NCBI RefSeq assembly: GCF_900141705.1 | Contig: NZ_FQYM01000012.1 | Location: 1 to 64,000, forward strand | DNA: 64,000 nucleotides | Direction: 5' to 3' | Origin: Fibrobacter sp. UWP2 | GTDB lineage: Bacteria; Fibrobacterota; Fibrobacteria; Fibrobacterales; Fibrobacteraceae | In this document: positions 1-64,000 of the stretch, piece by piece | Numbering within the stretch: position 1 is the stretch's first letter | How the letters are laid out: every line of letters begins with the position of its first letter | Notes under the pieces: model-generated | Databases searched by the model: none | Told to the model about the DNA's origin: nothing | What the model saw: the letters and a program-made list of their open reading frames with translations, nothing else | Position numbers and translations under genes: made by a program

Positions 1-60
1 TGCTTGGTGTTTTTTTGCTGAACCAAATTTACAAGTTGGAGACCACCTTTTTCTTTTTGG

Positions 61-981
61 TTGCAGAAATTTCAACTAACTTTGGGGCATCTTCCAAGCG
101 AGCCCACCAACGACTTTTCCATCACCTGCACTCCGACCGAACCCACAGTCAACCTGGAAGACGACGTCCACTGGAAGCTCTCGTCATACGACCTTCCAGC
201 CGTCGAAATCGCCGCAGCGACATTCAGCTGGACTTTCGACGACGGGACTCCCAAAACAGCAAGTTCTTCCGACGCATATGTTTCCTACACAACTCCTGGC
301 AAAAAAACGGCCACACTCACGGTGTCGACAAAAAAAAGCGGAACCGCCACAACCAGTTGCTCAGTAATTATACCCAGCAATCCCATCACCGACTGCCAGT
401 GCACAGCAGAAAAACGGTCCATTGACATCAAAACGGGAGGGAATGCAAAATGGCAGATTTCGGGTTGCAAGTCATCAAAAGACATCATTAACTACACCTG
501 GGAAGGAGCGGGCGTCGCCGGAAACGGTGAATCGGCAACGGCAACCTTTACCAACAAGGGCGACATTTTGGCCCCGACGGTCACTGTAACGAACGAGGAG
601 TACGGGATAGCAAAAGTCTCGTGCCCCGCTGTCACGGCGACCGATTCCGACACCCCCGACTACCTTTTGGATTTCAATGATTCCTTTTCAACTGAACGCA
701 TTAAAGTTCCCAGCGGAGCTTGCATCCAAATCCACGGGAGCTGGAGTACTCAATATTTCACACCGAAGCTTAACGTTACATGCGAATACAGTTCCTCGAC
801 TTACGACTTTGTAATGAAATTGTCCCATGAAGACAAAAACATAGACTGCCTCGGGAGTCTATTCTCAAGGTGCAGCATTTCTATCGGCACCGTCTCACTG
901 GGCGAAAACGACTTTGGCGAAGTGTGCGTCACCATTTCTCCCGAAGACGGCACCCTCGCCAGCTGTATACTGGAACTTTAA
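61..981 (+). CDS. PKD-like repeat protein, 3' part, probably frameshifted
   Basis: Secreted-type beta-sandwich repeat protein of unknown function. At least two Cys-containing PKD/Ig-like repeats are visible, each with a C..xEP...D pattern, a later F/TW and a TATFTN or TATLTV strand. No signal peptide or start codon with a ribosome site precedes position 61, and the reading frame is closed by a stop at 19-21. The frame one base later, from position 2, reads CFFAEPNLQVGDHLFLFGC, which aligns with the repeat start CTPTEPTVNLEDD. The gene therefore appears to continue from upstream and change frame near 60-75, next to T-rich runs. It may be a real pseudogene or a sequencing error. The ligand is unknown. 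Confidence 0.6.
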   Translation: MQKFQLTLGHLPSEPTNDFSITCTPTEPTVNLEDDVHWKLSSYDLPAVEIAAATFSWTFDDGTPKTASSSDAYVSYTTPGKKTATLTVSTKKSGTATTSCSVIIPSNPITDCQCTAEKRSIDIKTGGNAKWQISGCKSSKDIINYTWEGAGVAGNGESATATFTNKGDILAPTVTVTNEEYGIAKVSCPAVTATDSDTPDYLLDFNDSFSTERIKVPSGACIQIHGSWSTQYFTPKLNVTCEYSSSTYDFVMKLSHEDKNIDCLGSLFSRCSISIGTVSLGENDFGEVCVTISPEDGTLASCILEL

Positions 982-991
982 TAAAGCAAAA

Positions 992-1023
992 ATCCCGCCA
1001 CATTACGTGACGGGATCATTTTT
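992..1023. terminator. Bidirectional hairpin terminator
   Basis: A 10-bp stem (992-1001 with 1007-1016, one mismatch) lies between the convergent genes ending at 981 and 1038. It is followed by a T-rich run on the plus strand and by a T run on the minus strand. Confidence 0.7.
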
Positions 1024-1037
1024 AATAGCAAAAAAAA

Positions 1038-1523
1038 CTAGAACAGCTTCTTGGCATCGGTAATTTCGCCGCCCTTCTCGTGGAAGAGCACGAGGGTACC
1101 GCCGTCCACCTTCACAAAGATGTCCTTCAAGGTGTTTACGACCTTGGATTCGTCAAAGCCAATCTCGTTCTTGGCTGTTTCGCCGATCACGATGCCGAAG
1201 TTCACCATGTCGGGAGAGCTAAAGCGCAGGTACTTCAAGAGGCCAGCTTCATCCTCCACGAGGTCGGTCGCGGTCAAGCGTTCAATCTCTTGCGGGTCGC
1301 GCGTGCTCACCGAGAGCGGGAACATGCTTTCGCCAACGGTCTGCTTGGCGTTCAGGTAGAGGGTGTTCCCCACCATGAGGCTAATGGAATCGTCAAGCAC
1401 CTGGCGCACTTCGATAATCACGTCGCACTGGGCAGACATTTCCTGGATTTCGAGCTTGGAGGGGCCGCAGGCGACAAGCGCCGCAGAGAGGATTGCCGCG
1501 AAGGCCACAAACAGTTTTTTCAT
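1038..1523 (-). CDS. Small putative lipoprotein, unknown function
   Basis: A 161-residue protein starting MKKLFVAFAAILSAALVACG. This is a lipoprotein signal peptide with lipobox LVAC, so it is likely anchored to a membrane facing the periplasm. The start at 1523 is preferred because AAGGA lies 7 bases upstream; an in-frame ATG two codons earlier sits on top of that site. The rest is a soluble alpha/beta-looking domain with no motif I recognise. It is followed by a shared terminator. Function unknown. Confidence 0.7.
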   Translation of the reverse strand: MKKLFVAFAAILSAALVACGPSKLEIQEMSAQCDVIIEVRQVLDDSISLMVGNTLYLNAKQTVGESMFPLSVSTRDPQEIERLTATDLVEDEAGLLKYLRFSSPDMVNFGIVIGETAKNEIGFDESKVVNTLKDIFVKVDGGTLVLFHEKGGEITDAKKLF

Positions 1524-1585
1524 CTTCATTCCTTGTTTTGGGGTTAATGAACCAATTCCAGCGAACAATATACAAAAGCGTGCAA

Positions 1586-2392
1586 TCACTTCGCGAGGAT
1601 CGCGAGGGCTTTTTGTATCAAATCGGGTGAAAGTTTAAAGATTTCGCTCAATTTCTCGACACGGACGCCTTCCTCAAGCCTCTCCATGCGCGAACCGTTC
1701 GCATCGCGGGTCACGAGGTTCCCCTTTTGGTAGTAATACTGGATTCCGTGTTCGCGATCCAGGCGGTTGAGCACAGGGTAAGTCATCATCTCGCGGTAAA
1801 AGCTCTCGCTCCAGTGCAGCTTGAATTCCTCCACGGAGACTCCCGCAAGCGGGTACTCAAAGCGGAGCTTCATCGGTGCCGAGAGTCGACCGTCGGCATG
1901 CAGCGTGCCGCCCGTCCAAAGTTCCAGGGCGTCCTCGGCGGGCCGCACCAGGCGCACGCAGTTGGGCACCAGCGGGAACAGGGATTCCCCCGCGCCAAAC
2001 GGCTTGGGGAGCGGGAGTGGGAGCGGTTCAAAAATCAGGTAGCCCGGATCGAAGAGATACGAGGTATGGAGTATGAGGTCGTCGGCCTTCGGCTGACTTT
2101 GAGGTAAGACAAGAGCGCAGTGGATGTTCTTCTCTTTTCGCTTGTGGCCCATCACCAGCCGCGGCTTTAAGCCCAGGTCCACAAAGCTCTGGTACAGGTG
2201 CCACGTCATGCTAAAGCAAGTGCCGCCGCCCATCCAGGTGTCAATGTCGTTCTGGTCGCTATCGTCCAGGTTGCGCGCCGCCGAGGCACTCCCCGTCGCA
2301 TCGAGGCGTATTATTTTCGTGAGATTCTCGTATGTCACGTTCGAGAGACTGTTGCACAGGTCTAGAATCTTTTGCCAGGTCACCGGTTCCAT
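1586..2392 (-). CDS. Arylamine N-acetyltransferase-like (Cys-His-Asp fold) protein
   Basis: A 268-residue protein with a likely Cys-His-Asp triad in the order seen in arylamine N-acetyltransferases and related transglutaminase-like folds: GGGTCF (Cys near residue 58), NIHCALVL (His near 92) and LFDPGY (Asp near 115). The C-terminal half, after residue 150, matches nothing I know. Known NATs move acetyl from acetyl-CoA to arylamines, but other members of the fold make amides in biosynthetic pathways, so the substrate is open. It lies upstream of the lipoprotein gene on the same strand with about 60 bases between, so the two may be co-transcribed. Confidence 0.55.
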   Translation of the reverse strand: MEPVTWQKILDLCNSLSNVTYENLTKIIRLDATGSASAARNLDDSDQNDIDTWMGGGTCFSMTWHLYQSFVDLGLKPRLVMGHKRKEKNIHCALVLPQSQPKADDLILHTSYLFDPGYLIFEPLPLPLPKPFGAGESLFPLVPNCVRLVRPAEDALELWTGGTLHADGRLSAPMKLRFEYPLAGVSVEEFKLHWSESFYREMMTYPVLNRLDREHGIQYYYQKGNLVTRDANGSRMERLEEGVRVEKLSEIFKLSPDLIQKALAILAK

Positions 2393-2497
2393 ATTACAAA
2401 GATAAAAAATACCTAACCAGCTTCGTCATCCTAAATGAACCCTAGCCCCTGCAAGGGGATAGGGAAAGTGAAGGACCCAGGTTTGAATAGCGGGACT

Positions 2498-2530
2498 GGA
2501 TTCTTCGAGGCTTCGCCTCTCAGAATGACG
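2498..2530. repeat. Intergenic palindromic repeat, copy 1
   Basis: An ATTCT...AGAAT outer pair encloses a GAGGC-TTC-GCCTC hairpin, followed by GAC. A second copy with the inner hairpin in the opposite order is at 57635-57668. It appears to be a dispersed intergenic element. It overlaps the open frame upstream of the next gene, which argues that this part of that frame is not translated. Confidence 0.6.
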
Positions 2531-2554
2531 TATTCCGCACTCATTTACTATATT

Positions 2555-3463
2555 ATGCGCATGCTTGGAATAGAACAGAAAAAAGGAAACGACACTCACC
2601 TTTGCGGCCGCATGATTGCGTACGCGAGGATCCTCCCCTCCCCGGAGATGGACGGGAGCAGCACGCCCTTTGACGACCTGATCAAGAACGGGTTGCTCGC
2701 TCTCGAGGGCGACTTTAGAGCCGCGCCCCAAACGCCAAGCCGCAAAATGCTCAACAGCGCCATGGACGAAAAACTCAACAACATGCTCGCCACCATGGAA
2801 GAGAACGGCATGGAGATCCCCGAGAACCTCGATGTGGAAGCACTGCGCGAACGCCTGCACGAGCTCAACAACATGGAAGTCATCCCCATCCCGGCACGAA
2901 TCGGGAACTTTGAATCCGAGGCCGACATTTTAAACCAGGACGCCGACATTTACTACGTGGGCGAATTCCTCGGCGCAAACCAGGCGCACTTTTGCCTCAC
3001 GACGCTCCCCATCTTTTACCAGGCCAAGTACCGCGAACAGGCGCGCGTCCAGGAGGCGGCGCTCCTCAACGAGATGCTCGCGCAAATGGAATCCAGCGAT
3101 TTTGTGGACGCCGACACCCTCGAAAAAGACACCGAGGAACTGTTCCCCGACGGAGTCACGCTCAACACCTTCGTAGGCGACCTCTCCAAACTTTTGAACA
3201 TTCGCGTCATCCCGTTTTTGCTCGCCTGCGAAACCGACAGCGAATACGAAACGCAAATCGGGCTCTTCTATAACTTTATGAAGGACTACCCGCAGCAAAT
3301 CGACGTTTCGCGGGTGGACCACGCCATCCGCAAGCTGCGCAAGCAAAGCGACAACCAAGCCGCGCGCACGCTCCTGGAACTGAGCTGCAAAAAAATCAAC
3401 GCCATCTACAGCGAAAACACCAAGGCCGCCGAAGAACTCGAGGCCAAAATCGAAACGCTCTAG
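2555..3463 (+). CDS. Conserved hypothetical protein, acidic, coiled-coil C terminus
   Basis: A soluble 302-residue protein of unknown function. The frame is open from 2435, but the first 40 codons overlap a palindromic repeat, so I place the start at ATG 2555; ATG 2612 (MIAYARILPSPEMDG) is also possible. The middle has an acidic helical region rich in Met, Glu and Asn (residues 50-90). The C terminus is helical with many Lys, Glu and Ala and may form a coiled coil. There is no signal peptide or membrane segment. Its stop codon shares the CTAG at 3460-3463 with the stop of the convergent permease gene. Confidence 0.6.
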   Translation: MRMLGIEQKKGNDTHLCGRMIAYARILPSPEMDGSSTPFDDLIKNGLLALEGDFRAAPQTPSRKMLNSAMDEKLNNMLATMEENGMEIPENLDVEALRERLHELNNMEVIPIPARIGNFESEADILNQDADIYYVGEFLGANQAHFCLTTLPIFYQAKYREQARVQEAALLNEMLAQMESSDFVDADTLEKDTEELFPDGVTLNTFVGDLSKLLNIRVIPFLLACETDSEYETQIGLFYNFMKDYPQQIDVSRVDHAIRKLRKQSDNQAARTLLELSCKKINAIYSENTKAAEELEAKIETL

Positions 3464-4323
3464 CCTCTTGAAACCGTCAACAGCACGGCCCCGAGCAAAA
3501 TGACGGCAGTCGACATCACGAGCGTCGTGCGTTCCCTGCGGGTCGCATATTCGCCAAACGCGAACACGCCCCACAGCTGGTTCACCACCAGGTTCAACTG
3601 CAAAAGTGGGTAGCCAATGGCGTAGCCAAAAAATCCGTCCTCGGCAATGGCCCAAAAAATGGCGAGTGTACCGAACATCCAAAGGACACCCGCCAAAACG
3701 GCGAAGAGCGTGGGGACCTTGGGGAAACCGAATCCCTTGCCGCGCTTGAGCGTCATGACCGCGACCAGAACGAGGCTCGTGACACAAATGCCAAGCGCAA
3801 ACGGCATCAAAAAATCCATGTCGGCAAGTCCACTGAACTTGAAGGGAATCAAGTAAGTGCCGAACACCGCGCCCGAGAGCAGCGAGCGCCAGTTCTTCAA
3901 AATGGACTGCTGCTTGGGAGTTTGAATGTAGATGCCGCCCAGCATGCAGGCAATAGCCGGAATCGAAAAATAAAGCTGAGTCGGTTCGCGAAAGAGCACC
4001 ACGCCGGTAATGAACGAGAGCAAAATGCTCACGCACATGGAGCGAAGCCCCGTGCCCGCGAGGTCGGCCTCGGCCTGCACCGCCCAAAAGCAGAGCGCCC
4101 CGCCAATGACCCAGATGGCACCGCAAAGGAGCCCCACCGGCGCGAGGCTAAAGTGCCCGGTAACGGCGGCAATGGAGAGCGAACAAAGTAACGCACCTAC
4201 CGACATGGCGGCAAGGAACGCCCAGGAGGAATACTGCGGCCACTTTTTGAGCGGCACCATGTAGGTACCGAACGCAAAGATCCCAACAAACACACCCAGA
4301 ACGCTTAACGCACTACTTTCCAA
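3460..4323 (-). CDS. GRP-type sugar permease / drug-metabolite transporter family
   Basis: An inner-membrane protein of about 287 residues with ten likely transmembrane helices, the size and pattern of the glucose/ribose porter (GRP) branch of the drug/metabolite transporter superfamily. Two similar halves are visible, each with a Gly-Thr-Tyr-(Met/Leu)-(Val/Ile)-Pro-(Leu/Phe)-Lys motif (near residues 20 and 155), which fits internal duplication. The start is taken as TTG 4323, preceded by a G-rich stretch and overlapping the mnmE stop by 11 bases; longer versions would run deep into mnmE. A sugar substrate is inferred from the family and the neighbouring mutarotase, and is not shown by the sequence. 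Confidence 0.65.
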   Translation of the reverse strand: MESSALSVLGVFVGIFAFGTYMVPLKKWPQYSSWAFLAAMSVGALLCSLSIAAVTGHFSLAPVGLLCGAIWVIGGALCFWAVQAEADLAGTGLRSMCVSILLSFITGVVLFREPTQLYFSIPAIACMLGGIYIQTPKQQSILKNWRSLLSGAVFGTYLIPFKFSGLADMDFLMPFALGICVTSLVLVAVMTLKRGKGFGFPKVPTLFAVLAGVLWMFGTLAIFWAIAEDGFFGYAIGYPLLQLNLVVNQLWGVFAFGEYATRRERTTLVMSTAVILLGAVLLTVSRG

Positions 4324-5686
4324 TGCAGAACCCCGCAAAAATTGACTGTAAAATATCCTCGGACGAAATTTCGCCCGTAATGCTCTGGAGCGAGCGGCGC
4401 ACCAGCTGCATTTCAAAAGCTAACAATTCCACTGCCGGGCTTGTACGGATCAGGTCCAGCGCGCGGTCAATTCCCTTCAAAGCTTCCTCGAGGCAAGCCT
4501 TTTCGCGTTCGCTTGTAATCCACAAGTCCTCGGTGTTTTCGGTTGACTTGAAAAGGCGGGCGTTCATCTCTTTAGAGAGCTCCTCGAGCCCGTAGCCCGT
4601 CTTTGCCGAAACGGCTATGGATGGCGCGGCCAGGGATATGCCCTCGGCATTGGGCAACCCACCCACCAGGTCCTGCTTGCTCAACACAACCAGGTCGGGG
4701 TTGAACTCCTGCTCCGCATCGGCCGCAGGGAGGCTTCCGTCCACCACGCAAATCTTGAGGTCGGCTTCTTCTAGGACCTCCCTGCTCTTTTGCATGCTCA
4801 AGGCATCCAGGGCGTCGGTCGCCGTGGCGGCAATGCCAGCGGTATCGACCAGCCTAATTTCGCCACCCGCCAAAAAGAGCCGCACTTCCACAAAGTCGCG
4901 CGTCGTTCCCGGGACGCTGCTCACCAAAATGCGGTCCTCGCCCAAAAGCGCGTTCACCAGGCTCGACTTTCCTGCGTTGGGGGCGCCGTACAAAACCGCG
5001 AGTGGGATTCTCGAGACCGAGGCCTTGCTGCGGAAGCTCTTGAGAATGCTCTCCACGTTCCCGCGGATGGCGGCAAGCTTGCCTTCCCAGCCGGCATAAT
5101 CGGGGTCGGCCTCCTCTTCGGCAAAATCCACGTCCAATTCCAAACGCGCCGAGATGTCCTTAATTTGTTCGGTAAGGAGCTTCACTTTTTTGGAGAGGGC
5201 GCCGCTCAGCAGACGGTGGGCGTTTTTTAGCTCGGCTCGGTTTGCGCTGTGGATTACGTCGGCAACAGACTCCGCCTGCGAAAGGTCCATCTTGCCGTTC
5301 AAATAGGCGCGGCGCGTGAATTCCCCGGGTTCCGCCAAGCGCACTCCCGGCACCCGCCGTATCGCCTGCATAAGTTCGCGCACAATCAGCGGGTTCCCGT
5401 GCGGGTACAGTTCCAGCACGTCCTCGCCGGTGTAGGAATTCGGGCCTTCAAAAAACAGGTAAAGCAGCTGGTCAATGACTTCGCCGCGGCATTCCTCGGC
5501 ATCGCCCTCTTTCAAGGTGCTGCGGGCAGTCCCCAGGGCGGCACGGCGCGGTTCCAAATCCGCGGCGGCGCGTTCCCCAAACAGAGCCCGCACCACATCG
5601 CGCACGCGAGAACCGCTCACGCGGAGCGCGGCAACGGCCGAAACCCCGGCCGGGGTCATGGGGGCGACAATCGTCTGGGAATCCAT
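4313..5686 (-). CDS. mnmE: tRNA modification GTPase MnmE
   Basis: A 457-residue GTPase that, with MnmG, installs the carboxymethylaminomethyl group on wobble uridine U34 of certain tRNAs. It has an N-terminal folate-binding domain (QTIVAPMTPAG near the start), a central G domain with the P-loop GAPNAGKSS, DTAG and SKQD, and the invariant C-terminal CIGK whose Cys is needed for the chemistry. The start at 5686 (MDSQTIVAPMTPAG) fits the family; an upstream ATG would add 13 unrelated residues. It is divergent from the mutarotase gene with only 32 bases between them. Confidence 0.97.
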   Translation of the reverse strand: MDSQTIVAPMTPAGVSAVAALRVSGSRVRDVVRALFGERAAADLEPRRAALGTARSTLKEGDAEECRGEVIDQLLYLFFEGPNSYTGEDVLELYPHGNPLIVRELMQAIRRVPGVRLAEPGEFTRRAYLNGKMDLSQAESVADVIHSANRAELKNAHRLLSGALSKKVKLLTEQIKDISARLELDVDFAEEEADPDYAGWEGKLAAIRGNVESILKSFRSKASVSRIPLAVLYGAPNAGKSSLVNALLGEDRILVSSVPGTTRDFVEVRLFLAGGEIRLVDTAGIAATATDALDALSMQKSREVLEEADLKICVVDGSLPAADAEQEFNPDLVVLSKQDLVGGLPNAEGISLAAPSIAVSAKTGYGLEELSKEMNARLFKSTENTEDLWITSEREKACLEEALKGIDRALDLIRTSPAVELLAFEMQLVRRSLQSITGEISSEDILQSIFAGFCIGK

Positions 5687-5718
5687 AGGCTCAAATTTAG
5701 AATTATATTTACAGGCAT

Positions 5719-6687
5719 ATGTCAAAATTCAAGATTATTGCAAAAAATATAAGCGACATCACGTGCCACGCCATAGTCCGTGACGACGGTTGCGAATTCG
5801 AAGTCTTTACCGGCTACGGTGCTGGACTCAACGCCTGGCGCGTGCCCGCGGGCAGCACCAAGCTCGACCTTCTGTTTGGCTACCGCGAAGGCGACGACGT
5901 CTACAAAATCGGCCCCGACACCAATGCCGGCTGCAGGCTCTGCCCATGGCCCGGACGCACCGCCTACGCCAAGTTCACCTGGGAAGGCAAAACCTACCGG
6001 CTTACAAACAACGTAAGCTGGGCGCCGCACGCCCTCCACGGCTTTTTGCAAAACAGGCCCTGGCAATTCCAAAGCTTTGAAAGCGATTCCAGCAAGGCCG
6101 TCGCCGTATTCACCTGCGATTGGCCGGGCGACTTTGGCGGATTCCCCTTCCCGTTCCACGCCGAGAACCGCGTGACCTTCACCGGCGAAAGCTATACGGT
6201 GCAGTCCAGCGTCAAGAACATCGGCAAGGCACCCATGCCCTATTCCGAGGGCTGGCACCCGTATTACTCCATGGGCGAAAAAATCGACGGAATCACCATG
6301 ACACTCCCACCCTCCGAATTCTCGGAACTCGACCCGGCGGACATACCCACGGGCAAAACCCACCCCGACACCCGTTTTGTAAAAGGACGCGCCATTGCCG
6401 ACGAGTTCATCAACGACTGCTTTTGCTTGGACGACAAGGCTACAGACGCATCCGACGGCTCGGCACACGTTTTGCTCTCCGGTAAACACGGCAACCTCAC
6501 CATTTGGCAACGCCCCGGGAAAAACGCCTACAACGCCATCCAGATTTACACACCGCCCGACCGCATGAGCATCGCCATCGAACCCATGACCGCCGCCCCC
6601 GACGTGCTGAACCACCACAAAGGGCTCATCGTTCTTGCCCCCGGCGAAACGGCCTCCTTTGAATTCGGCGCCAAGTTTCTTAAATAA
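5719..6687 (+). CDS. Aldose 1-epimerase (mutarotase) family protein
   Basis: A 322-residue mutarotase-type beta-sandwich enzyme that would interconvert alpha and beta anomers of a free sugar. The expected active-site blocks are present: R near 77 (CPWPGR), the HALHGF block, SEGWHPYY with a His base candidate, and the C-terminal IEPMTAAPD with the catalytic Glu. There is no signal peptide, so it is cytoplasmic. The preferred sugar cannot be read from the sequence. The next genes are mannanases, so a role in using released sugars is a reasonable inference. Confidence 0.85.
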   Translation: MSKFKIIAKNISDITCHAIVRDDGCEFEVFTGYGAGLNAWRVPAGSTKLDLLFGYREGDDVYKIGPDTNAGCRLCPWPGRTAYAKFTWEGKTYRLTNNVSWAPHALHGFLQNRPWQFQSFESDSSKAVAVFTCDWPGDFGGFPFPFHAENRVTFTGESYTVQSSVKNIGKAPMPYSEGWHPYYSMGEKIDGITMTLPPSEFSELDPADIPTGKTHPDTRFVKGRAIADEFINDCFCLDDKATDASDGSAHVLLSGKHGNLTIWQRPGKNAYNAIQIYTPPDRMSIAIEPMTAAPDVLNHHKGLIVLAPGETASFEFGAKFLK

Positions 6688-6833
6688 TGCTTACAAAACG
6701 CAAAAATTCGCCCAATTTCGATATTTTTTACGTTTAGAATCTTTCAACACTTTTCCCGCCCCGTCTCAAAAAAACGACGTTTTTAGGGGTATTTAAACAT
6801 ATTTTAAAAGCAGTCAAAAACAGGAGTGTATCC

Positions 6834-9146
6834 ATGGATGTTAAAAAGTTTTTAGTCGCCTTCGGCCTCGCCGCAACAACCGCAACATTCGCAGCCCAGT
6901 ACGAAGCCGAGGACGCGACCCTCGAAAACGGGGCTACCGTCTCGAGCAACGCGAACGCCTCCGGCGGCAAGTTCGTCGAAATGAAGGCCGGCGATATTAC
7001 GTTCAACGTGACCGCCGAAACCGCGGGCAAGTACACGCTGAACGTGCGCTACAAGGCCGGCAGCGAAAAGACGAACCACATCGTGGTGAACGGTTCCCAG
7101 TCGGGCGACATGGTGTTCGCCACCGCCACCGCCTTCACCGACAACAAGACTGCCATCACGCTCAAAGCGGGCGCCAATACCATCGCTATCACCAATTTCT
7201 GGGGATGGATTGACGTGGACTACATCGAGATTACCGAATACGAGAACGTCGCCTTCAACATCTGCAACGCGCCCGTCACACCGAACGCGACCGAGAGCGC
7301 CGTCAAACTCTACAACTTCCTCGTGAACAACTTCCAAAAGAAAGTCATCTCGGGCATCATGACCGGCGACATGACGAACTACACCGCCGGCGCCGCGTTC
7401 GACACGCACCCCGACGTGGCCGATATCTACACCCGTAGCGGCAAAAAGCCCGCCCTGGTCGGCCTGGACTTCCTCTTTGCCACCGGCCCCAACGCAAGCG
7501 GCAGCTGGAACAAGGAATACACCGACAAGGGAATCGCCCTTGCCAAGGACCTCTGGAAGAAGGGCGGCATCCCGGCATTCACCTGGCACTGGAAGGACCC
7601 CCTCGACGAAGTGGACGCCTTCTACGCGAACCAGAACGCCGCCGGCGAAGGAAAGGAATACACCACGTTCGACTTTACCGAAGCATTCGTGAAGGGAACC
7701 ACCTCGTGGGACACGCTCTCTGCCGCCTACAAGGGAATCATCGCCGACATTGACTACATCTCCGAATACTTCCTCGACCTGCAAAAGGACGGCGTCGCCG
7801 CCATCTTCCGCCCGCTACACGAAGCCGGCGGCACATGTTTCTGGTGGAGCACGCACTCGGGCAAGCAATTCGCCGCCCTCTACCGCCTGGTTTACGAACG
7901 CATGGTGTTCAAGAACGGCGTCAAGAACCTGGTGTGGGTATTCAACCCGCAAACTGCGAACCTCACTGACTGGAACCCGGGTGAGACCTACTACGACGTA
8001 CTCTCCATCGACATCTACAATAACGACAATGACAACTCCAGCAACGCCGGCGCCTTTGACGATTTCAAGGCAAAGTTCGGCGTGAGCAAGGTGCTAGCCC
8101 TCTCCGAGAACGGTCCCATCCCCGACATCACCAAGATGGAAGAAGATCAGGCGATGTGGAGCTGGTGGATGCCGTGGTACAGCACCTGGGGCGGCAAATG
8201 GCCCGGCCAGACCTCCAACGAAGTCTGGAAATCCAACATGGAAAACGAGAAGGTCCTCACCATCGATAAAATGCCCGGCTGGGATAACTACACCGTGGCA
8301 AATAGCGGCACGCAGACCTGCAAGACGGCAAGCGAAGGCGCAAACTTTGCGGCAGACACCTCCAAGGCAAACGGCGCAAAAGACTACAAGATGCAGGTCA
8401 CGTATTCCAACCTGACCACGGACGGAGCCCTCATCAACTTCACGAAGCTCCCGGACCTCTCCGCAAGCAAGTCCATCTCCGTCGACATCCAGGTGAACGG
8501 TTCCAGCACCGCAGCGGAAGGCGCATGGATTGGCCTCGCCTTCGTTAGAAACGGCATGGAAGACAAAGCCTGGACCTGGGAACAGTCCTTGAGCGACGGC
8601 TGCTGGATTGAATTCGGCGGTTCCAAGAACTGCACGTTCGACATCACGACCTACAAGGACGATGACGGCGTCGAACACCCGATTGACGTGGACAACCTCT
8701 TCTCCGTCGTGTTCGTCTTGAGCGCCGAAGGCTTCACGGGCAACATCACCTTCGACAACATGGTGACGGACGACGAAAAAATCGTCTCGGCGTTTGACGC
8801 CAAGAAGGACCTCTTCAGCGTTTCCGAAGGGAGTGAGGACTTCGTGAAAGCCATCGCCCTCGTCGAGGAAATCCAGGAACCCTCGGCCATCAGGACCGTT
8901 GCCGCCAAGGCTAGCTCCGCTAGGTTCTCTGTGCAGGGCGGCAGCATCATGCTTGCCACCTCCACCTCGGGCAACGTGGCTGTCGACGTATTCGCCATGA
9001 CAGGCAAGCACGTGGCCACCCTCTTTAACGGAAATCTTGCCGCAGGCACTCACGCCTTCAGCCTTGCCGACATGCCCAAGGGCCAGTACATCGTACGCGT
9101 CAAGGGCAATGGAATCGCTGCCACGCAACCGGTGAAGATCCGCTAA
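6834..9146 (+). CDS. Secreted GH26 beta-mannanase with N-terminal CBM35-like domain
   Basis: A 770-residue secreted enzyme predicted to hydrolyse beta-1,4-mannan. A signal peptide (residues 1-20) is followed by a CBM35-like domain starting QYEAEDATLENG (about 20-135), a GH26 catalytic domain (about 140-465) with the acid/base Glu330 in RPLHEAGG and the nucleophile Glu425 in LSENGPIPD, a further beta-rich domain (about 480-650, possibly a second carbohydrate-binding module), and a C-terminal domain of about 75 residues ending PVKIR that resembles type IX-type sorting domains. A good ribosome site (GGAG) precedes ATG 6834. A perfect terminator follows. The next gene is a second GH26 with a different tail. 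Confidence 0.92.
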   Translation: MDVKKFLVAFGLAATTATFAAQYEAEDATLENGATVSSNANASGGKFVEMKAGDITFNVTAETAGKYTLNVRYKAGSEKTNHIVVNGSQSGDMVFATATAFTDNKTAITLKAGANTIAITNFWGWIDVDYIEITEYENVAFNICNAPVTPNATESAVKLYNFLVNNFQKKVISGIMTGDMTNYTAGAAFDTHPDVADIYTRSGKKPALVGLDFLFATGPNASGSWNKEYTDKGIALAKDLWKKGGIPAFTWHWKDPLDEVDAFYANQNAAGEGKEYTTFDFTEAFVKGTTSWDTLSAAYKGIIADIDYISEYFLDLQKDGVAAIFRPLHEAGGTCFWWSTHSGKQFAALYRLVYERMVFKNGVKNLVWVFNPQTANLTDWNPGETYYDVLSIDIYNNDNDNSSNAGAFDDFKAKFGVSKVLALSENGPIPDITKMEEDQAMWSWWMPWYSTWGGKWPGQTSNEVWKSNMENEKVLTIDKMPGWDNYTVANSGTQTCKTASEGANFAADTSKANGAKDYKMQVTYSNLTTDGALINFTKLPDLSASKSISVDIQVNGSSTAAEGAWIGLAFVRNGMEDKAWTWEQSLSDGCWIEFGGSKNCTFDITTYKDDDGVEHPIDVDNLFSVVFVLSAEGFTGNITFDNMVTDDEKIVSAFDAKKDLFSVSEGSEDFVKAIALVEEIQEPSAIRTVAAKASSARFSVQGGSIMLATSTSGNVAVDVFAMTGKHVATLFNGNLAAGTHAFSLADMPKGQYIVRVKGNGIAATQPVKIR

Positions 9147-9173
9147 TCTCGAGTTTCTTTTACTCCATTCCAT

Positions 9174-9207
9174 AGCCGCAAAACCCTCCCGTTTTGCGGC
9201 TTTCTTT
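9174..9207 (+). terminator. Rho-independent terminator after first GH26 gene
   Basis: A perfect 11-bp stem (9174-9184 with 9191-9201), a 6-base loop and a T-rich tail. It makes separate transcription of the two mannanase genes likely. Confidence 0.85.
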
Positions 9208-9241
9208 GAAGTAAAAAAAACGTTCCCGTGTCCGCGAACAC

Positions 9242-9269
9242 TTGACTTTGATTTTATGGAATATATTTT
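9242..9269 (+). promoter_or_regulatory. Possible promoter of second GH26 gene
   Basis: TTGACT at 9242-9247 and TATTTT at 9264-9269 with a 16-bp spacer, within an AT-rich block after the terminator and about 70 bases before the start codon. Confidence 0.4.
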
Positions 9270-9338
9270 TAGAAGGACTGGAAAAAACAGCCAAAAACAA
9301 ATGTGTTTGGGCCCCGCAAGGGACTTTAGGGAGATAAA

Positions 9339-11207
9339 ATGAATAAAATAGCAAAGGCCACCATCGCGGTCTCTTTACTCGGCGTAACCGCGTTCGCCGA
9401 ACCCACCATCTACGAAGCCGAAAAAATGGAAGGCCTGCCCTCGACAGCGACTGTCGTCGACAGCACCGGCTATTCCGGCGGCAAGTACGTGAACCCGGGA
9501 TCGACTCCGCTCACGTTCAGCATCGACATCAAAGAGACGGCCCTCTACGACATCGCGGTCGCCGTGCGCATCAAGCAGTATGACTGGACCACTTCCAAGA
9601 TTCTCGTGAACAACGTGGAGGTCGGCTCCGCCCTCACCAACCCGCGCAACTGCGACTCCAACTACGTGGTCGCGACCATCGCCAAAATGAAGGCGGGCAA
9701 GAACACCGTGACGGTCGGGAACGGCGCCATCGGCGTCGACTACCTCTCCATCGAAAAGCACCCCGATTTAGAGTTCAAAATCAGCGCCACCCCCGTGACG
9801 CCGGGAGCAACGCCCGAGGCTCAAAAAGTCTACTCCTTCCTGGTCCAGAACTTTGGCAAAAAGACCTTGAGCGGCATGATGATCAGCGACCAGAACTTCA
9901 ACTACGATTACGCCAACATGAAGCTGATCCCGCCGGGAGGCTGCACGCCGCAAGACTCCTGCAAGTACAGCGACGAAGAAGTCTCCTGGAAAGGACAAAC
10001 CGACATCAAGACCTTCTACGAGTATAGCGGCCACTACCCCGCCATTGGCGGCTTCGACATGCTCTTTGCGGCAGGCGGCCACAGCGACGAAGGCTGGTTC
10101 AAGGGCTATTCCGAGAACAACCTGCTCATGGCCAAGGAACTCTGGGACATGCACGGCATCCCCACTTTCACCTGGCACTGGAAAGTGGGCGAAGACACCG
10201 TATTCTACACGCAGAACAACGGCTTCCGCAATGCGGGCTGCACCGAGGGCGTGCGCGGCACTGCCGAGAACAACACCTGCTTTGACTACCGCAAGGCATT
10301 CAAGGATTCCACCTGCAAAGACGTGGACACGGGTTCCAAGGTATACAAGGATATTGTTGGCGACATCGACAAGGTATCCGCCCTCTTCCAGGTACTACAA
10401 GACCAAAACGTGCCGGTGCTGTGGCGTCCGCTCCACGAGGCGAGTGGCGGCTGGTTCTGGTGGGGAGTCGCGAGTGCCGAGTGTTACGTACAACTTTACA
10501 GAATTGTGTACGACCGCATGGTCAAAACCAACGGGCTCAAGAACCTCATTTGGGTTTGGAACATCAACACCGACCCCGCATTCGGTTACGATTACAACGC
10601 CCTGAACGCCGCCTGGTACCCGGGTGACGACTACGTGGACGTGGTGGGTGTCGATATTTACGACCCGCTCTTGGACCACAATTCCGCCGCCAACTACTTC
10701 AACAAGATTGCAAGCGACGTGGGAACAAGCAAGCTCATCGCCCTCACCGAGAACGGCGCCATTCCCGACATCGACAGCATCGCCGAAGACAAGAGCTATT
10801 GGAGCTACTGGATGACCTGGAGCCAGACCTGGAATGGACAATTCCTCGACAAGACTCCCAAGGACATGTGGAAACGCAACATGGAAGACGAGCGCATCGT
10901 AGCCATTGAGGACTTGCCGGACTGGGGCTCGATCACCACGGCATACAAGAACCGCGCCAGGGCGGTGCGCGACGCCGGTCCGTTCACGCTCTCGGCAAAT
11001 GGGACGACCCTCTCCGTCACGGTCCCCACTGGCAACGTGAACATCGCTGTTTACGACATGCTGGGCCACTTTGTGGTGCAGCTGAACCGGGGGATTCTCC
11101 CCAAGGGAACCTACAGCTACAGCCTGGAAAGCCTTGCCAAGGGAAGTTACGTAATCCGCGCCAAGGCGGGCGCAGAGTCTCGTATAGAAATGCTCCGCGT
11201 CAAATAG
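9339..11207 (+). CDS. Secreted GH26 beta-mannanase with N-terminal CBM35-like domain (second copy)
   Basis: A 622-residue paralogue of the preceding mannanase. It has a signal peptide (1-20), a CBM35-like domain starting PTIYEAEKMEGL (about 21-140), and a GH26 domain with acid/base Glu367 in WRPLHEASGG and nucleophile Glu471 in LTENGAIPD. A short C-terminal sorting-type domain (about 545-622, SYSLESLAKGSYVIRAK) follows directly. It lacks the extra beta domain of the first enzyme and carries a Cys-containing insertion (near residues 200-215, CTPQDSCKY) that the first lacks, so substrate preference may differ. A strong AGGGAGA ribosome site precedes ATG 9339. Confidence 0.92.
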   Translation: MNKIAKATIAVSLLGVTAFAEPTIYEAEKMEGLPSTATVVDSTGYSGGKYVNPGSTPLTFSIDIKETALYDIAVAVRIKQYDWTTSKILVNNVEVGSALTNPRNCDSNYVVATIAKMKAGKNTVTVGNGAIGVDYLSIEKHPDLEFKISATPVTPGATPEAQKVYSFLVQNFGKKTLSGMMISDQNFNYDYANMKLIPPGGCTPQDSCKYSDEEVSWKGQTDIKTFYEYSGHYPAIGGFDMLFAAGGHSDEGWFKGYSENNLLMAKELWDMHGIPTFTWHWKVGEDTVFYTQNNGFRNAGCTEGVRGTAENNTCFDYRKAFKDSTCKDVDTGSKVYKDIVGDIDKVSALFQVLQDQNVPVLWRPLHEASGGWFWWGVASAECYVQLYRIVYDRMVKTNGLKNLIWVWNINTDPAFGYDYNALNAAWYPGDDYVDVVGVDIYDPLLDHNSAANYFNKIASDVGTSKLIALTENGAIPDIDSIAEDKSYWSYWMTWSQTWNGQFLDKTPKDMWKRNMEDERIVAIEDLPDWGSITTAYKNRARAVRDAGPFTLSANGTTLSVTVPTGNVNIAVYDMLGHFVVQLNRGILPKGTYSYSLESLAKGSYVIRAKAGAESRIEMLRVK

Positions 11208-11247
11208 CGGGGCACCCCTTTTTCGCTAATTTCTATATTGCTCTTAT

Positions 11248-13674
11248 ATGAGCGAAAAACACCCTCTTTACTTTACCATCCACGGTCACTTCTACCAGCC
11301 ACCGCGTGAAAATCCCTGGACTGGCGTCATCGAGAACCAGCCCAGCGCACGCCCCTTCCACGACTGGAACGACCGTATCGCCAGCGAGTGCTACAGCCCC
11401 AATTCCGCCAGCCGAATCCTTTCGCCGCACGGTAAAATTGTCGACATCGTCAACAACTACGACTACATGAGTTTCAACATGGGCCCGACGCTCATGGGTT
11501 GGATCCGTACCAACACGCCCGACACCTACAAGCGCATTCAAGAGGCCGACAAACGCAGCGCCGAACGCCTGAACGGGCACGGCAACGCCATCGCTCAAGT
11601 TTACAACCACATCATCATGCCCCTCGCCAGCACGCAAGACAAACGCACACAAATCCGCTGGGGCATCGAAGATTTCAAGTTCCACTTTGGCCGCATGCCC
11701 GAGGCCATGTGGCTCGCCGAGACGGCCATCAACTTCGAGACGGTCGTGGAACTCATCAAGGCGGGTATTAAATTCACCATCCTCTCCCCCACGCAGGCAG
11801 ACAGTTTCCGCAAGTTTGGCGACGAAGAATGGACCGGGTGCAGCAACACCGACATCGACACCACTCGCCCCTACCGCATTTACCCGCGCGACAAGGAAGG
11901 TAACCTTGTTTGTGACGGCTACCTGGACGTGTTTTTTTACAACCCGTGGCTCTCTTCGGCGGTCGGTTTCGAGCATCTGCTCCGTGACGCCGGCGTTTTT
12001 GGGCGCCGCATCACCGACGCCTGGGACGCAAACCGCGAAGAAGCTCAACTCGTGAGCATCGGGACTGACGGCGAGTCGTACGGACACCACGAACCATTTG
12101 GCGACATGTGCGCCGCCTGGCTCTACAACCGTTACGCCCCCGAGAACAACATGGTCCCCGTCAACTATGGTTGGTTCCTCGAAAAATTCCCGCCGCAACA
12201 CGAAGTGCTCCTCAAGAATTTCCACGGCGAAGGCTGCGCCTGGAGCTGCGCCCACGGTGTAGGACGCTGGTACAGGGACTGCGGTTGCTCAACAGGCGGT
12301 GGTCCGGACTGGAACCAAAAATGGCGCGGACCTCTGCGCGACGCCTTCAACCACCTCAAAAAACTCGCCGACGACGTTTATGTCCGCGAGTTCGAAAGAA
12401 TCTCGGCAATGAACCCGTGGGACGCCCGCAACGCTTACGTCGAGACCTTGGTCGCCCCCGAGGACCAATCCCGTGTGGACCAGTTCCTCCAAAAGATCCT
12501 TCTCCATCCCGAGAACACCGACGACCGCGCCAAGGCAATCCGCCTGCTCGACATCCAAAAGTTCTGCCTTTTCAGTTTCACCAGCTGCGGTTGGTTCTTC
12601 AACGACATCGAGGGTCTGGAGCCCGTGCAGAACATGCGTTACGCCCTGCGTGCCATGGAACTCCTGGAACCGTTCCTGCCGCTTGGCCACAACATCAAGA
12701 GCGAAATCCTGAGCATCCTCGCCCGCGCCACCAGCAATGAACACAAGTGGAACGGCGCCGAGGTATTCACCCGCTACGCCGAAGACGACGTGCCTGTGAT
12801 CATCAAAGAGATGGCGGAACGCGCCGCCATATTCCACCTGGAATTGGAAGACGGCTACCTCGACAAGGATTCCCGCATTACCGCGACCAAGATTTCGAGC
12901 CGTCGCCGTCAAACCCTGGTGCGCACCTCCTACGAGGACTCCCTCATTGGCGAAAAGCGCGTCACCACGAACCTGGTGATTACCGATGCCCTCGGCCGCA
13001 TCAACATTGTCGCCGCCATGGGAGAAATCGAGCAGAACGGCCTCAAGTTCGTCGAGAACCCGAACATGGGCACCGAAGAACTCAAACGCCTGTTCCCCAC
13101 CGCCTACGTGGTCCGCATGCGCGACCTCATGAGCGATTCGCTCAAGCGCATCAACACGCTCTCCACGCAAAAGCACCTGACCAATCTCACGGAATCGTTC
13201 TCGAATTTCGCCTTGAATCACGGCATTTCCATCGACAGTCTGGCCGACCCCGACCACACGCTGCCCGATACCATGCGCAAGATCCTCTCGCTCGAACTGA
13301 ACGCCCGCATCCACTATGCCGCGCTCAAGCTGCTCGAGGAGCCCAGCGACGCCCTCGTCAAAGAGATCAAGGACCTTGTCGACGAAGCCAACGCTCTCGA
13401 CACCAAGCCGAGCTTTGGCGGCACGGGCCGCATGTTCTTCCGCAAGCTCTCGACACTCATCGAGACCGTCGCCAAGAACCTCGACGAATCTACCGTCAAA
13501 TACATTACCGACCTCATCACCGTCGCCGATTGGCTGCAACTGTACATCGACAAGACGACCCTCGAAAACAAGGTGTTCGGCTTCTACAGGGAATTCAAGA
13601 AGTCCCCGACAGGCAAGTTTGCCGCCCTGAAGCCGATGTTCAGCTGGCTCAACTTTGAGGTCGAGAATGTATAA
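11248..13674 (+). CDS. GH57-type glycosidase with DUF3536 domain
   Basis: An 808-residue cytoplasmic protein (no signal peptide). The N-terminal third is a GH57-type barrel starting YFTIHGHFYQPPRENPW, with the family HGHFYQPP signature and a TDGESYGHHEPFGD block. The C-terminal two thirds fit DUF3536. GH57 enzymes act on alpha-glucans such as glycogen, so a role in storage-glucan metabolism is inferred. TATATT lies only about a dozen bases before the ATG, so the mRNA may be nearly leaderless. The stop overlaps the hpt start by 8 bases, which indicates translational coupling. Confidence 0.85.
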   Translation: MSEKHPLYFTIHGHFYQPPRENPWTGVIENQPSARPFHDWNDRIASECYSPNSASRILSPHGKIVDIVNNYDYMSFNMGPTLMGWIRTNTPDTYKRIQEADKRSAERLNGHGNAIAQVYNHIIMPLASTQDKRTQIRWGIEDFKFHFGRMPEAMWLAETAINFETVVELIKAGIKFTILSPTQADSFRKFGDEEWTGCSNTDIDTTRPYRIYPRDKEGNLVCDGYLDVFFYNPWLSSAVGFEHLLRDAGVFGRRITDAWDANREEAQLVSIGTDGESYGHHEPFGDMCAAWLYNRYAPENNMVPVNYGWFLEKFPPQHEVLLKNFHGEGCAWSCAHGVGRWYRDCGCSTGGGPDWNQKWRGPLRDAFNHLKKLADDVYVREFERISAMNPWDARNAYVETLVAPEDQSRVDQFLQKILLHPENTDDRAKAIRLLDIQKFCLFSFTSCGWFFNDIEGLEPVQNMRYALRAMELLEPFLPLGHNIKSEILSILARATSNEHKWNGAEVFTRYAEDDVPVIIKEMAERAAIFHLELEDGYLDKDSRITATKISSRRRQTLVRTSYEDSLIGEKRVTTNLVITDALGRINIVAAMGEIEQNGLKFVENPNMGTEELKRLFPTAYVVRMRDLMSDSLKRINTLSTQKHLTNLTESFSNFALNHGISIDSLADPDHTLPDTMRKILSLELNARIHYAALKLLEEPSDALVKEIKDLVDEANALDTKPSFGGTGRMFFRKLSTLIETVAKNLDESTVKYITDLITVADWLQLYIDKTTLENKVFGFYREFKKSPTGKFAALKPMFSWLNFEVENV

Positions 13675-14188
13675 GTTGTCCGAGGTCCCGCTCCTTTCTG
13701 CCAAGCAAATCGACGAACGCCTCGAGACTCTCGCGGCCGAAATCAAACCGTATGATTTTGACTGCGTCGTTTCGGTCCTTACCGGTGCTTTCACCTTTAC
13801 CGCGGACCTTTGCCGTCGCATTGCCACGCCCAAGATGCGCGTAGCCTTCATCAGGGCAGCAAGCTATGGAGCCTCCACAGAATCCAGCGGCACATTGAAA
13901 GTCTCCGGGCTCGACAAGATTGACATCAGGGGCAAAAAAGTGCTCCTTATCGACGACATCCTCGACTCGGGCCGCACCATGTTCGAACTCACAAAAAAAT
14001 TGGCCGATTTGGGCGCCAAGGAGTTCAAAACGTGCGTTCTTTTGAACAAAGAGTCCCGTCACGAAGTCGACATGCACGCCAATTTTGTAGGTTTTAACAT
14101 AGAGAACCAATTCGTGGTCGGCTATGGCCTGGACTATGCCGACGACTACCGAACCCTGCCCGATATCTGGACACTGGTGGAGGCATAA
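13667..14188 (+). CDS. hpt: Hypoxanthine phosphoribosyltransferase
   Basis: A 173-residue purine-salvage enzyme that joins hypoxanthine or guanine to PRPP. The PRPP-binding signature VLLIDDILDSGRTM and the flexible-loop region (RAASYGAST) are in the usual places, and the length matches the family. The start at ATG 13667 overlaps the end of the GH57 gene (ATGTATAA), so the two are coupled. The downstream membrane-protein gene begins at the TAATG junction. Confidence 0.92.
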   Translation: MYKLSEVPLLSAKQIDERLETLAAEIKPYDFDCVVSVLTGAFTFTADLCRRIATPKMRVAFIRAASYGASTESSGTLKVSGLDKIDIRGKKVLLIDDILDSGRTMFELTKKLADLGAKEFKTCVLLNKESRHEVDMHANFVGFNIENQFVVGYGLDYADDYRTLPDIWTLVEA

Positions 14189-14679
14189 TGGCAAACAACG
14201 ATTTTGATGACGTAAGGCTCCATGCAACCCAAACGTTCGCCGCCGTCGAACGCCAATACAACAAGATTGGCCGCGGCAAGCGCTTACTCATCAAGGGTGG
14301 AGTCTGCCTTCTGTTCTTTATTGGCGGTTTTATCACCTGCAGCGTAATGAACGACGTCCCTACCGAGGGCGTCATCGAAAAAATCGCAGCACAGCCCGAC
14401 CTCAAGAACAAGTGCAAGGGCCGTTACGACCGCCCTATGGAATACGCCATCATGCACGAGTGCATTTTTGCCAAGGGAACCCCGAGCAACGAAAAAAAAC
14501 TGGTGCAGCGAATCAACTACTGCACCTGCGCCCTGCAAAGCGTGCAGGCTAAAAAGCCCTACCAAAAAATGTTCGAGAACAACCTGGTCGACTTCACGTT
14601 CAAGATCCGTGAAGAGGACCTTTGCCAAGACGACAAGGTCATCCCCACGCTCGACCCCGAAGACGGGCAAAAGAAATAA
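14188..14679 (+). CDS. Single-pass membrane protein, unknown function
   Basis: A 163-residue protein with one transmembrane helix at about residues 33-53 (LLIKGGVCLLFFIGGFITC). The soluble C-terminal part has several Cys (NKCKG, HECIF, YCTCAL, DLC), which suggests disulfides or metal binding outside the cytoplasm. It is translationally coupled to hpt (TAATG). I do not recognise a family. Confidence 0.65.
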   Translation: MANNDFDDVRLHATQTFAAVERQYNKIGRGKRLLIKGGVCLLFFIGGFITCSVMNDVPTEGVIEKIAAQPDLKNKCKGRYDRPMEYAIMHECIFAKGTPSNEKKLVQRINYCTCALQSVQAKKPYQKMFENNLVDFTFKIREEDLCQDDKVIPTLDPEDGQKK

Positions 14680-14706
14680 CCATTTGCCCCACCCAACGGA
14701 CACGGC

Positions 14707-17010
14707 CTACTTCGCCATGTACTTGCGGAGCACCTTGCCGCCAATCTTTGTGTATTCCACGACAATGACTCGCGAGGCGGGCATGTTTATAGGCTTTGCC
14801 GTGCCCGCATAAAGCGCGCGTCCCTGCATATCGAATATACGGAAGAATCCCGCCTCCACCTCGGTCGAGCGGTTCATTGTCAGTATAGCCTGCGGATCCC
14901 CGGTGCCGCTGCTGCTTTCTTCGCTGCTACTCGACATCGCAACGCTGCTACTGCTCGAAAGGACCTCGGAAGCGCGCACGCCGAACGTCACGAAGCCGCT
15001 CATCCATGTGAGTTCCGAGTTGTCGGTCACGACCGCCACGGCGGAGTATGTCCCGGCGGGCAAATCCGGCACATTCACCGTATACGGGGCTGCCGTCGAG
15101 GAACCCACCAAGGTATTGCCCACATAAAAATCGACCTTCTTAACACTGCCATCGGCATCGCTTGCGTTTGCAGTCAGCGTCACTATCTCGCCCGCTTCAA
15201 AAGTCTTGCCCGCGGCAGGGGTCGTCATGGCGACCGTCGCCGCCTTGTTGCTCTGTCCGAAAGCCTGGTTGTATTCGGGCATCTTGCCGTAACGGCCACC
15301 CACGCCCACGAGGCTCGGGATTTCCTTCGGGAGGTTCGCCACCGTGCGCTTCTCGAAACTGTAACTCGGGTTGAACGTCGCCGCATTCGGAACGCCCTGC
15401 GTCACCGTACCGTTGTAGCGATGCTGCTGCTTGGTGCCGCTCCCGAACGTGACTCCGCTAAAGTACACATAGCCGTTGTCGCCCCATTCGGCCAAATAGC
15501 CCTGGCCGTTGTCAATGTAGCTGTTCTCGTAGCGCACGTAGGCCTTCGCATTTGCGCTGTGGCCGTTTGCACCCGCAATAAAGAAGCGGTTGTAATCCAC
15601 GTACTGGTTGTACAGATGAACCTGCGAGCCGTTGCTTTCGCCGGTCACCTTCGGCACACGGCCGTAGGTATTGTGCCAGTAGTTGTTCGCATAAGTCAGG
15701 TGGGCATCTTCGACAAGCGCCATGTAGGGGTCGGTTCCCCAGCAGTTGTATTCGTTCGCACCGTCGAAATCCAGGTAGCTAATGGTCGCGTCGTCCACGA
15801 ATTCCATGTCCATGCCGTCACTGATCCACTTGTAACTGATGTGGTCAGCCCAGAAACCCTTCACATGGTTCGATGCGGAGCCCACTGTCTCGAGGCCATC
15901 GCCACCTTCGATCAAGTGCGGGTTTACGTCGTAAATGGCGAGGTTGCGATAGATGTGGTTTCCGGACCCTTCATAACTACGCACCACGATAGAAGCACCG
16001 CGCAGATTCGCACCACGGCCCATACCCACGAGGCTCTTGTTGGGTTTGGTGGTAATCCAGTTGCTCCACGCCTGCAGATTGTCCGATTCCTTCACGATTT
16101 CGAGTCCGGATTCCCCGAGACTTGCGCAACTATTCTGCTCGAATGCGATGCGGTAGAACTTGTTCGTCTTGCCCGTCACACGGTTCGTCTCGCTGCAGGT
16201 CGTGCGGCACCAGGTTCGTCCTTGCTTGTTCGCCTCGGTCACGGCGTTGCGCATCTGCCTGAAGTCGTAAGTACCTTCGGGCACAAGGATTGTCACCGCA
16301 TCGTTACTCTGCAGGTACTTGCGGATGCTCGCCGAATCGCTCGCGATGACGATGTTTCCTGCATCGCCGCCAGTCGTAGAAGCGCCAAAGCCCTCGGCCT
16401 TCACATAAAAGGTGAAAAGCAGTACAGCGACCGGATCCTCTTCGCTCGCGGTCCAAATCCACTTGGACTCCGTCCCGCTTGCAAAGCCGTTCAGGCTGCC
16501 ACCACTCGGCATGGCCGTATTTGCATAGTTCAGCGTCGTCGCGCCTCCCCATTGGCTCAAATCGCGGCCTTTGTTTTTCCACGAGGCGTTCGAAACCACC
16601 GGTTTCGACTTCCAGCCGGAACCGCTGTAATACGACTTGTCCAAGTCATCGATTTGCACCAAGACACCGGGAGCGCCGTTTCCATTCACTCCAACAACAG
16701 AAACAGCGTTCTCTCCCGGGAGAAAGGTGAACGGGACAAAGCGCACCCGGCCCGCCTGGTTGTCCTCCGCCAACAGCTCGCCATTCACGTAAAGGCGATA
16801 GCCGCCATCGGCCACAATCCAAACGCCGGGGCCTTTTCCCGCATTATAGGTGGCGGCAATGAGCTGCGAACCAACCTTATCCCCGCCACCATAGCTTGCA
16901 TCCGTAGGGAGCGAAACCACTTCCGATGGCGACACAGCCGCATTGCCTATACCGAACGCGCACACCAAAGACGCGCCGGCCACCCATTTACCCATATCAC
17001 TTAACTTCAT
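14707..17010 (-). CDS. Secreted PL1-family pectate lyase, multidomain
   Basis: A 767-residue protein with a signal peptide (1-24), an N-terminal beta-rich domain (about 25-225, CBM-like), a right-handed beta-helix typical of PL1/Amb_all lyases (about 230-600), a Big/Ig-like domain (about 610-695, AAGKTFEAGEIVTLTANASD), a Ser-rich linker and a short C-terminal region. PL1 hallmarks are the GFWADHIS block, the NNYWHN...GRVPKV block with the candidate catalytic Arg, and VHLYNQYVDY. It is predicted to cleave pectate by beta-elimination outside the cell. It is convergent with the hpt cluster and divergent from the TIGR02147 gene. Confidence 0.88.
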   Translation of the reverse strand: MKLSDMGKWVAGASLVCAFGIGNAAVSPSEVVSLPTDASYGGGDKVGSQLIAATYNAGKGPGVWIVADGGYRLYVNGELLAEDNQAGRVRFVPFTFLPGENAVSVVGVNGNGAPGVLVQIDDLDKSYYSGSGWKSKPVVSNASWKNKGRDLSQWGGATTLNYANTAMPSGGSLNGFASGTESKWIWTASEEDPVAVLLFTFYVKAEGFGASTTGGDAGNIVIASDSASIRKYLQSNDAVTILVPEGTYDFRQMRNAVTEANKQGRTWCRTTCSETNRVTGKTNKFYRIAFEQNSCASLGESGLEIVKESDNLQAWSNWITTKPNKSLVGMGRGANLRGASIVVRSYEGSGNHIYRNLAIYDVNPHLIEGGDGLETVGSASNHVKGFWADHISYKWISDGMDMEFVDDATISYLDFDGANEYNCWGTDPYMALVEDAHLTYANNYWHNTYGRVPKVTGESNGSQVHLYNQYVDYNRFFIAGANGHSANAKAYVRYENSYIDNGQGYLAEWGDNGYVYFSGVTFGSGTKQQHRYNGTVTQGVPNAATFNPSYSFEKRTVANLPKEIPSLVGVGGRYGKMPEYNQAFGQSNKAATVAMTTPAAGKTFEAGEIVTLTANASDADGSVKKVDFYVGNTLVGSSTAAPYTVNVPDLPAGTYSAVAVVTDNSELTWMSGFVTFGVRASEVLSSSSSVAMSSSSEESSSGTGDPQAILTMNRSTEVEAGFFRIFDMQGRALYAGTAKPINMPASRVIVVEYTKIGGKVLRKYMAK

Positions 17011-17197
17011 AAATCCACCTTTTTACAGACAACGGGGCAAAATTGCCATTATTCGTCTGATTTGCTAAAAATCTAGCCTCAAAGAGCCCTTTTCGCCACT
17101 ATTTTCTTGTTCAACCCTATTTTACCGTTGTTCATGGACAACACAAAACACAGGGCACTGCACCGCTTTTATTTTGGCTTTACCTAAATTTAAAGGT

Positions 17198-18049
17198 ATG
17201 AGCGAGAAACCGACGCAAAAAAAAGTCTTTGAGTACCTGGACTACCGGGAATTTCTCAAGGACTACTATGCCCAAAAAAAGGCCGCCAATCCGGCTTTTT
17301 CGTTGCGCGTATTCTCCGACAAAATCGGTTTCAAGGCCAAGGACTTCATTAGTCGCGTGATGAACGGCGAAAAGAACCTTTCGGACCAAAGCATTCCCAA
17401 GGTGGCAAGCGGGCTCAAGCTGAGCAAGCACGAAACGGAATTCTTTATGGCGCTGGTCAGGTTCAACCAGGCCGAGACCATGGAAGACCGCAACGCCGCC
17501 TTTGAAGAAATGCAGGCAGTCCTCAAGGTCGTCCGCTTCGCCGAGAAGCAGCACTTGCTGGGGCATTGTCAGTACATGGTCTATTCGCACTGGCGCCACC
17601 TCACCATCAGGAGCCTCATCGGCATGTACGGCTTTGACGGCGACTACGACGCCCTCGCCAAGCAGGTGCACCCGAAGGTCACCACCGAAGAGGCCAAGCA
17701 ATCCGTGCGACTGCTTGAGGAATGCCAGCTGATCAAAAAGGACGCCAGCGGCAAGTACATGCTCACCGAGAGCGCCATCACCACCGGCGACCGCACCTCA
17801 AAACTCGCCCTGCGCGGCTTCCACCAGCATTGCCTAAAGCTCGCCGCCGACGCCATCGACCGCGACCCTCCTGGCAAGCGCCACATTTCGGGGCTCACCC
17901 TCGGCATTAGCCAAGAAGGCTACGAGCGCATCGTGGAACGCATCAACGCTTTCCGCAAAGAAATCGCCCTCATCGCCGAAGAGGACGAGGGCGCCGACAA
18001 GGTGTTCCAAATGCAATTCGCCCTGTTCCAAGTGGGCGGTAAAAAGTAA
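17198..18049 (+). CDS. TIGR02147-family (DUF4423) regulator-like protein
   Basis: A 283-residue protein of the TIGR02147 family, a group very abundant in Fibrobacter. It shows the family opening VFEYLDYREFLKDYYAQKK and an HTH-like region (FSDKIGFKAKDFISRVMNG), followed by a winged-helix/DUF4423-type C-terminal half. It is probably a transcription regulator, but targets of the family are poorly known. The start at 17198 is favoured by AAAGG just upstream. It is divergent from the pectate lyase, which makes that gene a possible target (inference). Confidence 0.85.
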   Translation: MSEKPTQKKVFEYLDYREFLKDYYAQKKAANPAFSLRVFSDKIGFKAKDFISRVMNGEKNLSDQSIPKVASGLKLSKHETEFFMALVRFNQAETMEDRNAAFEEMQAVLKVVRFAEKQHLLGHCQYMVYSHWRHLTIRSLIGMYGFDGDYDALAKQVHPKVTTEEAKQSVRLLEECQLIKKDASGKYMLTESAITTGDRTSKLALRGFHQHCLKLAADAIDRDPPGKRHISGLTLGISQEGYERIVERINAFRKEIALIAEEDEGADKVFQMQFALFQVGGKK

Positions 18050-18065
18050 TTCCCTAAAAACCAAA

Positions 18066-18098
18066 AAGCAAAAGGCCTCCACACGGAGGCCTTTTAGC
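18066..18098. terminator. Bidirectional Rho-independent terminator
   Basis: A perfect 11-bp stem (18070-18080 with 18085-18095) with loop ACAC and A/T runs on both sides, between the convergent genes ending at 18049 and 18112. Confidence 0.9.
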
Positions 18099-18111
18099 AC
18101 TTCTAAAAAAA

Positions 18112-20193
18112 CTACTTCAGAACAATGCGCTGGACTTTAAGTAGCACCCTGCCGACGGTCACGCGCACCACGCGGGCGCCACTGCCCAGGCCCGAAAGGT
18201 CGAACCGTCCTTCCGCCCCGTCAAAGCCGTAACGGGTCAATTCGTTGCCTTGCAAGTCGAACACGCGAAGCATCTTTGCCCCAGCGCTCGGGGCTCGCAC
18301 ATTGAGCACACGCCCATCGAGGTCCAGCGAACACGCCGCATTCAGCGAGACTTCCAAAATCGCGGTCGTCGAGGAGCCCCCCTCCATCGAGGAACTGCTG
18401 GAGGAAATCGGCCACCAGACCATGCGGGAACTGCTCGAAAGTTCGGCCACGCTGCTCACCGGCTGCACACTACTGGAACTTCTCCACACACTAGTACTGC
18501 TGGAACTTGCCACCGCCCAGCTGCTGGAGCTCACGACACTTGCACTGCTACTGCTCACTGGGGCAACGCTACTGCTGCTCGCCAGTTCCGGGCAGCTGTT
18601 CACGCCCACCGACTGCTTTGTGGAGAAGCAAACCCGGTCATTGCCGGACTTTAGCATGTTGTACACGTTGTAGCGGCTCGAGAAGGTGGCCATGGTCCTG
18701 CGCGGCGGATTCGAGGCGCTGAACTGCTTTGTACCCGAATTGCTTCCGCTGCCAACGAGCGTCGCCGCAAGCGTGTAACGCCGAGCATCGCCCTTGTTGG
18801 GGAAGTAGTCCCAGGCATCACTGGTGTAATTGACATACCAAACGTACACGCCGGTCTCGGCGCTTTTGTTGTCAAAGTCGGTGCCCGAGATTTTGGAGTC
18901 CCAGCCAATGCCGGGGCGATACTCGATCACATAGAATTCATCCTGATTCGAGGGGTTGGTAATGGAGTACGCCTTGTTCGCATCGATGTTCGGCAAAACA
19001 TAAACGTCGTCCGATTCCTTAAGCTCCTCGATTTTCATCCAACCCATGGATTCCCTCTCAAAGGCGCTGTACTTGGGAGGCTGACGCCCCTGTCCCCTCG
19101 TACTGTAACTATAACCGTTGTACATACCCTGGGTCATTACATCGTACGGCGTTGGCCCAGGGACCCATTCATTCTCGTAGCTCGAATAAAAATCGGGCAG
19201 CCCAAGCACGTGGCTAAATTCATGGGTCATGACGCCAATGCCATTGTTCGCGCCCTCGTCCGCCAGCTGCGCAATCAAAAAATACCGTTCGAACTGGTAG
19301 CCGTTGTACTTGGTATACCTGTCATAGACCGAGTACCAGTACATGTGCCCCCACATACCCGTATTTTTTTCGGGCCCGGCCATCACAATGCCAAAACCGT
19401 CTATCACCTTGTCGCCATCGGCGTCGTATTTGTTGAGGTTGGCGTCGCCTATGGCGGCAGCGCCCGCCTTGACAACCGCCTTCACAAAAGAACCCTCATC
19501 GGAGCCCGCCGATGCCATATTGACATTAACCTTCACGGGGACCATGTCGAACGTCGGCCTAAAGATATTATTCGACGATACCTTGAAGTAGTCACGAATG
19601 CTGCCGTAATGGGAGTCCTCGGAATAGCCTTCCTTGTTGCACTGGTCGTTGTAAGCAGCGACCTCGGCATCCGAGAAGGTGCGCTCATCGGTGCCGTCGT
19701 TCGAGGTCACCAAAAAAACGGGGAATCGGACTTCCCCCTTGGTAAAGGTGAACGGTTCGGGGCGGTACATCACGGGCACCGAAGACTCCTGCGCAGGCAC
19801 CTTGTGGTTCAACCTGAACCCTTCCATAAGGCGCTTTTGCTGGTCGGGGTAAGCATCTGGATGCTTTTCGCGATGCCTAGCGAGCATCTTGTAAAGATTC
19901 TTGGATTTCAAGAACGCCGTCGCCTTTACGGAACGGGCATCCACATTCTCCGCCTTAAATTCCGAAGGTTCCGCATTCTCGTCGGCAAACTTCCTAAAAC
20001 CGTCCTCGTCCTTCAAAACCAGGTAACCATCGGAAGTCGTCTCATAATGGTAGTTTTCGTCCCCGTGTTCAAAGACCGAGACTACGCTGCCATCCGGCTG
20101 CTGTTTTAGAATCAAGAAGGGATTTGCGGGGCGGGCAAACGCCCCCGCACAAAAAACCAAACAAATAAAACCAACTATAATGTGTCGATTCAT
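18112..20193 (-). CDS. Secreted M6-family metalloprotease with sorting-type C terminus
   Basis: A 693-residue protein with a signal peptide, a propeptide-like region (about 30-160) and an M6 (immune-inhibitor-A-like) catalytic domain. The zinc motif is HEFSHVLGLPD, with the preceding DGFGIVMAGPEKN region typical of the family. A long Ser-rich linker with repeated SSSS blocks (about 545-620) follows, then a C-terminal domain ending QRIVLK. The start at 20193 (MNRHIIVGFICL) is preferred because GAGG lies 8 bases upstream. It is predicted to act on proteins outside the cell. A paralogue lies directly upstream. Confidence 0.88.
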   Translation of the reverse strand: MNRHIIVGFICLVFCAGAFARPANPFLILKQQPDGSVVSVFEHGDENYHYETTSDGYLVLKDEDGFRKFADENAEPSEFKAENVDARSVKATAFLKSKNLYKMLARHREKHPDAYPDQQKRLMEGFRLNHKVPAQESSVPVMYRPEPFTFTKGEVRFPVFLVTSNDGTDERTFSDAEVAAYNDQCNKEGYSEDSHYGSIRDYFKVSSNNIFRPTFDMVPVKVNVNMASAGSDEGSFVKAVVKAGAAAIGDANLNKYDADGDKVIDGFGIVMAGPEKNTGMWGHMYWYSVYDRYTKYNGYQFERYFLIAQLADEGANNGIGVMTHEFSHVLGLPDFYSSYENEWVPGPTPYDVMTQGMYNGYSYSTRGQGRQPPKYSAFERESMGWMKIEELKESDDVYVLPNIDANKAYSITNPSNQDEFYVIEYRPGIGWDSKISGTDFDNKSAETGVYVWYVNYTSDAWDYFPNKGDARRYTLAATLVGSGSNSGTKQFSASNPPRRTMATFSSRYNVYNMLKSGNDRVCFSTKQSVGVNSCPELASSSSVAPVSSSSASVVSSSSWAVASSSSTSVWRSSSSVQPVSSVAELSSSSRMVWWPISSSSSSMEGGSSTTAILEVSLNAACSLDLDGRVLNVRAPSAGAKMLRVFDLQGNELTRYGFDGAEGRFDLSGLGSGARVVRVTVGRVLLKVQRIVLK

Positions 20194-20257
20194 TTCCATT
20201 ACCTCAAGATGAAAATATATCAACGCACTTTATTGAGAGCAGCCCCCAACGAATTAA

Positions 20258-20283
20258 CGTGTAAAAAACGTGTTTTTTACACG
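20258..20283. repeat. Perfect 12-bp inverted repeat between M6 genes
   Basis: The arms CGTGTAAAAAAC and GTTTTTTACACG are separated by two bases. It lies 14 bases after the stop of the upstream M6 gene and about 65 bases before the start of the next. It could end transcription of the first gene or be an operator for the second. Confidence 0.6.
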
Positions 20284-20296
20284 CGGGTTACATACC

Positions 20297-22222
20297 CTAG
20301 TGATTCTTGGGCGCAGAAACACGGCGGCCCTTCAAATCGTAGAAGCGCTCGCGCGAAAGCACGTTGAGTTCCGGCTCCCCGTAAATGTTCTTGCGTACAA
20401 GATCAAACGATTCGCTACTAGAAGTCGAAGGTTCCTCGGCACTGGAACTGGACTCGAGTCCAACCGAGCTGGAACTCTCCACGACCGAATTGGAGCTGTA
20501 AAGCACTTCGCTGGACGAGCTCATGGCTTCGCTCGAGGAACTCAGGAACACAAGACTGCCGCTGCTGTAGGCGATCTTGAACTTTACCGACGAGTCGGTC
20601 TCGGTGATTTCAGACAAACTCACGCCAAGGCTATCTCCGCTCCACAAGGCAAAGTTATTGATAGAAGTCTTTCTTTCGTTACCGGGGAACGGATCCCCCT
20701 CGTACGTTCCTTGCTTATAGCCCCAGCGCGACGGCTGGTTTCCCTTGCCATCGGCCTCGATCAAGTCCACACGCTGGAGGTCCGACACGTTCAACTCGTT
20801 CTTGCTCCACGCCGTCTTGTCGTAAGTAATGTGCCAAACGAGCATCCCGTGCATCGGGAGTCCGGCATCAAAGCCCTTTTGCATGCGGTAATCCAAAAAG
20901 TAATACTCATTCGGATTTTTACTGGGAAGCACTAGGCCGTCGTTCTGGGTAACATCGAACAGTTCCTGCTCCTCGTCCGATTCCGACAATGTTCGCGGGA
21001 CCTGCCAACCCAAAGAGTATCGCTCAAAGGCATTCAAGTACGGAGGCGAACAACTGTACACGTAATAACGGTTGGTCGGGCAATTATAGGTCCCTGCGTC
21101 CATCAAGTCCCAGGTGCCGGGGGTAAAGTAGTTGGCGTCGCTGTAATAAATGTCGTAGGTATCCATCAGCCCAAGCACGTGGCTGAACTCGTGCGTAAAG
21201 GCGCCGATTCCATCAATGGACTTCGTGGAGTTGTTGTACGCGAAAGCCGTTCCGCTGATTTCGTTGGAGCAGGCATATTTGTACACGTACATGCCCGTTG
21301 CCACCTTTTTTCGCAAATAAGAGGCATGCGGCCAAATCGCAGATTTCACATCGGAGTCCGCCGCCCCGACGCCCGCATAAATCATGTACACAAAGTCTAC
21401 ATTGCCATCGCCGTCATTGTCGTACTTCGAAAAATCGATCGTGCCCCAGCCAATGACCGTATTCAACGCCTCGTCCAAAGCGGCCCTCGCCCCCACAGAC
21501 ATGTCCGCTTCCGTCGCCATGTTGCCGTAATAGTCGCGCGTACCGCTGACGCGTACCGGTCCCACCACATCGAATGACGGCCTAAAAACGCTGTCGGAAT
21601 TCTGGATAAAGTAATCCCTCACGCTACCCACGTTGGCATAGTCCGAAAAACCTTGCTCGTTCATAAAGCGGTCATACAGATCTTGCGAATTCTCGTTCAT
21701 AAAATGAACGTCCGAGAATTCCACCATAACCACAAGGCCGTGGATATCGCCGGTCGTCAGGGACCTGGTATACTTGGGTTGGGCAACGGCGGCATAGACC
21801 CCCGCGGCGCTAGACGAACTCTCGTCCCCCGGGCGCATTAAAACCGACCTGGAACTCGAAGAGGCGGGACGGGGCTTTTTTAAAGCCTTGTGGCGTTCCA
21901 AAATCTTTTTGGAATCACGGCCAGTCAAAAAATCGGTCTCGAGCTTTTGGCGCTTATCCTTGGCATGGGCACGCACCTTCGTAGGCTTACCCGTTTCGTC
22001 GGCGTAGCTCCAATAGCCCGCAGAGTCACGGGCGATAAGCAACGAGTCCTCGGTGACCGTAAAATGGGCATACTCATTGCCCACATGGCGGATCCGTATT
22101 ACGGAACCATCCGGCTGTTTAGATTCAATTAATCCCGGGAAGGCGGGCCTCGCAAAGGATTCAAGCGCCAGCATGCCTACGGCAACTGCCACCAACCCCA
22201 GTGTAGTTTTCAAACAATTCAT
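20297..22222 (-). CDS. Secreted M6-family metalloprotease (paralogue)
   Basis: A 641-residue protein with signal peptide MNCLKTTLGLVAVAVGML, a propeptide-like N-terminal region sharing the RPAFPGLIESKQPDGS pattern with its neighbour, and an M6 catalytic domain with zinc motif HEFSHVLGLMD. A Ser-rich linker (about 560-610) follows. The C-terminal tail is short and ends with RFYDLKGRRVSAPKNH, so the full sorting-type domain of the neighbouring protease is missing or reduced. A secreted protease, substrate unknown. It is probably a tandem duplicate of the gene at 18112-20193. Confidence 0.87.
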   Translation of the reverse strand: MNCLKTTLGLVAVAVGMLALESFARPAFPGLIESKQPDGSVIRIRHVGNEYAHFTVTEDSLLIARDSAGYWSYADETGKPTKVRAHAKDKRQKLETDFLTGRDSKKILERHKALKKPRPASSSSRSVLMRPGDESSSSAAGVYAAVAQPKYTRSLTTGDIHGLVVMVEFSDVHFMNENSQDLYDRFMNEQGFSDYANVGSVRDYFIQNSDSVFRPSFDVVGPVRVSGTRDYYGNMATEADMSVGARAALDEALNTVIGWGTIDFSKYDNDGDGNVDFVYMIYAGVGAADSDVKSAIWPHASYLRKKVATGMYVYKYACSNEISGTAFAYNNSTKSIDGIGAFTHEFSHVLGLMDTYDIYYSDANYFTPGTWDLMDAGTYNCPTNRYYVYSCSPPYLNAFERYSLGWQVPRTLSESDEEQELFDVTQNDGLVLPSKNPNEYYFLDYRMQKGFDAGLPMHGMLVWHITYDKTAWSKNELNVSDLQRVDLIEADGKGNQPSRWGYKQGTYEGDPFPGNERKTSINNFALWSGDSLGVSLSEITETDSSVKFKIAYSSGSLVFLSSSSEAMSSSSEVLYSSNSVVESSSSVGLESSSSAEEPSTSSSESFDLVRKNIYGEPELNVLSRERFYDLKGRRVSAPKNH

Positions 22223-22336
22223 ACAAATACCCCAACTCCAACCCCTTAGAGACTAAAATAACCTAAAATTCAGCAAAAGAATGTTTTTTTTCTTTTTCTT
22301 AGTGACGAACAAGCGCCAAAAAGTCGCAAAGAAATA

Positions 22337-22366
22337 AAAAAAAGGCGTTTTGGAACAAAACGCCTC
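22337..22366 (-). terminator. Rho-independent terminator of the GH9 gene
   Basis: A perfect 10-bp stem (AGGCGTTTTG at 22343-22352 with 22356-22365) followed on the minus strand by a run of T, 11 bases after the GH9 stop. Confidence 0.85.
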
Positions 22367-22376
22367 AAAAACTCGT

Positions 22377-24443
22377 CTAGTGAACAATCACTTTTTGCGC
22401 GCCAAGACCTTCGACCTTGACCATATAGATTCCGCTCTGGATGTAATCCAGATTGAGCGTCGCCCGGCCTGCGTTCAACGGGCTCACGGCGACCCTTGAT
22501 CCATTCAGCGTGTAAAGCCCGATGCTTGCGCCGGTGCGTGCACCAGGCACATTGACCGAGAGCGTGCGGCCCAGCAGTTTCACGTCAAAGCCCTTGGCAA
22601 CAGAAATTTTCTTTTCGGGAATGGGGGTTCCAGAGTCGAGTTTGACGATTTTTTCGTCATAGCGAGTGGCAAGGGCCATCAGGTACCAAGTGCTATGGGG
22701 AATCCACTGCTCAATCCAGCGCCAGTTGTTCCAAGGCTCGTCGTAAGGGAATCCCACCGCAGTAACGCCGTCATCGTCCCAAGCGATACCCGAACCATCC
22801 TTGTTCCTGCCGGTAATGCCGTTTGCAATGCCGCCAGGCAACGTGGCGTCGTAATTGGACTGGCCGTCATATTCTGCGGGGACTTTTGTTCCCGGGAAAC
22901 CGTTCATCATGCAGACGCCATAGGGGTTCTTTCCTAAAATCCAGTCCAGCTGGTCGGTCGCATACTTGTCGGCACCTTCATAATCTTTTAAGCCAAGAGC
23001 ACGGGATGCGTACGTTGCCGCAGCCGCAAGACTTGCGATACGGGCGTCTTCGCCCTGCCACCAGTAGTTGCTCTCGTTGTCGTGGGGGATAAAGAAACCG
23101 TCCTTGATGCTTCCACCGGTCTTGTAGGTTTGGCGGGCGTAACCGAAGGGGTTTTCTCCATTGTTCGTGACAGAGATAAGCCACTTGAAGTGTTGTTCAA
23201 TGGCATCGTTCACATGAGTGCCATTGCAGCTACCTCCGACACAAGCTTCTATTCCAACTTCGGCATAGCGGATAAGCGCAATCAGCGGAAGCCCCGCGTC
23301 ACTGGCGTGCCAGAAGGGGCGCGTCTTGGCATCGTCGCTCCAGAAGTATCCGTCTTTACTCAAGCGTCCAACAAGGCTTTTAGCGCGTTTATCAGCATCG
23401 AGCAAGTATGTGTTTTCCCCTGTCGCTGCATAAAGTTCCGTCGCCGCCAAAAGTGCCGTGTAGTCGTCGATGATGTTTTCTTTGCCGTCGTCGCAATAGG
23501 CGCAAGATCCGCCAATGCTCTGCTTTTCGGAAAGATGGGCATACGCCTTCTTGGCACCTTCCAAATACTGGATGCTAGTAAATTCGCCGGTGGCGCCGAG
23601 GGTAGAGGCTCTGGCGAGAGCGGCTATTGCCATGCCACCGCCTTCGCGGAAGGCTGTCTGGTAATCCGCACTCTTTATGCCGTCGCCGGTGCTGAACGCG
23701 CAAAGATAGCGGCTCCCCATGCCCCAGTTGTCAAAGACCGTCATGTAGAAGAACCCCTGGTCATCGAGCATGCGCAAAAGGAAGTCTGCACCGTAGAGGG
23801 CTTCTTCGGCGGCTGTCGCGGAACCCTTGTGGTTACTCAACATTTTAGGGATGCGATTGGCAGCAAAGGCGAGCGCCCACACCGTCAAGGGAATCTGCTG
23901 CGGGTTCAGGTAATTCGCATAAGAAAGATGGCTTAGGTACTTGCTCACATCACCGCTGGCGTCGTACCAACCACCGCGCACATCGCGTGTGACGCCAGAA
24001 GATCCGTAAACGGAAACCTTGCTATCCCAACCCATAATTGTGGAATTGCTTGCACGGTCCTTGTAGAAATAGTCCATGACCATTTTCAAGGTCTTTTCGG
24101 CGAGAGCATTCTCGGCGACGGTGATCTCCGGGGATTTGTTTCCGTTAAAAGAAATGCTGTAGGTGCCCGCGGGGAGGTTGGATCCTAAATTGGCCACGTA
24201 ATACTTGCCTGATTTGGAACGACCAGAAAGCCATTTGTCCGGGTCGGAGCCTTGATAAAACGTCCCGGTGGAGCCGTTGGATATGGTAAATTGTGTGCCA
24301 GCCAAGTCGTCGGTGCTTTCGACGATAATCGTCACCGGTTTACCGGTATCGTATCCAACATTGTTGTAATAGAAGCTGGCCGCCGTTGCCATAGAAGTAA
24401 AGGCAAGGGCCGCGGGAATGGTCAAAAGAGAGTAATGGGTCAT
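22377..24443 (-). CDS. Secreted GH9 cellulase with N-terminal Ig-like domain
   Basis: A 688-residue enzyme predicted to hydrolyse beta-1,4-glucan. A signal peptide (1-21) is followed by a CelD-type N-terminal Ig-like domain (about 22-112), an (alpha/alpha)6 GH9 domain (about 115-600) with the DVRGGWYDASGD block holding the Asp base/nucleophile pair, the later KNPYGVCMMNGF block, and a C-terminal acidic region containing IEQWIPHSTW. A sorting-type C-terminal domain (about 615-688) ends with QKVIVH. The GH9 domain has several Cys that may form disulfides. It is divergent from the aldolase-like gene. Confidence 0.9.
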   Translation of the reverse strand: MTHYSLLTIPAALAFTSMATAASFYYNNVGYDTGKPVTIIVESTDDLAGTQFTISNGSTGTFYQGSDPDKWLSGRSKSGKYYVANLGSNLPAGTYSISFNGNKSPEITVAENALAEKTLKMVMDYFYKDRASNSTIMGWDSKVSVYGSSGVTRDVRGGWYDASGDVSKYLSHLSYANYLNPQQIPLTVWALAFAANRIPKMLSNHKGSATAAEEALYGADFLLRMLDDQGFFYMTVFDNWGMGSRYLCAFSTGDGIKSADYQTAFREGGGMAIAALARASTLGATGEFTSIQYLEGAKKAYAHLSEKQSIGGSCAYCDDGKENIIDDYTALLAATELYAATGENTYLLDADKRAKSLVGRLSKDGYFWSDDAKTRPFWHASDAGLPLIALIRYAEVGIEACVGGSCNGTHVNDAIEQHFKWLISVTNNGENPFGYARQTYKTGGSIKDGFFIPHDNESNYWWQGEDARIASLAAAATYASRALGLKDYEGADKYATDQLDWILGKNPYGVCMMNGFPGTKVPAEYDGQSNYDATLPGGIANGITGRNKDGSGIAWDDDGVTAVGFPYDEPWNNWRWIEQWIPHSTWYLMALATRYDEKIVKLDSGTPIPEKKISVAKGFDVKLLGRTLSVNVPGARTGASIGLYTLNGSRVAVSPLNAGRATLNLDYIQSGIYMVKVEGLGAQKVIVH

Positions 24444-24541
24444 AGTGTTTTAAATCTAGTTTTTAAATAAACTATGCGATCAAAAAATTGAAATCCCGTG
24501 ACTCTCGTCAAAAAAAATTCTTTTTCCCATTATTTTAATTA

Positions 24542-24556
24542 ACGCAAATTTTGCGT
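24542..24556. promoter_or_regulatory. Palindromic operator-like site, copy 1
   Basis: ACGCAAA-T-TTTGCGT is a perfect 7+1+7 palindrome about 100 bases upstream of the GH9 start. A second, related site lies at 24713-24727 in the same divergent region. The binding protein is unknown. Confidence 0.5.
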
Positions 24557-24613
24557 AGATTTGTCGGAAGTTCATCGGATTTGGCATTCAGTTCCGCCCG
24601 CTCTCCCCTACGA

Positions 24614-24666
24614 CCTGTCCGTTCCCTGGACCGTTCGGGGACAGGTTGCCCAAAACCGAGGGCAAC
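24614..24666. other. Two adjacent hairpins in the GH9-aldolase intergenic region
   Basis: The 386-base divergent region 24444-24829 holds two operator-like palindromes, a promoter and these two stems: 24614-24620 with 24639-24645 (extendable by one pair) and 24645-24651 with 24660-24666. They share one base, so they could be alternative structures. No reading frame is visible here. Confidence 0.45.
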
Positions 24667-24681
24667 AACCAACCCAAAATT

Positions 24682-24710
24682 TTGACAAATTTAGGCTAGT
24701 TTTTCATATT
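24682..24710 (+). promoter_or_regulatory. Promoter of the aldolase-like gene
   Basis: TTGACA at 24682-24687, a 17-bp spacer and CATATT at 24705-24710. The operator-like palindrome at 24713-24727 would cover the transcription start, a position typical of repression (inference). Confidence 0.6.
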
Positions 24711-24712
24711 TA

Positions 24713-24727
24713 ACGCATATTTTGCGT
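24713..24727. promoter_or_regulatory. Palindromic operator-like site, copy 2
   Basis: ACGCATATTTTGCGT keeps the outer ACGCA/TGCGT arms of the site at 24542-24556. It is placed immediately downstream of the -10 of the aldolase promoter. Confidence 0.5.
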
Positions 24728-24829
24728 AAAAACAACCTATTTTTCTCTCCATTAGAAAAAATCCGTTGCACAAAGTGCCTCAATGACCTACATTTGGCAG
24801 GCAACAATTTCAAACAGAGGTTTAAAACC

Positions 24830-25771
24830 ATGTACTACGAAAGCATCAAGGTCCTGGACTGCACCATCCGCGACGGCGGTCTCGTCAACAAGCACGACTT
24901 CTCCCTCGAGTTCGTCCGCCGCCTTTACACCCTCCTCACCGCGGCCGGCATCGACTACATGGAAATGGGCTACAAGAACAGCCCCGAACTTTTTGACCCC
25001 AAGGAATACGGTCCGTGGAAGTTCTGCGACGACGACCTCCTTTGGAAAGTGAAGGACGGCATCGATTCCAAGATGAAGATGGCCGTGATGGCCGACGTGG
25101 GCCGCGTGAACATGGACGCCGTGAAGCCAGCTTCCGAAAGCCCCTACCAGATGTTCCGTGTGGCAAGCTACGTCAAAAACATCGACAAAGGCATCAGCAT
25201 GGTGAACGCCTTCCACGACATGGGCTACGAGACAACTCTCAACATTATGGCCGTGAGCCGCGACCGCGGTCCGGAACTTGACGAAGCGCTCCACCAGGTG
25301 AACGAAGAATGCAAGGCAGACATCCTGTACCTCGTCGATAGCTTCGGTGCCTTCTACCAGGAAGACATCGACAAGGAAATCACGCGCTACAGGAGCATCG
25401 TGAAGAACAAGAAGTTCGGCTTCCACGGTCACAACAACCAGCAGCTCGCCTTCTCCAACACCATCCAGGCAATCATCGACCACGTGGACTACCTCGACGG
25501 TTCCGTATCCGGCATGGGCCGCGGCGCAGGCAACTGCACCACCGAACTTTTGCTCAGCTTCCTCAAGAACCCCAAATACGATTTGCGCCCGGTTCTCGAC
25601 GCCATCCAGGAACTCTTCCTCCCGCTCAAGGAAAAGTACGAATGGGGCTACATCATCCCGCAGATGATCACGGGCATGCTGAACCGTCACCCGCAAGACG
25701 CCATCGCCGTCCGCAAGACCGACGAGAAGGACATGTACCGCAAGTTCTACGAGAAGATGGTAAACGATTAG
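24830..25771 (+). CDS. DRE-TIM (HMGL-like) aldolase-family protein
   Basis: A 313-residue TIM-barrel protein of the HMGL-like/DRE-TIM metallolyase superfamily. The opening VLDCTIRDGG carries the metal-binding Asp, GFHGHNN provides the metal-binding His pair, and GMGRGAGNC is the usual glycine-rich loop. It resembles 4-hydroxy-2-oxovalerate aldolase relatives, but the substrate cannot be named. The start at 24830 is preceded by GAGG and matches the family N terminus; the frame is open for 36 codons upstream, through the operator. It is the only gene between the polysaccharide and sulfur regions. Confidence 0.75.
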   Translation: MYYESIKVLDCTIRDGGLVNKHDFSLEFVRRLYTLLTAAGIDYMEMGYKNSPELFDPKEYGPWKFCDDDLLWKVKDGIDSKMKMAVMADVGRVNMDAVKPASESPYQMFRVASYVKNIDKGISMVNAFHDMGYETTLNIMAVSRDRGPELDEALHQVNEECKADILYLVDSFGAFYQEDIDKEITRYRSIVKNKKFGFHGHNNQQLAFSNTIQAIIDHVDYLDGSVSGMGRGAGNCTTELLLSFLKNPKYDLRPVLDAIQELFLPLKEKYEWGYIIPQMITGMLNRHPQDAIAVRKTDEKDMYRKFYEKMVND

Positions 25772-25854
25772 CGGATAGCGGTCAAATTACTTTTTTGCCA
25801 TGAGAAGGCCCAGTTCAAAGAGCAAATGTAATGATGCCGCTACAAACAACTATA

Positions 25855-25886
25855 CAAAAAAGCGCCATGGATCATTCCATGACGCT
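25855..25886 (-). terminator. Terminator of the porin gene
   Basis: The stem AGCG-CATGGA with TCCATG-CGCT (one internal mismatch, 25861-25884) is followed on the minus strand by TTTTTT. On the plus strand, a short GGTG-AAAAA-CACC hairpin followed by TTTTTT at about 25901-25920 could stop the aldolase transcript. Confidence 0.7.
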
Positions 25887-25918
25887 TCCGGTTTTTTAGA
25901 GGTGAAAAACACCGTTTT

Positions 25919-27076
25919 TTATTTGATGGTCGACGTCAGGCGCACGGCAAGAGCGACATCAGATACCTTTTGTTCACTGTAAGCACTGAACTGAATCTTG
26001 GTACGCTTACCGAACTTCTTGATAAGACTTGCCGTCCAGGCGATTTCATCGGCATCGGCTTCAAGTTCGTCGCGGTCGCTAACATATTCCAGTTCCGCGT
26101 ACAGGTTATCAAAAATGCCACCCGTCGGAACTTCAACACCAACGAAGAACGGCACGTAATCGGTTCCTTGTGCATACTCCGGCTTTACAGAACCTTCACT
26201 GGAAAGGTTTTCGTCGTCACCCGTGTGAATGTAAGCGACTTCGCCATACAGGCCAAGCTTTTCGGTAAAGTAGTAGCTCGCACGGCCGGCAGCACGATGC
26301 GTCACCTCGGCGGGGTGCTGGATGGGATCCAACGCATTCACGCGATAAGCAGCACCCACCTTGGCACTTCCAAACTTGAGGGTTTCCTCGGCACGGATGT
26401 AACCAGTATTAAACTTGGAATCATACGTACCCACCAAGAAGTTGAAGAGGGACGGACCCGTTTCGAGGCCAAAGGAAATGGCGTCGTGCTGGTAATCGCG
26501 GGCAAGGAATCCGCGCTTGTTCAGGTGCACGTCCACGTATGTACCGAAGTTACCGGCAACGGTCCAGTCCGTACGGAAGCGACCGAATTGAGCACTGAAA
26601 TCGCCGAAACCAGTATTCCACTTGTACTTGGCGTAGTAAGTATCGGCGCTGATCTTGTCGAAGCTGAAGTTCTTGCCGTCACCGTCCTTGACCTTGTTGC
26701 CAAAGGCCGGAGAGAAGATACGAATGTTGATTACCGCCTCGAAATCGCCGGAAGTGTACTTTCCGCCGATGTTTGCACGCAAGAAGGAATTGTCGAGCGT
26801 GTTGTCGGCATCGTTATCGTAAACGGCCTTGATGGCCTGTGCCTGCACGTTTCCGGTGAGTTTGAAAGCGGGTTCCTCTTTCGCTTTTTCGGGCGCGGCA
26901 GCTTCGGCCTTCGGGGCTTCAGCCGCGGGGGCAGCGGCCACAGGGGCTTCAGCCGCGGGGGCAGCGGCCACAGGTGCTTCTGCTGCAGGGGCAGCATCCT
27001 GGGCGAAAACGTTGGAGGCGAAAAGGGAAGTTGTAATGACCGCAGCGGCGGCGAGCTTTGCAAAATTCTGATTCAT
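25919..27076 (-). CDS. Outer-membrane porin, sulfur-regulon associated
   Basis: A 385-residue protein with a signal peptide (1-26), a low-complexity Ala/Pro/Glu linker with three near-identical APAAEAP units (about 27-66), and a beta-barrel of alternating aromatic strands (about 70-385). I infer that it lets sulfate or organosulfur compounds cross the outer membrane. The reason is context: its promoter has the same TTGGAC-18-TATATT form as the sulfate genes and it sits beside cysN. Its first residues (MNQNFAK) resemble those of the sulfate-binding lipoprotein (MNQNFVK). Length and composition fit an FCB-group porin, but the family name is not certain. Confidence 0.7.
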   Translation of the reverse strand: MNQNFAKLAAAAVITTSLFASNVFAQDAAPAAEAPVAAAPAAEAPVAAAPAAEAPKAEAAAPEKAKEEPAFKLTGNVQAQAIKAVYDNDADNTLDNSFLRANIGGKYTSGDFEAVINIRIFSPAFGNKVKDGDGKNFSFDKISADTYYAKYKWNTGFGDFSAQFGRFRTDWTVAGNFGTYVDVHLNKRGFLARDYQHDAISFGLETGPSLFNFLVGTYDSKFNTGYIRAEETLKFGSAKVGAAYRVNALDPIQHPAEVTHRAAGRASYYFTEKLGLYGEVAYIHTGDDENLSSEGSVKPEYAQGTDYVPFFVGVEVPTGGIFDNLYAELEYVSDRDELEADADEIAWTASLIKKFGKRTKIQFSAYSEQKVSDVALAVRLTSTIK

Positions 27077-27124
27077 TCTTAAACTCCTTGGTTATGGTTA
27101 TTGTTTTGTTTTTTTGTGCGCTCA

Positions 27125-27192
27125 AATATAGAAGCCGTTTTTTAACTTGTCCAATACTTTAATTTTATGCGGAGTTATCGGTTTTTGCTATA
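27125..27192 (-). promoter_or_regulatory. Sulfur-regulon promoter, porin
   Basis: Minus strand: TTGGAC at 27154-27149, 18-bp spacer, TATATT at 27130-27125. Upstream lies the conserved GATAACTCCGCATAAAA block. Confidence 0.75.
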
Positions 27193-27217
27193 AAAAAGGT
27201 CCCCGCTAGGGGACCTT
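27190..27217 (-). terminator. Terminator of the apr-cys operon
   Basis: A perfect 9-bp stem AAGGTCCCC/GGGGACCTT (27196-27204 with 27209-27217) followed on the minus strand by T residues. It lies just after the cysN stop and abuts the upstream element of the porin promoter. Confidence 0.85.
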
Positions 27218-27222
27218 ATATT

Positions 27223-28908
27223 TTACTTTATCACAACTTTCCGGTAGGTGTCAAAAACTGTCCACTTTTTAAAGAACGCTTCGCGGCCAACTTCGCCCGC
27301 TTCGGTGTATTCCCGGAGGAGTTGCGACACGTCTTCATCGGAGCAAACCTTGATTTCAAAGCCACGTCCGTTGATGACCGGGAATCCATCGTAAAGATAT
27401 TTGGCTACTTCTGTGATTTCGGCGATGCGCTTGCCGCGCACTTTGACGGCGGTGCTGTCGCGCAAGATGATGATGTCGAAATCGTCGGGATAGCGGTAGC
27501 TCTCCCCCACTGTCGGGATTTCGTCACCCACGGTGTAGTGCTGCTTGACGGGCTGTTGCTTCACCACAGAGAGTGTCGCCGTATCGTAGAAGAACTCTTC
27601 GAAGATTTCTCCACGACCGTGGCGTTCGCCCTGCACGAATTCAGCCTTCTCACCTGCAGCAACCTGTCTTTCGAAAAGACCTTCCACGACGCCACATGCC
27701 GATGTCGCATGGGTCACGCGGTCAATGAGAATGAGCTCGCCCAAGGTCTTGTGCTTTTCAAAGAGGTCCACGACAATGGCTTCGGCAAATACGATTTCAA
27801 CGGAAGCGATGCCATTCTTGTTCAGCGATTCCGTCGCTTGATGCGCACCCGTGTTCACATCAATCGCATAATCGATTTTTGTAAGAGTGTCGGGAATGAT
27901 TTTCGTTCCGAGTTTCACGAGGTAGTCTTTCCCGAGTGAAAGCGGTTCGTCGTCCATCCACAGGAGCGAAGCCTTAATCTTCTTGTAGCTTCCGATGTCG
28001 GTGTCCTTGGCGAGCACGCAACCTCTGGAAACATCCACTTCGCGGTCCAGCGAAATGGTCACGGGTTCACCGACGTGAGCCTCTTCCACATTCTTGTCGC
28101 CGCGCAGAATTCCCTTGACAGCCGCCTTCTCGTTGCTCGGGAGGCTTGTAACCGTATCGCCCACGCGAATTGCGCCCGCTTCGATTTGCCCCTGGAATCC
28201 GCGGAAAGTGCGATCCGGGCGGCTCACACGCTGCACGGGCAGGTAAAAGCCCGCTTCGGTTTGCGCATCATCGATGTCGATGGTTTCAAGGTAATCCAAG
28301 AGGGCCTTGCCCTGGTACCATGCGATGTTCTTGGATTTCACGGTCACGTTGTCGCCCTCGGTGGCCGAAAGCGGAATCACATAAACGCTGTGGAGCGAAA
28401 GTTCTGCGCTCAGTTCATTGATTTGCTTCAGGATTTCTTCGAAACGTTCTTGGCTGTAGCCCACAAGATCCATCTTGTTCACGGCAAACACGAAATAGCG
28501 AATGCCCATAAGCTTGCAGATGCGGGCGTGACGGCGGGTCTGCACCAGAACACCCTGCGAGGCATCCACGAGAATCACGGAGAGGTCCGCAAATGATGCA
28601 CCTACGGCCATGTTGCGGGTATATTCCTCGTGCCCCGGCGTATCTGCCACAATAAAACTGCGACGGTCCGTCGTGAAATAGCGATACGCCACGTCGATGG
28701 TAATGCCCTGCTCGCGTTCCGCCATCAGGCCGTCGAGCAAAAGCGAATAGTCGATCTTTCCGCTGCGACTACCCACCTTGCTGTCGAGTTCCAAAGCCTT
28801 TTCCTGGTCAGCGTAAAGCAACTTAGAATCGTAAAGGATATGCCCGATGAGTGTAGATTTTCCGTCGTCCACCGAGCCGCATGTAATAAACTTCAACAAA
28901 CCTTTCAT
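27223..28908 (-). CDS. cysN: Sulfate adenylyltransferase subunit 1 (GTPase)
   Basis: A 561-residue GTPase subunit of ATP sulfurylase; with CysD it makes adenosine 5'-phosphosulfate (APS) from sulfate and ATP. G motifs are visible: CGSVDDGKST (P-loop, residues 10-19), DTPGHE and NKMD, followed by EF-Tu-like beta-barrel domains. It is longer than a typical single CysN (about 470). The last 90 or so residues have no P-loop, so this is not a CysN-CysC fusion with APS kinase; the role of the tail is unknown. The start overlaps the cysD stop by one base (TAATG). Confidence 0.93.
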   Translation of the reverse strand: MKGLLKFITCGSVDDGKSTLIGHILYDSKLLYADQEKALELDSKVGSRSGKIDYSLLLDGLMAEREQGITIDVAYRYFTTDRRSFIVADTPGHEEYTRNMAVGASFADLSVILVDASQGVLVQTRRHARICKLMGIRYFVFAVNKMDLVGYSQERFEEILKQINELSAELSLHSVYVIPLSATEGDNVTVKSKNIAWYQGKALLDYLETIDIDDAQTEAGFYLPVQRVSRPDRTFRGFQGQIEAGAIRVGDTVTSLPSNEKAAVKGILRGDKNVEEAHVGEPVTISLDREVDVSRGCVLAKDTDIGSYKKIKASLLWMDDEPLSLGKDYLVKLGTKIIPDTLTKIDYAIDVNTGAHQATESLNKNGIASVEIVFAEAIVVDLFEKHKTLGELILIDRVTHATSACGVVEGLFERQVAAGEKAEFVQGERHGRGEIFEEFFYDTATLSVVKQQPVKQHYTVGDEIPTVGESYRYPDDFDIIILRDSTAVKVRGKRIAEITEVAKYLYDGFPVINGRGFEIKVCSDEDVSQLLREYTEAGEVGREAFFKKWTVFDTYRKVVIK

Positions 28909-29807
28909 TAGAAATATCCCTCCCTCTTGCGGCGTTCCATGCTGCCCGCGGCTTCGTTGTCAATCACGCGGGATGTGCGCTCCGAGGATACTGCGCTCAA
29001 TGTTTCGTCAATGATTTCGTCAAGCGTCGTGGCGGTCGATTCAATGCCGCCCGTGAGCGGGTAGCAGCCGAGCGTGCGGAAACGCACCGACTTGATTTCG
29101 GGCGTCTCGCCTTCCCGCAGCGGGAAGCGTTCGTCGTCCACCATGATGATGTTGCCGTCACGCACCACGACCGGGCGCGGGGCCGCAAAGTACAGCGGGA
29201 CAATGTCAATCTTTTCGCGCTTGATGTACTGCCAGATGTCCTTTTCGGTCCAGTTCGAAATCGGGAAAACGCGGATGCTCTCGCCCTTGTTAATCTTGGT
29301 GTTGTAAAGCTTCCACATTTCGGGGCGCTGGTTTTTCGGGTCCCAGGCGTGCGCAGAATTGCGGAACGAGAAAATTCTCTCCTTCGCGCGGGACTTTTCT
29401 TCGTCGCGGCGACCGCCGCCAAATGCAGCGGTAAAGCCGTACTTGTTCAAGGCCTGCTTCAGGGCCTGCGTCTTCATGATGTCGGTGTATGCCGCCCCGT
29501 GGTCAAACGGGTTGATGCCTTGCTTGACGCCGTCCTGGTTGATGTATTCCAGCATCTCGATGCCGAGCTTTTGCGCCGTGCGGTCGCGGAACTCGATCAT
29601 CTCGCGGAACTTCCACGTGGTGTTCACGTGCAAGAACGGGAAAGGCGGCTTTTCGGGGTAAAAGGCCTTCATGGCCAAATGCAACATGACGGAACTGTCC
29701 TTGCCTATCGAGTACAGCATCACGGGCTTTTCGCATTCAGCAGCGACTTCGCGGATGATGTAGATGGCTTCGGCTTCCAGCTCGTCGAGGTGTGAAAATT
29801 CGCTCAC
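28908..29807 (-). CDS. cysD: Sulfate adenylyltransferase subunit 2
   Basis: A 299-residue catalytic subunit of ATP sulfurylase of the PP-loop/adenine-nucleotide alpha-hydrolase superfamily. The PP-loop appears as [14 protein letters not shown], with the downstream [16 protein letters not shown] and [12 protein letters not shown] blocks typical of CysD. The length is normal. It is third in an operon aprA-aprB-cysD-cysN. Confidence 0.97.
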
Positions 29808-29817
29808 TGTGAAACTC

Positions 29818-30144
29818 CTAGTATTTGTTAGATTCCTTGGGGTCGATATCGATAGTCTTGACGCTTCCGTCGTTCAGTTCAAAAAACCAGCGCACGATAT
29901 CGTTCTTTTCGCCCTTGACTTTTTCGGTATGCACCTTGCAGCCCTTGCCGCCGATGTCTTCGCCGAGAAAGAAACTGATGGCGTGAACGGGGCATTCCTT
30001 GATGCACGAGGTACAACCCCAGCAGTCCTTGGGGTACTTGATAAACGCTTTTTTATTTTCGTTTATCTTGATTAACGTGCCGGGGCAAACGTCGTGGCAG
30101 CGCCCGCAACCGATGCACTTGCTTTGATCAATGCTAATGCTCAT
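29818..30144 (-). CDS. aprB: APS reductase beta subunit (ferredoxin type)
   Basis: A 108-residue iron-sulfur protein that would pass electrons to AprA. Two 4Fe-4S motifs are visible, [13 protein letters not shown] and [12 protein letters not shown], followed by a C-terminal tail ([18 protein letters not shown]) like that of adenylylsulfate reductase beta subunits. The start at 30144 ([14 protein letters not shown]) overlaps the end of aprA by 11 bases; a longer frame would add a non-family extension. The operon with cysDN and the absence of dsrAB fit an assimilatory role. Confidence 0.85.
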
Positions 30145-31888
30145 AGTTCCTTTGCCCTTCTGCGGTGAGTTCGCGCAGGATGATTTTGATTTCACCGTTT
30201 TCGAGACGGGAATTCACGTACTTGCGGAAGTTGACGTTGTCTTTTTCGGGATAGTCGAGGTTCTCGGCAAAACTGTGCCAGCGGGTTTCGTGACGTGCGG
30301 CCAAGTGCGCAATCACGCTCTTGCAAACCGTCAGCCGTTCCTTGAGTTCGTAGATAAACATCACCTCTTGCAGGTCGGCGGCACGCAAGTCGCCCACGCG
30401 GGTCTCGATCTTCTCGATTTCCTTGAGAGCAACCGCTAACTGATTTTCGCTATAACGATAGCCTGTCTTGATGCCGCCTGCATAAGTGTCCATAACTGCT
30501 TGCATTGCTTCTTCAAGGTGCTCGACAGATTCGTTGCGGGCTTCTTCGGTATTGCCGCCGCGCTTGCTGAGGAATTTCTCGATTTCTGCGACATGTTCTG
30601 TAACCTCCTCTTCCGAAATTTTTTCCAGCGGATTCGCGCCCGGCGCGCTAGATCCCTGAGCTGGTTGATGAGTTTGTCGAATCAGCCGAAGGGCCGACAA
30701 ACCCTTTACATACTCCACGGCACTCTTCGCCGCAATCTCGCCTTCGGCAAGCGCTCCCGTCACGTACTTCTGCGGAGCACCACCGGCAACATCGCCCGCG
30801 GCGTAAAGCCCTTCGATGGTCGTGGCGCGCTTGGTATCGACCCAGTAACCGCTTGCGGTGTGGCCGCCCACGATGTAAGGCTCCGTACCCTCAATTTCGA
30901 CATTCGCCTTCGACGGCGTGTCGTTTTCAATCCAGCGAATCGTCTGCGACGGCGCCATGTTCAGGTACGCCTTCAAAAGCGATTCTTCCTGCTCGGGCGT
31001 AATCCCAACGGTGCGCAAGTAGCACGGCCCGCGACCTTCCAGATTTTCGGCCACCGTGCCGTAAACACGTTCCGAAGTAGAAATCCCGTACTTGGTCTCG
31101 TAAACTTCTCCGAGGGAATTCACCTGCTTGGCGCCAACGCCCTGCGCGAGCGTCCCCGTCGGGGCAATCGTGTCCTTGCAACGGAGCGCTATGAACCGCA
31201 TTTCGAACGTGGTCATCTCGGCGCCGTGACGGATTCCCATGGCGTAACCCGCACCCGTATTGAACGGCGGGTACCACATCTTGTGCCGCGAAAATCCCGG
31301 ATTGTTCGGGCGGTAAAGCCCGGCGGCACCGCCCGTCGCGACAATCACCGCACCCGCCTCAATGGCGTAGAAGGTATCGTTCTCTATCCCGAAACCGAAC
31401 GCACCGTCAATCTTGTTATCGTGAACGGAAAAATCAAAAATGTTCACGTGGTTCAGCACCTGAACGTTCGGGGCCTTCGCGACAGCCGCCGCCAAAATCG
31501 GCTTGATGTTCTCGCCGTTGATTTTGATGTTGCGGTTCCCGCGCGTCACATACTTGCCGTCCTTGTCTTTCAAGATGACAAGGCCGAGATTTTCCAAATG
31601 CGCGGTGACCTCGTTGAACTTCTCGGAGATGGAATAGAGCAGATCCTCGCGGACGATCCCGTCGGCATCCTTCTTCGCGTATTCCACGTAATCCCTGGGC
31701 GTGCGGCCTTCGGTAATGTAGGCGTTCAGCGCGTTTACGCCGGCAGCCAGGCAGCCGCTCCGCTTGATATTCGCCTTCTCGACGACAAGTATCTTGATGC
31801 CGGCTTTAGAAGCAGCAATGGCCGCATAACAGCCGGCAGTACCGCCGCCTATGACCAACAAGTCCGTCTTGATCCGTTCTATCTTCAC
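30134..31888 (-). CDS. aprA: Adenylylsulfate reductase alpha subunit (FAD)
   Basis: A 584-residue flavoprotein of the fumarate reductase/succinate dehydrogenase superfamily that reduces APS to sulfite and AMP. FAD motifs: LLVIGGGTAGCYAAIAASKAG near the start, then VATGGAAGLY and GLYAAGDVAGG. The long helical C terminus is as in AprA. The start is taken as GTG 31888, because GGAGG lies 4-5 bases before it; an upstream ATG in frame would place that site inside the gene. With CysDN and no PAPS-pathway gene, this predicts direct APS reduction. Transcribed from a sulfur-regulon promoter. Confidence 0.87.
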   Translation of the reverse strand: MKIERIKTDLLVIGGGTAGCYAAIAASKAGIKILVVEKANIKRSGCLAAGVNALNAYITEGRTPRDYVEYAKKDADGIVREDLLYSISEKFNEVTAHLENLGLVILKDKDGKYVTRGNRNIKINGENIKPILAAAVAKAPNVQVLNHVNIFDFSVHDNKIDGAFGFGIENDTFYAIEAGAVIVATGGAAGLYRPNNPGFSRHKMWYPPFNTGAGYAMGIRHGAEMTTFEMRFIALRCKDTIAPTGTLAQGVGAKQVNSLGEVYETKYGISTSERVYGTVAENLEGRGPCYLRTVGITPEQEESLLKAYLNMAPSQTIRWIENDTPSKANVEIEGTEPYIVGGHTASGYWVDTKRATTIEGLYAAGDVAGGAPQKYVTGALAEGEIAAKSAVEYVKGLSALRLIRQTHQPAQGSSAPGANPLEKISEEEVTEHVAEIEKFLSKRGGNTEEARNESVEHLEEAMQAVMDTYAGGIKTGYRYSENQLAVALKEIEKIETRVGDLRAADLQEVMFIYELKERLTVCKSVIAHLAARHETRWHSFAENLDYPEKDNVNFRKYVNSRLENGEIKIILRELTAEGQRNYEH

Positions 31889-31919
31889 AGCACCTCCGTA
31901 CAAATGCTTTGTGCCGCCA

Positions 31920-31988
31920 AATATAGAACGCGGCTTGAGCCGCGTCCAATACTATCTTTTTATGGTGTTTTATAGGTTTTTACTATAG
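31920..31988 (-). promoter_or_regulatory. Sulfur-regulon promoter, apr-cys operon
   Basis: Minus strand: TTGGAC at 31949-31944, 18-bp spacer containing a GCGGCT/AGCCGC palindrome, TATATT at 31925-31920, upstream CACCATAAAA block. Confidence 0.75.
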
Positions 31989-32012
31989 CTTTCAAAAAAA
32001 TTCCATACCGAA

Positions 32013-32053
32013 GGTGCCCCCGGAATCAGGACTTCTTAGAAACCAGGGGCACC
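32013..32053 (-). terminator. Hairpin after the JAMM gene
   Basis: A perfect 8-bp stem GGTGCCCC/GGGGCACC (32013-32020 with 32046-32053) and a 25-base loop, 15 bases after the stop of the JAMM gene. T residues appear only farther away, so termination is plausible but not proven. Confidence 0.45.
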
Positions 32054-32068
32054 CGATTGTACGGAACT

Positions 32069-32479
32069 TTATTCGACCACGAGGCCTTCGTTCGTGGCGG
32101 TATCGCCCTCGATGTGGAAGGAATTGAGCACCGGATGTTCGCGGTCCATGAGCGAAAGAATCAAGTAGCTCGCCCTGCTATCGTAGGCAAGACGCTTGTC
32201 TTCTTCCGACGGGCGCGAAGGGGATTCCGGATGGGAATGCCAGTTGCCCAGCGGCGAGAGGCCGTTTGCACGCATGTCCTTGATGGCGGCAAGCTGTTCC
32301 TTGGGATCCAGCGAAAAATGCTCGTTCGAATGGTCGATATTCGTAAGCAGATAGACCTTCTCGATATGCTTGTCGCCACCTTCGATGCGCCCCGCAATCA
32401 GCCCGCAGGCCTCTTCGGGGAGGTTCTTTTGGGCGTGCGCGAGGATTTTTTCGTAGTTGTCTTTTGAGATTGTGATCAT
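32069..32479 (-). CDS. JAMM/MPN (M67) metalloprotease for a sulfur-carrier protein
   Basis: A 136-residue zinc peptidase of the JAB1/MPN family. The JAMM signature is complete: EEACG (Glu near 25) and NWHSHPESPSRPSEEDK (His-x-His-x10-Asp). Relatives such as Mec+ and HcyD trim or release cargo from ThiS/MoaD-like carriers. It is the last gene of a tusA - carrier - E1 - JAMM operon, so its likely substrate is the carrier at 33298-33504, which ends in Gly-Gly-Gly-Cys and would need its last residue removed. The start at ATG 32479 has AGGCGG upstream; a GTG two codons earlier is possible. Confidence 0.87.
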   Translation of the reverse strand: MITISKDNYEKILAHAQKNLPEEACGLIAGRIEGGDKHIEKVYLLTNIDHSNEHFSLDPKEQLAAIKDMRANGLSPLGNWHSHPESPSRPSEEDKRLAYDSRASYLILSLMDREHPVLNSFHIEGDTATNEGLVVE

Positions 32480-32488
32480 TCGCACCGC

Positions 32489-33298
32489 CTAGTGTTTCAA
32501 GTCGCAAACCGCCTGCTCGTAGTCGATGAGCTGCGTGATGGTCGGGTGCGTGCCGCAAACAGCGCAGTCTTCGGTATGCGTCGGAAGTTTCACCTTGCGA
32601 AATTCCATTGTGAGCGCATTGTAGGTGAGCAAGTAGCCCGTGAGCAAATTGCCCACGCCGAGAATGTACTTGACGGCTTCCATCGCCTGCAGACTACCGA
32701 TAACGCCGCCCATAGCGCCAATCACGCCCGCCTGCTTGCAGGTCGGCACGGCATCTTTCGGAGGCGGTTCCTTGAACACGCAGCGGTAGCAGGGGCCCTG
32801 GCCCGGAACATACGTCATGAGCTGGCCCTGGAAGCGGATGATTCCCGCATGGGAGAAGGGCTTTTTCGCCATCACGCAAGCGTCGTTAATGAGGAACTTC
32901 GCCGGGAAATTGTCCGTGCCGTCGATGATGAAATCGTAATCCTTGATGAGGTCGAGGATGTTTTCGCTCGTCACGAAGGTGTGGTAAGTAATCACCTTCA
33001 CATCGGGGTTCATCGCTTCCATCGTCTCTTTCGCGGATTGCACCTTGGGCTTGCCCACATCGGCCGTAGCGTGAATGATCTGGCGCTGCAGATTGGAAAG
33101 GTCGACCACGTCGGCATCGGCAATGCCGATGGTGCCCACGCCTGCGGCGGCAAGGTACATGGCCACAGGAGCCCCGAGGCCACCCGCGCCAATCACGAGA
33201 ACTTTTGCGTTCAGGAGCTTCTTCTGGCCCTTCGCACCCACCTCTTTCAAGATGATGTGACGGGAATAGCGCTCCAACTGTTCGTTAGTAAATGCCAT
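32489..33298 (-). CDS. E1-like adenylyltransferase (ThiF/MoeB/HesA family)
   Basis: A 269-residue enzyme that would adenylate the C-terminal Gly of a ubiquitin-like sulfur carrier before thiocarboxylate formation. ATP-binding GAGGLGAPV, the Arg/Gln helix NLQRQI, the DGTDNF loop, the PTCKQAGVIG loop and two zinc Cys pairs (CYRC and CAVC) are all present. It starts at the last base of the carrier gene (33298). It forms an operon with the carrier, a JAMM protease and TusA. By analogy to HcyF of Wolinella it may serve homocysteine synthesis (inference). Confidence 0.9.
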   Translation of the reverse strand: MAFTNEQLERYSRHIILKEVGAKGQKKLLNAKVLVIGAGGLGAPVAMYLAAAGVGTIGIADADVVDLSNLQRQIIHATADVGKPKVQSAKETMEAMNPDVKVITYHTFVTSENILDLIKDYDFIIDGTDNFPAKFLINDACVMAKKPFSHAGIIRFQGQLMTYVPGQGPCYRCVFKEPPPKDAVPTCKQAGVIGAMGGVIGSLQAMEAVKYILGVGNLLTGYLLTYNALTMEFRKVKLPTHTEDCAVCGTHPTITQLIDYEQAVCDLKH

Positions 33299-33504
33299 TA
33301 GCAGCCGCCTCCCATGAAGTAGAGGAACTCGACGCTGTCACCGTCCTTGAGCACGGCCTTGTCAAACGTTCCGCCTTCGACAAATTCCTCGTTCACGGAA
33401 ACCGTCACGTAAAGCGGGTTGTCAATCTTCTCAGCTTCAATCAGTTCTGCGACGGTGAGGCCGTCCTTGTATTCTTTCTTGTTTCCTGCAACTGTAATAA
33501 ACAT
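33298..33504 (-). CDS. ThiS/MoaD-like sulfur carrier with Gly-Gly-Gly-Cys end
   Basis: A 68-residue beta-grasp protein similar to ThiS and HcyS. The C terminus is FMGGGC, so the reactive Gly-Gly is masked by one extra Cys. In QbsE and HcyS systems, extra residues after Gly-Gly are known to be removed by a JAMM protease before E1 activation, and a JAMM gene lies in this operon. AAGGAG precedes the start. It overlaps the E1 gene by one base. Predicted role: carrying sulfur as a thiocarboxylate to a homocysteine- or cysteine-forming enzyme. Confidence 0.85.
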   Translation of the reverse strand: MFITVAGNKKEYKDGLTVAELIEAEKIDNPLYVTVSVNEEFVEGGTFDKAVLKDGDSVEFLYFMGGGC

Positions 33505-33518
33505 TTTACACTCCTTGG

Positions 33519-33764
33519 TTAGTCGCCGACCTTCTTCACGATAAGCGTGAAGGAGCCATCCTGGTTGTCGTCAAGTTTCAAGATTTCGTGTCCCTCTTCC
33601 TTGATGCTGCGCGGCACGTTCTGCACCGGTTCGCCGTCGTTCAGGCGAATAGAAAGGATTTGGCCTTCTTCCAGTTCCTCGAGGGCGACCTTCGCCTTCA
33701 CGAAAGTAGTCGGGCACACGACATCGGTAATGTCGATGGTATCATCAATTTTTATTTCTGCCAT
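33519..33764 (-). CDS. TusA-family sulfur-transfer protein
   Basis: An 81-residue TusA-like protein with the Cys motif CPTTFVKAK in place of the usual CPxP, at residues 17-25. TusA proteins carry persulfide sulfur between enzymes. The start at 33764 (MAEIKIDDTIDITDVV) has ACGGAG upstream. It is the first gene of the carrier-E1-JAMM operon. A truncated copy of its first 16 codons with its promoter lies at 39693-39850. Substituting Thr-Thr for x-Pro after the Cys is unusual for classical TusA but occurs in relatives that travel with carrier genes. Confidence 0.8.
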   Translation of the reverse strand: MAEIKIDDTIDITDVVCPTTFVKAKVALEELEEGQILSIRLNDGEPVQNVPRSIKEEGHEILKLDDNQDGSFTLIVKKVGD

Positions 33765-33802
33765 TGTTGTTTCTCCGTACATTGTTGTTTTAATCTGGCC
33801 CA

Positions 33803-33870
33803 AATATAGAACGCGTTCTTGCGTGCGTCCAATACATTGTTTTTATGCTGAATTATCAGTTTTTTCTATA
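33803..33870 (-). promoter_or_regulatory. Sulfur-regulon promoter, tusA-carrier-E1-JAMM operon
   Basis: Minus strand: TTGGAC at 33832-33827, 18-bp spacer, TATATT at 33808-33803, upstream GATAATTCAGCATAAAA block. The palindrome GAACGCGTTC abuts the -10. Confidence 0.8.
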
Positions 33871-33927
33871 ACAAGTTGCAGGGCTTGTATAAATAATCTT
33901 GTGCCTTTAAAGAAGCTATCGGAAGAA

Positions 33928-33984
33928 CCGATAATTCGTTATCAAAAAAATGTATTAGGAACTGGGCGCGCGAGGTTCTATCTT
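33928..33984 (+). promoter_or_regulatory. Sulfur-regulon promoter, rhodanese-TusA-DsrE gene
   Basis: Plus strand: TTAGGA at 33955-33960, 18-bp spacer, TATCTT at 33979-33984, with an upstream GATAATTCGTTATC block. It is a weaker match than the others and points away from the tusA promoter 60 bp to its left. Confidence 0.6.
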
Positions 33985-34020
33985 TAGTCGATTAAGCTAT
34001 AAGACCGAAAAGGTGCGACC

Positions 34021-35028
34021 ATGTCCGAAGTCAAAATTTATCCGGCAAAAGATTTTTATAAAATCGATACTAAGAATTCAACCTTACTCGATGTTCGCGA
34101 GCCGAGCGAAGCCATCGTACGCCCTGTAAATGGTGCGTTGCAGGTTCCGTTCTTTGAACTGTCCAAGAAGATAGACAACATCCCGAAAGACAAACCCGTT
34201 TACGTGTTCTGCTCCACGGGGGACCGCTCCGAAGAGGTTGCTGAAATCCTCGCCGACCGCGATTATGACGTATACAATGTGGAAGGCGGGCTTGAAGCTG
34301 TCCCGAAAGTGCATTTCGTGGATGCCAGGGGCCTCAAGTGCCCGGGCCCCATCGTGAAGGTGGACGAAGCGGTCAAAAGCGTGTCCGTCGGCGAAGAAGT
34401 CCAGGTGGAAGCGACCGAGAAGGCGTTCTTCTCGGATGTGGATGTCTGGTGCCAGCGTACCGGCAACGAGTTGAAATCGCTTGCCGAAAAAGACGGCATT
34501 ATTTATGCGACCATCGTAAAGCGCGATGCGCCCCAGTCTCTTGAAAAAAGGGATTTTGAGCACGGCAAGACATTCGTCGTTTTCAGCGGCGATTTGGACA
34601 AGGCCATTGCCTCGTTCATCATGGCGAATGGTGCCGCTGCGATGGGCCGCCCGGTCACGATGTTTTTTACCTTCTGGGGAGTAAGCATTTTGCGCAGGCC
34701 CGAAAAGGTCCGCGTCAAGAAATCGTTCATCGGAAAAATGTTCGGGTTCATGATGCCCCGCGGCTCCAAGAAACTCGGGCTTTCGCGCATGAACTTTGGC
34801 GGTATCGGCGCAAAGATGATTCGAGCCGTGATGAAGCAGAACGGAGTCTCTTCGCTGGAAGAACTGATTGAAAGCGCAAGGCAGAAGGGCGTGAAGTTTG
34901 TCGCCTGCCAGATGTCGATGGAACTCATGGGCATCGCTGCGGAAGAGTTGATTGACGGCGTGGAACTCGGTGGAGTCGCGACGATGCTAGGCTCCGCCGA
35001 AAAGTCCGACTTGACATACTTTATCTAG
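34021..35028 (+). CDS. Rhodanese-TusA-DsrE2 fusion sulfurtransferase
   Basis: A 335-residue cytoplasmic protein joining three sulfur-relay domains. A rhodanese domain (about 5-92) has Cys in VFCSTGDRS. A TusA domain (about 97-170) has DARGLKCPGPIVK. A DsrE/DsrF-type domain (about 180-335) has a conserved Cys in FVACQMSMELMGI. The same order is found at the C terminus of coenzyme A-disulfide-reductase-type proteins. It would take up sulfane sulfur and pass it among carriers. It is divergent from the tusA operon and has its own sulfur-type promoter. Confidence 0.88.
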   Translation: MSEVKIYPAKDFYKIDTKNSTLLDVREPSEAIVRPVNGALQVPFFELSKKIDNIPKDKPVYVFCSTGDRSEEVAEILADRDYDVYNVEGGLEAVPKVHFVDARGLKCPGPIVKVDEAVKSVSVGEEVQVEATEKAFFSDVDVWCQRTGNELKSLAEKDGIIYATIVKRDAPQSLEKRDFEHGKTFVVFSGDLDKAIASFIMANGAAAMGRPVTMFFTFWGVSILRRPEKVRVKKSFIGKMFGFMMPRGSKKLGLSRMNFGGIGAKMIRAVMKQNGVSSLEELIESARQKGVKFVACQMSMELMGIAAEELIDGVELGGVATMLGSAEKSDLTYFI

Positions 35029-35044
35029 GCTCAACCTTTATGCA

Positions 35045-35587
35045 TCAGTGATGATGCGAATGGTCATGCATGGAATGGTCGGGCATGAAATGATTCATCT
35101 CGATGGATTGCTTTGCCGGCTGGTAGCCTGCAATGGACGGATCCACCATACCAAAAATCATGGCGATGTGAGACAGAACCAAGAATGCAGCCAGCAAAGA
35201 AATGCGGATGATGTGCCTTTTCTTCGGCTCAGCATGCTTAAAGAGAAGCTTCAAGTTGAGCAGCGCCAGCAGAATCATCGGAATGCCCGCCAACAGGTAC
35301 GAGAAGATGGCGACCACATCGACCCATGTCCTGAAATCCCCGTTGGACGCGAGTGGCAGAACCACGGCAGGGAACAGGTAAAGGATGATGCCGATAAATG
35401 CAACACCCGCAAGTACGCCGCACACGCGGTTCACCTTTTTTGTCAACTCGGCCTTTTCTGAAAGGAGCGGAATCAACAGTTCCGTAATCGCGATGGTTTC
35501 TGCCAAGACGACAGGAATTGCCATGAACAGAATCAAGTTCCACGGCGAATTCTGCATCAGTAAATCCATATAATGGGTAGAAGACAT
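35045..35587 (-). CDS. Small membrane protein with His-rich tail
   Basis: A 180-residue inner-membrane protein with four or five transmembrane helices and a C-terminal tail containing NHFMPDHSMHDHSHHH, which is likely to bind a metal ion. The opening THYMDLLMQNSPWNLILFMAIPV recalls DUF6803-type proteins, an assignment I hold loosely. AAGGAG precedes the start. It is convergent with the rhodanese fusion gene and divergent from bioB, with a perfect inverted repeat in its leader. Function unknown; a metal- or sulfur-related transport role is only a guess. Confidence 0.6.
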   Translation of the reverse strand: MSSTHYMDLLMQNSPWNLILFMAIPVVLAETIAITELLIPLLSEKAELTKKVNRVCGVLAGVAFIGIILYLFPAVVLPLASNGDFRTWVDVVAIFSYLLAGIPMILLALLNLKLLFKHAEPKKRHIIRISLLAAFLVLSHIAMIFGMVDPSIAGYQPAKQSIEMNHFMPDHSMHDHSHHH

Positions 35588-35604
35588 AATGTGCTCCTTG
35601 GTTT

Positions 35605-35631
35605 ATTTTCCTATATTTTCAATAGGAAAAT
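35605..35631. promoter_or_regulatory. Perfect 10-bp inverted repeat upstream of the His-tail membrane protein
   Basis: ATTTTCCTAT and ATAGGAAAAT with a 7-base spacer, 18 bases upstream of the minus-strand start codon and about 70 bases before bioB. It is placed like an operator or 5'-UTR hairpin. Confidence 0.5.
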
Positions 35632-35698
35632 AGCAAACGGCGACCTTTTTTGACCACACTTTAGCATATATTATTTTTCTATAGGACAGATTTTTATT

Positions 35699-36643
35699 AT
35701 GAATCGACAGACTGCTCTTGAAATTTTGAATGCAAACGCAGATTCTATACCGAACTTGATTGAACAGGCATATCAGTTGCGCACGAAATACAAGGGAAAC
35801 CGCGTAAGCATCCAGTTGCTCACCAATGTCCGCAGCGGGAATTGCACGCAGAACTGCGCCTATTGCGCCCAGTCGCGCGATTCCGAAGCACCGATTGAAA
35901 AGTACCGCTATGTAGAAGACAAAAAACTTTATGGCGACAACGATCTCGTTGACGAAATGCATTTGGCAAGGCACTGCATCGGACTTAGCGGCATTCGATT
36001 TGCGGATGACGACATCGAAAAACTGGCCGAACGCATCCGCAAAATGAAAAAGAACGACACGCAAATCTGTTGCTCCATCGGGTTCCTGACCGAAAAGCAG
36101 GCGCTGATTCTTAAAGAGGCCGGCCTCAACCGCATCAACCACAACCTGAACAGCAGTCGTCGTTTTTACCCGAGCATCTGCACCACGCACACTTACCAGG
36201 AACGAATCGACAACCTGAAAATGTTGAAGGGTCTCGGCTTTGAAATTTGCTCCGGCGGCATCATCGGCATGGGTGAAACGCCCGAAGACGTGGTGGACAT
36301 GCTTTTTGAACTGCTGGAAATCAATCCCGATTCGGTGCCCATCAATTTCCTGCTCCCGGTAGAAGGCACGCGTCTTGCGGAGCGCGATATTTCGGCACTC
36401 ACCCCCGAATACTGCATCAAGGTGCTTTGCCTGGCGCGCCTGATGCTCCCGAAATCGGACATCCGCTGCGCCGCCGGCCGCGAGGTGTATTTCAAAGGTC
36501 ACGAGAAGACGCTCTTCAAGGTAGCCGACTCTATTTTTGCGTCAGGCTACCTCACTGAAGGCGGTCAGAGTCTCGAAGAAACATTCCGCACCATCGAGGC
36601 TGCCGGCTTCACCTGGCAAGTAGAAAGCGAATCATCCCACTAG
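35699..36643 (+). CDS. bioB: Biotin synthase
   Basis: A 314-residue radical-SAM enzyme that inserts sulfur into dethiobiotin. The radical-SAM motif is CTQNCAYCAQS, and the family NHNLNSS, GIIGMGET and AAGRE blocks are present. The length is normal. It sits alone without other bio genes. Its 3' end overlaps the pdxT 3' end by 12 bases on the opposite strand. It has no match to the sulfur-regulon promoter; its location here may reflect its need for sulfur donors (inference). Confidence 0.97.
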   Translation: MNRQTALEILNANADSIPNLIEQAYQLRTKYKGNRVSIQLLTNVRSGNCTQNCAYCAQSRDSEAPIEKYRYVEDKKLYGDNDLVDEMHLARHCIGLSGIRFADDDIEKLAERIRKMKKNDTQICCSIGFLTEKQALILKEAGLNRINHNLNSSRRFYPSICTTHTYQERIDNLKMLKGLGFEICSGGIIGMGETPEDVVDMLFELLEINPDSVPINFLLPVEGTRLAERDISALTPEYCIKVLCLARLMLPKSDIRCAAGREVYFKGHEKTLFKVADSIFASGYLTEGGQSLEETFRTIEAAGFTWQVESESSH

Positions 36644-37234
36644 CTTCAAAAAATACCGGTGAATGCTCGTGTCGCTATTGAGCTCCGGATGGAACGAAAG
36701 TGCAATCTGGTTCTTGTAGCGAACGGCAACGATTTGCTCGGGAGCATCTGCAGTATTCGAACTTGCCGTACGCGAAAGGACTTCGACGCCATCGCCGACC
36801 GATTCAAAGAAGGGCGCGCGAATAAAGGTCTGTGGCACTTTTCCGACGTGCGCGACTTCGTTTTCCGTAAAGAAACTGCCAAGCTGCCTTCCGTAAGCAT
36901 TCCTGCGGATAATCGCGGGGAGTGTTGCGAAATGCGCCTTGTTTTCGCCTGCAATTTTTTCGGCAAGGAGGATTGCGCCGGCACATGTTGCGAGTACGGG
37001 CAGGCCTTCGACAATCTTTTTACGAAGAGGCTCGAAAAGCCCTAAGTCGTGGAGCAGTTTTCCTTGCACGGTGCTTTCGCCACCGGGGAGCACAAGACCG
37101 TCTAAATGGCGGTCAAGGTCGCGCAACTGCCTGATTTCAAATACTTCGGCGCCGAGCGATTGCAGAATGCGTTCATGTTCGATGAATGCCCCCTGCACCG
37201 CGAGCACGCCAATTTGCGGTTTGTTAATTCCCAT
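36632..37234 (-). CDS. pdxT: Pyridoxal 5'-phosphate synthase glutaminase subunit
   Basis: A 200-residue glutamine amidotransferase that feeds ammonia to PdxS. The nucleophile Cys is in LATCAGAILL, the oxyanion region is GGEST, and the His-Glu pair is in SFHPEL. The length is normal. The start overlaps the pdxS stop by one base. Vitamin B6 supply fits the several PLP enzymes nearby (MetY, cysteine desulfurase). Confidence 0.96.
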   Translation of the reverse strand: MGINKPQIGVLAVQGAFIEHERILQSLGAEVFEIRQLRDLDRHLDGLVLPGGESTVQGKLLHDLGLFEPLRKKIVEGLPVLATCAGAILLAEKIAGENKAHFATLPAIIRRNAYGRQLGSFFTENEVAHVGKVPQTFIRAPFFESVGDGVEVLSRTASSNTADAPEQIVAVRYKNQIALSFHPELNSDTSIHRYFLKLVG

Positions 37235-38112
37235 TACTTTCCCCTTTCGGCCATCAGCAGCGCGATTTCCTGTTCATTGATACCGACCATGGCTTCGCCC
37301 AAGTCTTCAGAAAGGTTGGCGATAAGTTTTGCATCGGTGTAATTGGTAACTGCCTGTACAATGGCGGCGGCACGCTTGGCGGGGTTGCCCGACTTGAAGA
37401 TTCCGGAGCCTACGAAAACGCCTTCGGCACCGAGTTGCATCATGAGGGCGGCATCGGCGGGGGTGGCAACACCACCGGCAGCGAAGTTCACCACGGGGAG
37501 TTTCTTGTTGTCGTGAACGAAGCGCACCAGATCGTACGACACCTGGAGTTCCTTGGCTCGGTTAAAGAGTTCGTCTTCGCGCATGCTCGAAATGCGGGCG
37601 ATTTCCTGGTTCATCAGGCGCATGTGTCGTACGGCCTGGACGATGTCGCCCGTACCCGGCTCGCCCTTGGTACGGATCATCGATGCGCCTTCTTCGATAC
37701 GGCGCAGCGCTTCGCCCAAATCCTTCGCGCCGCAGACAAACGGCACGTCGAATTCTCGCTTGTTGATGTGAAAAATGTCATCGGCGGGGGAGAGCACTTC
37801 GCTTTCGTCGATGTAGTCGATCTCGATGGCCTGCAAAATTTGCGCTTCGGCAAAATGACCGATACGGCATTTGGCCATGACCGGAATAGAGACGGAGTCC
37901 TGAATACCTTTGATCATCTTGGGGTCGCTCATGCGCGATACGCCGCCCGCGGCACGGATGTCGGCGGGGATGCGTTCCAGGGCCATCACGGCGGCGGCTC
38001 CAGCGGCTTCGGCAATTTTGGCCTGTTCAGGGGTTGTCACATCCATAATCACGCCACCCTTGAGCATCTGGGCAAGATTCTTATTGAGTTCGTAACGGTT
38101 CTGGTCAGACAT
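37234..38112 (-). CDS. pdxS: Pyridoxal 5'-phosphate synthase lyase subunit
   Basis: A 292-residue TIM-barrel synthase that builds PLP from ribose 5-phosphate, glyceraldehyde 3-phosphate and ammonia. Strong family sequence includes [20 protein letters not shown], the catalytic Lys in [17 protein letters not shown] and [23 protein letters not shown] precedes the start. It is divergent from the PdxR-type regulator, whose DNA-binding repeats lie in between. Confidence 0.98.
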
Positions 38113-38167
38113 GTAAATCTCCTTGGTTGTGGAATGGTTTAATTTCAGGCTGTAATTTAAAACATTC

Positions 38168-38252
38168 GCTTGACCTGCACAATATTCAGTTTTTTACTAT
38201 TTTTATAAGGTCAGTTAAATATCAGATTAGCAATACTAATAAGGTCAGTTTT
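38168..38252. promoter_or_regulatory. PdxR-type operator repeats between pdxS and its regulator
   Basis: Two direct copies of ATAAGGTCAGTT (about 38205-38216 and 38239-38250) and one inverted TGACCT (about 38171-38176) lie in the pdxS-pdxR divergent region. MocR/PdxR proteins are known to bind such spaced direct repeats. Confidence 0.6.
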
Positions 38253-39677
38253 ATGTTCACTTACGATATGTCCAAGGCGGGAGCAAATAGCCTCTACCAT
38301 TACCTTTACCAATGCATCAAAAAAGATATCGTAAGCGGAAACGTCCTTGTCGAAGAACAACTCCCTTCCAAACGCAACCTCGCGCAGAATCTCGGCATTA
38401 GCGTCGTGACGGTTGAAAACGCTTACGCCCAGCTCTTGGCCGAAGGCTATATCTACTCGCTCCCTAAAAAAGGCTTCTTTGTTGCAGACATAAATGCCGT
38501 GGCTAATGCGCAAGTCCATCGGAACCGCAAGAAACCCCGCACGCGCAGGCTCCGCGCAGAACTCACCGACGAGTCAGAACATATCAACCCGAAATACATT
38601 GCCGACTTTGCAAGTAACGGTTCCGATATCGAGGCGTTCCCCTTTACCACTTGGGCAAAAATCACTCGCGAGGTCCTTTGCGAAAGGCAAAATGATCTGT
38701 TGCAAGTTTCTCCGGGAATGGGCACGCTGGAACTTCGCCGAGCTATCGCTCGCATGCTCCGCGAATTCAGAAATATCCAGGTATCGCCCGAACAAATTGT
38801 CATTGGTGCCGGGACCGATTACCTTTATGGCTTGCTAGTACAATTGCTTGGATTTGACAAGTGCTATGGCGTAGAAGACCCGGGATGGAGTAAAATATCA
38901 AAGCTGTATAGCCAATACGGAGTCAAGGTGAGTCACATTCCCGTTGTGGTGAAAAGTTTCGTGGACTCCGTCAAGAAATCTGACGTCGATGTCGTGCATA
39001 TTTCCCCAGCGCACCATTTTCCGACCGGGATGGTGATGCCTGTCGGCGAACGCTATCGCCTGCTCAGTTGGGCTGCCGAATCTCCCAATCGCTACATCGT
39101 CGAAGATGACTATGACAGCGAATTTCGTATGACCGGAAAACCCATTCCTGCATTACAGAACATCGATGTCACCGAGAAGGTGATTTACCTGAACACCTTT
39201 TCCAAGACGATGACTTCTGCGATTCGCCTCAGTTATATGGTGCTCCCGCCGCACCTTGCCGAGAAATTCCATAACAAACTTTCGTTCTATTCGTGTACGG
39301 TTTCGAATCTGGACCAGTATGTGATGGCAAAATTCATCGATCTCGGTTACTACGAGACGCACATCAATCGCATGCGCAATCTGTACCGGGCCAAGCGTGA
39401 TATGCTCCTGTCGGCGATCCGCAAAAGCAAGCTTTCGAATGTCGCCCGAATTTACGAAGAAGACGCTGGCCTCCACTTTATCTTGGAAGTGGACACGAAA
39501 TGTTCCGATATTGAATTCTGCAACCGCGCCCGATTCCGTGGGGTAAACATCCGCGCCCTTTCGGAGTATTACTTTGAGGCAAAGCCATCGCAGCACAAGT
39601 TTGTCGTGAACTACTCGTCGGTAGATAAAGCGAGCATGCAAAAAGCAGTGCAGATACTCGCGAGCCTTTGCAACTAA
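38253..39677 (+). CDS. pdxR: MocR/PdxR-family regulator (GntR HTH plus aminotransferase fold)
   Basis: A 474-residue regulator. The N-terminal GntR winged helix (about 5-80; LPSKRNLAQNLGISVVTVENAYAQL) is joined by a linker to a type I aminotransferase-like domain (about 120-474). The PLP-binding Lys is in YLNTFSKTMTSAIRLSY, with the VEDDYDSEF block upstream. Family members sense PLP and control pdxST. The divergent position next to pdxS and the direct repeats between them support this. The start at 38253 follows the second repeat directly, so the protein may repress itself. Confidence 0.9.
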   Translation: MFTYDMSKAGANSLYHYLYQCIKKDIVSGNVLVEEQLPSKRNLAQNLGISVVTVENAYAQLLAEGYIYSLPKKGFFVADINAVANAQVHRNRKKPRTRRLRAELTDESEHINPKYIADFASNGSDIEAFPFTTWAKITREVLCERQNDLLQVSPGMGTLELRRAIARMLREFRNIQVSPEQIVIGAGTDYLYGLLVQLLGFDKCYGVEDPGWSKISKLYSQYGVKVSHIPVVVKSFVDSVKKSDVDVVHISPAHHFPTGMVMPVGERYRLLSWAAESPNRYIVEDDYDSEFRMTGKPIPALQNIDVTEKVIYLNTFSKTMTSAIRLSYMVLPPHLAEKFHNKLSFYSCTVSNLDQYVMAKFIDLGYYETHINRMRNLYRAKRDMLLSAIRKSKLSNVARIYEEDAGLHFILEVDTKCSDIEFCNRARFRGVNIRALSEYYFEAKPSQHKFVVNYSSVDKASMQKAVQILASLCN

Positions 39678-39692
39678 AAAGGTTTAGTGTCT

Positions 39693-39758
39693 TTAGTGCC
39701 CACCTCTTTCAACGACATCGGTAATGTCGATGGCATCGTCAATTTTTATTTCAGCCAT
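39693..39758 (-). pseudogene. Truncated tusA copy (first 16 codons)
   Basis: The minus-strand frame reads MAEIKIDDAIDITDVV and then ERGGH and a stop. The first 16 residues match the TusA gene at 33519-33764 with one change (Thr to Ala), and the match ends just before the catalytic Cys. The promoter region also matches, but the leader lacks the 18 bases holding ACGGAG, consistent with loss between two ATTGTTGTTT direct repeats that are seen in the intact copy. It is probably an untranslated remnant. Confidence 0.85.
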
Positions 39759-39778
39759 TGTTGTTTTAATCCGGCCCA

Positions 39779-39850
39779 AATATAGAACGCGTTTTCGCAC
39801 GCGTCCAATACATTGTTTTTATGCTGAATTATCAGTTTTTTTTCTATAGC
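39779..39850 (-). promoter_or_regulatory. Sulfur-regulon promoter, orphan copy
   Basis: Minus strand: TTGGAC at 39808-39803, 18-bp spacer, TATATT at 39784-39779, and a CAGCATAAAA block like that of the tusA promoter. It now drives only the truncated tusA remnant and points into the 3' end of pdxR on the antisense strand. Confidence 0.75.
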
Positions 39851-39867
39851 AAGTTGCCATCTTATGA

Positions 39868-40827
39868 TTATATAATGTAGTACCACTCCTCGCTTTGGGT
39901 AATTTCTTCCGTCTTGTGTTGCTTATCGGTAGAAACGTAGTCCATTTCGAGGCTCTTCATGCTCACGCGGGTATTGGGCGCAACAGAACTCGTGATGAAG
40001 GCACTGCCACCGATAATGGCATTTTCGCCTACAACCGTATCGCCGCCTAGAATGGATGCGTTCGCGTAAATGGTTACGTTGTCCTGAATGGTCGGATGAC
40101 GCTTTTTGCCGGAGAGGCGCTGCCCCCCGCGCGTCGAGAGCGCACCAAGAGTTACACCCTGATAAATTTTCACGTTATTGCCAATAACCGCAGTTTCACC
40201 AATCACAATGCCCGTACCATGATCAATAAAGAAGTACTTGCCGATGGATGCACCCGGATGGATGTCAATTCCCGTCTTGGAATGCGCATACTCAGTCATG
40301 AGCCGCGGGAGAACCGGAACGTGCAAAAGGTAAAGTTCATGGGCAATGCGGAAAATCGTTGTCGCCATAAGGCCCGGATACGCAAGGATAATTTCGTCGA
40401 GGCACCCAGCGGCAGGATCGCCGTCATAAGCGGCATGCAAATCGGTTTCAAGACATTCGCGAATCCAAGGAATCTTCGCGAAAAATTCCTTGCAGATGCG
40501 GTAGCTTTCAATCTTGCGCTCGTCCGAAGTCATGGTGCCGCGGAGCTTGCAATAATCAAGCGCGATGGCCACCTGCTTGTGGAGGTGGTAAAAAGTATCT
40601 TCGATAATGACCGCGAAGCTGTTCTTGGGGTTGTAAATCTTGTGCGAGCGGTCCCTGAAATGTCCGGGATAAACCACACGGATTAGGTTCTGCAAAATCG
40701 TCTGAATCTCGGCCTGGTCGGGCCGATTATAGATGTCAATGTTGTCGATATGCTTGCCGCGATTGTAATCGGCAAAAATCGTCTGGACAGCTTTTTCGAC
40801 TTCTGATTCCTGGATAAGTTCGTGCAT
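39868..40827 (-). CDS. cysE: Serine O-acetyltransferase
   Basis: A 319-residue enzyme that makes O-acetylserine from serine and acetyl-CoA, the acceptor for cysteine synthesis. After a helical N-terminal domain (about 1-185), the left-handed beta-helix appears with HPGASIGKYFFIDHGTGIVIG and IYQGVTLGALS, both typical of serine acetyltransferases of the longer EpsC type. It lies 100 bases downstream of the cysteine desulfurase, the arrangement often seen beside family 2A encapsulins. A palindromic repeat fills the gap, so co-transcription is not certain. Confidence 0.92.
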   Translation of the reverse strand: MHELIQESEVEKAVQTIFADYNRGKHIDNIDIYNRPDQAEIQTILQNLIRVVYPGHFRDRSHKIYNPKNSFAVIIEDTFYHLHKQVAIALDYCKLRGTMTSDERKIESYRICKEFFAKIPWIRECLETDLHAAYDGDPAAGCLDEIILAYPGLMATTIFRIAHELYLLHVPVLPRLMTEYAHSKTGIDIHPGASIGKYFFIDHGTGIVIGETAVIGNNVKIYQGVTLGALSTRGGQRLSGKKRHPTIQDNVTIYANASILGGDTVVGENAIIGGSAFITSSVAPNTRVSMKSLEMDYVSTDKQHKTEEITQSEEWYYII

Positions 40828-40860
40828 GTGTCAAATTTGTTGAAAGAGAATTACGGCGTT

Positions 40861-40913
40861 CACTTCGACAAGCTCAGTGAACTTGTTTAGGTCCCTGAGC
40901 CTGCCGAAGGGCC
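40861..40913. repeat. REP-like palindrome
   Basis: The arms CTTCGACAAGCTCAG and CTGAGCCTGCCGAAG (12 of 15 pairs) flank a short spacer in the gap between cysE and the cysteine desulfurase. The sequence type is common as a dispersed intergenic element in many bacteria. Confidence 0.7.
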
Positions 40914-40926
40914 GTCTTAGTCTAAC

Positions 40927-42672
40927 CTATGCGAACGTCTTCAACGCCCTCACGAGAGCGTCGATGTCGTCCGGAGAGTTGTACAGCGCAAGCGTCGGGC
41001 GTACGGTACTTTCGTAACCGAAATGCCTGAGCACCGGCTGTGCGCAGTGGTGACCTGTACGCACGGCAACACCGTAAGCATCAAGCCTCTTGCCCACTTC
41101 TTCGTCGGAATAACCGTCGAGCTTGAAGGCGAGAGCGGAAGCCTTGTTGAGTGCCGTACCTACAAGGTGCAGACCCTTGACGGTCTTCAGTTCCTTGAGG
41201 CCATACTGCAGCAGTTCATGTTCCCAGCGGAATACGCAGGGCATCCCGATTTCGGAGAGGTACTGGAGTGCAGCACCGAGGCCAACGGCGTCAGCGATGC
41301 TTCCGGTTCCCGCTTCGAACTTGTTCGGGATTCCGTTGTAAATCGTGCGTTCGAACGTCACATCGGCAATCATGTTGCCGCCACCGTGATACGGGCGGGC
41401 CGCTTCCAGCAATTCCTTCTTGCCGTAAACGACACCGATACCGGTCGGGGCAAACACCTTGTGTCCGGAGAACACGAAGAAGTCTGCGTCGAGCGCGGAA
41501 ACATTCACCGGAATGTGCGCGATGGACTGTGCGCCGTCAATGAGGATTCTCACGCCGTGCCTGTGGGCGATGGCAATGAGTTCCTCGATCGGTGTCACGG
41601 TGCCGAGCACGTTCGAGACATGCGTCACGGAGACGAACTTTGTGCGCTTCGTGAATAGCGCCTCGTAATCGTGCAATTTGAGTTGGCCGGTAGAATCACA
41701 CGGAATCACCTTGATGATGGCGCCCGTTTCTTCGGCAATGAGCTGCCACGGCACGATGTTCGCGTGGTGTTCCAGGATGGAGACGATGATTTCGTCACCC
41801 GGCTGGAGCGTCGGCTTCACGTAAGCGTTAGCCACCAGATTGATGGCCTCGGTGGTACCGCGCACGAACACGATTTCCTGCGAAGACGGGGCCCCGATAA
41901 AGTCACGCACGATGTTGCGGGCGTTTTCATAGGCATCCGTCGATGCAGCCGCAAGCGTATGGGCTCCACGGTGCACGTTGGAGTTCTCGTTTTCGTAGTA
42001 GTACTTGAGGCGGTCAATCACCACTTGCGGGCGCTGCGTCGTAGCACCGTTATCGAGCCAAACGAGAGGATGCCCGTTTATCTGCTTCGAAAGAATCGGG
42101 AAGTCGCTACGGATCTGCGCAAGGTTCTTGGAACCGATGCGGATGGATTCGTTGCGGGAATTGGAGCCGCTGTTAGCGTTGCCGGCCTTGTTCACGGAAT
42201 CGCCACCGAGAGAAGTCGGAGTGTCGATCGGACGGGCGTTTTCTGCTGCCTGGGTCTTGGAAAGGACCTTCGGAGAATACCCCGTTGCAGGCGCAGGCGC
42301 TGCCGGGACATCGCCGAACTGCGACACAAATTCCGCTTCGGGAACCGCAGGGGCTTCCACGGAGTTGAGCCAGGTATCGGTGGAATTGCCGCCGTAGGCA
42401 AACGGTGCCGAAGTTACCGGCTGGTCGCCATAGGTCGCAAACGGATGTTCCCAGTCAAATGCGGGAGTCTGGTTAATGGCTGCTGCCCCTTGGGCGGCGC
42501 TCACTCCCTGAGCTGCAGAAGCATTCTGCACTTCGGGTGCCGCGGGAGTTGCAGCATAAGCACTGTCCGTCAGGTCGGGAAAGTACTCATTTGCTAACTG
42601 CTCCAGTTCAGCCGCATTGGGAACTCCGGCGAGCTCTTCCAGCGATCTGGTATCTGGATTATTCGTAATCAT
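40927..42672 (-). CDS. SufS-type cysteine desulfurase, encapsulin 2A cargo
   Basis: A 581-residue PLP enzyme that takes sulfur from cysteine. The catalytic part (about 185-581) has the PLP Lys in SGHKVFAPTG, the RTGHHCAQP Cys loop and the EHHANIVPW block of SufS-type enzymes. The first 180 or so residues are Ala/Pro/Ser/Gly-rich and probably unfolded, as in cargo enzymes of family 2A encapsulins, where this part targets the enzyme into the shell. The shell gene lies directly upstream and overlaps by 14 bases (start ATG 42672). It would yield sulfane sulfur stored inside the shell. Confidence 0.92.
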   Translation of the reverse strand: MITNNPDTRSLEELAGVPNAAELEQLANEYFPDLTDSAYAATPAAPEVQNASAAQGVSAAQGAAAINQTPAFDWEHPFATYGDQPVTSAPFAYGGNSTDTWLNSVEAPAVPEAEFVSQFGDVPAAPAPATGYSPKVLSKTQAAENARPIDTPTSLGGDSVNKAGNANSGSNSRNESIRIGSKNLAQIRSDFPILSKQINGHPLVWLDNGATTQRPQVVIDRLKYYYENENSNVHRGAHTLAAASTDAYENARNIVRDFIGAPSSQEIVFVRGTTEAINLVANAYVKPTLQPGDEIIVSILEHHANIVPWQLIAEETGAIIKVIPCDSTGQLKLHDYEALFTKRTKFVSVTHVSNVLGTVTPIEELIAIAHRHGVRILIDGAQSIAHIPVNVSALDADFFVFSGHKVFAPTGIGVVYGKKELLEAARPYHGGGNMIADVTFERTIYNGIPNKFEAGTGSIADAVGLGAALQYLSEIGMPCVFRWEHELLQYGLKELKTVKGLHLVGTALNKASALAFKLDGYSDEEVGKRLDAYGVAVRTGHHCAQPVLRHFGYESTVRPTLALYNSPDDIDALVRALKTFA

Positions 42673-43624
42673 AGTATTCGCCAACCTCTACGTCTTCAAG
42701 GACTGCAATGGCGTCGTCGGCAAGGATAGCCGCAGAGCAGTACAGGGAAAGCAGGTAAGAAGCAACGCCCTTGTTGTCGATGCCGCGGAAACGCACGGAA
42801 AGGCCACGAGAGTGTTCGTTCTTGAGACCGGCCTGGAAGAGGCCAATCACGCCGCGTTTGGCTTCGCCAGTGCGCACGAGCAATATATTGGTCTTGCCGC
42901 CCTGGGACTTCGGATTCTTCACGCCGTCCACGAGAAGCTTGTCGGTCGGAACGAGAGGAATGCCGCGCCAGGTGAGGAACTTGCCACCGGCGATGTCCAC
43001 GACAACGGGCGGCACGCCACGGCGGGTGCATTCGCGTTCGAAAGCGGCAATGGCACGCGGGTGAGCGAGGAAGAAGGACGGTTCCTTCCAGACCTTCGAA
43101 ATGAGTTCGTCGAGATCGTCCGGAGTCGGGCGGCCGTCGGCGCGGAGCGGCTGGATGCGCTGGGAATCAGCCACGTTCTTCAGCAGGCCGTAATCGTCGT
43201 TGTTGATGAGCAGGCTTTCCTGACGTTCGCGGAGCGATTCGATAGCGAGGCCGAGCTGTTCCTGAACCTGGTCATACGGAGAACTGTAAACGTCTTCGAT
43301 GGCCGTGTTCACGTTGATAATCGTAGAGATAGAATTCAGCTTGTATTCACGTGGCTCGGTTTCGTATTCGACGTAGCCTTCCGGAATAATGTCGGTTTTC
43401 TTGGTCTGGCTGCAAAGAACATCGAGCGGGGTTTCGCCTTCCACGACCTTGTTCACACGGAACAGGCCCGTTTCGAGACCCTTGAATTCAAGGAACTTGG
43501 TGAGCCACTTGGGAGTGAGCGCACCAAATTGCGGCTTGGTCTTGGTGACGTTCGCCAGGTTGTAGGCAGCCTTTGCGCCAAGCGCATTGATGCCGGTTTT
43601 CTTTTCTGTAGCTTCATTTGCCAT
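42659..43624 (-). CDS. Family 2A encapsulin shell protein
   Basis: A 321-residue HK97-fold shell protein of the SrpI/family 2A type. Recognisable parts are the N-terminal arm, the long middle helix region with QLGLAIESLRERQESLLINN, and the AGGKFLTWRGIPLVPTDKL stretch. Family 2A shells enclose a cysteine desulfurase and store elemental sulfur, and here that enzyme follows in an overlapping frame. AAGAGG lies before the start. It has no TTGGAC-type promoter; the 90-base leader contains a different AT-rich sequence. Confidence 0.92.
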   Translation of the reverse strand: MANEATEKKTGINALGAKAAYNLANVTKTKPQFGALTPKWLTKFLEFKGLETGLFRVNKVVEGETPLDVLCSQTKKTDIIPEGYVEYETEPREYKLNSISTIINVNTAIEDVYSSPYDQVQEQLGLAIESLRERQESLLINNDDYGLLKNVADSQRIQPLRADGRPTPDDLDELISKVWKEPSFFLAHPRAIAAFERECTRRGVPPVVVDIAGGKFLTWRGIPLVPTDKLLVDGVKNPKSQGGKTNILLVRTGEAKRGVIGLFQAGLKNEHSRGLSVRFRGIDNKGVASYLLSLYCSAAILADDAIAVLEDVEVGEYYDYE

Positions 43625-43714
43625 AGTGGTTTACCTCTTGGGTTTGTGTTAAGTGTTGCAGTTCTATAAAGTTTTGTTTCCTATCTGTTTTGTAGGATTT
43701 TACGAGAAAAAATT

Positions 43715-45193
43715 TTACAGCCATGCGCCTTCGTGCGAGAACATGATATCCTTCATGGCATCGACGCCGCCTTTAAGGTTGTAGAGCGGCCCCGTGTAGC
43801 CTGCTTCGCGCAAGGTGTTGATGGCGAGAATGCTGCGTTTGCCCTGCTTGCAGATGAAAACCGTATCCTTGTTCGGGTCCAGTTCTTTTTGCCTGCGGGC
43901 CAGCTGCCCGATGGGAATCACAATGGCGTTCGGGAATCGCAAAATCGCGCGTTCATGCGGCTCGCGCACATCCACGATAGTCATCGGGTCGCCATCGTCA
44001 ATCTTCTTCGCGAGTTCTTCGGGAGTAAAGCCCTCCACCGGAATTTCGTTTTCGGTCTTGAGCCCGCAAAGTTCATCGTAATCGATTTCCTCGACATCGG
44101 TAATCGTCGGGTTGCTCCCGCAAATGGGGCAGTTCCTGTTGCGTTCCACCTTCAAAATTCGCGAGGTCAGGTACAGGCTATCAATATGCAGGAGTTTCCC
44201 GTTCAGGTGCTCGCCGATACCGAGAAGCAATTTGAGCGCCTCGTTGGCCTGGATGCTCCCCACAATGCCCGGAAGCGGACTGATCGCACCACCCTCGGAA
44301 CAGGAGGGAATAAGCCCTGCCGGCGGAGGCGACGGGAATTGGCAACGGTAGCACGGTCCGCCGTCCAGATTGAAAATGCCCACCTGGCCCTCGAACTGGT
44401 AAATCGCGCCGAACACGACGGGAATGCCGTGCAGCGCACACGCATCGTTAATGAGGTAGCGCGCCTTGTAGTTGTCGGAGCAGTCGACCACCAAATCGTA
44501 ACCGTCAATCTGTTCCAGAATATTCGAAGAATCTAGCTGCACCTTTTCGGCGATAAATTCGATATTCCTGTTGATGTTTTTTACCTTGTCCTTGGCGGAG
44601 GCGACTTTCGGGCGCTTGATATCGCGGGAACCGTGAAGTACCTGGCTCTGCAGGTTTTCGAGCGAGACCTCGTTGAAATCGACGACCTTGATGGTCCCGA
44701 CACCCGCCGCGGCAAGGTACTGGATGACCGGCGAACCGAGCGCGCCCGCACCCGCGACAACGACCTTTGCGGCCTTGATGCGCTTTTGGCCCTTCACGCC
44801 AATTTCCTTAAGCATTAGGTGCTTGCCAAAGCGCTCCACCTCGTTGTCATCGAAGGCGACTTCCTTGCGCCTCTCGTCCGAAATGAGACTTTCGACCGCA
44901 GCGTTCTGCGATTGATCAACAGGCGCTCCGCCAGCAATCGCAGGCAACAACAGGATTTCCGTATCTTCGGGAAGCGGCGTTTCCCAGAGGGTTTCCACCG
45001 TCAGGTTCTTGCCGTTGACATAAATCTGAATAAAATTCCGGATTTTGCCACCATCATCGTAAAGGACGTTCTTGGCATCCGGATACATGTCCAAAAGGAT
45101 GAAGAGTGCCTTCCTGACCGTACTCGCGGGAATTTCTATCCGCGCATTCCTACCAAAAAAATTTCTAAGAGTAGCCGATATGTATATTTTCAC
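43715..45193 (-). CDS. Ubiquitin-like carrier - E1 - rhodanese fusion
   Basis: A 492-residue protein with three joined functions. Residues 1-89 are a MoaD/ThiS-like beta-grasp carrier ending LLLPAIAGG. Residues 113-370 are a MoeB/ThiF-type E1 (GAGALGSPV, NLQSQV, PSCSEGGAISPLPG, zinc pairs CYRC and CPIC). Residues 385-492 are a rhodanese domain with Cys in VFICKQGKRS. Gly88-Gly89 is followed by Ala90, so the carrier can only be activated after cleavage; the next operon encodes a JAMM protease that could do this. GGAGG precedes the GTG start. Proposed: self-contained thiocarboxylate formation on the carrier. Confidence 0.88.
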   Translation of the reverse strand: MKIYISATLRNFFGRNARIEIPASTVRKALFILLDMYPDAKNVLYDDGGKIRNFIQIYVNGKNLTVETLWETPLPEDTEILLLPAIAGGAPVDQSQNAAVESLISDERRKEVAFDDNEVERFGKHLMLKEIGVKGQKRIKAAKVVVAGAGALGSPVIQYLAAAGVGTIKVVDFNEVSLENLQSQVLHGSRDIKRPKVASAKDKVKNINRNIEFIAEKVQLDSSNILEQIDGYDLVVDCSDNYKARYLINDACALHGIPVVFGAIYQFEGQVGIFNLDGGPCYRCQFPSPPPAGLIPSCSEGGAISPLPGIVGSIQANEALKLLLGIGEHLNGKLLHIDSLYLTSRILKVERNRNCPICGSNPTITDVEEIDYDELCGLKTENEIPVEGFTPEELAKKIDDGDPMTIVDVREPHERAILRFPNAIVIPIGQLARRQKELDPNKDTVFICKQGKRSILAINTLREAGYTGPLYNLKGGVDAMKDIMFSHEGAWL

Positions 45194-45260
45194 TTTTTCC
45201 TCCGTACAAAAAAAAGTGGAATTTTAGACAAAATAACCACCTGGATTATTTTCACCGCGA

Positions 45261-45330
45261 AATATAGAACCGGATTTTGCCTATGTCCAATACTTAATTT
45301 TTATGCGGAATTATCGGATTTTTTTATAAC
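45261..45330 (-). promoter_or_regulatory. Sulfur-regulon promoter, carrier-E1-rhodanese fusion
   Basis: Minus strand: TTGGAC at 45290-45285, 18-bp spacer, TATATT at 45266-45261, upstream GATAATTCCGCATAAAA block. Confidence 0.8.
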
Positions 45331-45352
45331 GCCCTAGAACAGCAAGGAGTCG

Positions 45353-45730
45353 TCAGCATTTGATATCATTTTTGTAACTTCTGATATCGGCAACCCCCTC
45401 CCTTGTCACAGAAATTATCACGTAAACAAGCCCAGGGACCATGTTTTCGGCATCTTCCCTGGACGGTACAGCCTCATAATCGGGGTGCGAGTGGTAAAAA
45501 CCGACTATTTCAAGCCCGCTTCCCTCGATTTCACGCTCCACCTGGTAAAGAAAGAGTGGGTCCGCCTCGAAATGCGTCCCTCTCCCCTCCCCCTGAATCC
45601 GGTTAGGCAAAGCACGTATTTCCGTCACCTCGAACTTGCCGTCCGGGGCGTTTTTCCCGAGCAAAATCCCGCAACATTCATGCGGATAACTTTGCCGGGC
45701 TTCTTCTGCAATACGTTGCCGCCAACTCAT
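45353..45730 (-). CDS. JAMM/MPN (M67) metalloprotease, second copy
   Basis: A 125-residue zinc peptidase with YPHECCG (Glu near 18) and YHSHPDYEAVPSREDAE (His-x-His-x10-Asp). It follows the sulfite reductase gene by a few bases in a metY - sir - JAMM operon. It probably processes a ubiquitin-like sulfur carrier. The candidate substrate is the internal Gly-Gly of the fusion protein encoded next to it; the Gly-Gly-Gly-Cys carrier at 33298 is an alternative. It is distinct in sequence from the JAMM protein at 32069-32479. Confidence 0.87.
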   Translation of the reverse strand: MSWRQRIAEEARQSYPHECCGILLGKNAPDGKFEVTEIRALPNRIQGEGRGTHFEADPLFLYQVEREIEGSGLEIVGFYHSHPDYEAVPSREDAENMVPGLVYVIISVTREGVADIRSYKNDIKC

Positions 45731-45739
45731 TTCTTAACG

Positions 45740-46597
45740 CTAGACACTCGCTTCCAGGATTTTCTTCGCAAACACGTCGCGACCGATGCGGTCGATAGTG
45801 TACTTGAAACGTTCGCCAGGGTTCGCGTTCTCGGCAAAGAACGTAATGGCCGCATCGCAGATATCGAGCAACTTTTGCTTGTCTTCGATGAAGGGGATAA
45901 TCGTTTCGCCCTTGTTGATGTTGTTGCCGAAAAGCCCGCCAAAGGAGACGATGTAGCCGTGGGTATCTTCCCAGGCGTCCGTCGGGCAAGACTTGTAGCA
46001 GCGACCGCAGAAATTGCACTGCGACTCGTCGAAGATAACCTTCTTGTTTTCGACCTTGATGGCTCCCTTGCGGCAGGTCTTTGCGCAGAGCCCGCAGCCG
46101 ATGCACTTGTCTTCGAGCCACTTAACCTTGATGGCACCCTTGATGCCCACGTCGTTTTCTTCGGCCTTGAGGCAGTTGTTCTGGCAACCGGTCACGCCGA
46201 ACTTAAACTTGTGCGGGAGTTCACGGGCAAAATAGCGGTCGTCGAGCTCCTTAGCGAGCGCGTAGGTGTCGATGCACCCACTGGGGCAAACGGCTTCACC
46301 CTGGCACGCCGTAATGGTACGCACGCGGGGGCCGCAAACGCCCGGTTCCACGCCGCCTTCGGCCAAGGCCGCCTTCACGTCTTCTACGTTTTCGAGTTTG
46401 ATGAACGGAATTTCGACGCTCTGTCTGGAGGTCAAATGGGCGTAGCCTTCACCATACTTGTCGGCGACTTCCGCGATTTTGGCGAGCTGGGTGGCGGTCA
46501 GGTTTCCACCCACGACGCGTACGCGCAGCGAGAAATTGTTCTTCTGCTTCTGGCGCATCCAACCGCCCTTTTTAAGAGTTGCATAATCCGTTGCCAT
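45740..46597 (-). CDS. Small siroheme-type sulfite reductase with ferredoxin domain
   Basis: A 285-residue protein related to the nitrite/sulfite reductase 4Fe-4S family. A half-module (about 20-90, LTSRQSVEIPF) is followed by the siroheme/cluster Cys blocks TACQGEAVCPSGC and GVTGCQNNC, then two ferredoxin motifs CIGCGLCAKTC and CNFCGRCYKSCP (about 164-205). It would reduce sulfite, possibly giving sulfide directly to a carrier protein. It is about half the size of classic CysI and resembles small reductases linked to thiocarboxylate pathways. It lies between metY and a JAMM gene. Confidence 0.85.
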   Translation of the reverse strand: MATDYATLKKGGWMRQKQKNNFSLRVRVVGGNLTATQLAKIAEVADKYGEGYAHLTSRQSVEIPFIKLENVEDVKAALAEGGVEPGVCGPRVRTITACQGEAVCPSGCIDTYALAKELDDRYFARELPHKFKFGVTGCQNNCLKAEENDVGIKGAIKVKWLEDKCIGCGLCAKTCRKGAIKVENKKVIFDESQCNFCGRCYKSCPTDAWEDTHGYIVSFGGLFGNNINKGETIIPFIEDKQKLLDICDAAITFFAENANPGERFKYTIDRIGRDVFAKKILEASV

Positions 46598-46613
46598 ATT
46601 TTTGTGTCTCCGT

Positions 46614-47840
46614 TTAAATTTTCTTTATAGCTTGTTCGAAATCTTCCTTCAGATCCTCAATATTCTCGATACCGATGCTCACGCGGATAGTCCCTTCGAA
46701 AATTCCCGCATGTTCCTTCTGTTCCTTGGAACTGTGCGTAAAGATGGTGCTTTCCGGGTGAATCACCAGCGTGCGGATATCCCCGATATTGGTGGCGATG
46801 GTAGCGTACTTGAGGCCATTAATCAGCTTGAACGCCCTTTCCTTCGTGCCCGCGTCAATCGTGAGGATTGCGCCTCCCCTGCCGCCAAGCTGCTTCTGCA
46901 CCAGGTCGTAATAGGGGCTGCTTTTCAGGGCCGGATAGTTGACAGAAATGCCATCAAAGCCCTGCAAAAATTCCGAGAGTTGCAGCGCGTTGCTGCACAG
47001 GCGATCCATGCGCAGCCCGAGAGTCTCGAGCCCGAGCGAATTCAGGAAAGATGTTTGGGGAGCAACGCAGCAACCCACGTTGCGCCAGATTCCGTTGCGC
47101 AGCTTCGCGATGTAGGCGAACTTGCCAAAACGCCTGTATTCTTCGAGGCCCCTATAGCGGGCGTAATCCCAAGGGAAGTTCCCGCTATCGACAATGAGGC
47201 CGCTAATCGCAGAACCGCTCCCGTTAATGTACTTCGAAGACGAATGCACCACGATATCCGCGCCGAAATCGAAGGGATGCACAAGATACGGGGTCGCCGT
47301 CGTGCTATCGACGATAAACGGGACGCCACCCTCGTGGGCGACATCCGCGACGGCATTCAGGTCAACGACATTCAGTTTCGGGTTTCCGATAAGCTCGGTA
47401 AACACCGCCTTCGTCCTTTCGTTCAGCTGTTCGCGGACACTTTCAGCAGTCACTTCGGTAACAAAGCGAGTCGTAATGCCGAACGCTTCCAGGTCATGGA
47501 ACAGGTCGATTGTACCGCCAAAAAGCCCGGCACTCGCAATCACTTCGTCGCCCGCGTGCAAAATGTTCAAAAGCGAGATAGTCACCGCCGCCATGCCCGA
47601 AGAACACGCCACCGCGCCGATTCCCTTCTCGAGCGATGCAATGCGGCGTTCAAAGGAATCGTTCGTGGGGTTCGCGATGCGCGTATATGCAAAACCCGGA
47701 GCCTTGTTGTTGAACACGGCTTCGAGTTTTTCGGCGGAATCCTGTGAAAAGGCGCTCACCTGGTAAATCGGCGCAAGCGTAGAACCGCTACATCGGTCGC
47801 TACCAAAATTCTGGTGCAATAAAGCAGTATTGAATTCCAT
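46614..47840 (-). CDS. metY: O-acetylhomoserine sulfhydrylase (MetY type)
   Basis: A 408-residue PLP enzyme of the Cys/Met metabolism family that would join sulfide, or sulfur from a carrier thiocarboxylate, to O-acetylhomoserine to form homocysteine. The PLP Lys lies in HSSSKYINGSG; FAYTRIANPTNDSFERR, CSSGMAAV and the Asp in IVDSTTATPY are typical. In Wolinella, MetY works with HcyS, HcyD and HcyF; all three types exist in this window. It is the first gene of the metY - sir - JAMM operon with a sulfur-type promoter and a GGAG leader. Confidence 0.9.
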   Translation of the reverse strand: MEFNTALLHQNFGSDRCSGSTLAPIYQVSAFSQDSAEKLEAVFNNKAPGFAYTRIANPTNDSFERRIASLEKGIGAVACSSGMAAVTISLLNILHAGDEVIASAGLFGGTIDLFHDLEAFGITTRFVTEVTAESVREQLNERTKAVFTELIGNPKLNVVDLNAVADVAHEGGVPFIVDSTTATPYLVHPFDFGADIVVHSSSKYINGSGSAISGLIVDSGNFPWDYARYRGLEEYRRFGKFAYIAKLRNGIWRNVGCCVAPQTSFLNSLGLETLGLRMDRLCSNALQLSEFLQGFDGISVNYPALKSSPYYDLVQKQLGGRGGAILTIDAGTKERAFKLINGLKYATIATNIGDIRTLVIHPESTIFTHSSKEQKEHAGIFEGTIRVSIGIENIEDLKEDFEQAIKKI

Positions 47841-47875
47841 TCAGCATGTCTCCGTACAATTTTTATCCGCAGCCA

Positions 47876-47943
47876 AATATAGAACGGTATTTCAACCCCG
47901 TCCAATACTTAATTTTTATGCGGAATTATCAGTTTTTTCTATA
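47876..47943 (-). promoter_or_regulatory. Sulfur-regulon promoter, metY-sir-JAMM operon
   Basis: Minus strand: TTGGAC at 47905-47900, 18-bp spacer, TATATT at 47881-47876, upstream GATAATTCCGCATAAAA block. Confidence 0.8.
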
Positions 47944-47962
47944 ACGAAGCCGCATCCGTTCG

Positions 47963-49021
47963 TTAAATCACCACCACCGGCTCACGCAGCGACTTGTTTT
48001 CGAGCAGAGTCGCCGTATCGCCCTGCGTCACGAACATGCGGTAGATGAACACGTCCACCTTCTCGCCCACCTCGATTCTCGGCTGATCGAAGGAGCGCCG
48101 CGCCGTAAGCAAGACCCCGTTCACGCGGACGCGCAGTTCGATACCGTAACCGCGGAAATCTACTTCTTCCACGACGCCTTCTTCTGCAGAATTCTTGTAC
48201 TTCTGCACTTCGGTTTTCTTGGTGACCTTCACAAATTCCGGGCGCACAATCGCGTTTTCCGCATTTTCGAGGATGTCAAAGCGACGGAAATTACTATAGT
48301 CCCTGAAAATGCTGGGCTGCCCGAAGAACGATGCCGTAAAGGCGGTTTTCGGGTTGCTGTAGACCTCGTAAGGCGTGCCCACCTGCTCGATGCGGCCACG
48401 GTTAGTGATGATGATTTCGTCGGCCACCTCAATGGCTTCGTCCTGGTCGTGGGTCACGAAAATGCTGGTGACACCGAGCTTCTGGATCATGCCCTTGAGC
48501 CAACTGCGCAGTTCCTGACGCACCTTCGCGTCGATTGCGGCAAACGGTTCGTCAAGGAGCAAAAGCTGCGGGTTGGGAGCGAGGGCACGCGCAAAGGCCA
48601 CACGCTGGCGCTGTCCGCCCGAAAGTTCGCTCGGGTATCGTTTCTCGAGCCCGGAAAGGCCCACCAGTTCCAAGAGTTCGTGGACGCGTTCCTTGATTTC
48701 ATTCGCGGGTTTTTTCGCAATCTTCAAACCGAAGGCCACGTTATCAAAGACGGTCATGTAGCGGAACAATGCGTAACTCTGGAACACGAACCCGATGCCG
48801 CGCTTGCTCGCGGGCACATCGTTGATGACCTTCCCGTCGATAATGATTTCGCCACTGTCCGGGTTCTCGAGCCCTGCAATCATGCGGAGAATCGTCGTCT
48901 TGCCCGAACCGCTCGGGCCCAAAAGGCCAATGAGTTTCCCCTTCTCAATGCCGACAGTCACATCGTCCGAGGCCTTGAAATTTCCGAAATGCTTGTTGAT
49001 ATGTTTGAGTTCGACGTACAT
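47963..49021 (-). CDS. cysA: Sulfate ABC transporter ATPase
   Basis: A 352-residue ABC ATPase. It has a Walker A (LLGPSGSGKTT), the signature LSGGQRQRVAFARAL, a Walker B (LLLLDEPFAAID), the switch His in FVTHDQDEAIEV, and a C-terminal regulatory domain (about 240-352) of the CysA/TOBE kind. The start at ATG 49021 is preceded by AAGGAG; a TTG five codons earlier would include that site. It is last in the cysT-cysW-cysA operon and powers sulfate or thiosulfate uptake. Confidence 0.95.
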   Translation of the reverse strand: MYVELKHINKHFGNFKASDDVTVGIEKGKLIGLLGPSGSGKTTILRMIAGLENPDSGEIIIDGKVINDVPASKRGIGFVFQSYALFRYMTVFDNVAFGLKIAKKPANEIKERVHELLELVGLSGLEKRYPSELSGGQRQRVAFARALAPNPQLLLLDEPFAAIDAKVRQELRSWLKGMIQKLGVTSIFVTHDQDEAIEVADEIIITNRGRIEQVGTPYEVYSNPKTAFTASFFGQPSIFRDYSNFRRFDILENAENAIVRPEFVKVTKKTEVQKYKNSAEEGVVEEVDFRGYGIELRVRVNGVLLTARRSFDQPRIEVGEKVDVFIYRMFVTQGDTATLLENKSLREPVVVI

Positions 49022-49038
49022 AAAATCTCCTTTCAAGG

Positions 49039-49881
49039 CTATTTCTTTCTTCCCTTATGTTCAATGACGCTTCTTGCCACCAGAATGAGAATGGCAAGCA
49101 TCACCAGTATCGACGCCACCGCAAACGCGGGCACGTACTGGAACTCGTTAAAAAGGATTTCCACATGGAGCGGGAGCGTGTTCGTCTTTCCGCGCAAGTG
49201 GCCCGAAATCACCGACACCGCACCGAATTCGCCCATGGCGCGCGCCGCACAAAGCACGACGCCGTAAAGGAACGCCCACTTGATATGCGGGAAGGTGATG
49301 CGCCTAAAAATCGTAAAACCCTTCGCACCCATGAGCGCCGCCGCCTCTTCCTCGTCGGTTCCCTGCGATTCCAGCACCGGAATCAGTTCGCGTGAAATGA
49401 ACGGGAACGTCACGAAAATTGTCGCCAGCACGATTCCCGGCACCGCAAAGACAATCTTGATGTCGGCATCCTGCAACAGCGGGAAAATCGGGCTTTGGCG
49501 GCCGAACGTGAGCAAAAAAATGAGACCCGCAATAATCGGCGAAACCGTCACCGGCAAGTCAATGAGCGTCGCGAGAATCTTTTTCCCCTTGAACTTGAAC
49601 TTCGTGAGGCTCCAGGCGGCACACAGCCCAAATACCGTATTGATGGCGACCGCAAAGAACGAAGCCTCTAGCGTAAGGAGTATCGCCTTAATGGTGTAAT
49701 CGTCGGCAACCGCCTTGCTGTACACCGCAAAGCCCTGCTTGAACGCTTCGGTAATCACCGTAATCAGCGGGAGAATAAGCATCAGGAATACGAAAAGAAG
49801 GCTTATGCCAATCAGCGAATACCTGACGATTTTCGAGCCTTTCGTATCACGATGGAGACTGCTCTGCGTAACTGTACTCAT
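49039..49881 (-). CDS. cysW: Sulfate ABC transporter permease CysW
   Basis: A 280-residue inner-membrane permease with six likely transmembrane helices and the EAA loop EEEAAALMGAKGFTIFRRITFP, followed by GEFGAVSVISGHLRG, which is strongly conserved in CysW. GGGAGG precedes the start, and the start overlaps the cysT stop by one base. It pairs with CysT in the membrane. Confidence 0.95.
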   Translation of the reverse strand: MSTVTQSSLHRDTKGSKIVRYSLIGISLLFVFLMLILPLITVITEAFKQGFAVYSKAVADDYTIKAILLTLEASFFAVAINTVFGLCAAWSLTKFKFKGKKILATLIDLPVTVSPIIAGLIFLLTFGRQSPIFPLLQDADIKIVFAVPGIVLATIFVTFPFISRELIPVLESQGTDEEEAAALMGAKGFTIFRRITFPHIKWAFLYGVVLCAARAMGEFGAVSVISGHLRGKTNTLPLHVEILFNEFQYVPAFAVASILVMLAILILVARSVIEHKGRKK

Positions 49882-50711
49882 TAGCTACCTCCCTTGAGAA
49901 TCTTGGCATTCCTGTTCTGCACCACGTTCACCAGGAACAGCGTGATGAACGACGCCACCAGCATCACGAGGGCAATCGTCGTCGCACTGGAATAGTCGTA
50001 TTCCTGAAGTTCCGACATGATGATGAGCGGCGCAATTTCGGTTTCGAAGGGCATGTTGCCCGCAATGAACACGACGCTGCCGTATTCGCCGAGGCAGCGC
50101 CCGAAAGCAAGCCCGAAACCCGTAAAGATGGCGGGAATCAGTTCCGGCAAGATGACCTTCCAGAAAATCCTTGTACGGCTTGCGCCCAGCACCCCTGCAG
50201 CCTCTTCGTAGGCGGGGTCCAGCTTTTCGAGCACCGGCTGCACCGCGCGCACCACGAACGGAATGCCGATAAACACTAGCGCCACCGTGATGCCGATGCG
50301 CGTGAATGCAATCTTGATGCCGAAATTCGCGAAAAAGCCGCCTATAAGGCCCGTATCCGCAGTGAGCGCCGTAAGCGCGATGCCCGCCACCGCCGTAGGC
50401 AATGCAAACGGGAGCTCAATCGTTCCGTCCACGATGCGCTTAAGCGGGAACGTGTAACGCACCAGCACCCAGGCGAGAATCACGCCCATCACCGCATTGA
50501 TAAGCGAGGCGACAAAAGCCGTCAAGAAACTCACCTTGAAACTCGAAAGCACGCGCGGACGCGTGATGACGTCGATAATATCGCTCGCACTCATCTGGGC
50601 CGAAAACACGACCAGCGAGGCAAGCGGAATCAGCACCACCACGCTCAAAATCGCCAGGGTCACCCCTGTTGTAAGGCCGAAGCCCGGTATGACAACACTC
50701 TTTCTTTTCAT
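49881..50711 (-). CDS. cysT: Sulfate ABC transporter permease CysT
   Basis: A 276-residue permease with six likely transmembrane helices, the EAA loop YEEAAGVLGASRTRIFWKVILP and GRCLGEYGSVVFIAGNMP, typical of CysT/CysU. The start is taken as ATG 50711, because the alternative TTG 50723 lies inside the promoter -10. The -10 is so close that the transcript would begin only a few bases before the ATG, so it may be nearly leaderless. Confidence 0.94.
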   Translation of the reverse strand: MKRKSVVIPGFGLTTGVTLAILSVVVLIPLASLVVFSAQMSASDIIDVITRPRVLSSFKVSFLTAFVASLINAVMGVILAWVLVRYTFPLKRIVDGTIELPFALPTAVAGIALTALTADTGLIGGFFANFGIKIAFTRIGITVALVFIGIPFVVRAVQPVLEKLDPAYEEAAGVLGASRTRIFWKVILPELIPAIFTGFGLAFGRCLGEYGSVVFIAGNMPFETEIAPLIIMSELQEYDYSSATTIALVMLVASFITLFLVNVVQNRNAKILKGGS

Positions 50712-50722
50712 AAGCGTCGCCA

Positions 50723-50792
50723 AATATAGAACGCGTTTTCCCGTGCGTCCAATACTTAATAATTATGCTGAATTATCAATTTTTTCTATAAC
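50723..50792 (-). promoter_or_regulatory. Sulfur-regulon promoter, cysTWA operon
   Basis: Minus strand: TTGGAC at 50752-50747, 18-bp spacer, TATATT at 50728-50723, upstream GATAATTCAGCATAA block. Confidence 0.8.
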
Positions 50793-50854
50793 AAACAGGG
50801 ATGCAATTGAAATTTGAAATATTTATATTACCACTGAAAATTTGGAGGCATTAG

Positions 50855-51427
50855 ATGAGCTTGACACTTGAACGCGCAAAAGAAATCAACAAGGGCCACG
50901 TGACCGAAGAATCGCTGGTCATCCATTCCCTCAACGTATGCTATGCCATGGGCGCGATGGCCAAACACTTCGGCGAAGACGTTGAACACTGGCAGGCCGT
51001 GGGCTACCTGCACGATTACGACTACCAGGAATTCCCCGAAGAACACCTGCAGCACACCGAAAAGGAACTGCTCGCGCAGGGCGTTTCCGAAGAAGACGTG
51101 CGCGCCATTTTGGCACACGGCTTTGAAATCGTAAACCAGGTGGAACCCAAGACCAACATGGAAAAGAGCCTGTTCACCGTCGACGAACTCACCGGAATCA
51201 TCCAGGCCTGCGCGAGAATGCGCCCCAACGGCATCCTGGATCTGGAAGTGAAAAGTTTCGTGAAGAAGTTCAAGGACAAGAAATTTGCCGCCAAGTGCAA
51301 CCGCGACTACATCCTGAAAGGCTGTGCCCTGCTCGGCATGGACGTGAAAGACGTCGCCGCCATCTGCATCGAGGGCATGCGTGAACACGCCGCCGAAATC
51401 GGCCTGGCGGGGAACGCCGGGGCATAA
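50855..51427 (+). CDS. HD-domain hydrolase
   Basis: A 190-residue HD-fold protein with a likely metal site: His in VIHSLNV, the HD pair in GYLHDYDY, and the downstream ILAHGFEI. HD proteins cleave phosphate esters such as nucleotides. The substrate is unknown. GGAGG lies before the start. It is divergent from cysTWA and has no sulfur-type promoter of its own. Confidence 0.75.
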   Translation: MSLTLERAKEINKGHVTEESLVIHSLNVCYAMGAMAKHFGEDVEHWQAVGYLHDYDYQEFPEEHLQHTEKELLAQGVSEEDVRAILAHGFEIVNQVEPKTNMEKSLFTVDELTGIIQACARMRPNGILDLEVKSFVKKFKDKKFAAKCNRDYILKGCALLGMDVKDVAAICIEGMREHAAEIGLAGNAGA

Positions 51428-51513
51428 TGTCGGTTTAAATGTCGGAAAAGATGTCGGATTAATGTCGGAATGAAAAACACATTTGTCGGGGTATTTGTCG
51501 GTGTAAATGTCGG
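51428..51513. repeat. TGTCGG repeats with 12-bp period
   Basis: TGTCGG starts at 51428, 51440, 51452, 51463, 51484, 51496 and 51508, that is spacings of 12, 12, 11, 21, 12 and 12. It lies directly after the HD-domain stop, on the left border of the AT-rich island. Confidence 0.8.
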
Positions 51514-51607
51514 GGTAAAAAACGACAAAAAATGGGCGTTCCCCGGCTCGTTTACCCTCGCCGGGTCGGGCTATACTCGCTTCGCTCCCGGAGCCTTGCT
51601 TTGCGTC

Positions 51608-51628
51608 ATGGCGGACTCGATCCGCCAT
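51608..51628. repeat. Palindromic element at island border
   Basis: A perfect 8-bp inverted repeat ATGGCGGA/TCCGCCAT with a 5-base loop, in the GC-rich stretch 51540-51687 that otherwise shows no gene. The base composition changes sharply just to the right. Confidence 0.6.
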
Positions 51629-51687
51629 CTAGAACCAAATAGCGCAAGTCTCCGCCCTTACGGGTCACTATCCCTAACGCAAAAATT

Positions 51688-53505
51688 CTATTCTGCATCC
51701 TTCAAAACATCAAAATTCATTCGAACCCACTCTGCAAGGTACTTAAACGGAAAAGGTCTTACCGTCAATCTTTCATTATGAACGAAATCAACATTCATCA
51801 AAGGAAGTAGTTGTTCGAAAAATATTGGCGCATCATCATACGACTTAATACGACGAATATTTGCAGCATTCGCAACTGCCGTTTGCATTCCCAAGCCGAC
51901 AGTTCCAACGAAATAATACACATCGCCATCTTTTTCAAACATTTTTATATCCGTGATTCCCGGCAAATACATTTCACGACCGGCTTTGCTACGAAATTCA
52001 TGAATCTGATCCTTTTCATACTCATCTCGAATCTTGAATATTTCCGGAATAGTAAACCATCCCGTATTCTGAATGACATTGATTTCACCCTTATCATTCA
52101 TCACAATACCACAAACGTCATCCATTCCAGTAAAAATTTCCAAACATTTCGTGTACACATCATTGTCAAATAAATCTGAGGCATCTTTCTTTGCAAATTC
52201 CATAGAGCCATCAGGTCTTATTTTCAGAAAACAATATATCTGCTTTTCATTTTCGTCATCAAGATTAAATTTCATTCCAAAAGAAACATCTTCTAAAAAG
52301 CCCGTTTTTGACCAATCAAACAAGGAAAGTTTTTTATTTCGAATATCATATTTTATCACAAGTTCGTTTAATACAGATTTTAGTTGGGCCGATTTATTCT
52401 TGAAATCGCCACCCATAGTTATATGCTGAACTGTGGCATCATAGTTTTTGCTATAAGGATCTTCTACATCTTTATATTTTTCCGGATCAAGAACAACGCA
52501 AATATTCAACCCTTCTTTTGATTTATTAGTCCCTATGGCGGCTTTTATCCCACAAAGATCTTCAACTACTTCTTGTGTTTTTGCGCAGAAATCTTCTGAC
52601 GCTTCTTTAACTAAATCAATTATGCGGATTTTCTTGTTTTCTAGGGCTTTCGCCTTCGTTGCTTTGTCTTCATTAATGCAACTACGTGTTCTTTCTATTG
52701 ATTTATATTCAGGAATTTCGTCAAAATCAATATGTGCCAACCCTTTAAATTTATCATTAAAACGCTGTGTTATTTCTGCAACCACTCCCATTTTAGAATT
52801 ATCAAAAGATTCTCGTTGTTTGCCAATATTCAGAAACGGGATATTGTATTTTTTGTGAAATTTTTGTCTCTGGATAAATTCCTCTTCTTTGCTATCCTTC
52901 GGTTTCCTTGCCATAGTTTGAAACCTAGAGAAAATATACTTAGGATAGGACTCATACGGATGCTTAGGCGTGAAGATAATTTGATCCCTGCATTTTCCAG
53001 ATGTAAACGTGCGAACGGAAATATCTAAACGCAAATCTTTTGTAACAAGGTTCTCTAAACAAGACACCTGCTCAATATTATTGTCTTTATCCTTTTTGAG
53101 CCAAGCTGAATTATAACAATAGAGATGTCCTGTAAGATTGTTTATGCGGAGCCTTTCATTACTAGATGTCCCCAATGTATTAAGCAAAAGTTGAAGCAGC
53201 GTCCTGTCGTCCACATCTCGCATTCTGATAGGAGGAATACAGATTTTGTCAATTTCATCGGTCTGATTCAGGGCATTCAAAAGTAACGCTCTATTATTTT
53301 CGCCTTTATCCATTAAAACATAAAATGTATTTTCGCAATCAAAGCGAACGGCGCAGACTCGTTTTTCCATCAAAGGAACGTCAAGGCACATCGAACCACG
53401 ATTAAATCTTTTTGCATCCTTTTTTACTAGAAAAATATCGTATTTTTCTGCAATAGTATTTCGATTCAATTCATATTTCAATTCATTAGTTTTGAACGGC
53501 GTCAT
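51688..53505 (-). CDS. Argonaute-like partner protein (DdmE-like, inferred)
   Basis: A 605-residue soluble protein, clearly AT-rich and unlike its neighbours. The segment at about 334-364 (ICVVLDPEKYKDVEDPYSK, then QHITM) resembles the MID-domain pattern of prokaryotic Argonautes, and the C terminus (TVRPFPFKYLAEWVRM) resembles a PIWI end. I see no clear catalytic DEDX set, so an inactive guide-binding Argonaute is more likely than a nuclease. It is encoded just after, and overlapping by 20 bases, a helicase-nuclease, as ddmE follows ddmD. This assignment is inference from size, order and motifs; a different defence pair remains possible. Confidence 0.5.
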   Translation of the reverse strand: MTPFKTNELKYELNRNTIAEKYDIFLVKKDAKRFNRGSMCLDVPLMEKRVCAVRFDCENTFYVLMDKGENNRALLLNALNQTDEIDKICIPPIRMRDVDDRTLLQLLLNTLGTSSNERLRINNLTGHLYCYNSAWLKKDKDNNIEQVSCLENLVTKDLRLDISVRTFTSGKCRDQIIFTPKHPYESYPKYIFSRFQTMARKPKDSKEEEFIQRQKFHKKYNIPFLNIGKQRESFDNSKMGVVAEITQRFNDKFKGLAHIDFDEIPEYKSIERTRSCINEDKATKAKALENKKIRIIDLVKEASEDFCAKTQEVVEDLCGIKAAIGTNKSKEGLNICVVLDPEKYKDVEDPYSKNYDATVQHITMGGDFKNKSAQLKSVLNELVIKYDIRNKKLSLFDWSKTGFLEDVSFGMKFNLDDENEKQIYCFLKIRPDGSMEFAKKDASDLFDNDVYTKCLEIFTGMDDVCGIVMNDKGEINVIQNTGWFTIPEIFKIRDEYEKDQIHEFRSKAGREMYLPGITDIKMFEKDGDVYYFVGTVGLGMQTAVANAANIRRIKSYDDAPIFFEQLLPLMNVDFVHNERLTVRPFPFKYLAEWVRMNFDVLKDAE

Positions 53506-56500
53506 TACAAGCTCCTACAAATCTACGGATTTCATTAACAGCGGTTTCATTTTTACGCATTTTTTCATCATCAATAAGTAAAGAAGGAATCGCAAGAATT
53601 TCAACACCATTCTTTTCATAATTATGACAAGGCAGCTCTCTCTCGGAAAGAATATTTACAACTAAAGCTTTTTTACACCCACACTTATGTGCTTTTTCAC
53701 AAATTTTATCTATCACAGCATCTCTATCAAAATCTGTTCTCAAGCTCCAATGCTTAAAATCAACATAAACAGGCTTTCCTGGGACCTTATAATCAAATAA
53801 TTCAAACGCATCAAGGTTTTCTATATCTTCTAATTCAATATTGAGCAAATCTGATGAAAAAATATAACGTCCTATGACTTCGCCAAGAGCGCCCTTATAT
53901 ATGTTGTTATACATTGTTGGCACCATAATGTAATCATTAGGACAGAAAGATGTTGCGTAACCATTGTCCTCAAAAAATTTTCTAATACCAGGGCGACGCA
54001 TAAATCGATCCAGTTTGCACGCCGACTCTGATTCAATCATAGGGCAATCAGGATCACCGTTTGTATACGAAACAAATACATTCTTATAGTCATATTTTTG
54101 CCCAAAAAACAGAACATTCGCCTTCCGTTCAAATTCCGCATAGAACGACGCCATTTTATTCTCTGCAACAATTTCTTTCGTTGCAGTAGGATATCGAAGA
54201 GCAAAATCACGCAACGTTTTCCAACGTTCAACATTAATATCTGTCCACTTTTCTTTTAGAATTGCCATTATGTAGCTATTTACAGCAACCGACTTATTCG
54301 CTGCTATCAGCTCTTTAGAGCTTTTGACAACCTTCCGATTGGTTTTTTTATCTACAAGTTCTAGCAACTTTTTAAATTCATGATTTAGAATAAGGGTATC
54401 TGTAACTCTGCAATCTAAATTTTCTGCGATAGTCGAATCTGCAAAAACAAAAATTCTGGGAGATTTATGATTTGTTCGACACATACGTCCAACAGCTTGG
54501 ATTATATTTCTAGTAGCCAAAAGCTTTACACTTTCACAGTCATAAACATTAATATCGCTTTTTATGCTTTTATAGGATTGATGTTGTGTCGCATAAGAAT
54601 CAAATCCTTTGCGAATATGCTGCATAGCCAAATCTGACGGAATCTCTCCGGACGCCAGCAAATATTCTATCTGAAATAAAAATGTTACAAACTCCTTTTG
54701 CGACAATTTGTCTTTATTGGTATTAATCAAAAGATATGTTGGATTATCAAGATAAATTGCATCATAATCTTTTTCGTCATTCTTTTCTCGAATATTGTTC
54801 ACAGTAACTATCGACTTCCGTAATTCGATTTTTGATGGGATGGTATACTGTAAATTTTGTCCAGCACCAATCGCTGCATATGCAGAAATTACAAAACATT
54901 TATCTCCATTTTTTAGCCTTTCCGAAATTTCCTGCTTCTTTTTATCAAAATCCTCCGTAGTAAGCCATTGAACCTTATCTTCGGCATCCTCATCCATAAG
55001 AGAGAATAATTCTATTAGCGTATTCTTTCTCAAGGTTCCCTTGTCTTCACGAGGATATGTTGTTAGAATACACAAAAAAGAATGTATCTCGCTATTATCA
55101 AAGAATTTTTTATACGCTTCAACTATACGATAATAACGTTCTTTATGGAAACCATTATCGTCCACCGGAACAGCATCGCACACTTTTTTAAAGGCTTCAT
55201 TAGCCAATTCAGAATTTCCATAAAGTTTTTCCCACGACTGCTCATCACAGCGCCCTCGAACATTTTTCCCAAGCAATTCTGCAACTATTTCGACCTTATC
55301 GTACCCTTTCTGTTCTTCATAAAACTGCTTTTTTAATCGCGACCTATCTTCTTCCGACATTTCTTGAAAATTCTGTCCTAATTGCTCCTTCAAATACGCC
55401 AAATTAAAATTTCCAATAGATGTCGGTATCGTCGCTGTGGCAGAAATTCCAATGACCTTTGCTCGTTCGCAGGTGTTTAATAAAATCTTTTCAGGAGTAT
55501 TATTAAACGCAAACATGGATATTACGGATTCCAAATCGTCCATAATATCATTCGTGAACGCATAATATCGAAGCCCTCTGACAAAAAAGCTCAAATCAAA
55601 ATCTTTTGTAAAACCAACATCCCCTTTTTTTCGAGCATCTTGCAGAATTTGGTTCTTCAGAAAAACAATATGTTTATCCTTAAGGCGAAATTGCTTTAAA
55701 ATTGTACTAACAGCCGCATCAAGCGTAAAATCCCCATCTCCTTTACGGTTGTGAAATAAATTACTTGCAAGCCTTTTCACGCCTATTTGAAAAAAGTTAA
55801 TAAAACCGCGAATTTTAGAAAGCATCATTTGAACATTAGCGAATGACTCATTCTTCTTTTCATCCGACAAATGTATTACATTCAAATCTTCTTTATCATC
55901 ATATGATATTGATATGAGTTTATTCTCTTTCGTTATTGTGTGATATTGGCAATCCTGGAACAAAAATTGTTTTGACAAATCTTCATCACGATTAGTTCTA
56001 ATATCGAAAGCTAAATTATAAGCCTCAAAGATTTCATCCGCATTGTCTTTAAAGCCCTGAATAATTGTTTCAACAGGCTTGTCTCCATATTTTCTTTTAG
56101 AATACCAATCCGATTTTCGACTAATTACTTTTTGGAATTTTTTTGTTTGAAGAATTGTATGGATATCAAGAAACAAATCAATAAAATCTACTTGTTCTCT
56201 AATACCATCTTCAATAATATTATCCAAAAAATCTTTCTTTGCAGCGTCAAATTCATCAATAAAAACAATAGCGTTATTCATTATATCATTTGTATAGAAA
56301 AGATATGAAGAGTCAACTATTGTTGAATTTTTTGTAACGAATTTTTTCGCACTAAGAATTATAATCTGCTTAGAATACGTCTTAGTAGACTCATACAGAT
56401 CACCCAGCCACATCCAACGAGGGTCCGATTCAACGGCCTTACGCCGTCCTTCGACATTTTTGATTTCGTCTTTGAACAATCGTTCAACTTTATGGCGAAA

Positions 56501-57004
56501 GTCTGGTTCTATTTTTGTTGCAAAGGTATTTTCAATGCTAGACGCGCTTTCATAAAACTCTGTCTTTTTCTTATTTCGAAATTTTATAATAGTATCTAGA
56601 TCTTGAAAAAAGAATTTTGTTTCATCCCATTGCCAAATATCTGGCGGAACCTTACCCTTTATACCCGCATTCTTTGAATAGCCATCAATGGCTAATTCTG
56701 CATTAGAATTTAAATAGAGAAATTTTTGATCAAACTCCTTTTTTCTTCCTTTTTTTTCAAACAACTTACGAAGCTGCTTTTCGGGAAGATTCTTCTTAAG
56801 ATTGGTGATGAAAAAGAATTTTTTATCCTTATTCTTTTCATCACAAACCGCATCAAATATATATTGAATGACATTATGAGTTTTGCCAAAACCCGTCGGC
56901 AAATCCATCAAGAACAGACCATTTGTCTTTTCATTTTCGCAATAATCTTTAATAACATTATACATAATGAAACTACGCTCTCTTTCTTGTGAATATATAT
57001 TCAA
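53486..57004 (-). CDS. Superfamily 2 helicase-nuclease (DdmD-like, inferred)
   Basis: A 1172-residue AT-rich protein. Helicase motifs: Walker A TGFGKT (37-42), Walker B DEFD (250-253), SAT (521-523), motif V SAYAAIGAGQ (707-716) and motif VI QAVGRMCR (836-843). The C-terminal part has a PD-(D/E)xK-like nuclease pattern: Glu in GALGEVIG (about 1042), then FELFDYKV and VYVDFKHW (about 1069-1085). Size, domain order and the following Argonaute-like gene match DdmDE plasmid-defence systems. The start is uncertain: TTG 57004 keeps a YSQERER block resembling a helicase Q motif, while ATG 56965 would drop it. Confidence 0.65.
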   Translation of the reverse strand: MNIYSQERERSFIMYNVIKDYCENEKTNGLFLMDLPTGFGKTHNVIQYIFDAVCDEKNKDKKFFFITNLKKNLPEKQLRKLFEKKGRKKEFDQKFLYLNSNAELAIDGYSKNAGIKGKVPPDIWQWDETKFFFQDLDTIIKFRNKKKTEFYESASSIENTFATKIEPDFRHKVERLFKDEIKNVEGRRKAVESDPRWMWLGDLYESTKTYSKQIIILSAKKFVTKNSTIVDSSYLFYTNDIMNNAIVFIDEFDAAKKDFLDNIIEDGIREQVDFIDLFLDIHTILQTKKFQKVISRKSDWYSKRKYGDKPVETIIQGFKDNADEIFEAYNLAFDIRTNRDEDLSKQFLFQDCQYHTITKENKLISISYDDKEDLNVIHLSDEKKNESFANVQMMLSKIRGFINFFQIGVKRLASNLFHNRKGDGDFTLDAAVSTILKQFRLKDKHIVFLKNQILQDARKKGDVGFTKDFDLSFFVRGLRYYAFTNDIMDDLESVISMFAFNNTPEKILLNTCERAKVIGISATATIPTSIGNFNLAYLKEQLGQNFQEMSEEDRSRLKKQFYEEQKGYDKVEIVAELLGKNVRGRCDEQSWEKLYGNSELANEAFKKVCDAVPVDDNGFHKERYYRIVEAYKKFFDNSEIHSFLCILTTYPREDKGTLRKNTLIELFSLMDEDAEDKVQWLTTEDFDKKKQEISERLKNGDKCFVISAYAAIGAGQNLQYTIPSKIELRKSIVTVNNIREKNDEKDYDAIYLDNPTYLLINTNKDKLSQKEFVTFLFQIEYLLASGEIPSDLAMQHIRKGFDSYATQHQSYKSIKSDINVYDCESVKLLATRNIIQAVGRMCRTNHKSPRIFVFADSTIAENLDCRVTDTLILNHEFKKLLELVDKKTNRKVVKSSKELIAANKSVAVNSYIMAILKEKWTDINVERWKTLRDFALRYPTATKEIVAENKMASFYAEFERKANVLFFGQKYDYKNVFVSYTNGDPDCPMIESESACKLDRFMRRPGIRKFFEDNGYATSFCPNDYIMVPTMYNNIYKGALGEVIGRYIFSSDLLNIELEDIENLDAFELFDYKVPGKPVYVDFKHWSLRTDFDRDAVIDKICEKAHKCGCKKALVVNILSERELPCHNYEKNGVEILAIPSLLIDDEKMRKNETAVNEIRRFVGACNDAVQN

Positions 57005-57120
57005 TCCTTTTGTAAAAAATACGTGGCGTATGAATATTCACACTTTTAAGAGCCTTTTGGGGCATTTTTACAACTTATTTATTATATTTATTAAGAAAAT
57101 TATAACAAATAGGTTGTTTT

Positions 57121-57561
57121 ATGAACAAAAGGCTGATTTTGCTCAGAACGCTCACTCGCAAGATGGGAAATCTTGCCCGACTTCGAGATACCCAGCCGCC
57201 CAAGCAGGGGTGGATTGCCGCCGTGCGTCAAGCCCTTGGAATGACCGCCAAGCAGCTTGCGGAACGCGTAGGACTTTCTCAGCCGCGCATCGCCAAGATG
57301 GAGCTTAATGAAAACAACCTCAAGATTTCGACCATGAAAAAAATTGCGGCGGGTCTTGACTGCGATTTCGTTTACGGTTTTGTTCCCAAGAACAGCTTGC
57401 AAGAGACGATTAACCGACAGGCTCGCAAAAAGGTTGAGGCAATCCTGTCGAATGTCAATACGAACATGGCACTGGAAGACCAACTTGCCGACGATCCGCA
57501 TATTCTGACGGACATGGCCGACGAGCTGATTGCCAAGAACATCAGGCGCATTTGGGATTAG
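57121..57561 (+). CDS. Mobile mystery protein A (HTH, antitoxin-like)
   Basis: A 146-residue protein with a Cro/C1-type helix-turn-helix (about 30-90; LGMTAKQLAERVGLSQPRIAKME) and the family regions GWIAAVRQ and DCDFVYGFVP, close to mobile mystery protein A. That protein normally precedes mobile mystery protein B, which has a Fic domain. No such gene follows here, only a terminator and the sulfate-binding gene on the other strand, so this is an orphan. It is divergent from the helicase gene and may regulate it (inference). Confidence 0.8.
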   Translation: MNKRLILLRTLTRKMGNLARLRDTQPPKQGWIAAVRQALGMTAKQLAERVGLSQPRIAKMELNENNLKISTMKKIAAGLDCDFVYGFVPKNSLQETINRQARKKVEAILSNVNTNMALEDQLADDPHILTDMADELIAKNIRRIWD

Positions 57562-57581
57562 GTTTGTGATGAGATAACATC

Positions 57582-57615
57582 AAAAAATCCCCGCTCCGAA
57601 GAGCAGGGATTTTTG
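57582..57615. terminator. Bidirectional terminator
   Basis: The stem AAAAATCCC-GCTC with GAGC-GGGATTTTT (one mismatch, loop CGAA) lies between the convergent mobile mystery A and sulfate-binding genes, with T runs on both strands. Confidence 0.8.
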
Positions 57616-57634
57616 CTATGACAATTTGGCCCTA

Positions 57635-57668
57635 GATTCTATCGCCTCTTCGAGGCTCCAGAATGACA
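57635..57668. repeat. Intergenic palindromic repeat, copy 2
   Basis: GATTCT...AGAATGAC encloses GCCTC-TTC-GAGGC, the inner hairpin reversed relative to 2498-2530. It marks the right border of the AT-rich island. Confidence 0.6.
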
Positions 57669-57675
57669 ACCTGGC

Positions 57676-58725
57676 TTACTTCTTTTCGTAGATCTGGTCG
57701 AAGACGCCACCGTTGGAGAAGTGCGTTCCCTGCGCCTTGTCCCAACCGCCAAAGTGCTCGATAGAAATCAAGTTCACGTTCTGGTCGAATTCCTTGTACT
57801 GGTCGAGAATGGCCTTGTTGGAGGGGCGGTAATGGTTCTTCGCTGCAATGTGCTGGCCCTCGTCGCTGTAGAGGTAGTTCAGGTATTCGGTAGCGAGTTC
57901 GCGGGTGCCGCGCTTGTCGACCACCTTGTCCACGATGGCAACGGAAGGTTCAGCCAGAATGCTGATGCTCGGGATTACGATTTCGTAGTCGTTCGGGTAG
58001 TCCTTGAGAGCGAGGAAGGCTTCGTTTTCCCATGCGAGAAGCACATCGCCCTGGCCGTTTTCGATAAAGGTCGTGGTAGAGCCGCGTGCACCGGAAGCGA
58101 GCACGAGCACGTTCTGGAAGAGTTTCTTGATGAAATCCTTAACCTTGGCCTCGTCGTTGTTGTACTGCTTTTCGGCCCAAGCCCAAGCGGCAAGGTAATT
58201 CCAGCGCGCGCCACCGGAAGTTTTCGGGTTCGGCGTGATGATGCCGATGCCCGGCTTCACGAGGTCTCCCCAGTCCTTCAGGTTCTTCGGGTTGCCCTTG
58301 CGGACCAAGAACACGATGGTGGATGTGTACGGGGAACTGTTCAGCGGGAATTCCTTGACCCAGCCATCTTCGATGAGGCCCGCGTCGCGCACGGCGTTCA
58401 CGTCAAATTCAAGGGCGAGCGTCACCACGTCGGCTTCAAGACCGTTGGCCACTTCCAGGGCCTGCTTGCCGGAACCGCCATGAGACTGCGTGATTTCCAC
58501 TTCGCCGCCGGTCTTTTCTTTCCAGTGCTTCTTGAATACTTCGTTGTAGTTGGCATAGAGTTCGCGGGTCGGGTCGTAAGACACGTTGGTGAGCGTCTGC
58601 TTTTCAACCTTCTTGGCGGAAGATTCGCTCTTCTGCTCGTCAGAAGAAGAACATGCGCTAAAACCGATAGTTCCCACAATCAGGAGACTTGCCGCAATGG
58701 CGGACTTGACAAAATTCTGATTCAT
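57676..58725 (-). CDS. sbp: Sulfate-binding lipoprotein of the ABC transporter
   Basis: A 349-residue protein with a lipoprotein signal ([15 protein letters not shown], lipobox FSAC) and a periplasmic binding-protein fold of the Sbp/CysP family: [42 protein letters not shown] and NHYRPSN are all typical. It would deliver sulfate or thiosulfate to CysTWA. AGAGAGG precedes ATG 58725. It is separated from cysTWA by the AT-rich island. It has its own sulfur-regulon promoter. Confidence 0.95.
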
Positions 58726-58770
58726 TATTGTACCTCTCTTTGTTTTGGGTTGATGTTTAATTTGCGCACA

Positions 58771-58835
58771 AATATAGGCACCATTTCGCCCAATGTCCAA
58801 TACAATAATTTTATGTTAAGTTATAGTTTTTTTCT
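58771..58835 (-). promoter_or_regulatory. Sulfur-regulon promoter, sbp
   Basis: Minus strand: TTGGAC at 58800-58795, 18-bp spacer, TATATT at 58776-58771, upstream ATAACTTAACATAAAA block, the most divergent of the minus-strand sites. Confidence 0.7.
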
Positions 58836-58878
58836 CTTGCCAAGCATCTATTTTCAAGGTTTTGATTATAAATTCTCT

Positions 58879-59760
58879 CTATTCCCCCAGCACGTGCCGG
58901 AGCGTATCGAGGAAAAGTTCGCCCGCACGCGTGAACTGCTGGCCCCGCCGCCAAATGATGTACATGTTGGTGGTGAGCTCGGGCATGAGCGGCCTGAAAC
59001 ACAGGCGCGAACTGCGGCTCGTATCCACCAGTCCGTCGAAAGTGAGCAGGTAGCCCGTGCCCTCTTTGGCAAGCACCGAACCGTTGTACGAAAGATCCAG
59101 CCCCACAATCACGTTCAGCCTCGAAATATCGTCGCCGAACCATTTCGGCAAATCCGCCACCATCGCCTGGCGCGACGCCATCAGCGGCTTGTCGAGCAAG
59201 TCCTTCGGCTCGATGAAATCCCGCTTGGCCAAAGGGTCGTCGCGACGCATCACCACGCCCCAACGGTCCACCGAACGCACCGCAAGACAGTTGTACTTTT
59301 CCAAATCAACGTTATCTACAACCACCGCGAAATCAAAAATGCCCTTGTCCAGCTTTTCCAGAGCGCGCTCGCTGTCGCCAGAATATAAGTTGTACTTAAT
59401 CTTCGGATAGTCGTCCCGGAGAATCCCGATGCACTTCGAAAGAAAATTCACGTTCCGCGATTCCGCACAGGCAATGGCGATTTCACCCACCACCTCGTCT
59501 TCCTTCAGCGACTTGAAATCCTGCACCGTCCTGTCCGCCATCGAAAGGATGTCCTCCGCACGCTCCCGCAAGAGTTCCCCCGCAGGCGTCAGCCGAATCG
59601 CGTAATTCGTGCGCTCGAAAAGCTTTTCGCCCAGTTCCTCCTCCAACTCCTTGAGCTGGCGACTCACCGTCGGCTGCGTCACGCAAAGATTATCCGCCGC
59701 GCGCGAGACATTCCCCAACCGCGCCGCCTCCAGAAAATACCGCAAAACTCGAAGTTCCAT
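58879..59760 (-). CDS. LysR-family transcription regulator
   Basis: A 293-residue LysR protein. The N-terminal winged helix (about 1-65; VSRAADNLCVTQPTVSRQLKELEEELGEKLFER) is followed by a periplasmic-binding-protein-type effector domain (about 90-293). It is immediately upstream of sbp on the same strand, with the sbp promoter between. CysB-type LysR proteins control sulfate genes in other bacteria, so this is the best candidate in the window for recognising the conserved GATAATTCxGCATAAAA block. That link is inference. Confidence 0.87.
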   Translation of the reverse strand: MELRVLRYFLEAARLGNVSRAADNLCVTQPTVSRQLKELEEELGEKLFERTNYAIRLTPAGELLRERAEDILSMADRTVQDFKSLKEDEVVGEIAIACAESRNVNFLSKCIGILRDDYPKIKYNLYSGDSERALEKLDKGIFDFAVVVDNVDLEKYNCLAVRSVDRWGVVMRRDDPLAKRDFIEPKDLLDKPLMASRQAMVADLPKWFGDDISRLNVIVGLDLSYNGSVLAKEGTGYLLTFDGLVDTSRSSRLCFRPLMPELTTNMYIIWRRGQQFTRAGELFLDTLRHVLGE

Positions 59761-60213
59761 ACCTGAAAACTAATAAAATTCAAGCCCCGCAGGTATGAAT
59801 TTGCAAAAATAATGCTCGGAAGGAATAACTGAATGATTTGACGGGGGAGGGGGATGTGTCCCCCTGGTTCGCACTTCGTTGCTCTCCACCCCCTCGCCTA
59901 AGGGGCTCCGCCCCCTAAAACCCCCGGGCTTTTGTCATTCCCACTCCATTTGTCACCCCGGCCACTGTGCCGGGGTCACCGTTTTTTTTCGTCATTGCGC
60001 AAGCGCATGACCGCTTCGGCTCGGCAGTAGAACTCGCAGGCGGTTCTGCTGCTCTTGCCTCGCACGTCATTCCGGGCTTGATACACGTCATTGCGAGGGT
60101 TCGTAGAACCCATGGCAATCCATCTCTCGCATATTTATATATATTTCCCACTGACATAGCCCCATTCCTCACGGTCTGGGGCGCATAGAAATTTGAGTTA
60201 TTGCTCTTATTCT
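59761..60213. other. Non-coding region with palindromic repeats
   Basis: No gene is visible. The left part is GC-rich with G and C runs. There is a hairpin CCCCGGC/GCCGGGG (59956-59975) followed by a T run, and a compound palindrome ATTGC-GGGTTC/GAACCC-GCAAT (60090-60119), both like dispersed intergenic elements. An AT-rich block at about 60130-60150 could hold a promoter for the candidate RNA that follows. Confidence 0.6.
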
Positions 60214-60364
60214 CGCCTTGAAAAACGACCAAAATTTTCAAATCCAACGAGAATGGGCAGACACTCACGCACCCTGTGCGTGGGTCGTTTGTGCTTACGT
60301 TGGATAGGTTTCTTGGTCGTTACCTCAAGGCGGTGAGTGCATTCGACACCACGCCTTTTTTGTA
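60214..60364 (+). ncRNA. Candidate structured RNA
   Basis: Four nested perfect helices form one rod: 60214-60221 with 60325-60332, 60224-60232 with 60313-60321, 60242-60249 with 60298-60305, and 60266-60272 with 60276-60282 (extendable by three pairs, one G-U). Internal loops separate them. A GGCGGTG...CACC..GCC stem and a T run (60355-60361) follow, like a terminator. This rod-with-bubbles shape recalls 6S RNA, but I cannot confirm a family. The plus strand is chosen from the T run. Confidence 0.45.
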
Positions 60365-60474
60365 GAAAAGGACTTCGGCTCGGTCATCCCCGTGCAAGCA
60401 CGGTCGCGACTCTCGCCTTACGCCTTTTTGTGGATTGAATGTACGGGAATCGGGGCAAGCAACCCCGAGGTCCT

Positions 60475-61155
60475 GTGAAGGTTCAAAAGACAAAGCCGGA
60501 AAAGAATTCGGCGCAGATTAAGTCCAAGGAACGCGTCGCCGCCCATGGCGAGGTATTTACTGCCGAGCGCGAAGTGAACGCAATGCTCGACCTGGTAAAG
60601 CAGGAAACCGAGCGCATTGATTCTCGATTTTTGGAACCCGCCTGTGGAACGGGCAACTTTCTCGTAAAAATTCTAGAACGCAAACTTGACGTGGTCAAGA
60701 AAAAGTACCGCCGTAGCCCGTTGGACTTCGAGCGAAATTCCGTGCTGGCTCTATCCAGCATCTATGGTGTTGATATTCTCGCAGACAATGCGGAAACCTG
60801 TCGCAACCGTCTCTTCAAAATTTGGAACAAGGCTTACAAGTCTGTTTGTAAAAGCGACCTGAACGAAGATACGCAAAAGTCGGCACAGTTCATTTTGGAG
60901 CGTAATATCGTTTGCGGAAATGCTCTGTCTTTGATGAAAGTCGATGAAAACGGAAACGATACGGATTGTCCGATTGTGTTTTCGGAATGGGCTTTTGTGC
61001 GGGGCAACACTATGCAACGCAAAGACTACACCTTTGCGGATTTGATGCGCATTGGTGAAGGCTCTGAACTTGCAATGCCAAGTGACGAAGGAAATTTTTT
61101 GACGCAATACACCTCTGATTACAGGAGACTATGGCAAGATGATAAACAAGCATAA
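60475..61155 (+). CDS. Eco57I-like DNA methyltransferase, N-terminal component
   Basis: A 226-residue protein with the SAM-binding motif FLEPACGTGNFL and a preceding SKERVAAHGEVFTAE block typical of Eco57I-like adenine methyltransferases. No NPPY catalytic motif is visible, so it looks incomplete by itself and may work with the next protein. The start is taken as GTG 60475, with GAGG five bases before; an in-frame ATG at 60439 has no such site. Its 3' end overlaps the next gene by 17 bases. Confidence 0.75.
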   Translation: MKVQKTKPEKNSAQIKSKERVAAHGEVFTAEREVNAMLDLVKQETERIDSRFLEPACGTGNFLVKILERKLDVVKKKYRRSPLDFERNSVLALSSIYGVDILADNAETCRNRLFKIWNKAYKSVCKSDLNEDTQKSAQFILERNIVCGNALSLMKVDENGNDTDCPIVFSEWAFVRGNTMQRKDYTFADLMRIGEGSELAMPSDEGNFLTQYTSDYRRLWQDDKQA

Positions 61156-62716
61156 TCCCGATGTCTTGAGTTGCCTTGCAAACTTGAGCAACGACGAAGT
61201 GTTTACGCCGCCCGAAGTGGTGAATCGCATGCTCGATATGCTCCCGCAGGAACTGTTTGAAAGTACCGAGACAACGTTCCTTGACCCCTGTTGCAAAACG
61301 GGTGTATTTTTGCGAGAAATTGCAAAGCGTTTGTTGGCGAATCAAATGCCGGGATACGAGCAAGCCGTAGAAGAGATAAATGCTAAAAAAGCGAATGGTC
61401 AAAAACTTTCGCCTGATGAAAAATGGTTTATGAATCAGTTGCAAAATTCCATAGACCATATATTCCACAACCAACTGTTCGGAATCGCCATTACCGAAAT
61501 GACGAGTCTGGTGTCTCGCCGAAGCGTCTATTGTTCCAAGTGGCCTAATGGCGAATACTCTGTATCAAAGTTCGATAATCCCGAAGGAAATATCCGGTTC
61601 AAACGGATAAACCACACTTGGGTAAATGGCAAGTGCAAGTATTGCGGAGCAAGTGAAGAACAGTATAGCCGTGGAGATACTCTTGAAACGCATGCTTATG
61701 AATGGATTCACACTGAAAACCCCGAAGGAATTTTCAACATGAAGTTTGACGTGATTATCAGCAACCCACCGTACCAATTGAGCGATGGTGGAAATGGAAA
61801 GAGTGCCAAACCTATTTATCAGCGATTTGTTTTTCAAGCGAAGAAGATGAAACCACGCTTTTTGACGATGATAATTCCTTCTCGTTGGTTTACTGGAGGA
61901 AAAGGACTTGATGAATTTCGTGCAGAAATGCTTCATGATCGAAGTGTAAGGAAACTTGTAGATTTTGAAAATTTTAAGGATGTCTTTCCTGGAGTAGATT
62001 TGGCTGGAGGAGCCTGTTATTTCTTATGGGATAGAGATAATAAAGGTCGTTGCGAAGTAGTTAATCAAACGAAGGAAATAAGTGAATCGGCATCTAGATA
62101 TTTGGATGAGTATGAAACATTTGTAAGACAGAATAAAGCTGTTCGTATTGTGAAAAAAGTTGTTGAACAGAATGAAGATTTCTTGAATGAGAGAATTTCT
62201 TCAAGAAAACCATTTGATTTGCCTACAAATTATGAACCCGTATCAAAAGGAATACCTTGTCATTTTATCCAAAAGATCGGCTTGCGTTACGCTTCACCAA
62301 AGGATGTCGACGATTCCCTACATTATCTCAATAAATGGAAATTTTTGATTCCAAAATCACCCATCGCTGGTCAGACTGATTTTTCCAAACCTGTAGGTTT
62401 TTATTACGATGGCAATACTAGAATTGCGAAGCCAGGAGAATGCTGTACTGAATCTTGGCTGGTTGCGGGGGCTTTTGATACAAAGGCAGAAACGTTAAAT
62501 TACAAGTCTTACATTTTCACGAAAATTGTACGGTTTCTTCTGCTACAAACAGTCGTATCTCAAGATGTTACAAAAAAGAATTTCTGTTTTGTTCCTGATT
62601 TGGGTACGTATGACCAAACTTATACAGATGATATTTTGCGAGAGCGATGGAATATTAATGATAAGGAGTGGGAATATATAGCTTCTCGAATAGGAGAAAT
62701 TGGAGGTGAACAATAA
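61139..62716 (+). CDS. Eco57I-like DNA adenine methyltransferase
   Basis: A 525-residue methyltransferase with a degenerate SAM motif FLDPCCKTGVFL (near 48-59) and the catalytic motif NPPYQLSDGG (near 211). A Cys/His cluster (KCKYCGASEEQYSRGDTLETH, shown in part) in between may bind zinc. The second half (about 300-525) is likely a target-recognition domain. It overlaps genes on both sides, so the three form one operon. It would modify host DNA in a restriction-modification or related defence system. Confidence 0.85.
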   Translation: MINKHNPDVLSCLANLSNDEVFTPPEVVNRMLDMLPQELFESTETTFLDPCCKTGVFLREIAKRLLANQMPGYEQAVEEINAKKANGQKLSPDEKWFMNQLQNSIDHIFHNQLFGIAITEMTSLVSRRSVYCSKWPNGEYSVSKFDNPEGNIRFKRINHTWVNGKCKYCGASEEQYSRGDTLETHAYEWIHTENPEGIFNMKFDVIISNPPYQLSDGGNGKSAKPIYQRFVFQAKKMKPRFLTMIIPSRWFTGGKGLDEFRAEMLHDRSVRKLVDFENFKDVFPGVDLAGGACYFLWDRDNKGRCEVVNQTKEISESASRYLDEYETFVRQNKAVRIVKKVVEQNEDFLNERISSRKPFDLPTNYEPVSKGIPCHFIQKIGLRYASPKDVDDSLHYLNKWKFLIPKSPIAGQTDFSKPVGFYYDGNTRIAKPGECCTESWLVAGAFDTKAETLNYKSYIFTKIVRFLLLQTVVSQDVTKKNFCFVPDLGTYDQTYTDDILRERWNINDKEWEYIASRIGEIGGEQ

Positions 62717-64000
62717 TGCCTTCCGTTCAGTTAGACGAATTTCTCAGGGAGCGTCCTGAAGTCAACCCGACCATCTATGCCTATACAATCCCCGATGTTG
62801 AGAAACTTAGTGGCTACATCAAGGTCGGCTTTACAGACCGCAATGTCGAAGCCCGAATCAAGGAGCAACTGCACACGGCAGGCCTTGAAGGAAAAATCCT
62901 CTTCAAGGAATCGGCAATGTGCGCCGATGGTTCATGCTTTACTGATAAACAAGTTCACAAGATTCTTGAACGCAAAGGTTTTACTCGACTGAACCAAGGC
63001 AAAGACCGAAACGAATGGTTTTTCTGTAAAGAAGAAGATGTTCTTGCCGCCATCAAGGAGCTCCGTACAGGCAAGCGTATTGATGAAGATCGCAACGAAA
63101 CATTTGAAATGCGCCCGGAGCAGGAACGTGCCGTTGAAATAACGAGCGCCTACTTTAAGGCGACTTTGAAGGAAAAGCCCGAGAGTTCGCCAAAATTCCT
63201 TTGGAATGCAAAGATGCGTTTTGGCAAGACTTTTGCCGCCTATAAGCTGGCACAGTCAATGAAGTTGAAGCGAATCTTGGTTCTGACTTTCAAGCCTGCG
63301 GTGGAAAGTGCCTGGGCTGATGACCTGTATCATCATGTAGATTTTAAGGGATGGCAATTCATCTCGAATAAAGACGCTAGGGATATCAATTTTTCTATAG
63401 ACGAAGAATTTGAAGAAGCGGACAAGAATAAGCCGATTGTAGTATTCGGTTCGTTTCAAGACCTGCTAGGGCGTAATGATGCTGGTGGTATCAAGGCGAA
63501 AAATGAATTTATCCACTCTGAAAAATGGGATTTAGTTATTTTTGACGAATACCATTTTGGCGCATGGCGAGAAAATGCGAAGAATCTCTTCGAAAAACAA
63601 GACGAAGAAGCGGAGGTTAATTTTGACCAAGAAGAATTCCAGCGCAAGGAAGCCGCGAATGCGATGGATGAAACTTTCTTGCCTATAACGACAAAGTATT
63701 ATCTCTATCTTTCGGGAACGCCGTTCCGTGCACTCAATTCCGGTGAATTCATCGAAGAACAGATATTTAACTGGACATATTCCGATGAACAGCGTGCCAA
63801 GGAAACCTGGGTAGGGAAATATAATCCATACAAGGCTCTCCCGCGTATGGTGCTGATGACTTACAAGATTCCTGAAAGTATTCGTGAGGTTGCAAGTCAG
63901 GGTGAATTTGACGAATTCGATTTGAACGAGTTCTTCAAGGCGGAAGGTAAAGGCGAAGATGCCAAATTTAAGCACGAAAATGAAGTGCAGAAATGGCTCG
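62716..64000 (+). CDS. GIY-YIG domain - DEAD/DEAH helicase protein, cut at window end
   Basis: The frame is open from ATG 62716 to the end of the window (428 codons visible). A GIY-YIG/T5orf172-like nuclease domain (about 15-110; YAYTIPDVEKLSGYIKVGFT) is followed by superfamily 2 helicase motifs: NAKMRFGKT (Walker A), IFDEYHFG (Walker B) and LSGTPFR (motif III). GGAGG precedes the start, which overlaps the methyltransferase stop by one base. It probably acts as the restriction component of the operon. The C-terminal part is missing, so further domains cannot be judged. Confidence 0.8.
   Translation, partial: MPSVQLDEFLRERPEVNPTIYAYTIPDVEKLSGYIKVGFTDRNVEARIKEQLHTAGLEGKILFKESAMCADGSCFTDKQVHKILERKGFTRLNQGKDRNEWFFCKEEDVLAAIKELRTGKRIDEDRNETFEMRPEQERAVEITSAYFKATLKEKPESSPKFLWNAKMRFGKTFAAYKLAQSMKLKRILVLTFKPAVESAWADDLYHHVDFKGWQFISNKDARDINFSIDEEFEEADKNKPIVVFGSFQDLLGRNDAGGIKAKNEFIHSEKWDLVIFDEYHFGAWRENAKNLFEKQDEEAEVNFDQEEFQRKEAANAMDETFLPITTKYYLYLSGTPFRALNSGEFIEEQIFNWTYSDEQRAKETWVGKYNPYKALPRMVLMTYKIPESIREVASQGEFDEFDLNEFFKAEGKGEDAKFKHENEVQKWL

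What the first reader, a model, noticed from the sequence alone, without database searches (positions are those of the whole stretch)
43715..45730. Sulfur carrier fused head-on to its E1 and a rhodanese, with a JAMM protease next door
The protein at 43715-45193 joins a MoaD/ThiS-like carrier ending in Gly88-Gly89, an E1 enzyme and a rhodanese in one chain. The Gly-Gly is followed by Ala90, so the carrier has no free C terminus and cannot be adenylated unless the chain is cut there. JAMM proteases of this type cut after Gly-Gly in ubiquitin-like carriers, and one is encoded in the next operon at 45353. This suggests a polyprotein-like sulfur carrier that is released, activated and sulfurated by its own attached enzymes. 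The alternative is that the internal Gly-Gly is not used and the domain only binds the E1.
Basis: partly seen in the sequence, partly recalled or inferred. Interest (0 to 1): 0.8.

Follow-up and report, generated by a model that had tools for sequence, protein, structure and literature searches.

The report
Self-fused sulfur carrier freed by protease
A rumen bacterium (Fibrobacter) makes a small sulfur-carrying protein joined to the enzymes that load it, and comparison of dozens of genomes strongly suggests that a neighbouring protease must cut it free before it can carry sulfur for an encapsulin-linked sulfur-assimilation pathway.

Summary
One 492-aa protein joins a SAMP/CysO-like carrier (ends at G88-G89), a MoeB/ThiF-type E1 and a rhodanese, and an intact JAMM gene lies directly upstream. 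Cleavage by the JAMM is well supported comparatively but not shown biochemically.
(1) 76 of 79 fused orthologues from five phyla keep GG. Of 70 with at least 0.9 kb upstream, 66 have the JAMM next door.
(2) Unfused relatives (JAMM - carrier - E1-Rhd - encapsulin) have carriers with 2-27 extra residues after GG (5 of 5 with an adjacent JAMM). Carriers without an adjacent JAMM end exactly at GG (7 of 7).
(3) One planctomycete branch nested inside the family lost the second Gly, the E1 catalytic Cys, ATP-site residues and every JAMM in the genome, but kept the rhodanese.
(4) Fusion arose at least three times, by the tree.
The gene heads a conserved operon with a family 2A encapsulin, its cysteine-desulfurase cargo and serine acetyltransferase. 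It shares a promoter motif with sulfate-assimilation genes.
JAMM release of fused or capped carriers is known (MoaD-MoaE, QbsE, HcyS) and was predicted in 2006. I found no report of a carrier fused to its own E1-rhodanese in an encapsulin operon.

The parts
43715..45193 (-). carrier-E1-rhodanese fusion gene (492 aa, GTG start): carrier residues 1-89, linker 90-112, ThiF/MoeB E1 ~113-360, rhodanese ~385-480
44927..45193 (-). ubiquitin-like sulfur carrier domain ending PAIAGG (Gly88-Gly89), predicted cleavage after Gly89
   Evidence: NCBIfam SAMP1 and moaD_arch matches end at residue 89; G88 and G89 invariant in 32 aligned orthologues
45353..45730 (-). JAMM2 metalloprotease (125 aa), predicted to cut the fusion after Gly89
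   Evidence: PF14464 E=1e-21; HxHx7SxxD in 68 of 68 homologues; adjacent to the fusion in 66 of 70 loci
42659..43624 (-). family 2A encapsulin shell protein
   Evidence: NF041162 E=5e-143, PF19307; downstream of the fusion throughout the rumen clade where the contig allows
40927..42684 (-). encapsulin cargo cysteine desulfurase with ~190-aa N-terminal extension
   Evidence: NF041166 E=6e-229, slightly under its cut-off; SufS over cut-off
39868..40827 (-). serine O-acetyltransferase
   Evidence: TIGR01172 E=2e-48, below equivalog cut-off; synteny
45740..46597 (-). small sulfite reductase with ferredoxin domain (AsrC/DsrAB-like)
   Evidence: PF01077, PF03460, Fer4
46614..47840 (-). MetY-like O-acetylhomoserine/O-acetylserine sulfhydrylase
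   Evidence: TIGR01326 E=2e-128, below cut-off; next to JAMM2-fusion in many loci
32069..32485 (-). JAMM1, protease of the second, unfused carrier system
   Evidence: PF14464, NF041370
32489..33298 (-). E1 without rhodanese (HcyF-like)
   Evidence: 44% identical to the fusion's E1
33298..33504 (-). standalone carrier ending MGGG-Cys (capped, HcyS-like)
   Evidence: TIGR01683/PF02597; tails of 1-6 residues in all relatives
33519..33803 (-). TusA-like sulfurtransferase of the unfused system
   Evidence: PF01206 E=4e-20
45261..45306 (-). shared promoter/operator-like motif (GCATAAAAANNNNGTATTGGAC-N17-TCTATATTT) upstream of the fusion-encapsulin operon

Best explanation
The protein is a sulfur-carrier precursor fused in cis to its own activating enzyme. 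While fused, Gly89 is in a peptide bond and has no carboxylate to adenylate. JAMM2, encoded next door, hydrolyses the bond after Gly89 in a flexible linker and releases an 89-residue carrier ending in Gly-Gly plus a free E1-rhodanese. The E1 then adenylates the carrier. The rhodanese domain (Cys448), charged probably by the encapsulin-associated cysteine desulfurase, passes sulfur via E1 Cys298 to make the thiocarboxylate. The thiocarboxylate feeds a PLP sulfhydrylase (MetY-like, or CysK with O-acetylserine from the adjacent serine acetyltransferase). JAMM2 may also release the amino acid from the carrier afterwards, as HcyD and Mec+ do. Shown by sequence: architecture, conserved GG, JAMM adjacency, co-loss, gene set and shared promoter motif. 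Inferred: the cleavage itself, JAMM2 as the protease, the sulfur source and the product.
For: GG is kept in 76 of 79 fused orthologues and JAMM lies directly upstream in 66 of 70 with enough sequence. In 32 diverse fusions only L9, F54, P84, A87, G88 and G89 of the carrier are invariant. Unfused relatives in the same operon carry caps after GG (AR, GHAG, KPINNSQLKINN, SAMHLPVDGQSVPSIAGG and longer) in 5 of 5 cases with adjacent JAMM, against none in 7 of 7 without (Fisher p=0.0013). In planctomycetes L066, L068 and L069, nested inside the GG clade, GG became GE, E1 Cys298 became D/G and ATP-site residues changed (G153A, K196R or D240N/H125N), while the rhodanese Cys-x-x-G-x-R stayed; their genomes have no JAMM and no ThiS-family carrier. 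All 68 JAMM2 proteins keep the catalytic motif. AlphaFold gives a confident beta-grasp carrier and pLDDT below 50 at residues 89-99. Precedents: DRJAMM cuts natural MoaD-MoaE and is needed in vivo (PMC8832034); HvJAMM1 cuts SAMP1-MoaE and restores function (PMC4443979); MoaX is cut between Gly82 and Ser83 (PMC4326299).
Against: No cleavage has been observed. The correlations rest on few independent events: 2 GG losses and 1-2 independent tail/JAMM contrasts. Four GG-bearing fusions have no adjacent JAMM: L022 has a short contig; L108 and L113 have a JAMM elsewhere in the genome; L114's genome has none found in an 83%-complete assembly. HvJAMM1 does not strictly need GG for linear fusions, as reported in PMC8832034. 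L211 lost GG but keeps the E1 Cys, so a fused carrier domain can persist beside an active-looking E1. The metabolic role is read from gene context only.
Confidence: 0.78

Rival explanations
1. The internal Gly-Gly is not used. The N-terminal domain is a tethered, non-catalytic ubiquitin-like domain that stabilises or regulates the E1, which acts on other carriers such as the standalone HcyS-like protein.
For: Ub-like domains fused N-terminally to ThiF and used beside a separate solo ThiS are described (Campylobacter type, PMC1779556). A standalone carrier and E1 exist 10 kb away. L211 keeps the domain without GG.
Against: GG is the most conserved part of the domain. GG loss coincides with loss of JAMM and of the E1 active site. 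Unfused relatives are ordinary capped carriers. The standalone carrier already has its own E1 and JAMM.
Confidence: 0.12
2. The fusion is cleaved after Gly-Gly, but by another protease (JAMM1 or a general protease). JAMM2 serves only to hydrolyse the carrier-amino-acid adduct, like Mec+.
For: MoaX is cut by a protease unidentified at the time (PMC4326299). The Succinivibrio genome of L071 has GG and only one detected JAMM, the JAMM1 type. Mec+/HcyD-type adduct hydrolysis is established (own knowledge).
Against: JAMM2 is the syntenic partner of the fusion in 66 of 70 loci. QbsD-type JAMMs remove caps after GG (PMC6006322), and HcyD does both jobs (own knowledge). L071's upstream contig is only 814 bases.
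Confidence: 0.1
3. The released product is a ubiquitin-like modifier (sampylation type) rather than a metabolic sulfur carrier, with JAMM2 as the deconjugase.
For: The carrier's best family match is SAMP1 and the JAMM's is desampylase.
Against: The neighbours are mostly sulfur-assimilation genes under a shared promoter motif, and the rhodanese active site is intact. SAMP1 itself is also a sulfur carrier.
Confidence: 0.05

Closest known systems
Deinococcus MoaD-MoaE/DRJAMM, mycobacterial MoaX, SAMP1-MoaE/HvJAMM1
   Same: A carrier fused through its Gly-Gly to a partner enzyme must be cut after Gly to work; JAMM does it in Deinococcus and Haloferax (PMC8832034, PMC4326299, PMC4443979).
   Different: There the partner is the sulfur acceptor enzyme MoaE. 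Here it is the carrier's own activating E1 plus rhodanese, in a cysteine/methionine-type context with an encapsulin.
Capped sulfur carriers with JAMM and E1-rhodanese: QbsE/QbsD/QbsC, PtmS2/PtmS1
   Same: Same three components; JAMM removes a cap after GG (PMC6006322). The unfused relatives here (L212-L218) are of this kind.
Wolinella HcyS-Ala/HcyD/HcyF/MetY/Sir methionine pathway (Krishnamoorthy & Begley 2011, details from own knowledge; cited; Iyer row 4e)
   Same: JAMM trims a C-terminal residue after GG; sulfite reductase and MetY in the cluster. The standalone system at 32-34 kb (carrier ending GGG-Cys, E1 without rhodanese, TusA) is of this type.
   Different: The finding's protein is a second, separate system with a fused carrier and a rhodanese-bearing E1.
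Family 2A encapsulin / cysteine desulfurase operons (SrpI type)
   Same: Shell, SufS-like cargo, serine acetyltransferase, and a rhodanese as accessory (PMC8346489).
   Different: The rhodanese is part of a carrier-E1 fusion with a JAMM; the two encapsulin papers searched (PMC8346489, PMC8049743) do not mention ThiF in their main text.

Membership tests
JAMM-processed linear carrier fusion (MoaX/MoaD-MoaE type of processing) | Carrier domain ending in Gly-Gly followed in frame by a partner domain | tested here: met
JAMM-processed linear carrier fusion (MoaX/MoaD-MoaE type of processing) | Catalytically intact JAMM encoded in the genome, preferably adjacent | tested here: met
   HxHx7SxxD in 68 of 68; adjacency 66 of 70
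JAMM-processed linear carrier fusion (MoaX/MoaD-MoaE type of processing) | Actual cleavage after the second Gly | not testable with these tools
   needs expression and mass spectrometry
JAMM-processed linear carrier fusion (MoaX/MoaD-MoaE type of processing) | Partner is MoaE | tested here: not met
   partner is ThiF/MoeB E1 plus rhodanese
MoeZ/Uba4-type E1-rhodanese | ATP site, catalytic Cys, Zn Cys4 and rhodanese Cys | tested here: met
   G148, G150, G153, D240, C298, C281/C284/C355/C358 and C448 present and invariant in 32 fusions; Uba4 and MoeB are top structure matches
Wolinella HcyS/HcyD methionine pathway | Standalone carrier capped by one residue, E1 without rhodanese, JAMM, Sir, MetY | tested here: inconclusive
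   met by the separate system at 32-34 kb plus Sir/MetY; not met by the fusion itself, which has a rhodanese and a fused carrier
Family 2A encapsulin cysteine-desulfurase operon | Family 2A shell gene with SufS-like cargo bearing a long N-terminal extension | tested here: met
   loading into the shell not tested

The most novel reading that the evidence does not exclude
A new variant of sulfur-carrier maturation. A carrier is made as a polyprotein with its own E1-rhodanese, so protease release delivers carrier and activating enzyme in 1:1 ratio, and the sulfur is drawn from an encapsulin-housed cysteine desulfurase. This would link family 2A encapsulins, whose sulfur outlet is unclear, to a thiocarboxylate pathway. 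The fusion evolved several times because the JAMM makes the carrier's stop codon dispensable.
Probability: 0.6. Interest if true: 0.72.

Novelty: new variant of a known kind. Interest (0 to 1): 0.62.

Why it matters
It gives a simple, testable case of a protein whose function depends on a neighbour protease cutting a ubiquitin-like domain off its own activating enzyme, an arrangement reminiscent of ubiquitin precursors. It also offers a candidate answer to where the sulfur from encapsulin-associated cysteine desulfurases goes. The operon is shared by rumen and gut bacteria of several phyla, so it bears on how they assimilate sulfur. It supplies a natural experiment (co-loss of Gly-Gly, E1 active site and JAMM) rarely available for such systems.

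Tried and rejected
Chance or artefact: rejected by the many orthologues. Coordinates on the plus strand: wrong strand (one search gave stops). Non-functional JAMM: rejected, motif intact in 68 of 68. 'Orthologues without GG refute it': they exist, but the main group has no JAMM and a decayed E1 site. Riboswitch or leader control: no Rfam match in 27-60 kb. A phylogenetically strict test of tail versus JAMM was underpowered (1-2 independent pairs). The Wolinella paper is not in the held library, so its details are from own knowledge. The intrinsic-terminator scan around the operon gave no more hits than shuffles.

Full report
What is there. The window comes from a Fibrobacter-type genome (G000, 3.23 Mb, 100% complete; its close orthologues are Fibrobacter records). 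The carrier profile ends exactly at Gly89, and the chain continues Ala90-Pro91. The 125-aa JAMM at 45353-45730 is intact. By sequence the nearest solved relatives are a Thermus MoaD-related protein, SAMP1 and CysO for the carrier, prokaryotic JAMM proteins and JAMM1 for the protease, and MoeB and Uba4 for the E1.

Neighbourhood. Downstream come a family 2A encapsulin shell, its cargo-type cysteine desulfurase and a serine acetyltransferase. Upstream come a small sulfite reductase, a MetY-like sulfhydrylase, a sulfate ABC transporter, a sulfate-binding protein and a LysR regulator. Ten kilobases away a second, unfused system is encoded: carrier ending GGG-Cys, E1 without rhodanese, JAMM1, TusA, next to AprBA and CysD. 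That system matches row 4e of Iyer et al. 2006 and the Wolinella HcyS type (own knowledge). The genome has only these two JAMMs, and besides the two carriers here one further ThiS-like carrier above the family cut-off.

Orthologues. A scan of 84,980 species genomes returned 70 loci, nearly all gut or rumen: Fibrobacter, Lachnospiraceae and other Clostridia, Thermoguttaceae, Ruminobacter/Succinivibrio and Treponema zioleckii. JAMM2 - fusion - encapsulin - cysteine desulfurase (- serine acetyltransferase) is the recurring order. Other Fibrobacterota genera have a related fusion with a short linker. Of 79 junctions read, 76 keep AGG, followed mostly by Ala or Ser, then Pro. Of 70 GG fusions with at least 900 bases upstream, 66 have a JAMM directly upstream. 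In 32 diverse fusions just six carrier positions are invariant, and Gly88 and Gly89 are two of them. Mean column conservation is 53% for residues 1-83 and 93% for residues 84-89.

Unfused relatives. In Planctomycetota the same operon occurs with separate genes: JAMM2 - carrier - E1-rhodanese - encapsulin - desulfurase (L212, L214, L215, L218; L213 without encapsulin in view; L216 with a JAMM elsewhere in the genome). Their carriers all run past GG by 2 to 27 residues of unrelated sequence. Carriers next to E1-rhodanese genes without a JAMM nearby (L224, L229, L230, L274, L276, L277, L281) end exactly at GG. The contrast is 5 of 5 against 0 of 7 (p=0.0013), although it holds only one or two phylogenetically independent contrasts. 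The standalone carriers of the other system likewise have 1-6 extra residues and a JAMM1. So the fusion is the extreme of a series of removable caps.

Natural experiment. Three planctomycete fusions (L066, L068, L069) read AGE or TGE instead of AGG. They sit deep inside the GG-bearing clade, so the change is a loss. Two have enough upstream sequence, and neither has a JAMM there. Whole-genome searches find no JAMM in any of the three and no ThiS-family carrier. Their E1 catalytic Cys298 is now Asp or Gly and ATP-site residues have changed, while the rhodanese Cys448/Gly451/Arg453 and the zinc cysteines remain. Carrier C-terminus, E1 chemistry and JAMM have decayed together, as expected if they form one functional unit. 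A second GG loss (L211) also lacks an adjacent JAMM but keeps the E1 Cys. The genomes are assemblies of unstated completeness, so absence carries some doubt.

Recurrence. On the E1-rhodanese tree the fused state needs five changes, at least three forced by well-supported branches; some of these could be losses. Repeated fusion at the same point is easy to understand if a JAMM already trims whatever follows GG: losing the carrier's stop codon then costs nothing. This is inference.

Structure. AlphaFold2 on the 32-sequence alignment (mean pLDDT 83.8) gives a confident beta-grasp carrier, E1 and rhodanese. Residues 89-99 have pLDDT below 50, consistent with an exposed flexible scissile segment.

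Mechanism. A carrier glycine in a peptide bond cannot be adenylated (established E1 chemistry). The simplest reading is JAMM2 cleavage after Gly89, then adenylation by the released E1, sulfur from the rhodanese, and use of the thiocarboxylate by a PLP sulfhydrylase. Gene context offers MetY, serine acetyltransferase and, in several Lachnospiraceae and planctomycete loci, CysK with an Rrf2 regulator resembling CymR. The window's genome has two CysK/CysM genes elsewhere. Whether the product is cysteine or homocysteine is undecided, and so is whether the sulfur comes from the encapsulated desulfurase or from sulfite reduction.

Regulation. A motif GCATAAAAANNNNGTATTGGAC-N17-TCTATATTT lies before the fusion gene, the MetY operon and the unfused carrier operon. 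Eight of the nine genome-wide copies of its first part (up to 2 mismatches) are in this window, all on the minus strand, most just upstream of sulfur genes. Chance expectation in the window is 0.00. The fusion-encapsulin operon is thus likely part of one sulfate-assimilation regulon.

What is known and what is new. Iyer et al. 2006 predicted that JAB proteases free ThiS/MoaD from fusions (PMC1779556). Cleavage is shown for Mycobacterium MoaX between Gly82 and Ser83 (PMC4326299), Deinococcus MoaD-MoaE by DRJAMM (PMC8832034) and SAMP1-MoaE by HvJAMM1 (PMC4443979). Capped carriers typically need a JAMM-type protease (PMC6006322). An encapsulin survey lists serine acetyltransferase and rhodanese as accessories of 2A operons (PMC8346489). 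I found no report of a carrier fused to its own E1-rhodanese in an encapsulin operon, but most subscription papers were not searchable. Verdict: real, well supported, a new variant of a known kind.

Noticed in passing
27149-27170, 31944-31965, 33827-33848, 39803-39824, 45285-45306, 47900-47921, 50747-50768, 58795-58816 (all minus strand): Promoter/operator-like motif GCATAAAAANNNNGTATTGGAC (with N17-TCTATATTT after it where aligned), 8 of 9 genome-wide copies in this window, mostly upstream of sulfur genes; candidate regulator is the LysR at 58879-59760.
   Followed up: partly
33718-33870 and 39712-39846: Imperfect direct repeats (92-95% identical, about 5.98 kb apart) that duplicate the motif and the start of the tusA gene. 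They flank a segment with a DsrE/TusA/rhodanese gene, a biotin-synthase-like gene, PdxS/PdxT-like genes and a GntR-aminotransferase regulator, which looks inserted between serine acetyltransferase and tusA (adjacent in L007).
   Followed up: partly
L066:7141-8775, L068:3-1559, L069:9932-11737: Planctomycete fusions with a decayed E1 site and lost GG have gained a long Cys-Asp-Ser-rich linker (repeats such as CDSGCESVCGSP). It might be a persulfide or metal site in place of the carrier.
   Followed up: no
L213:9717-10061: The separate carrier's 18-residue cap itself ends in a copy of the carrier C-terminus (VPSIAGG...VPSIAGG).
   Followed up: no
L071:829-2292: Succinivibrio fusion keeps GG but its genome has only one detected JAMM, of the JAMM1 type; one JAMM may serve both carriers.
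   Followed up: partly
window 32069-33803: Canonical unfused capped-carrier system (carrier ending GGG-Cys) in the same cluster, so one genome has two carrier/E1/JAMM sets.
   Followed up: yes
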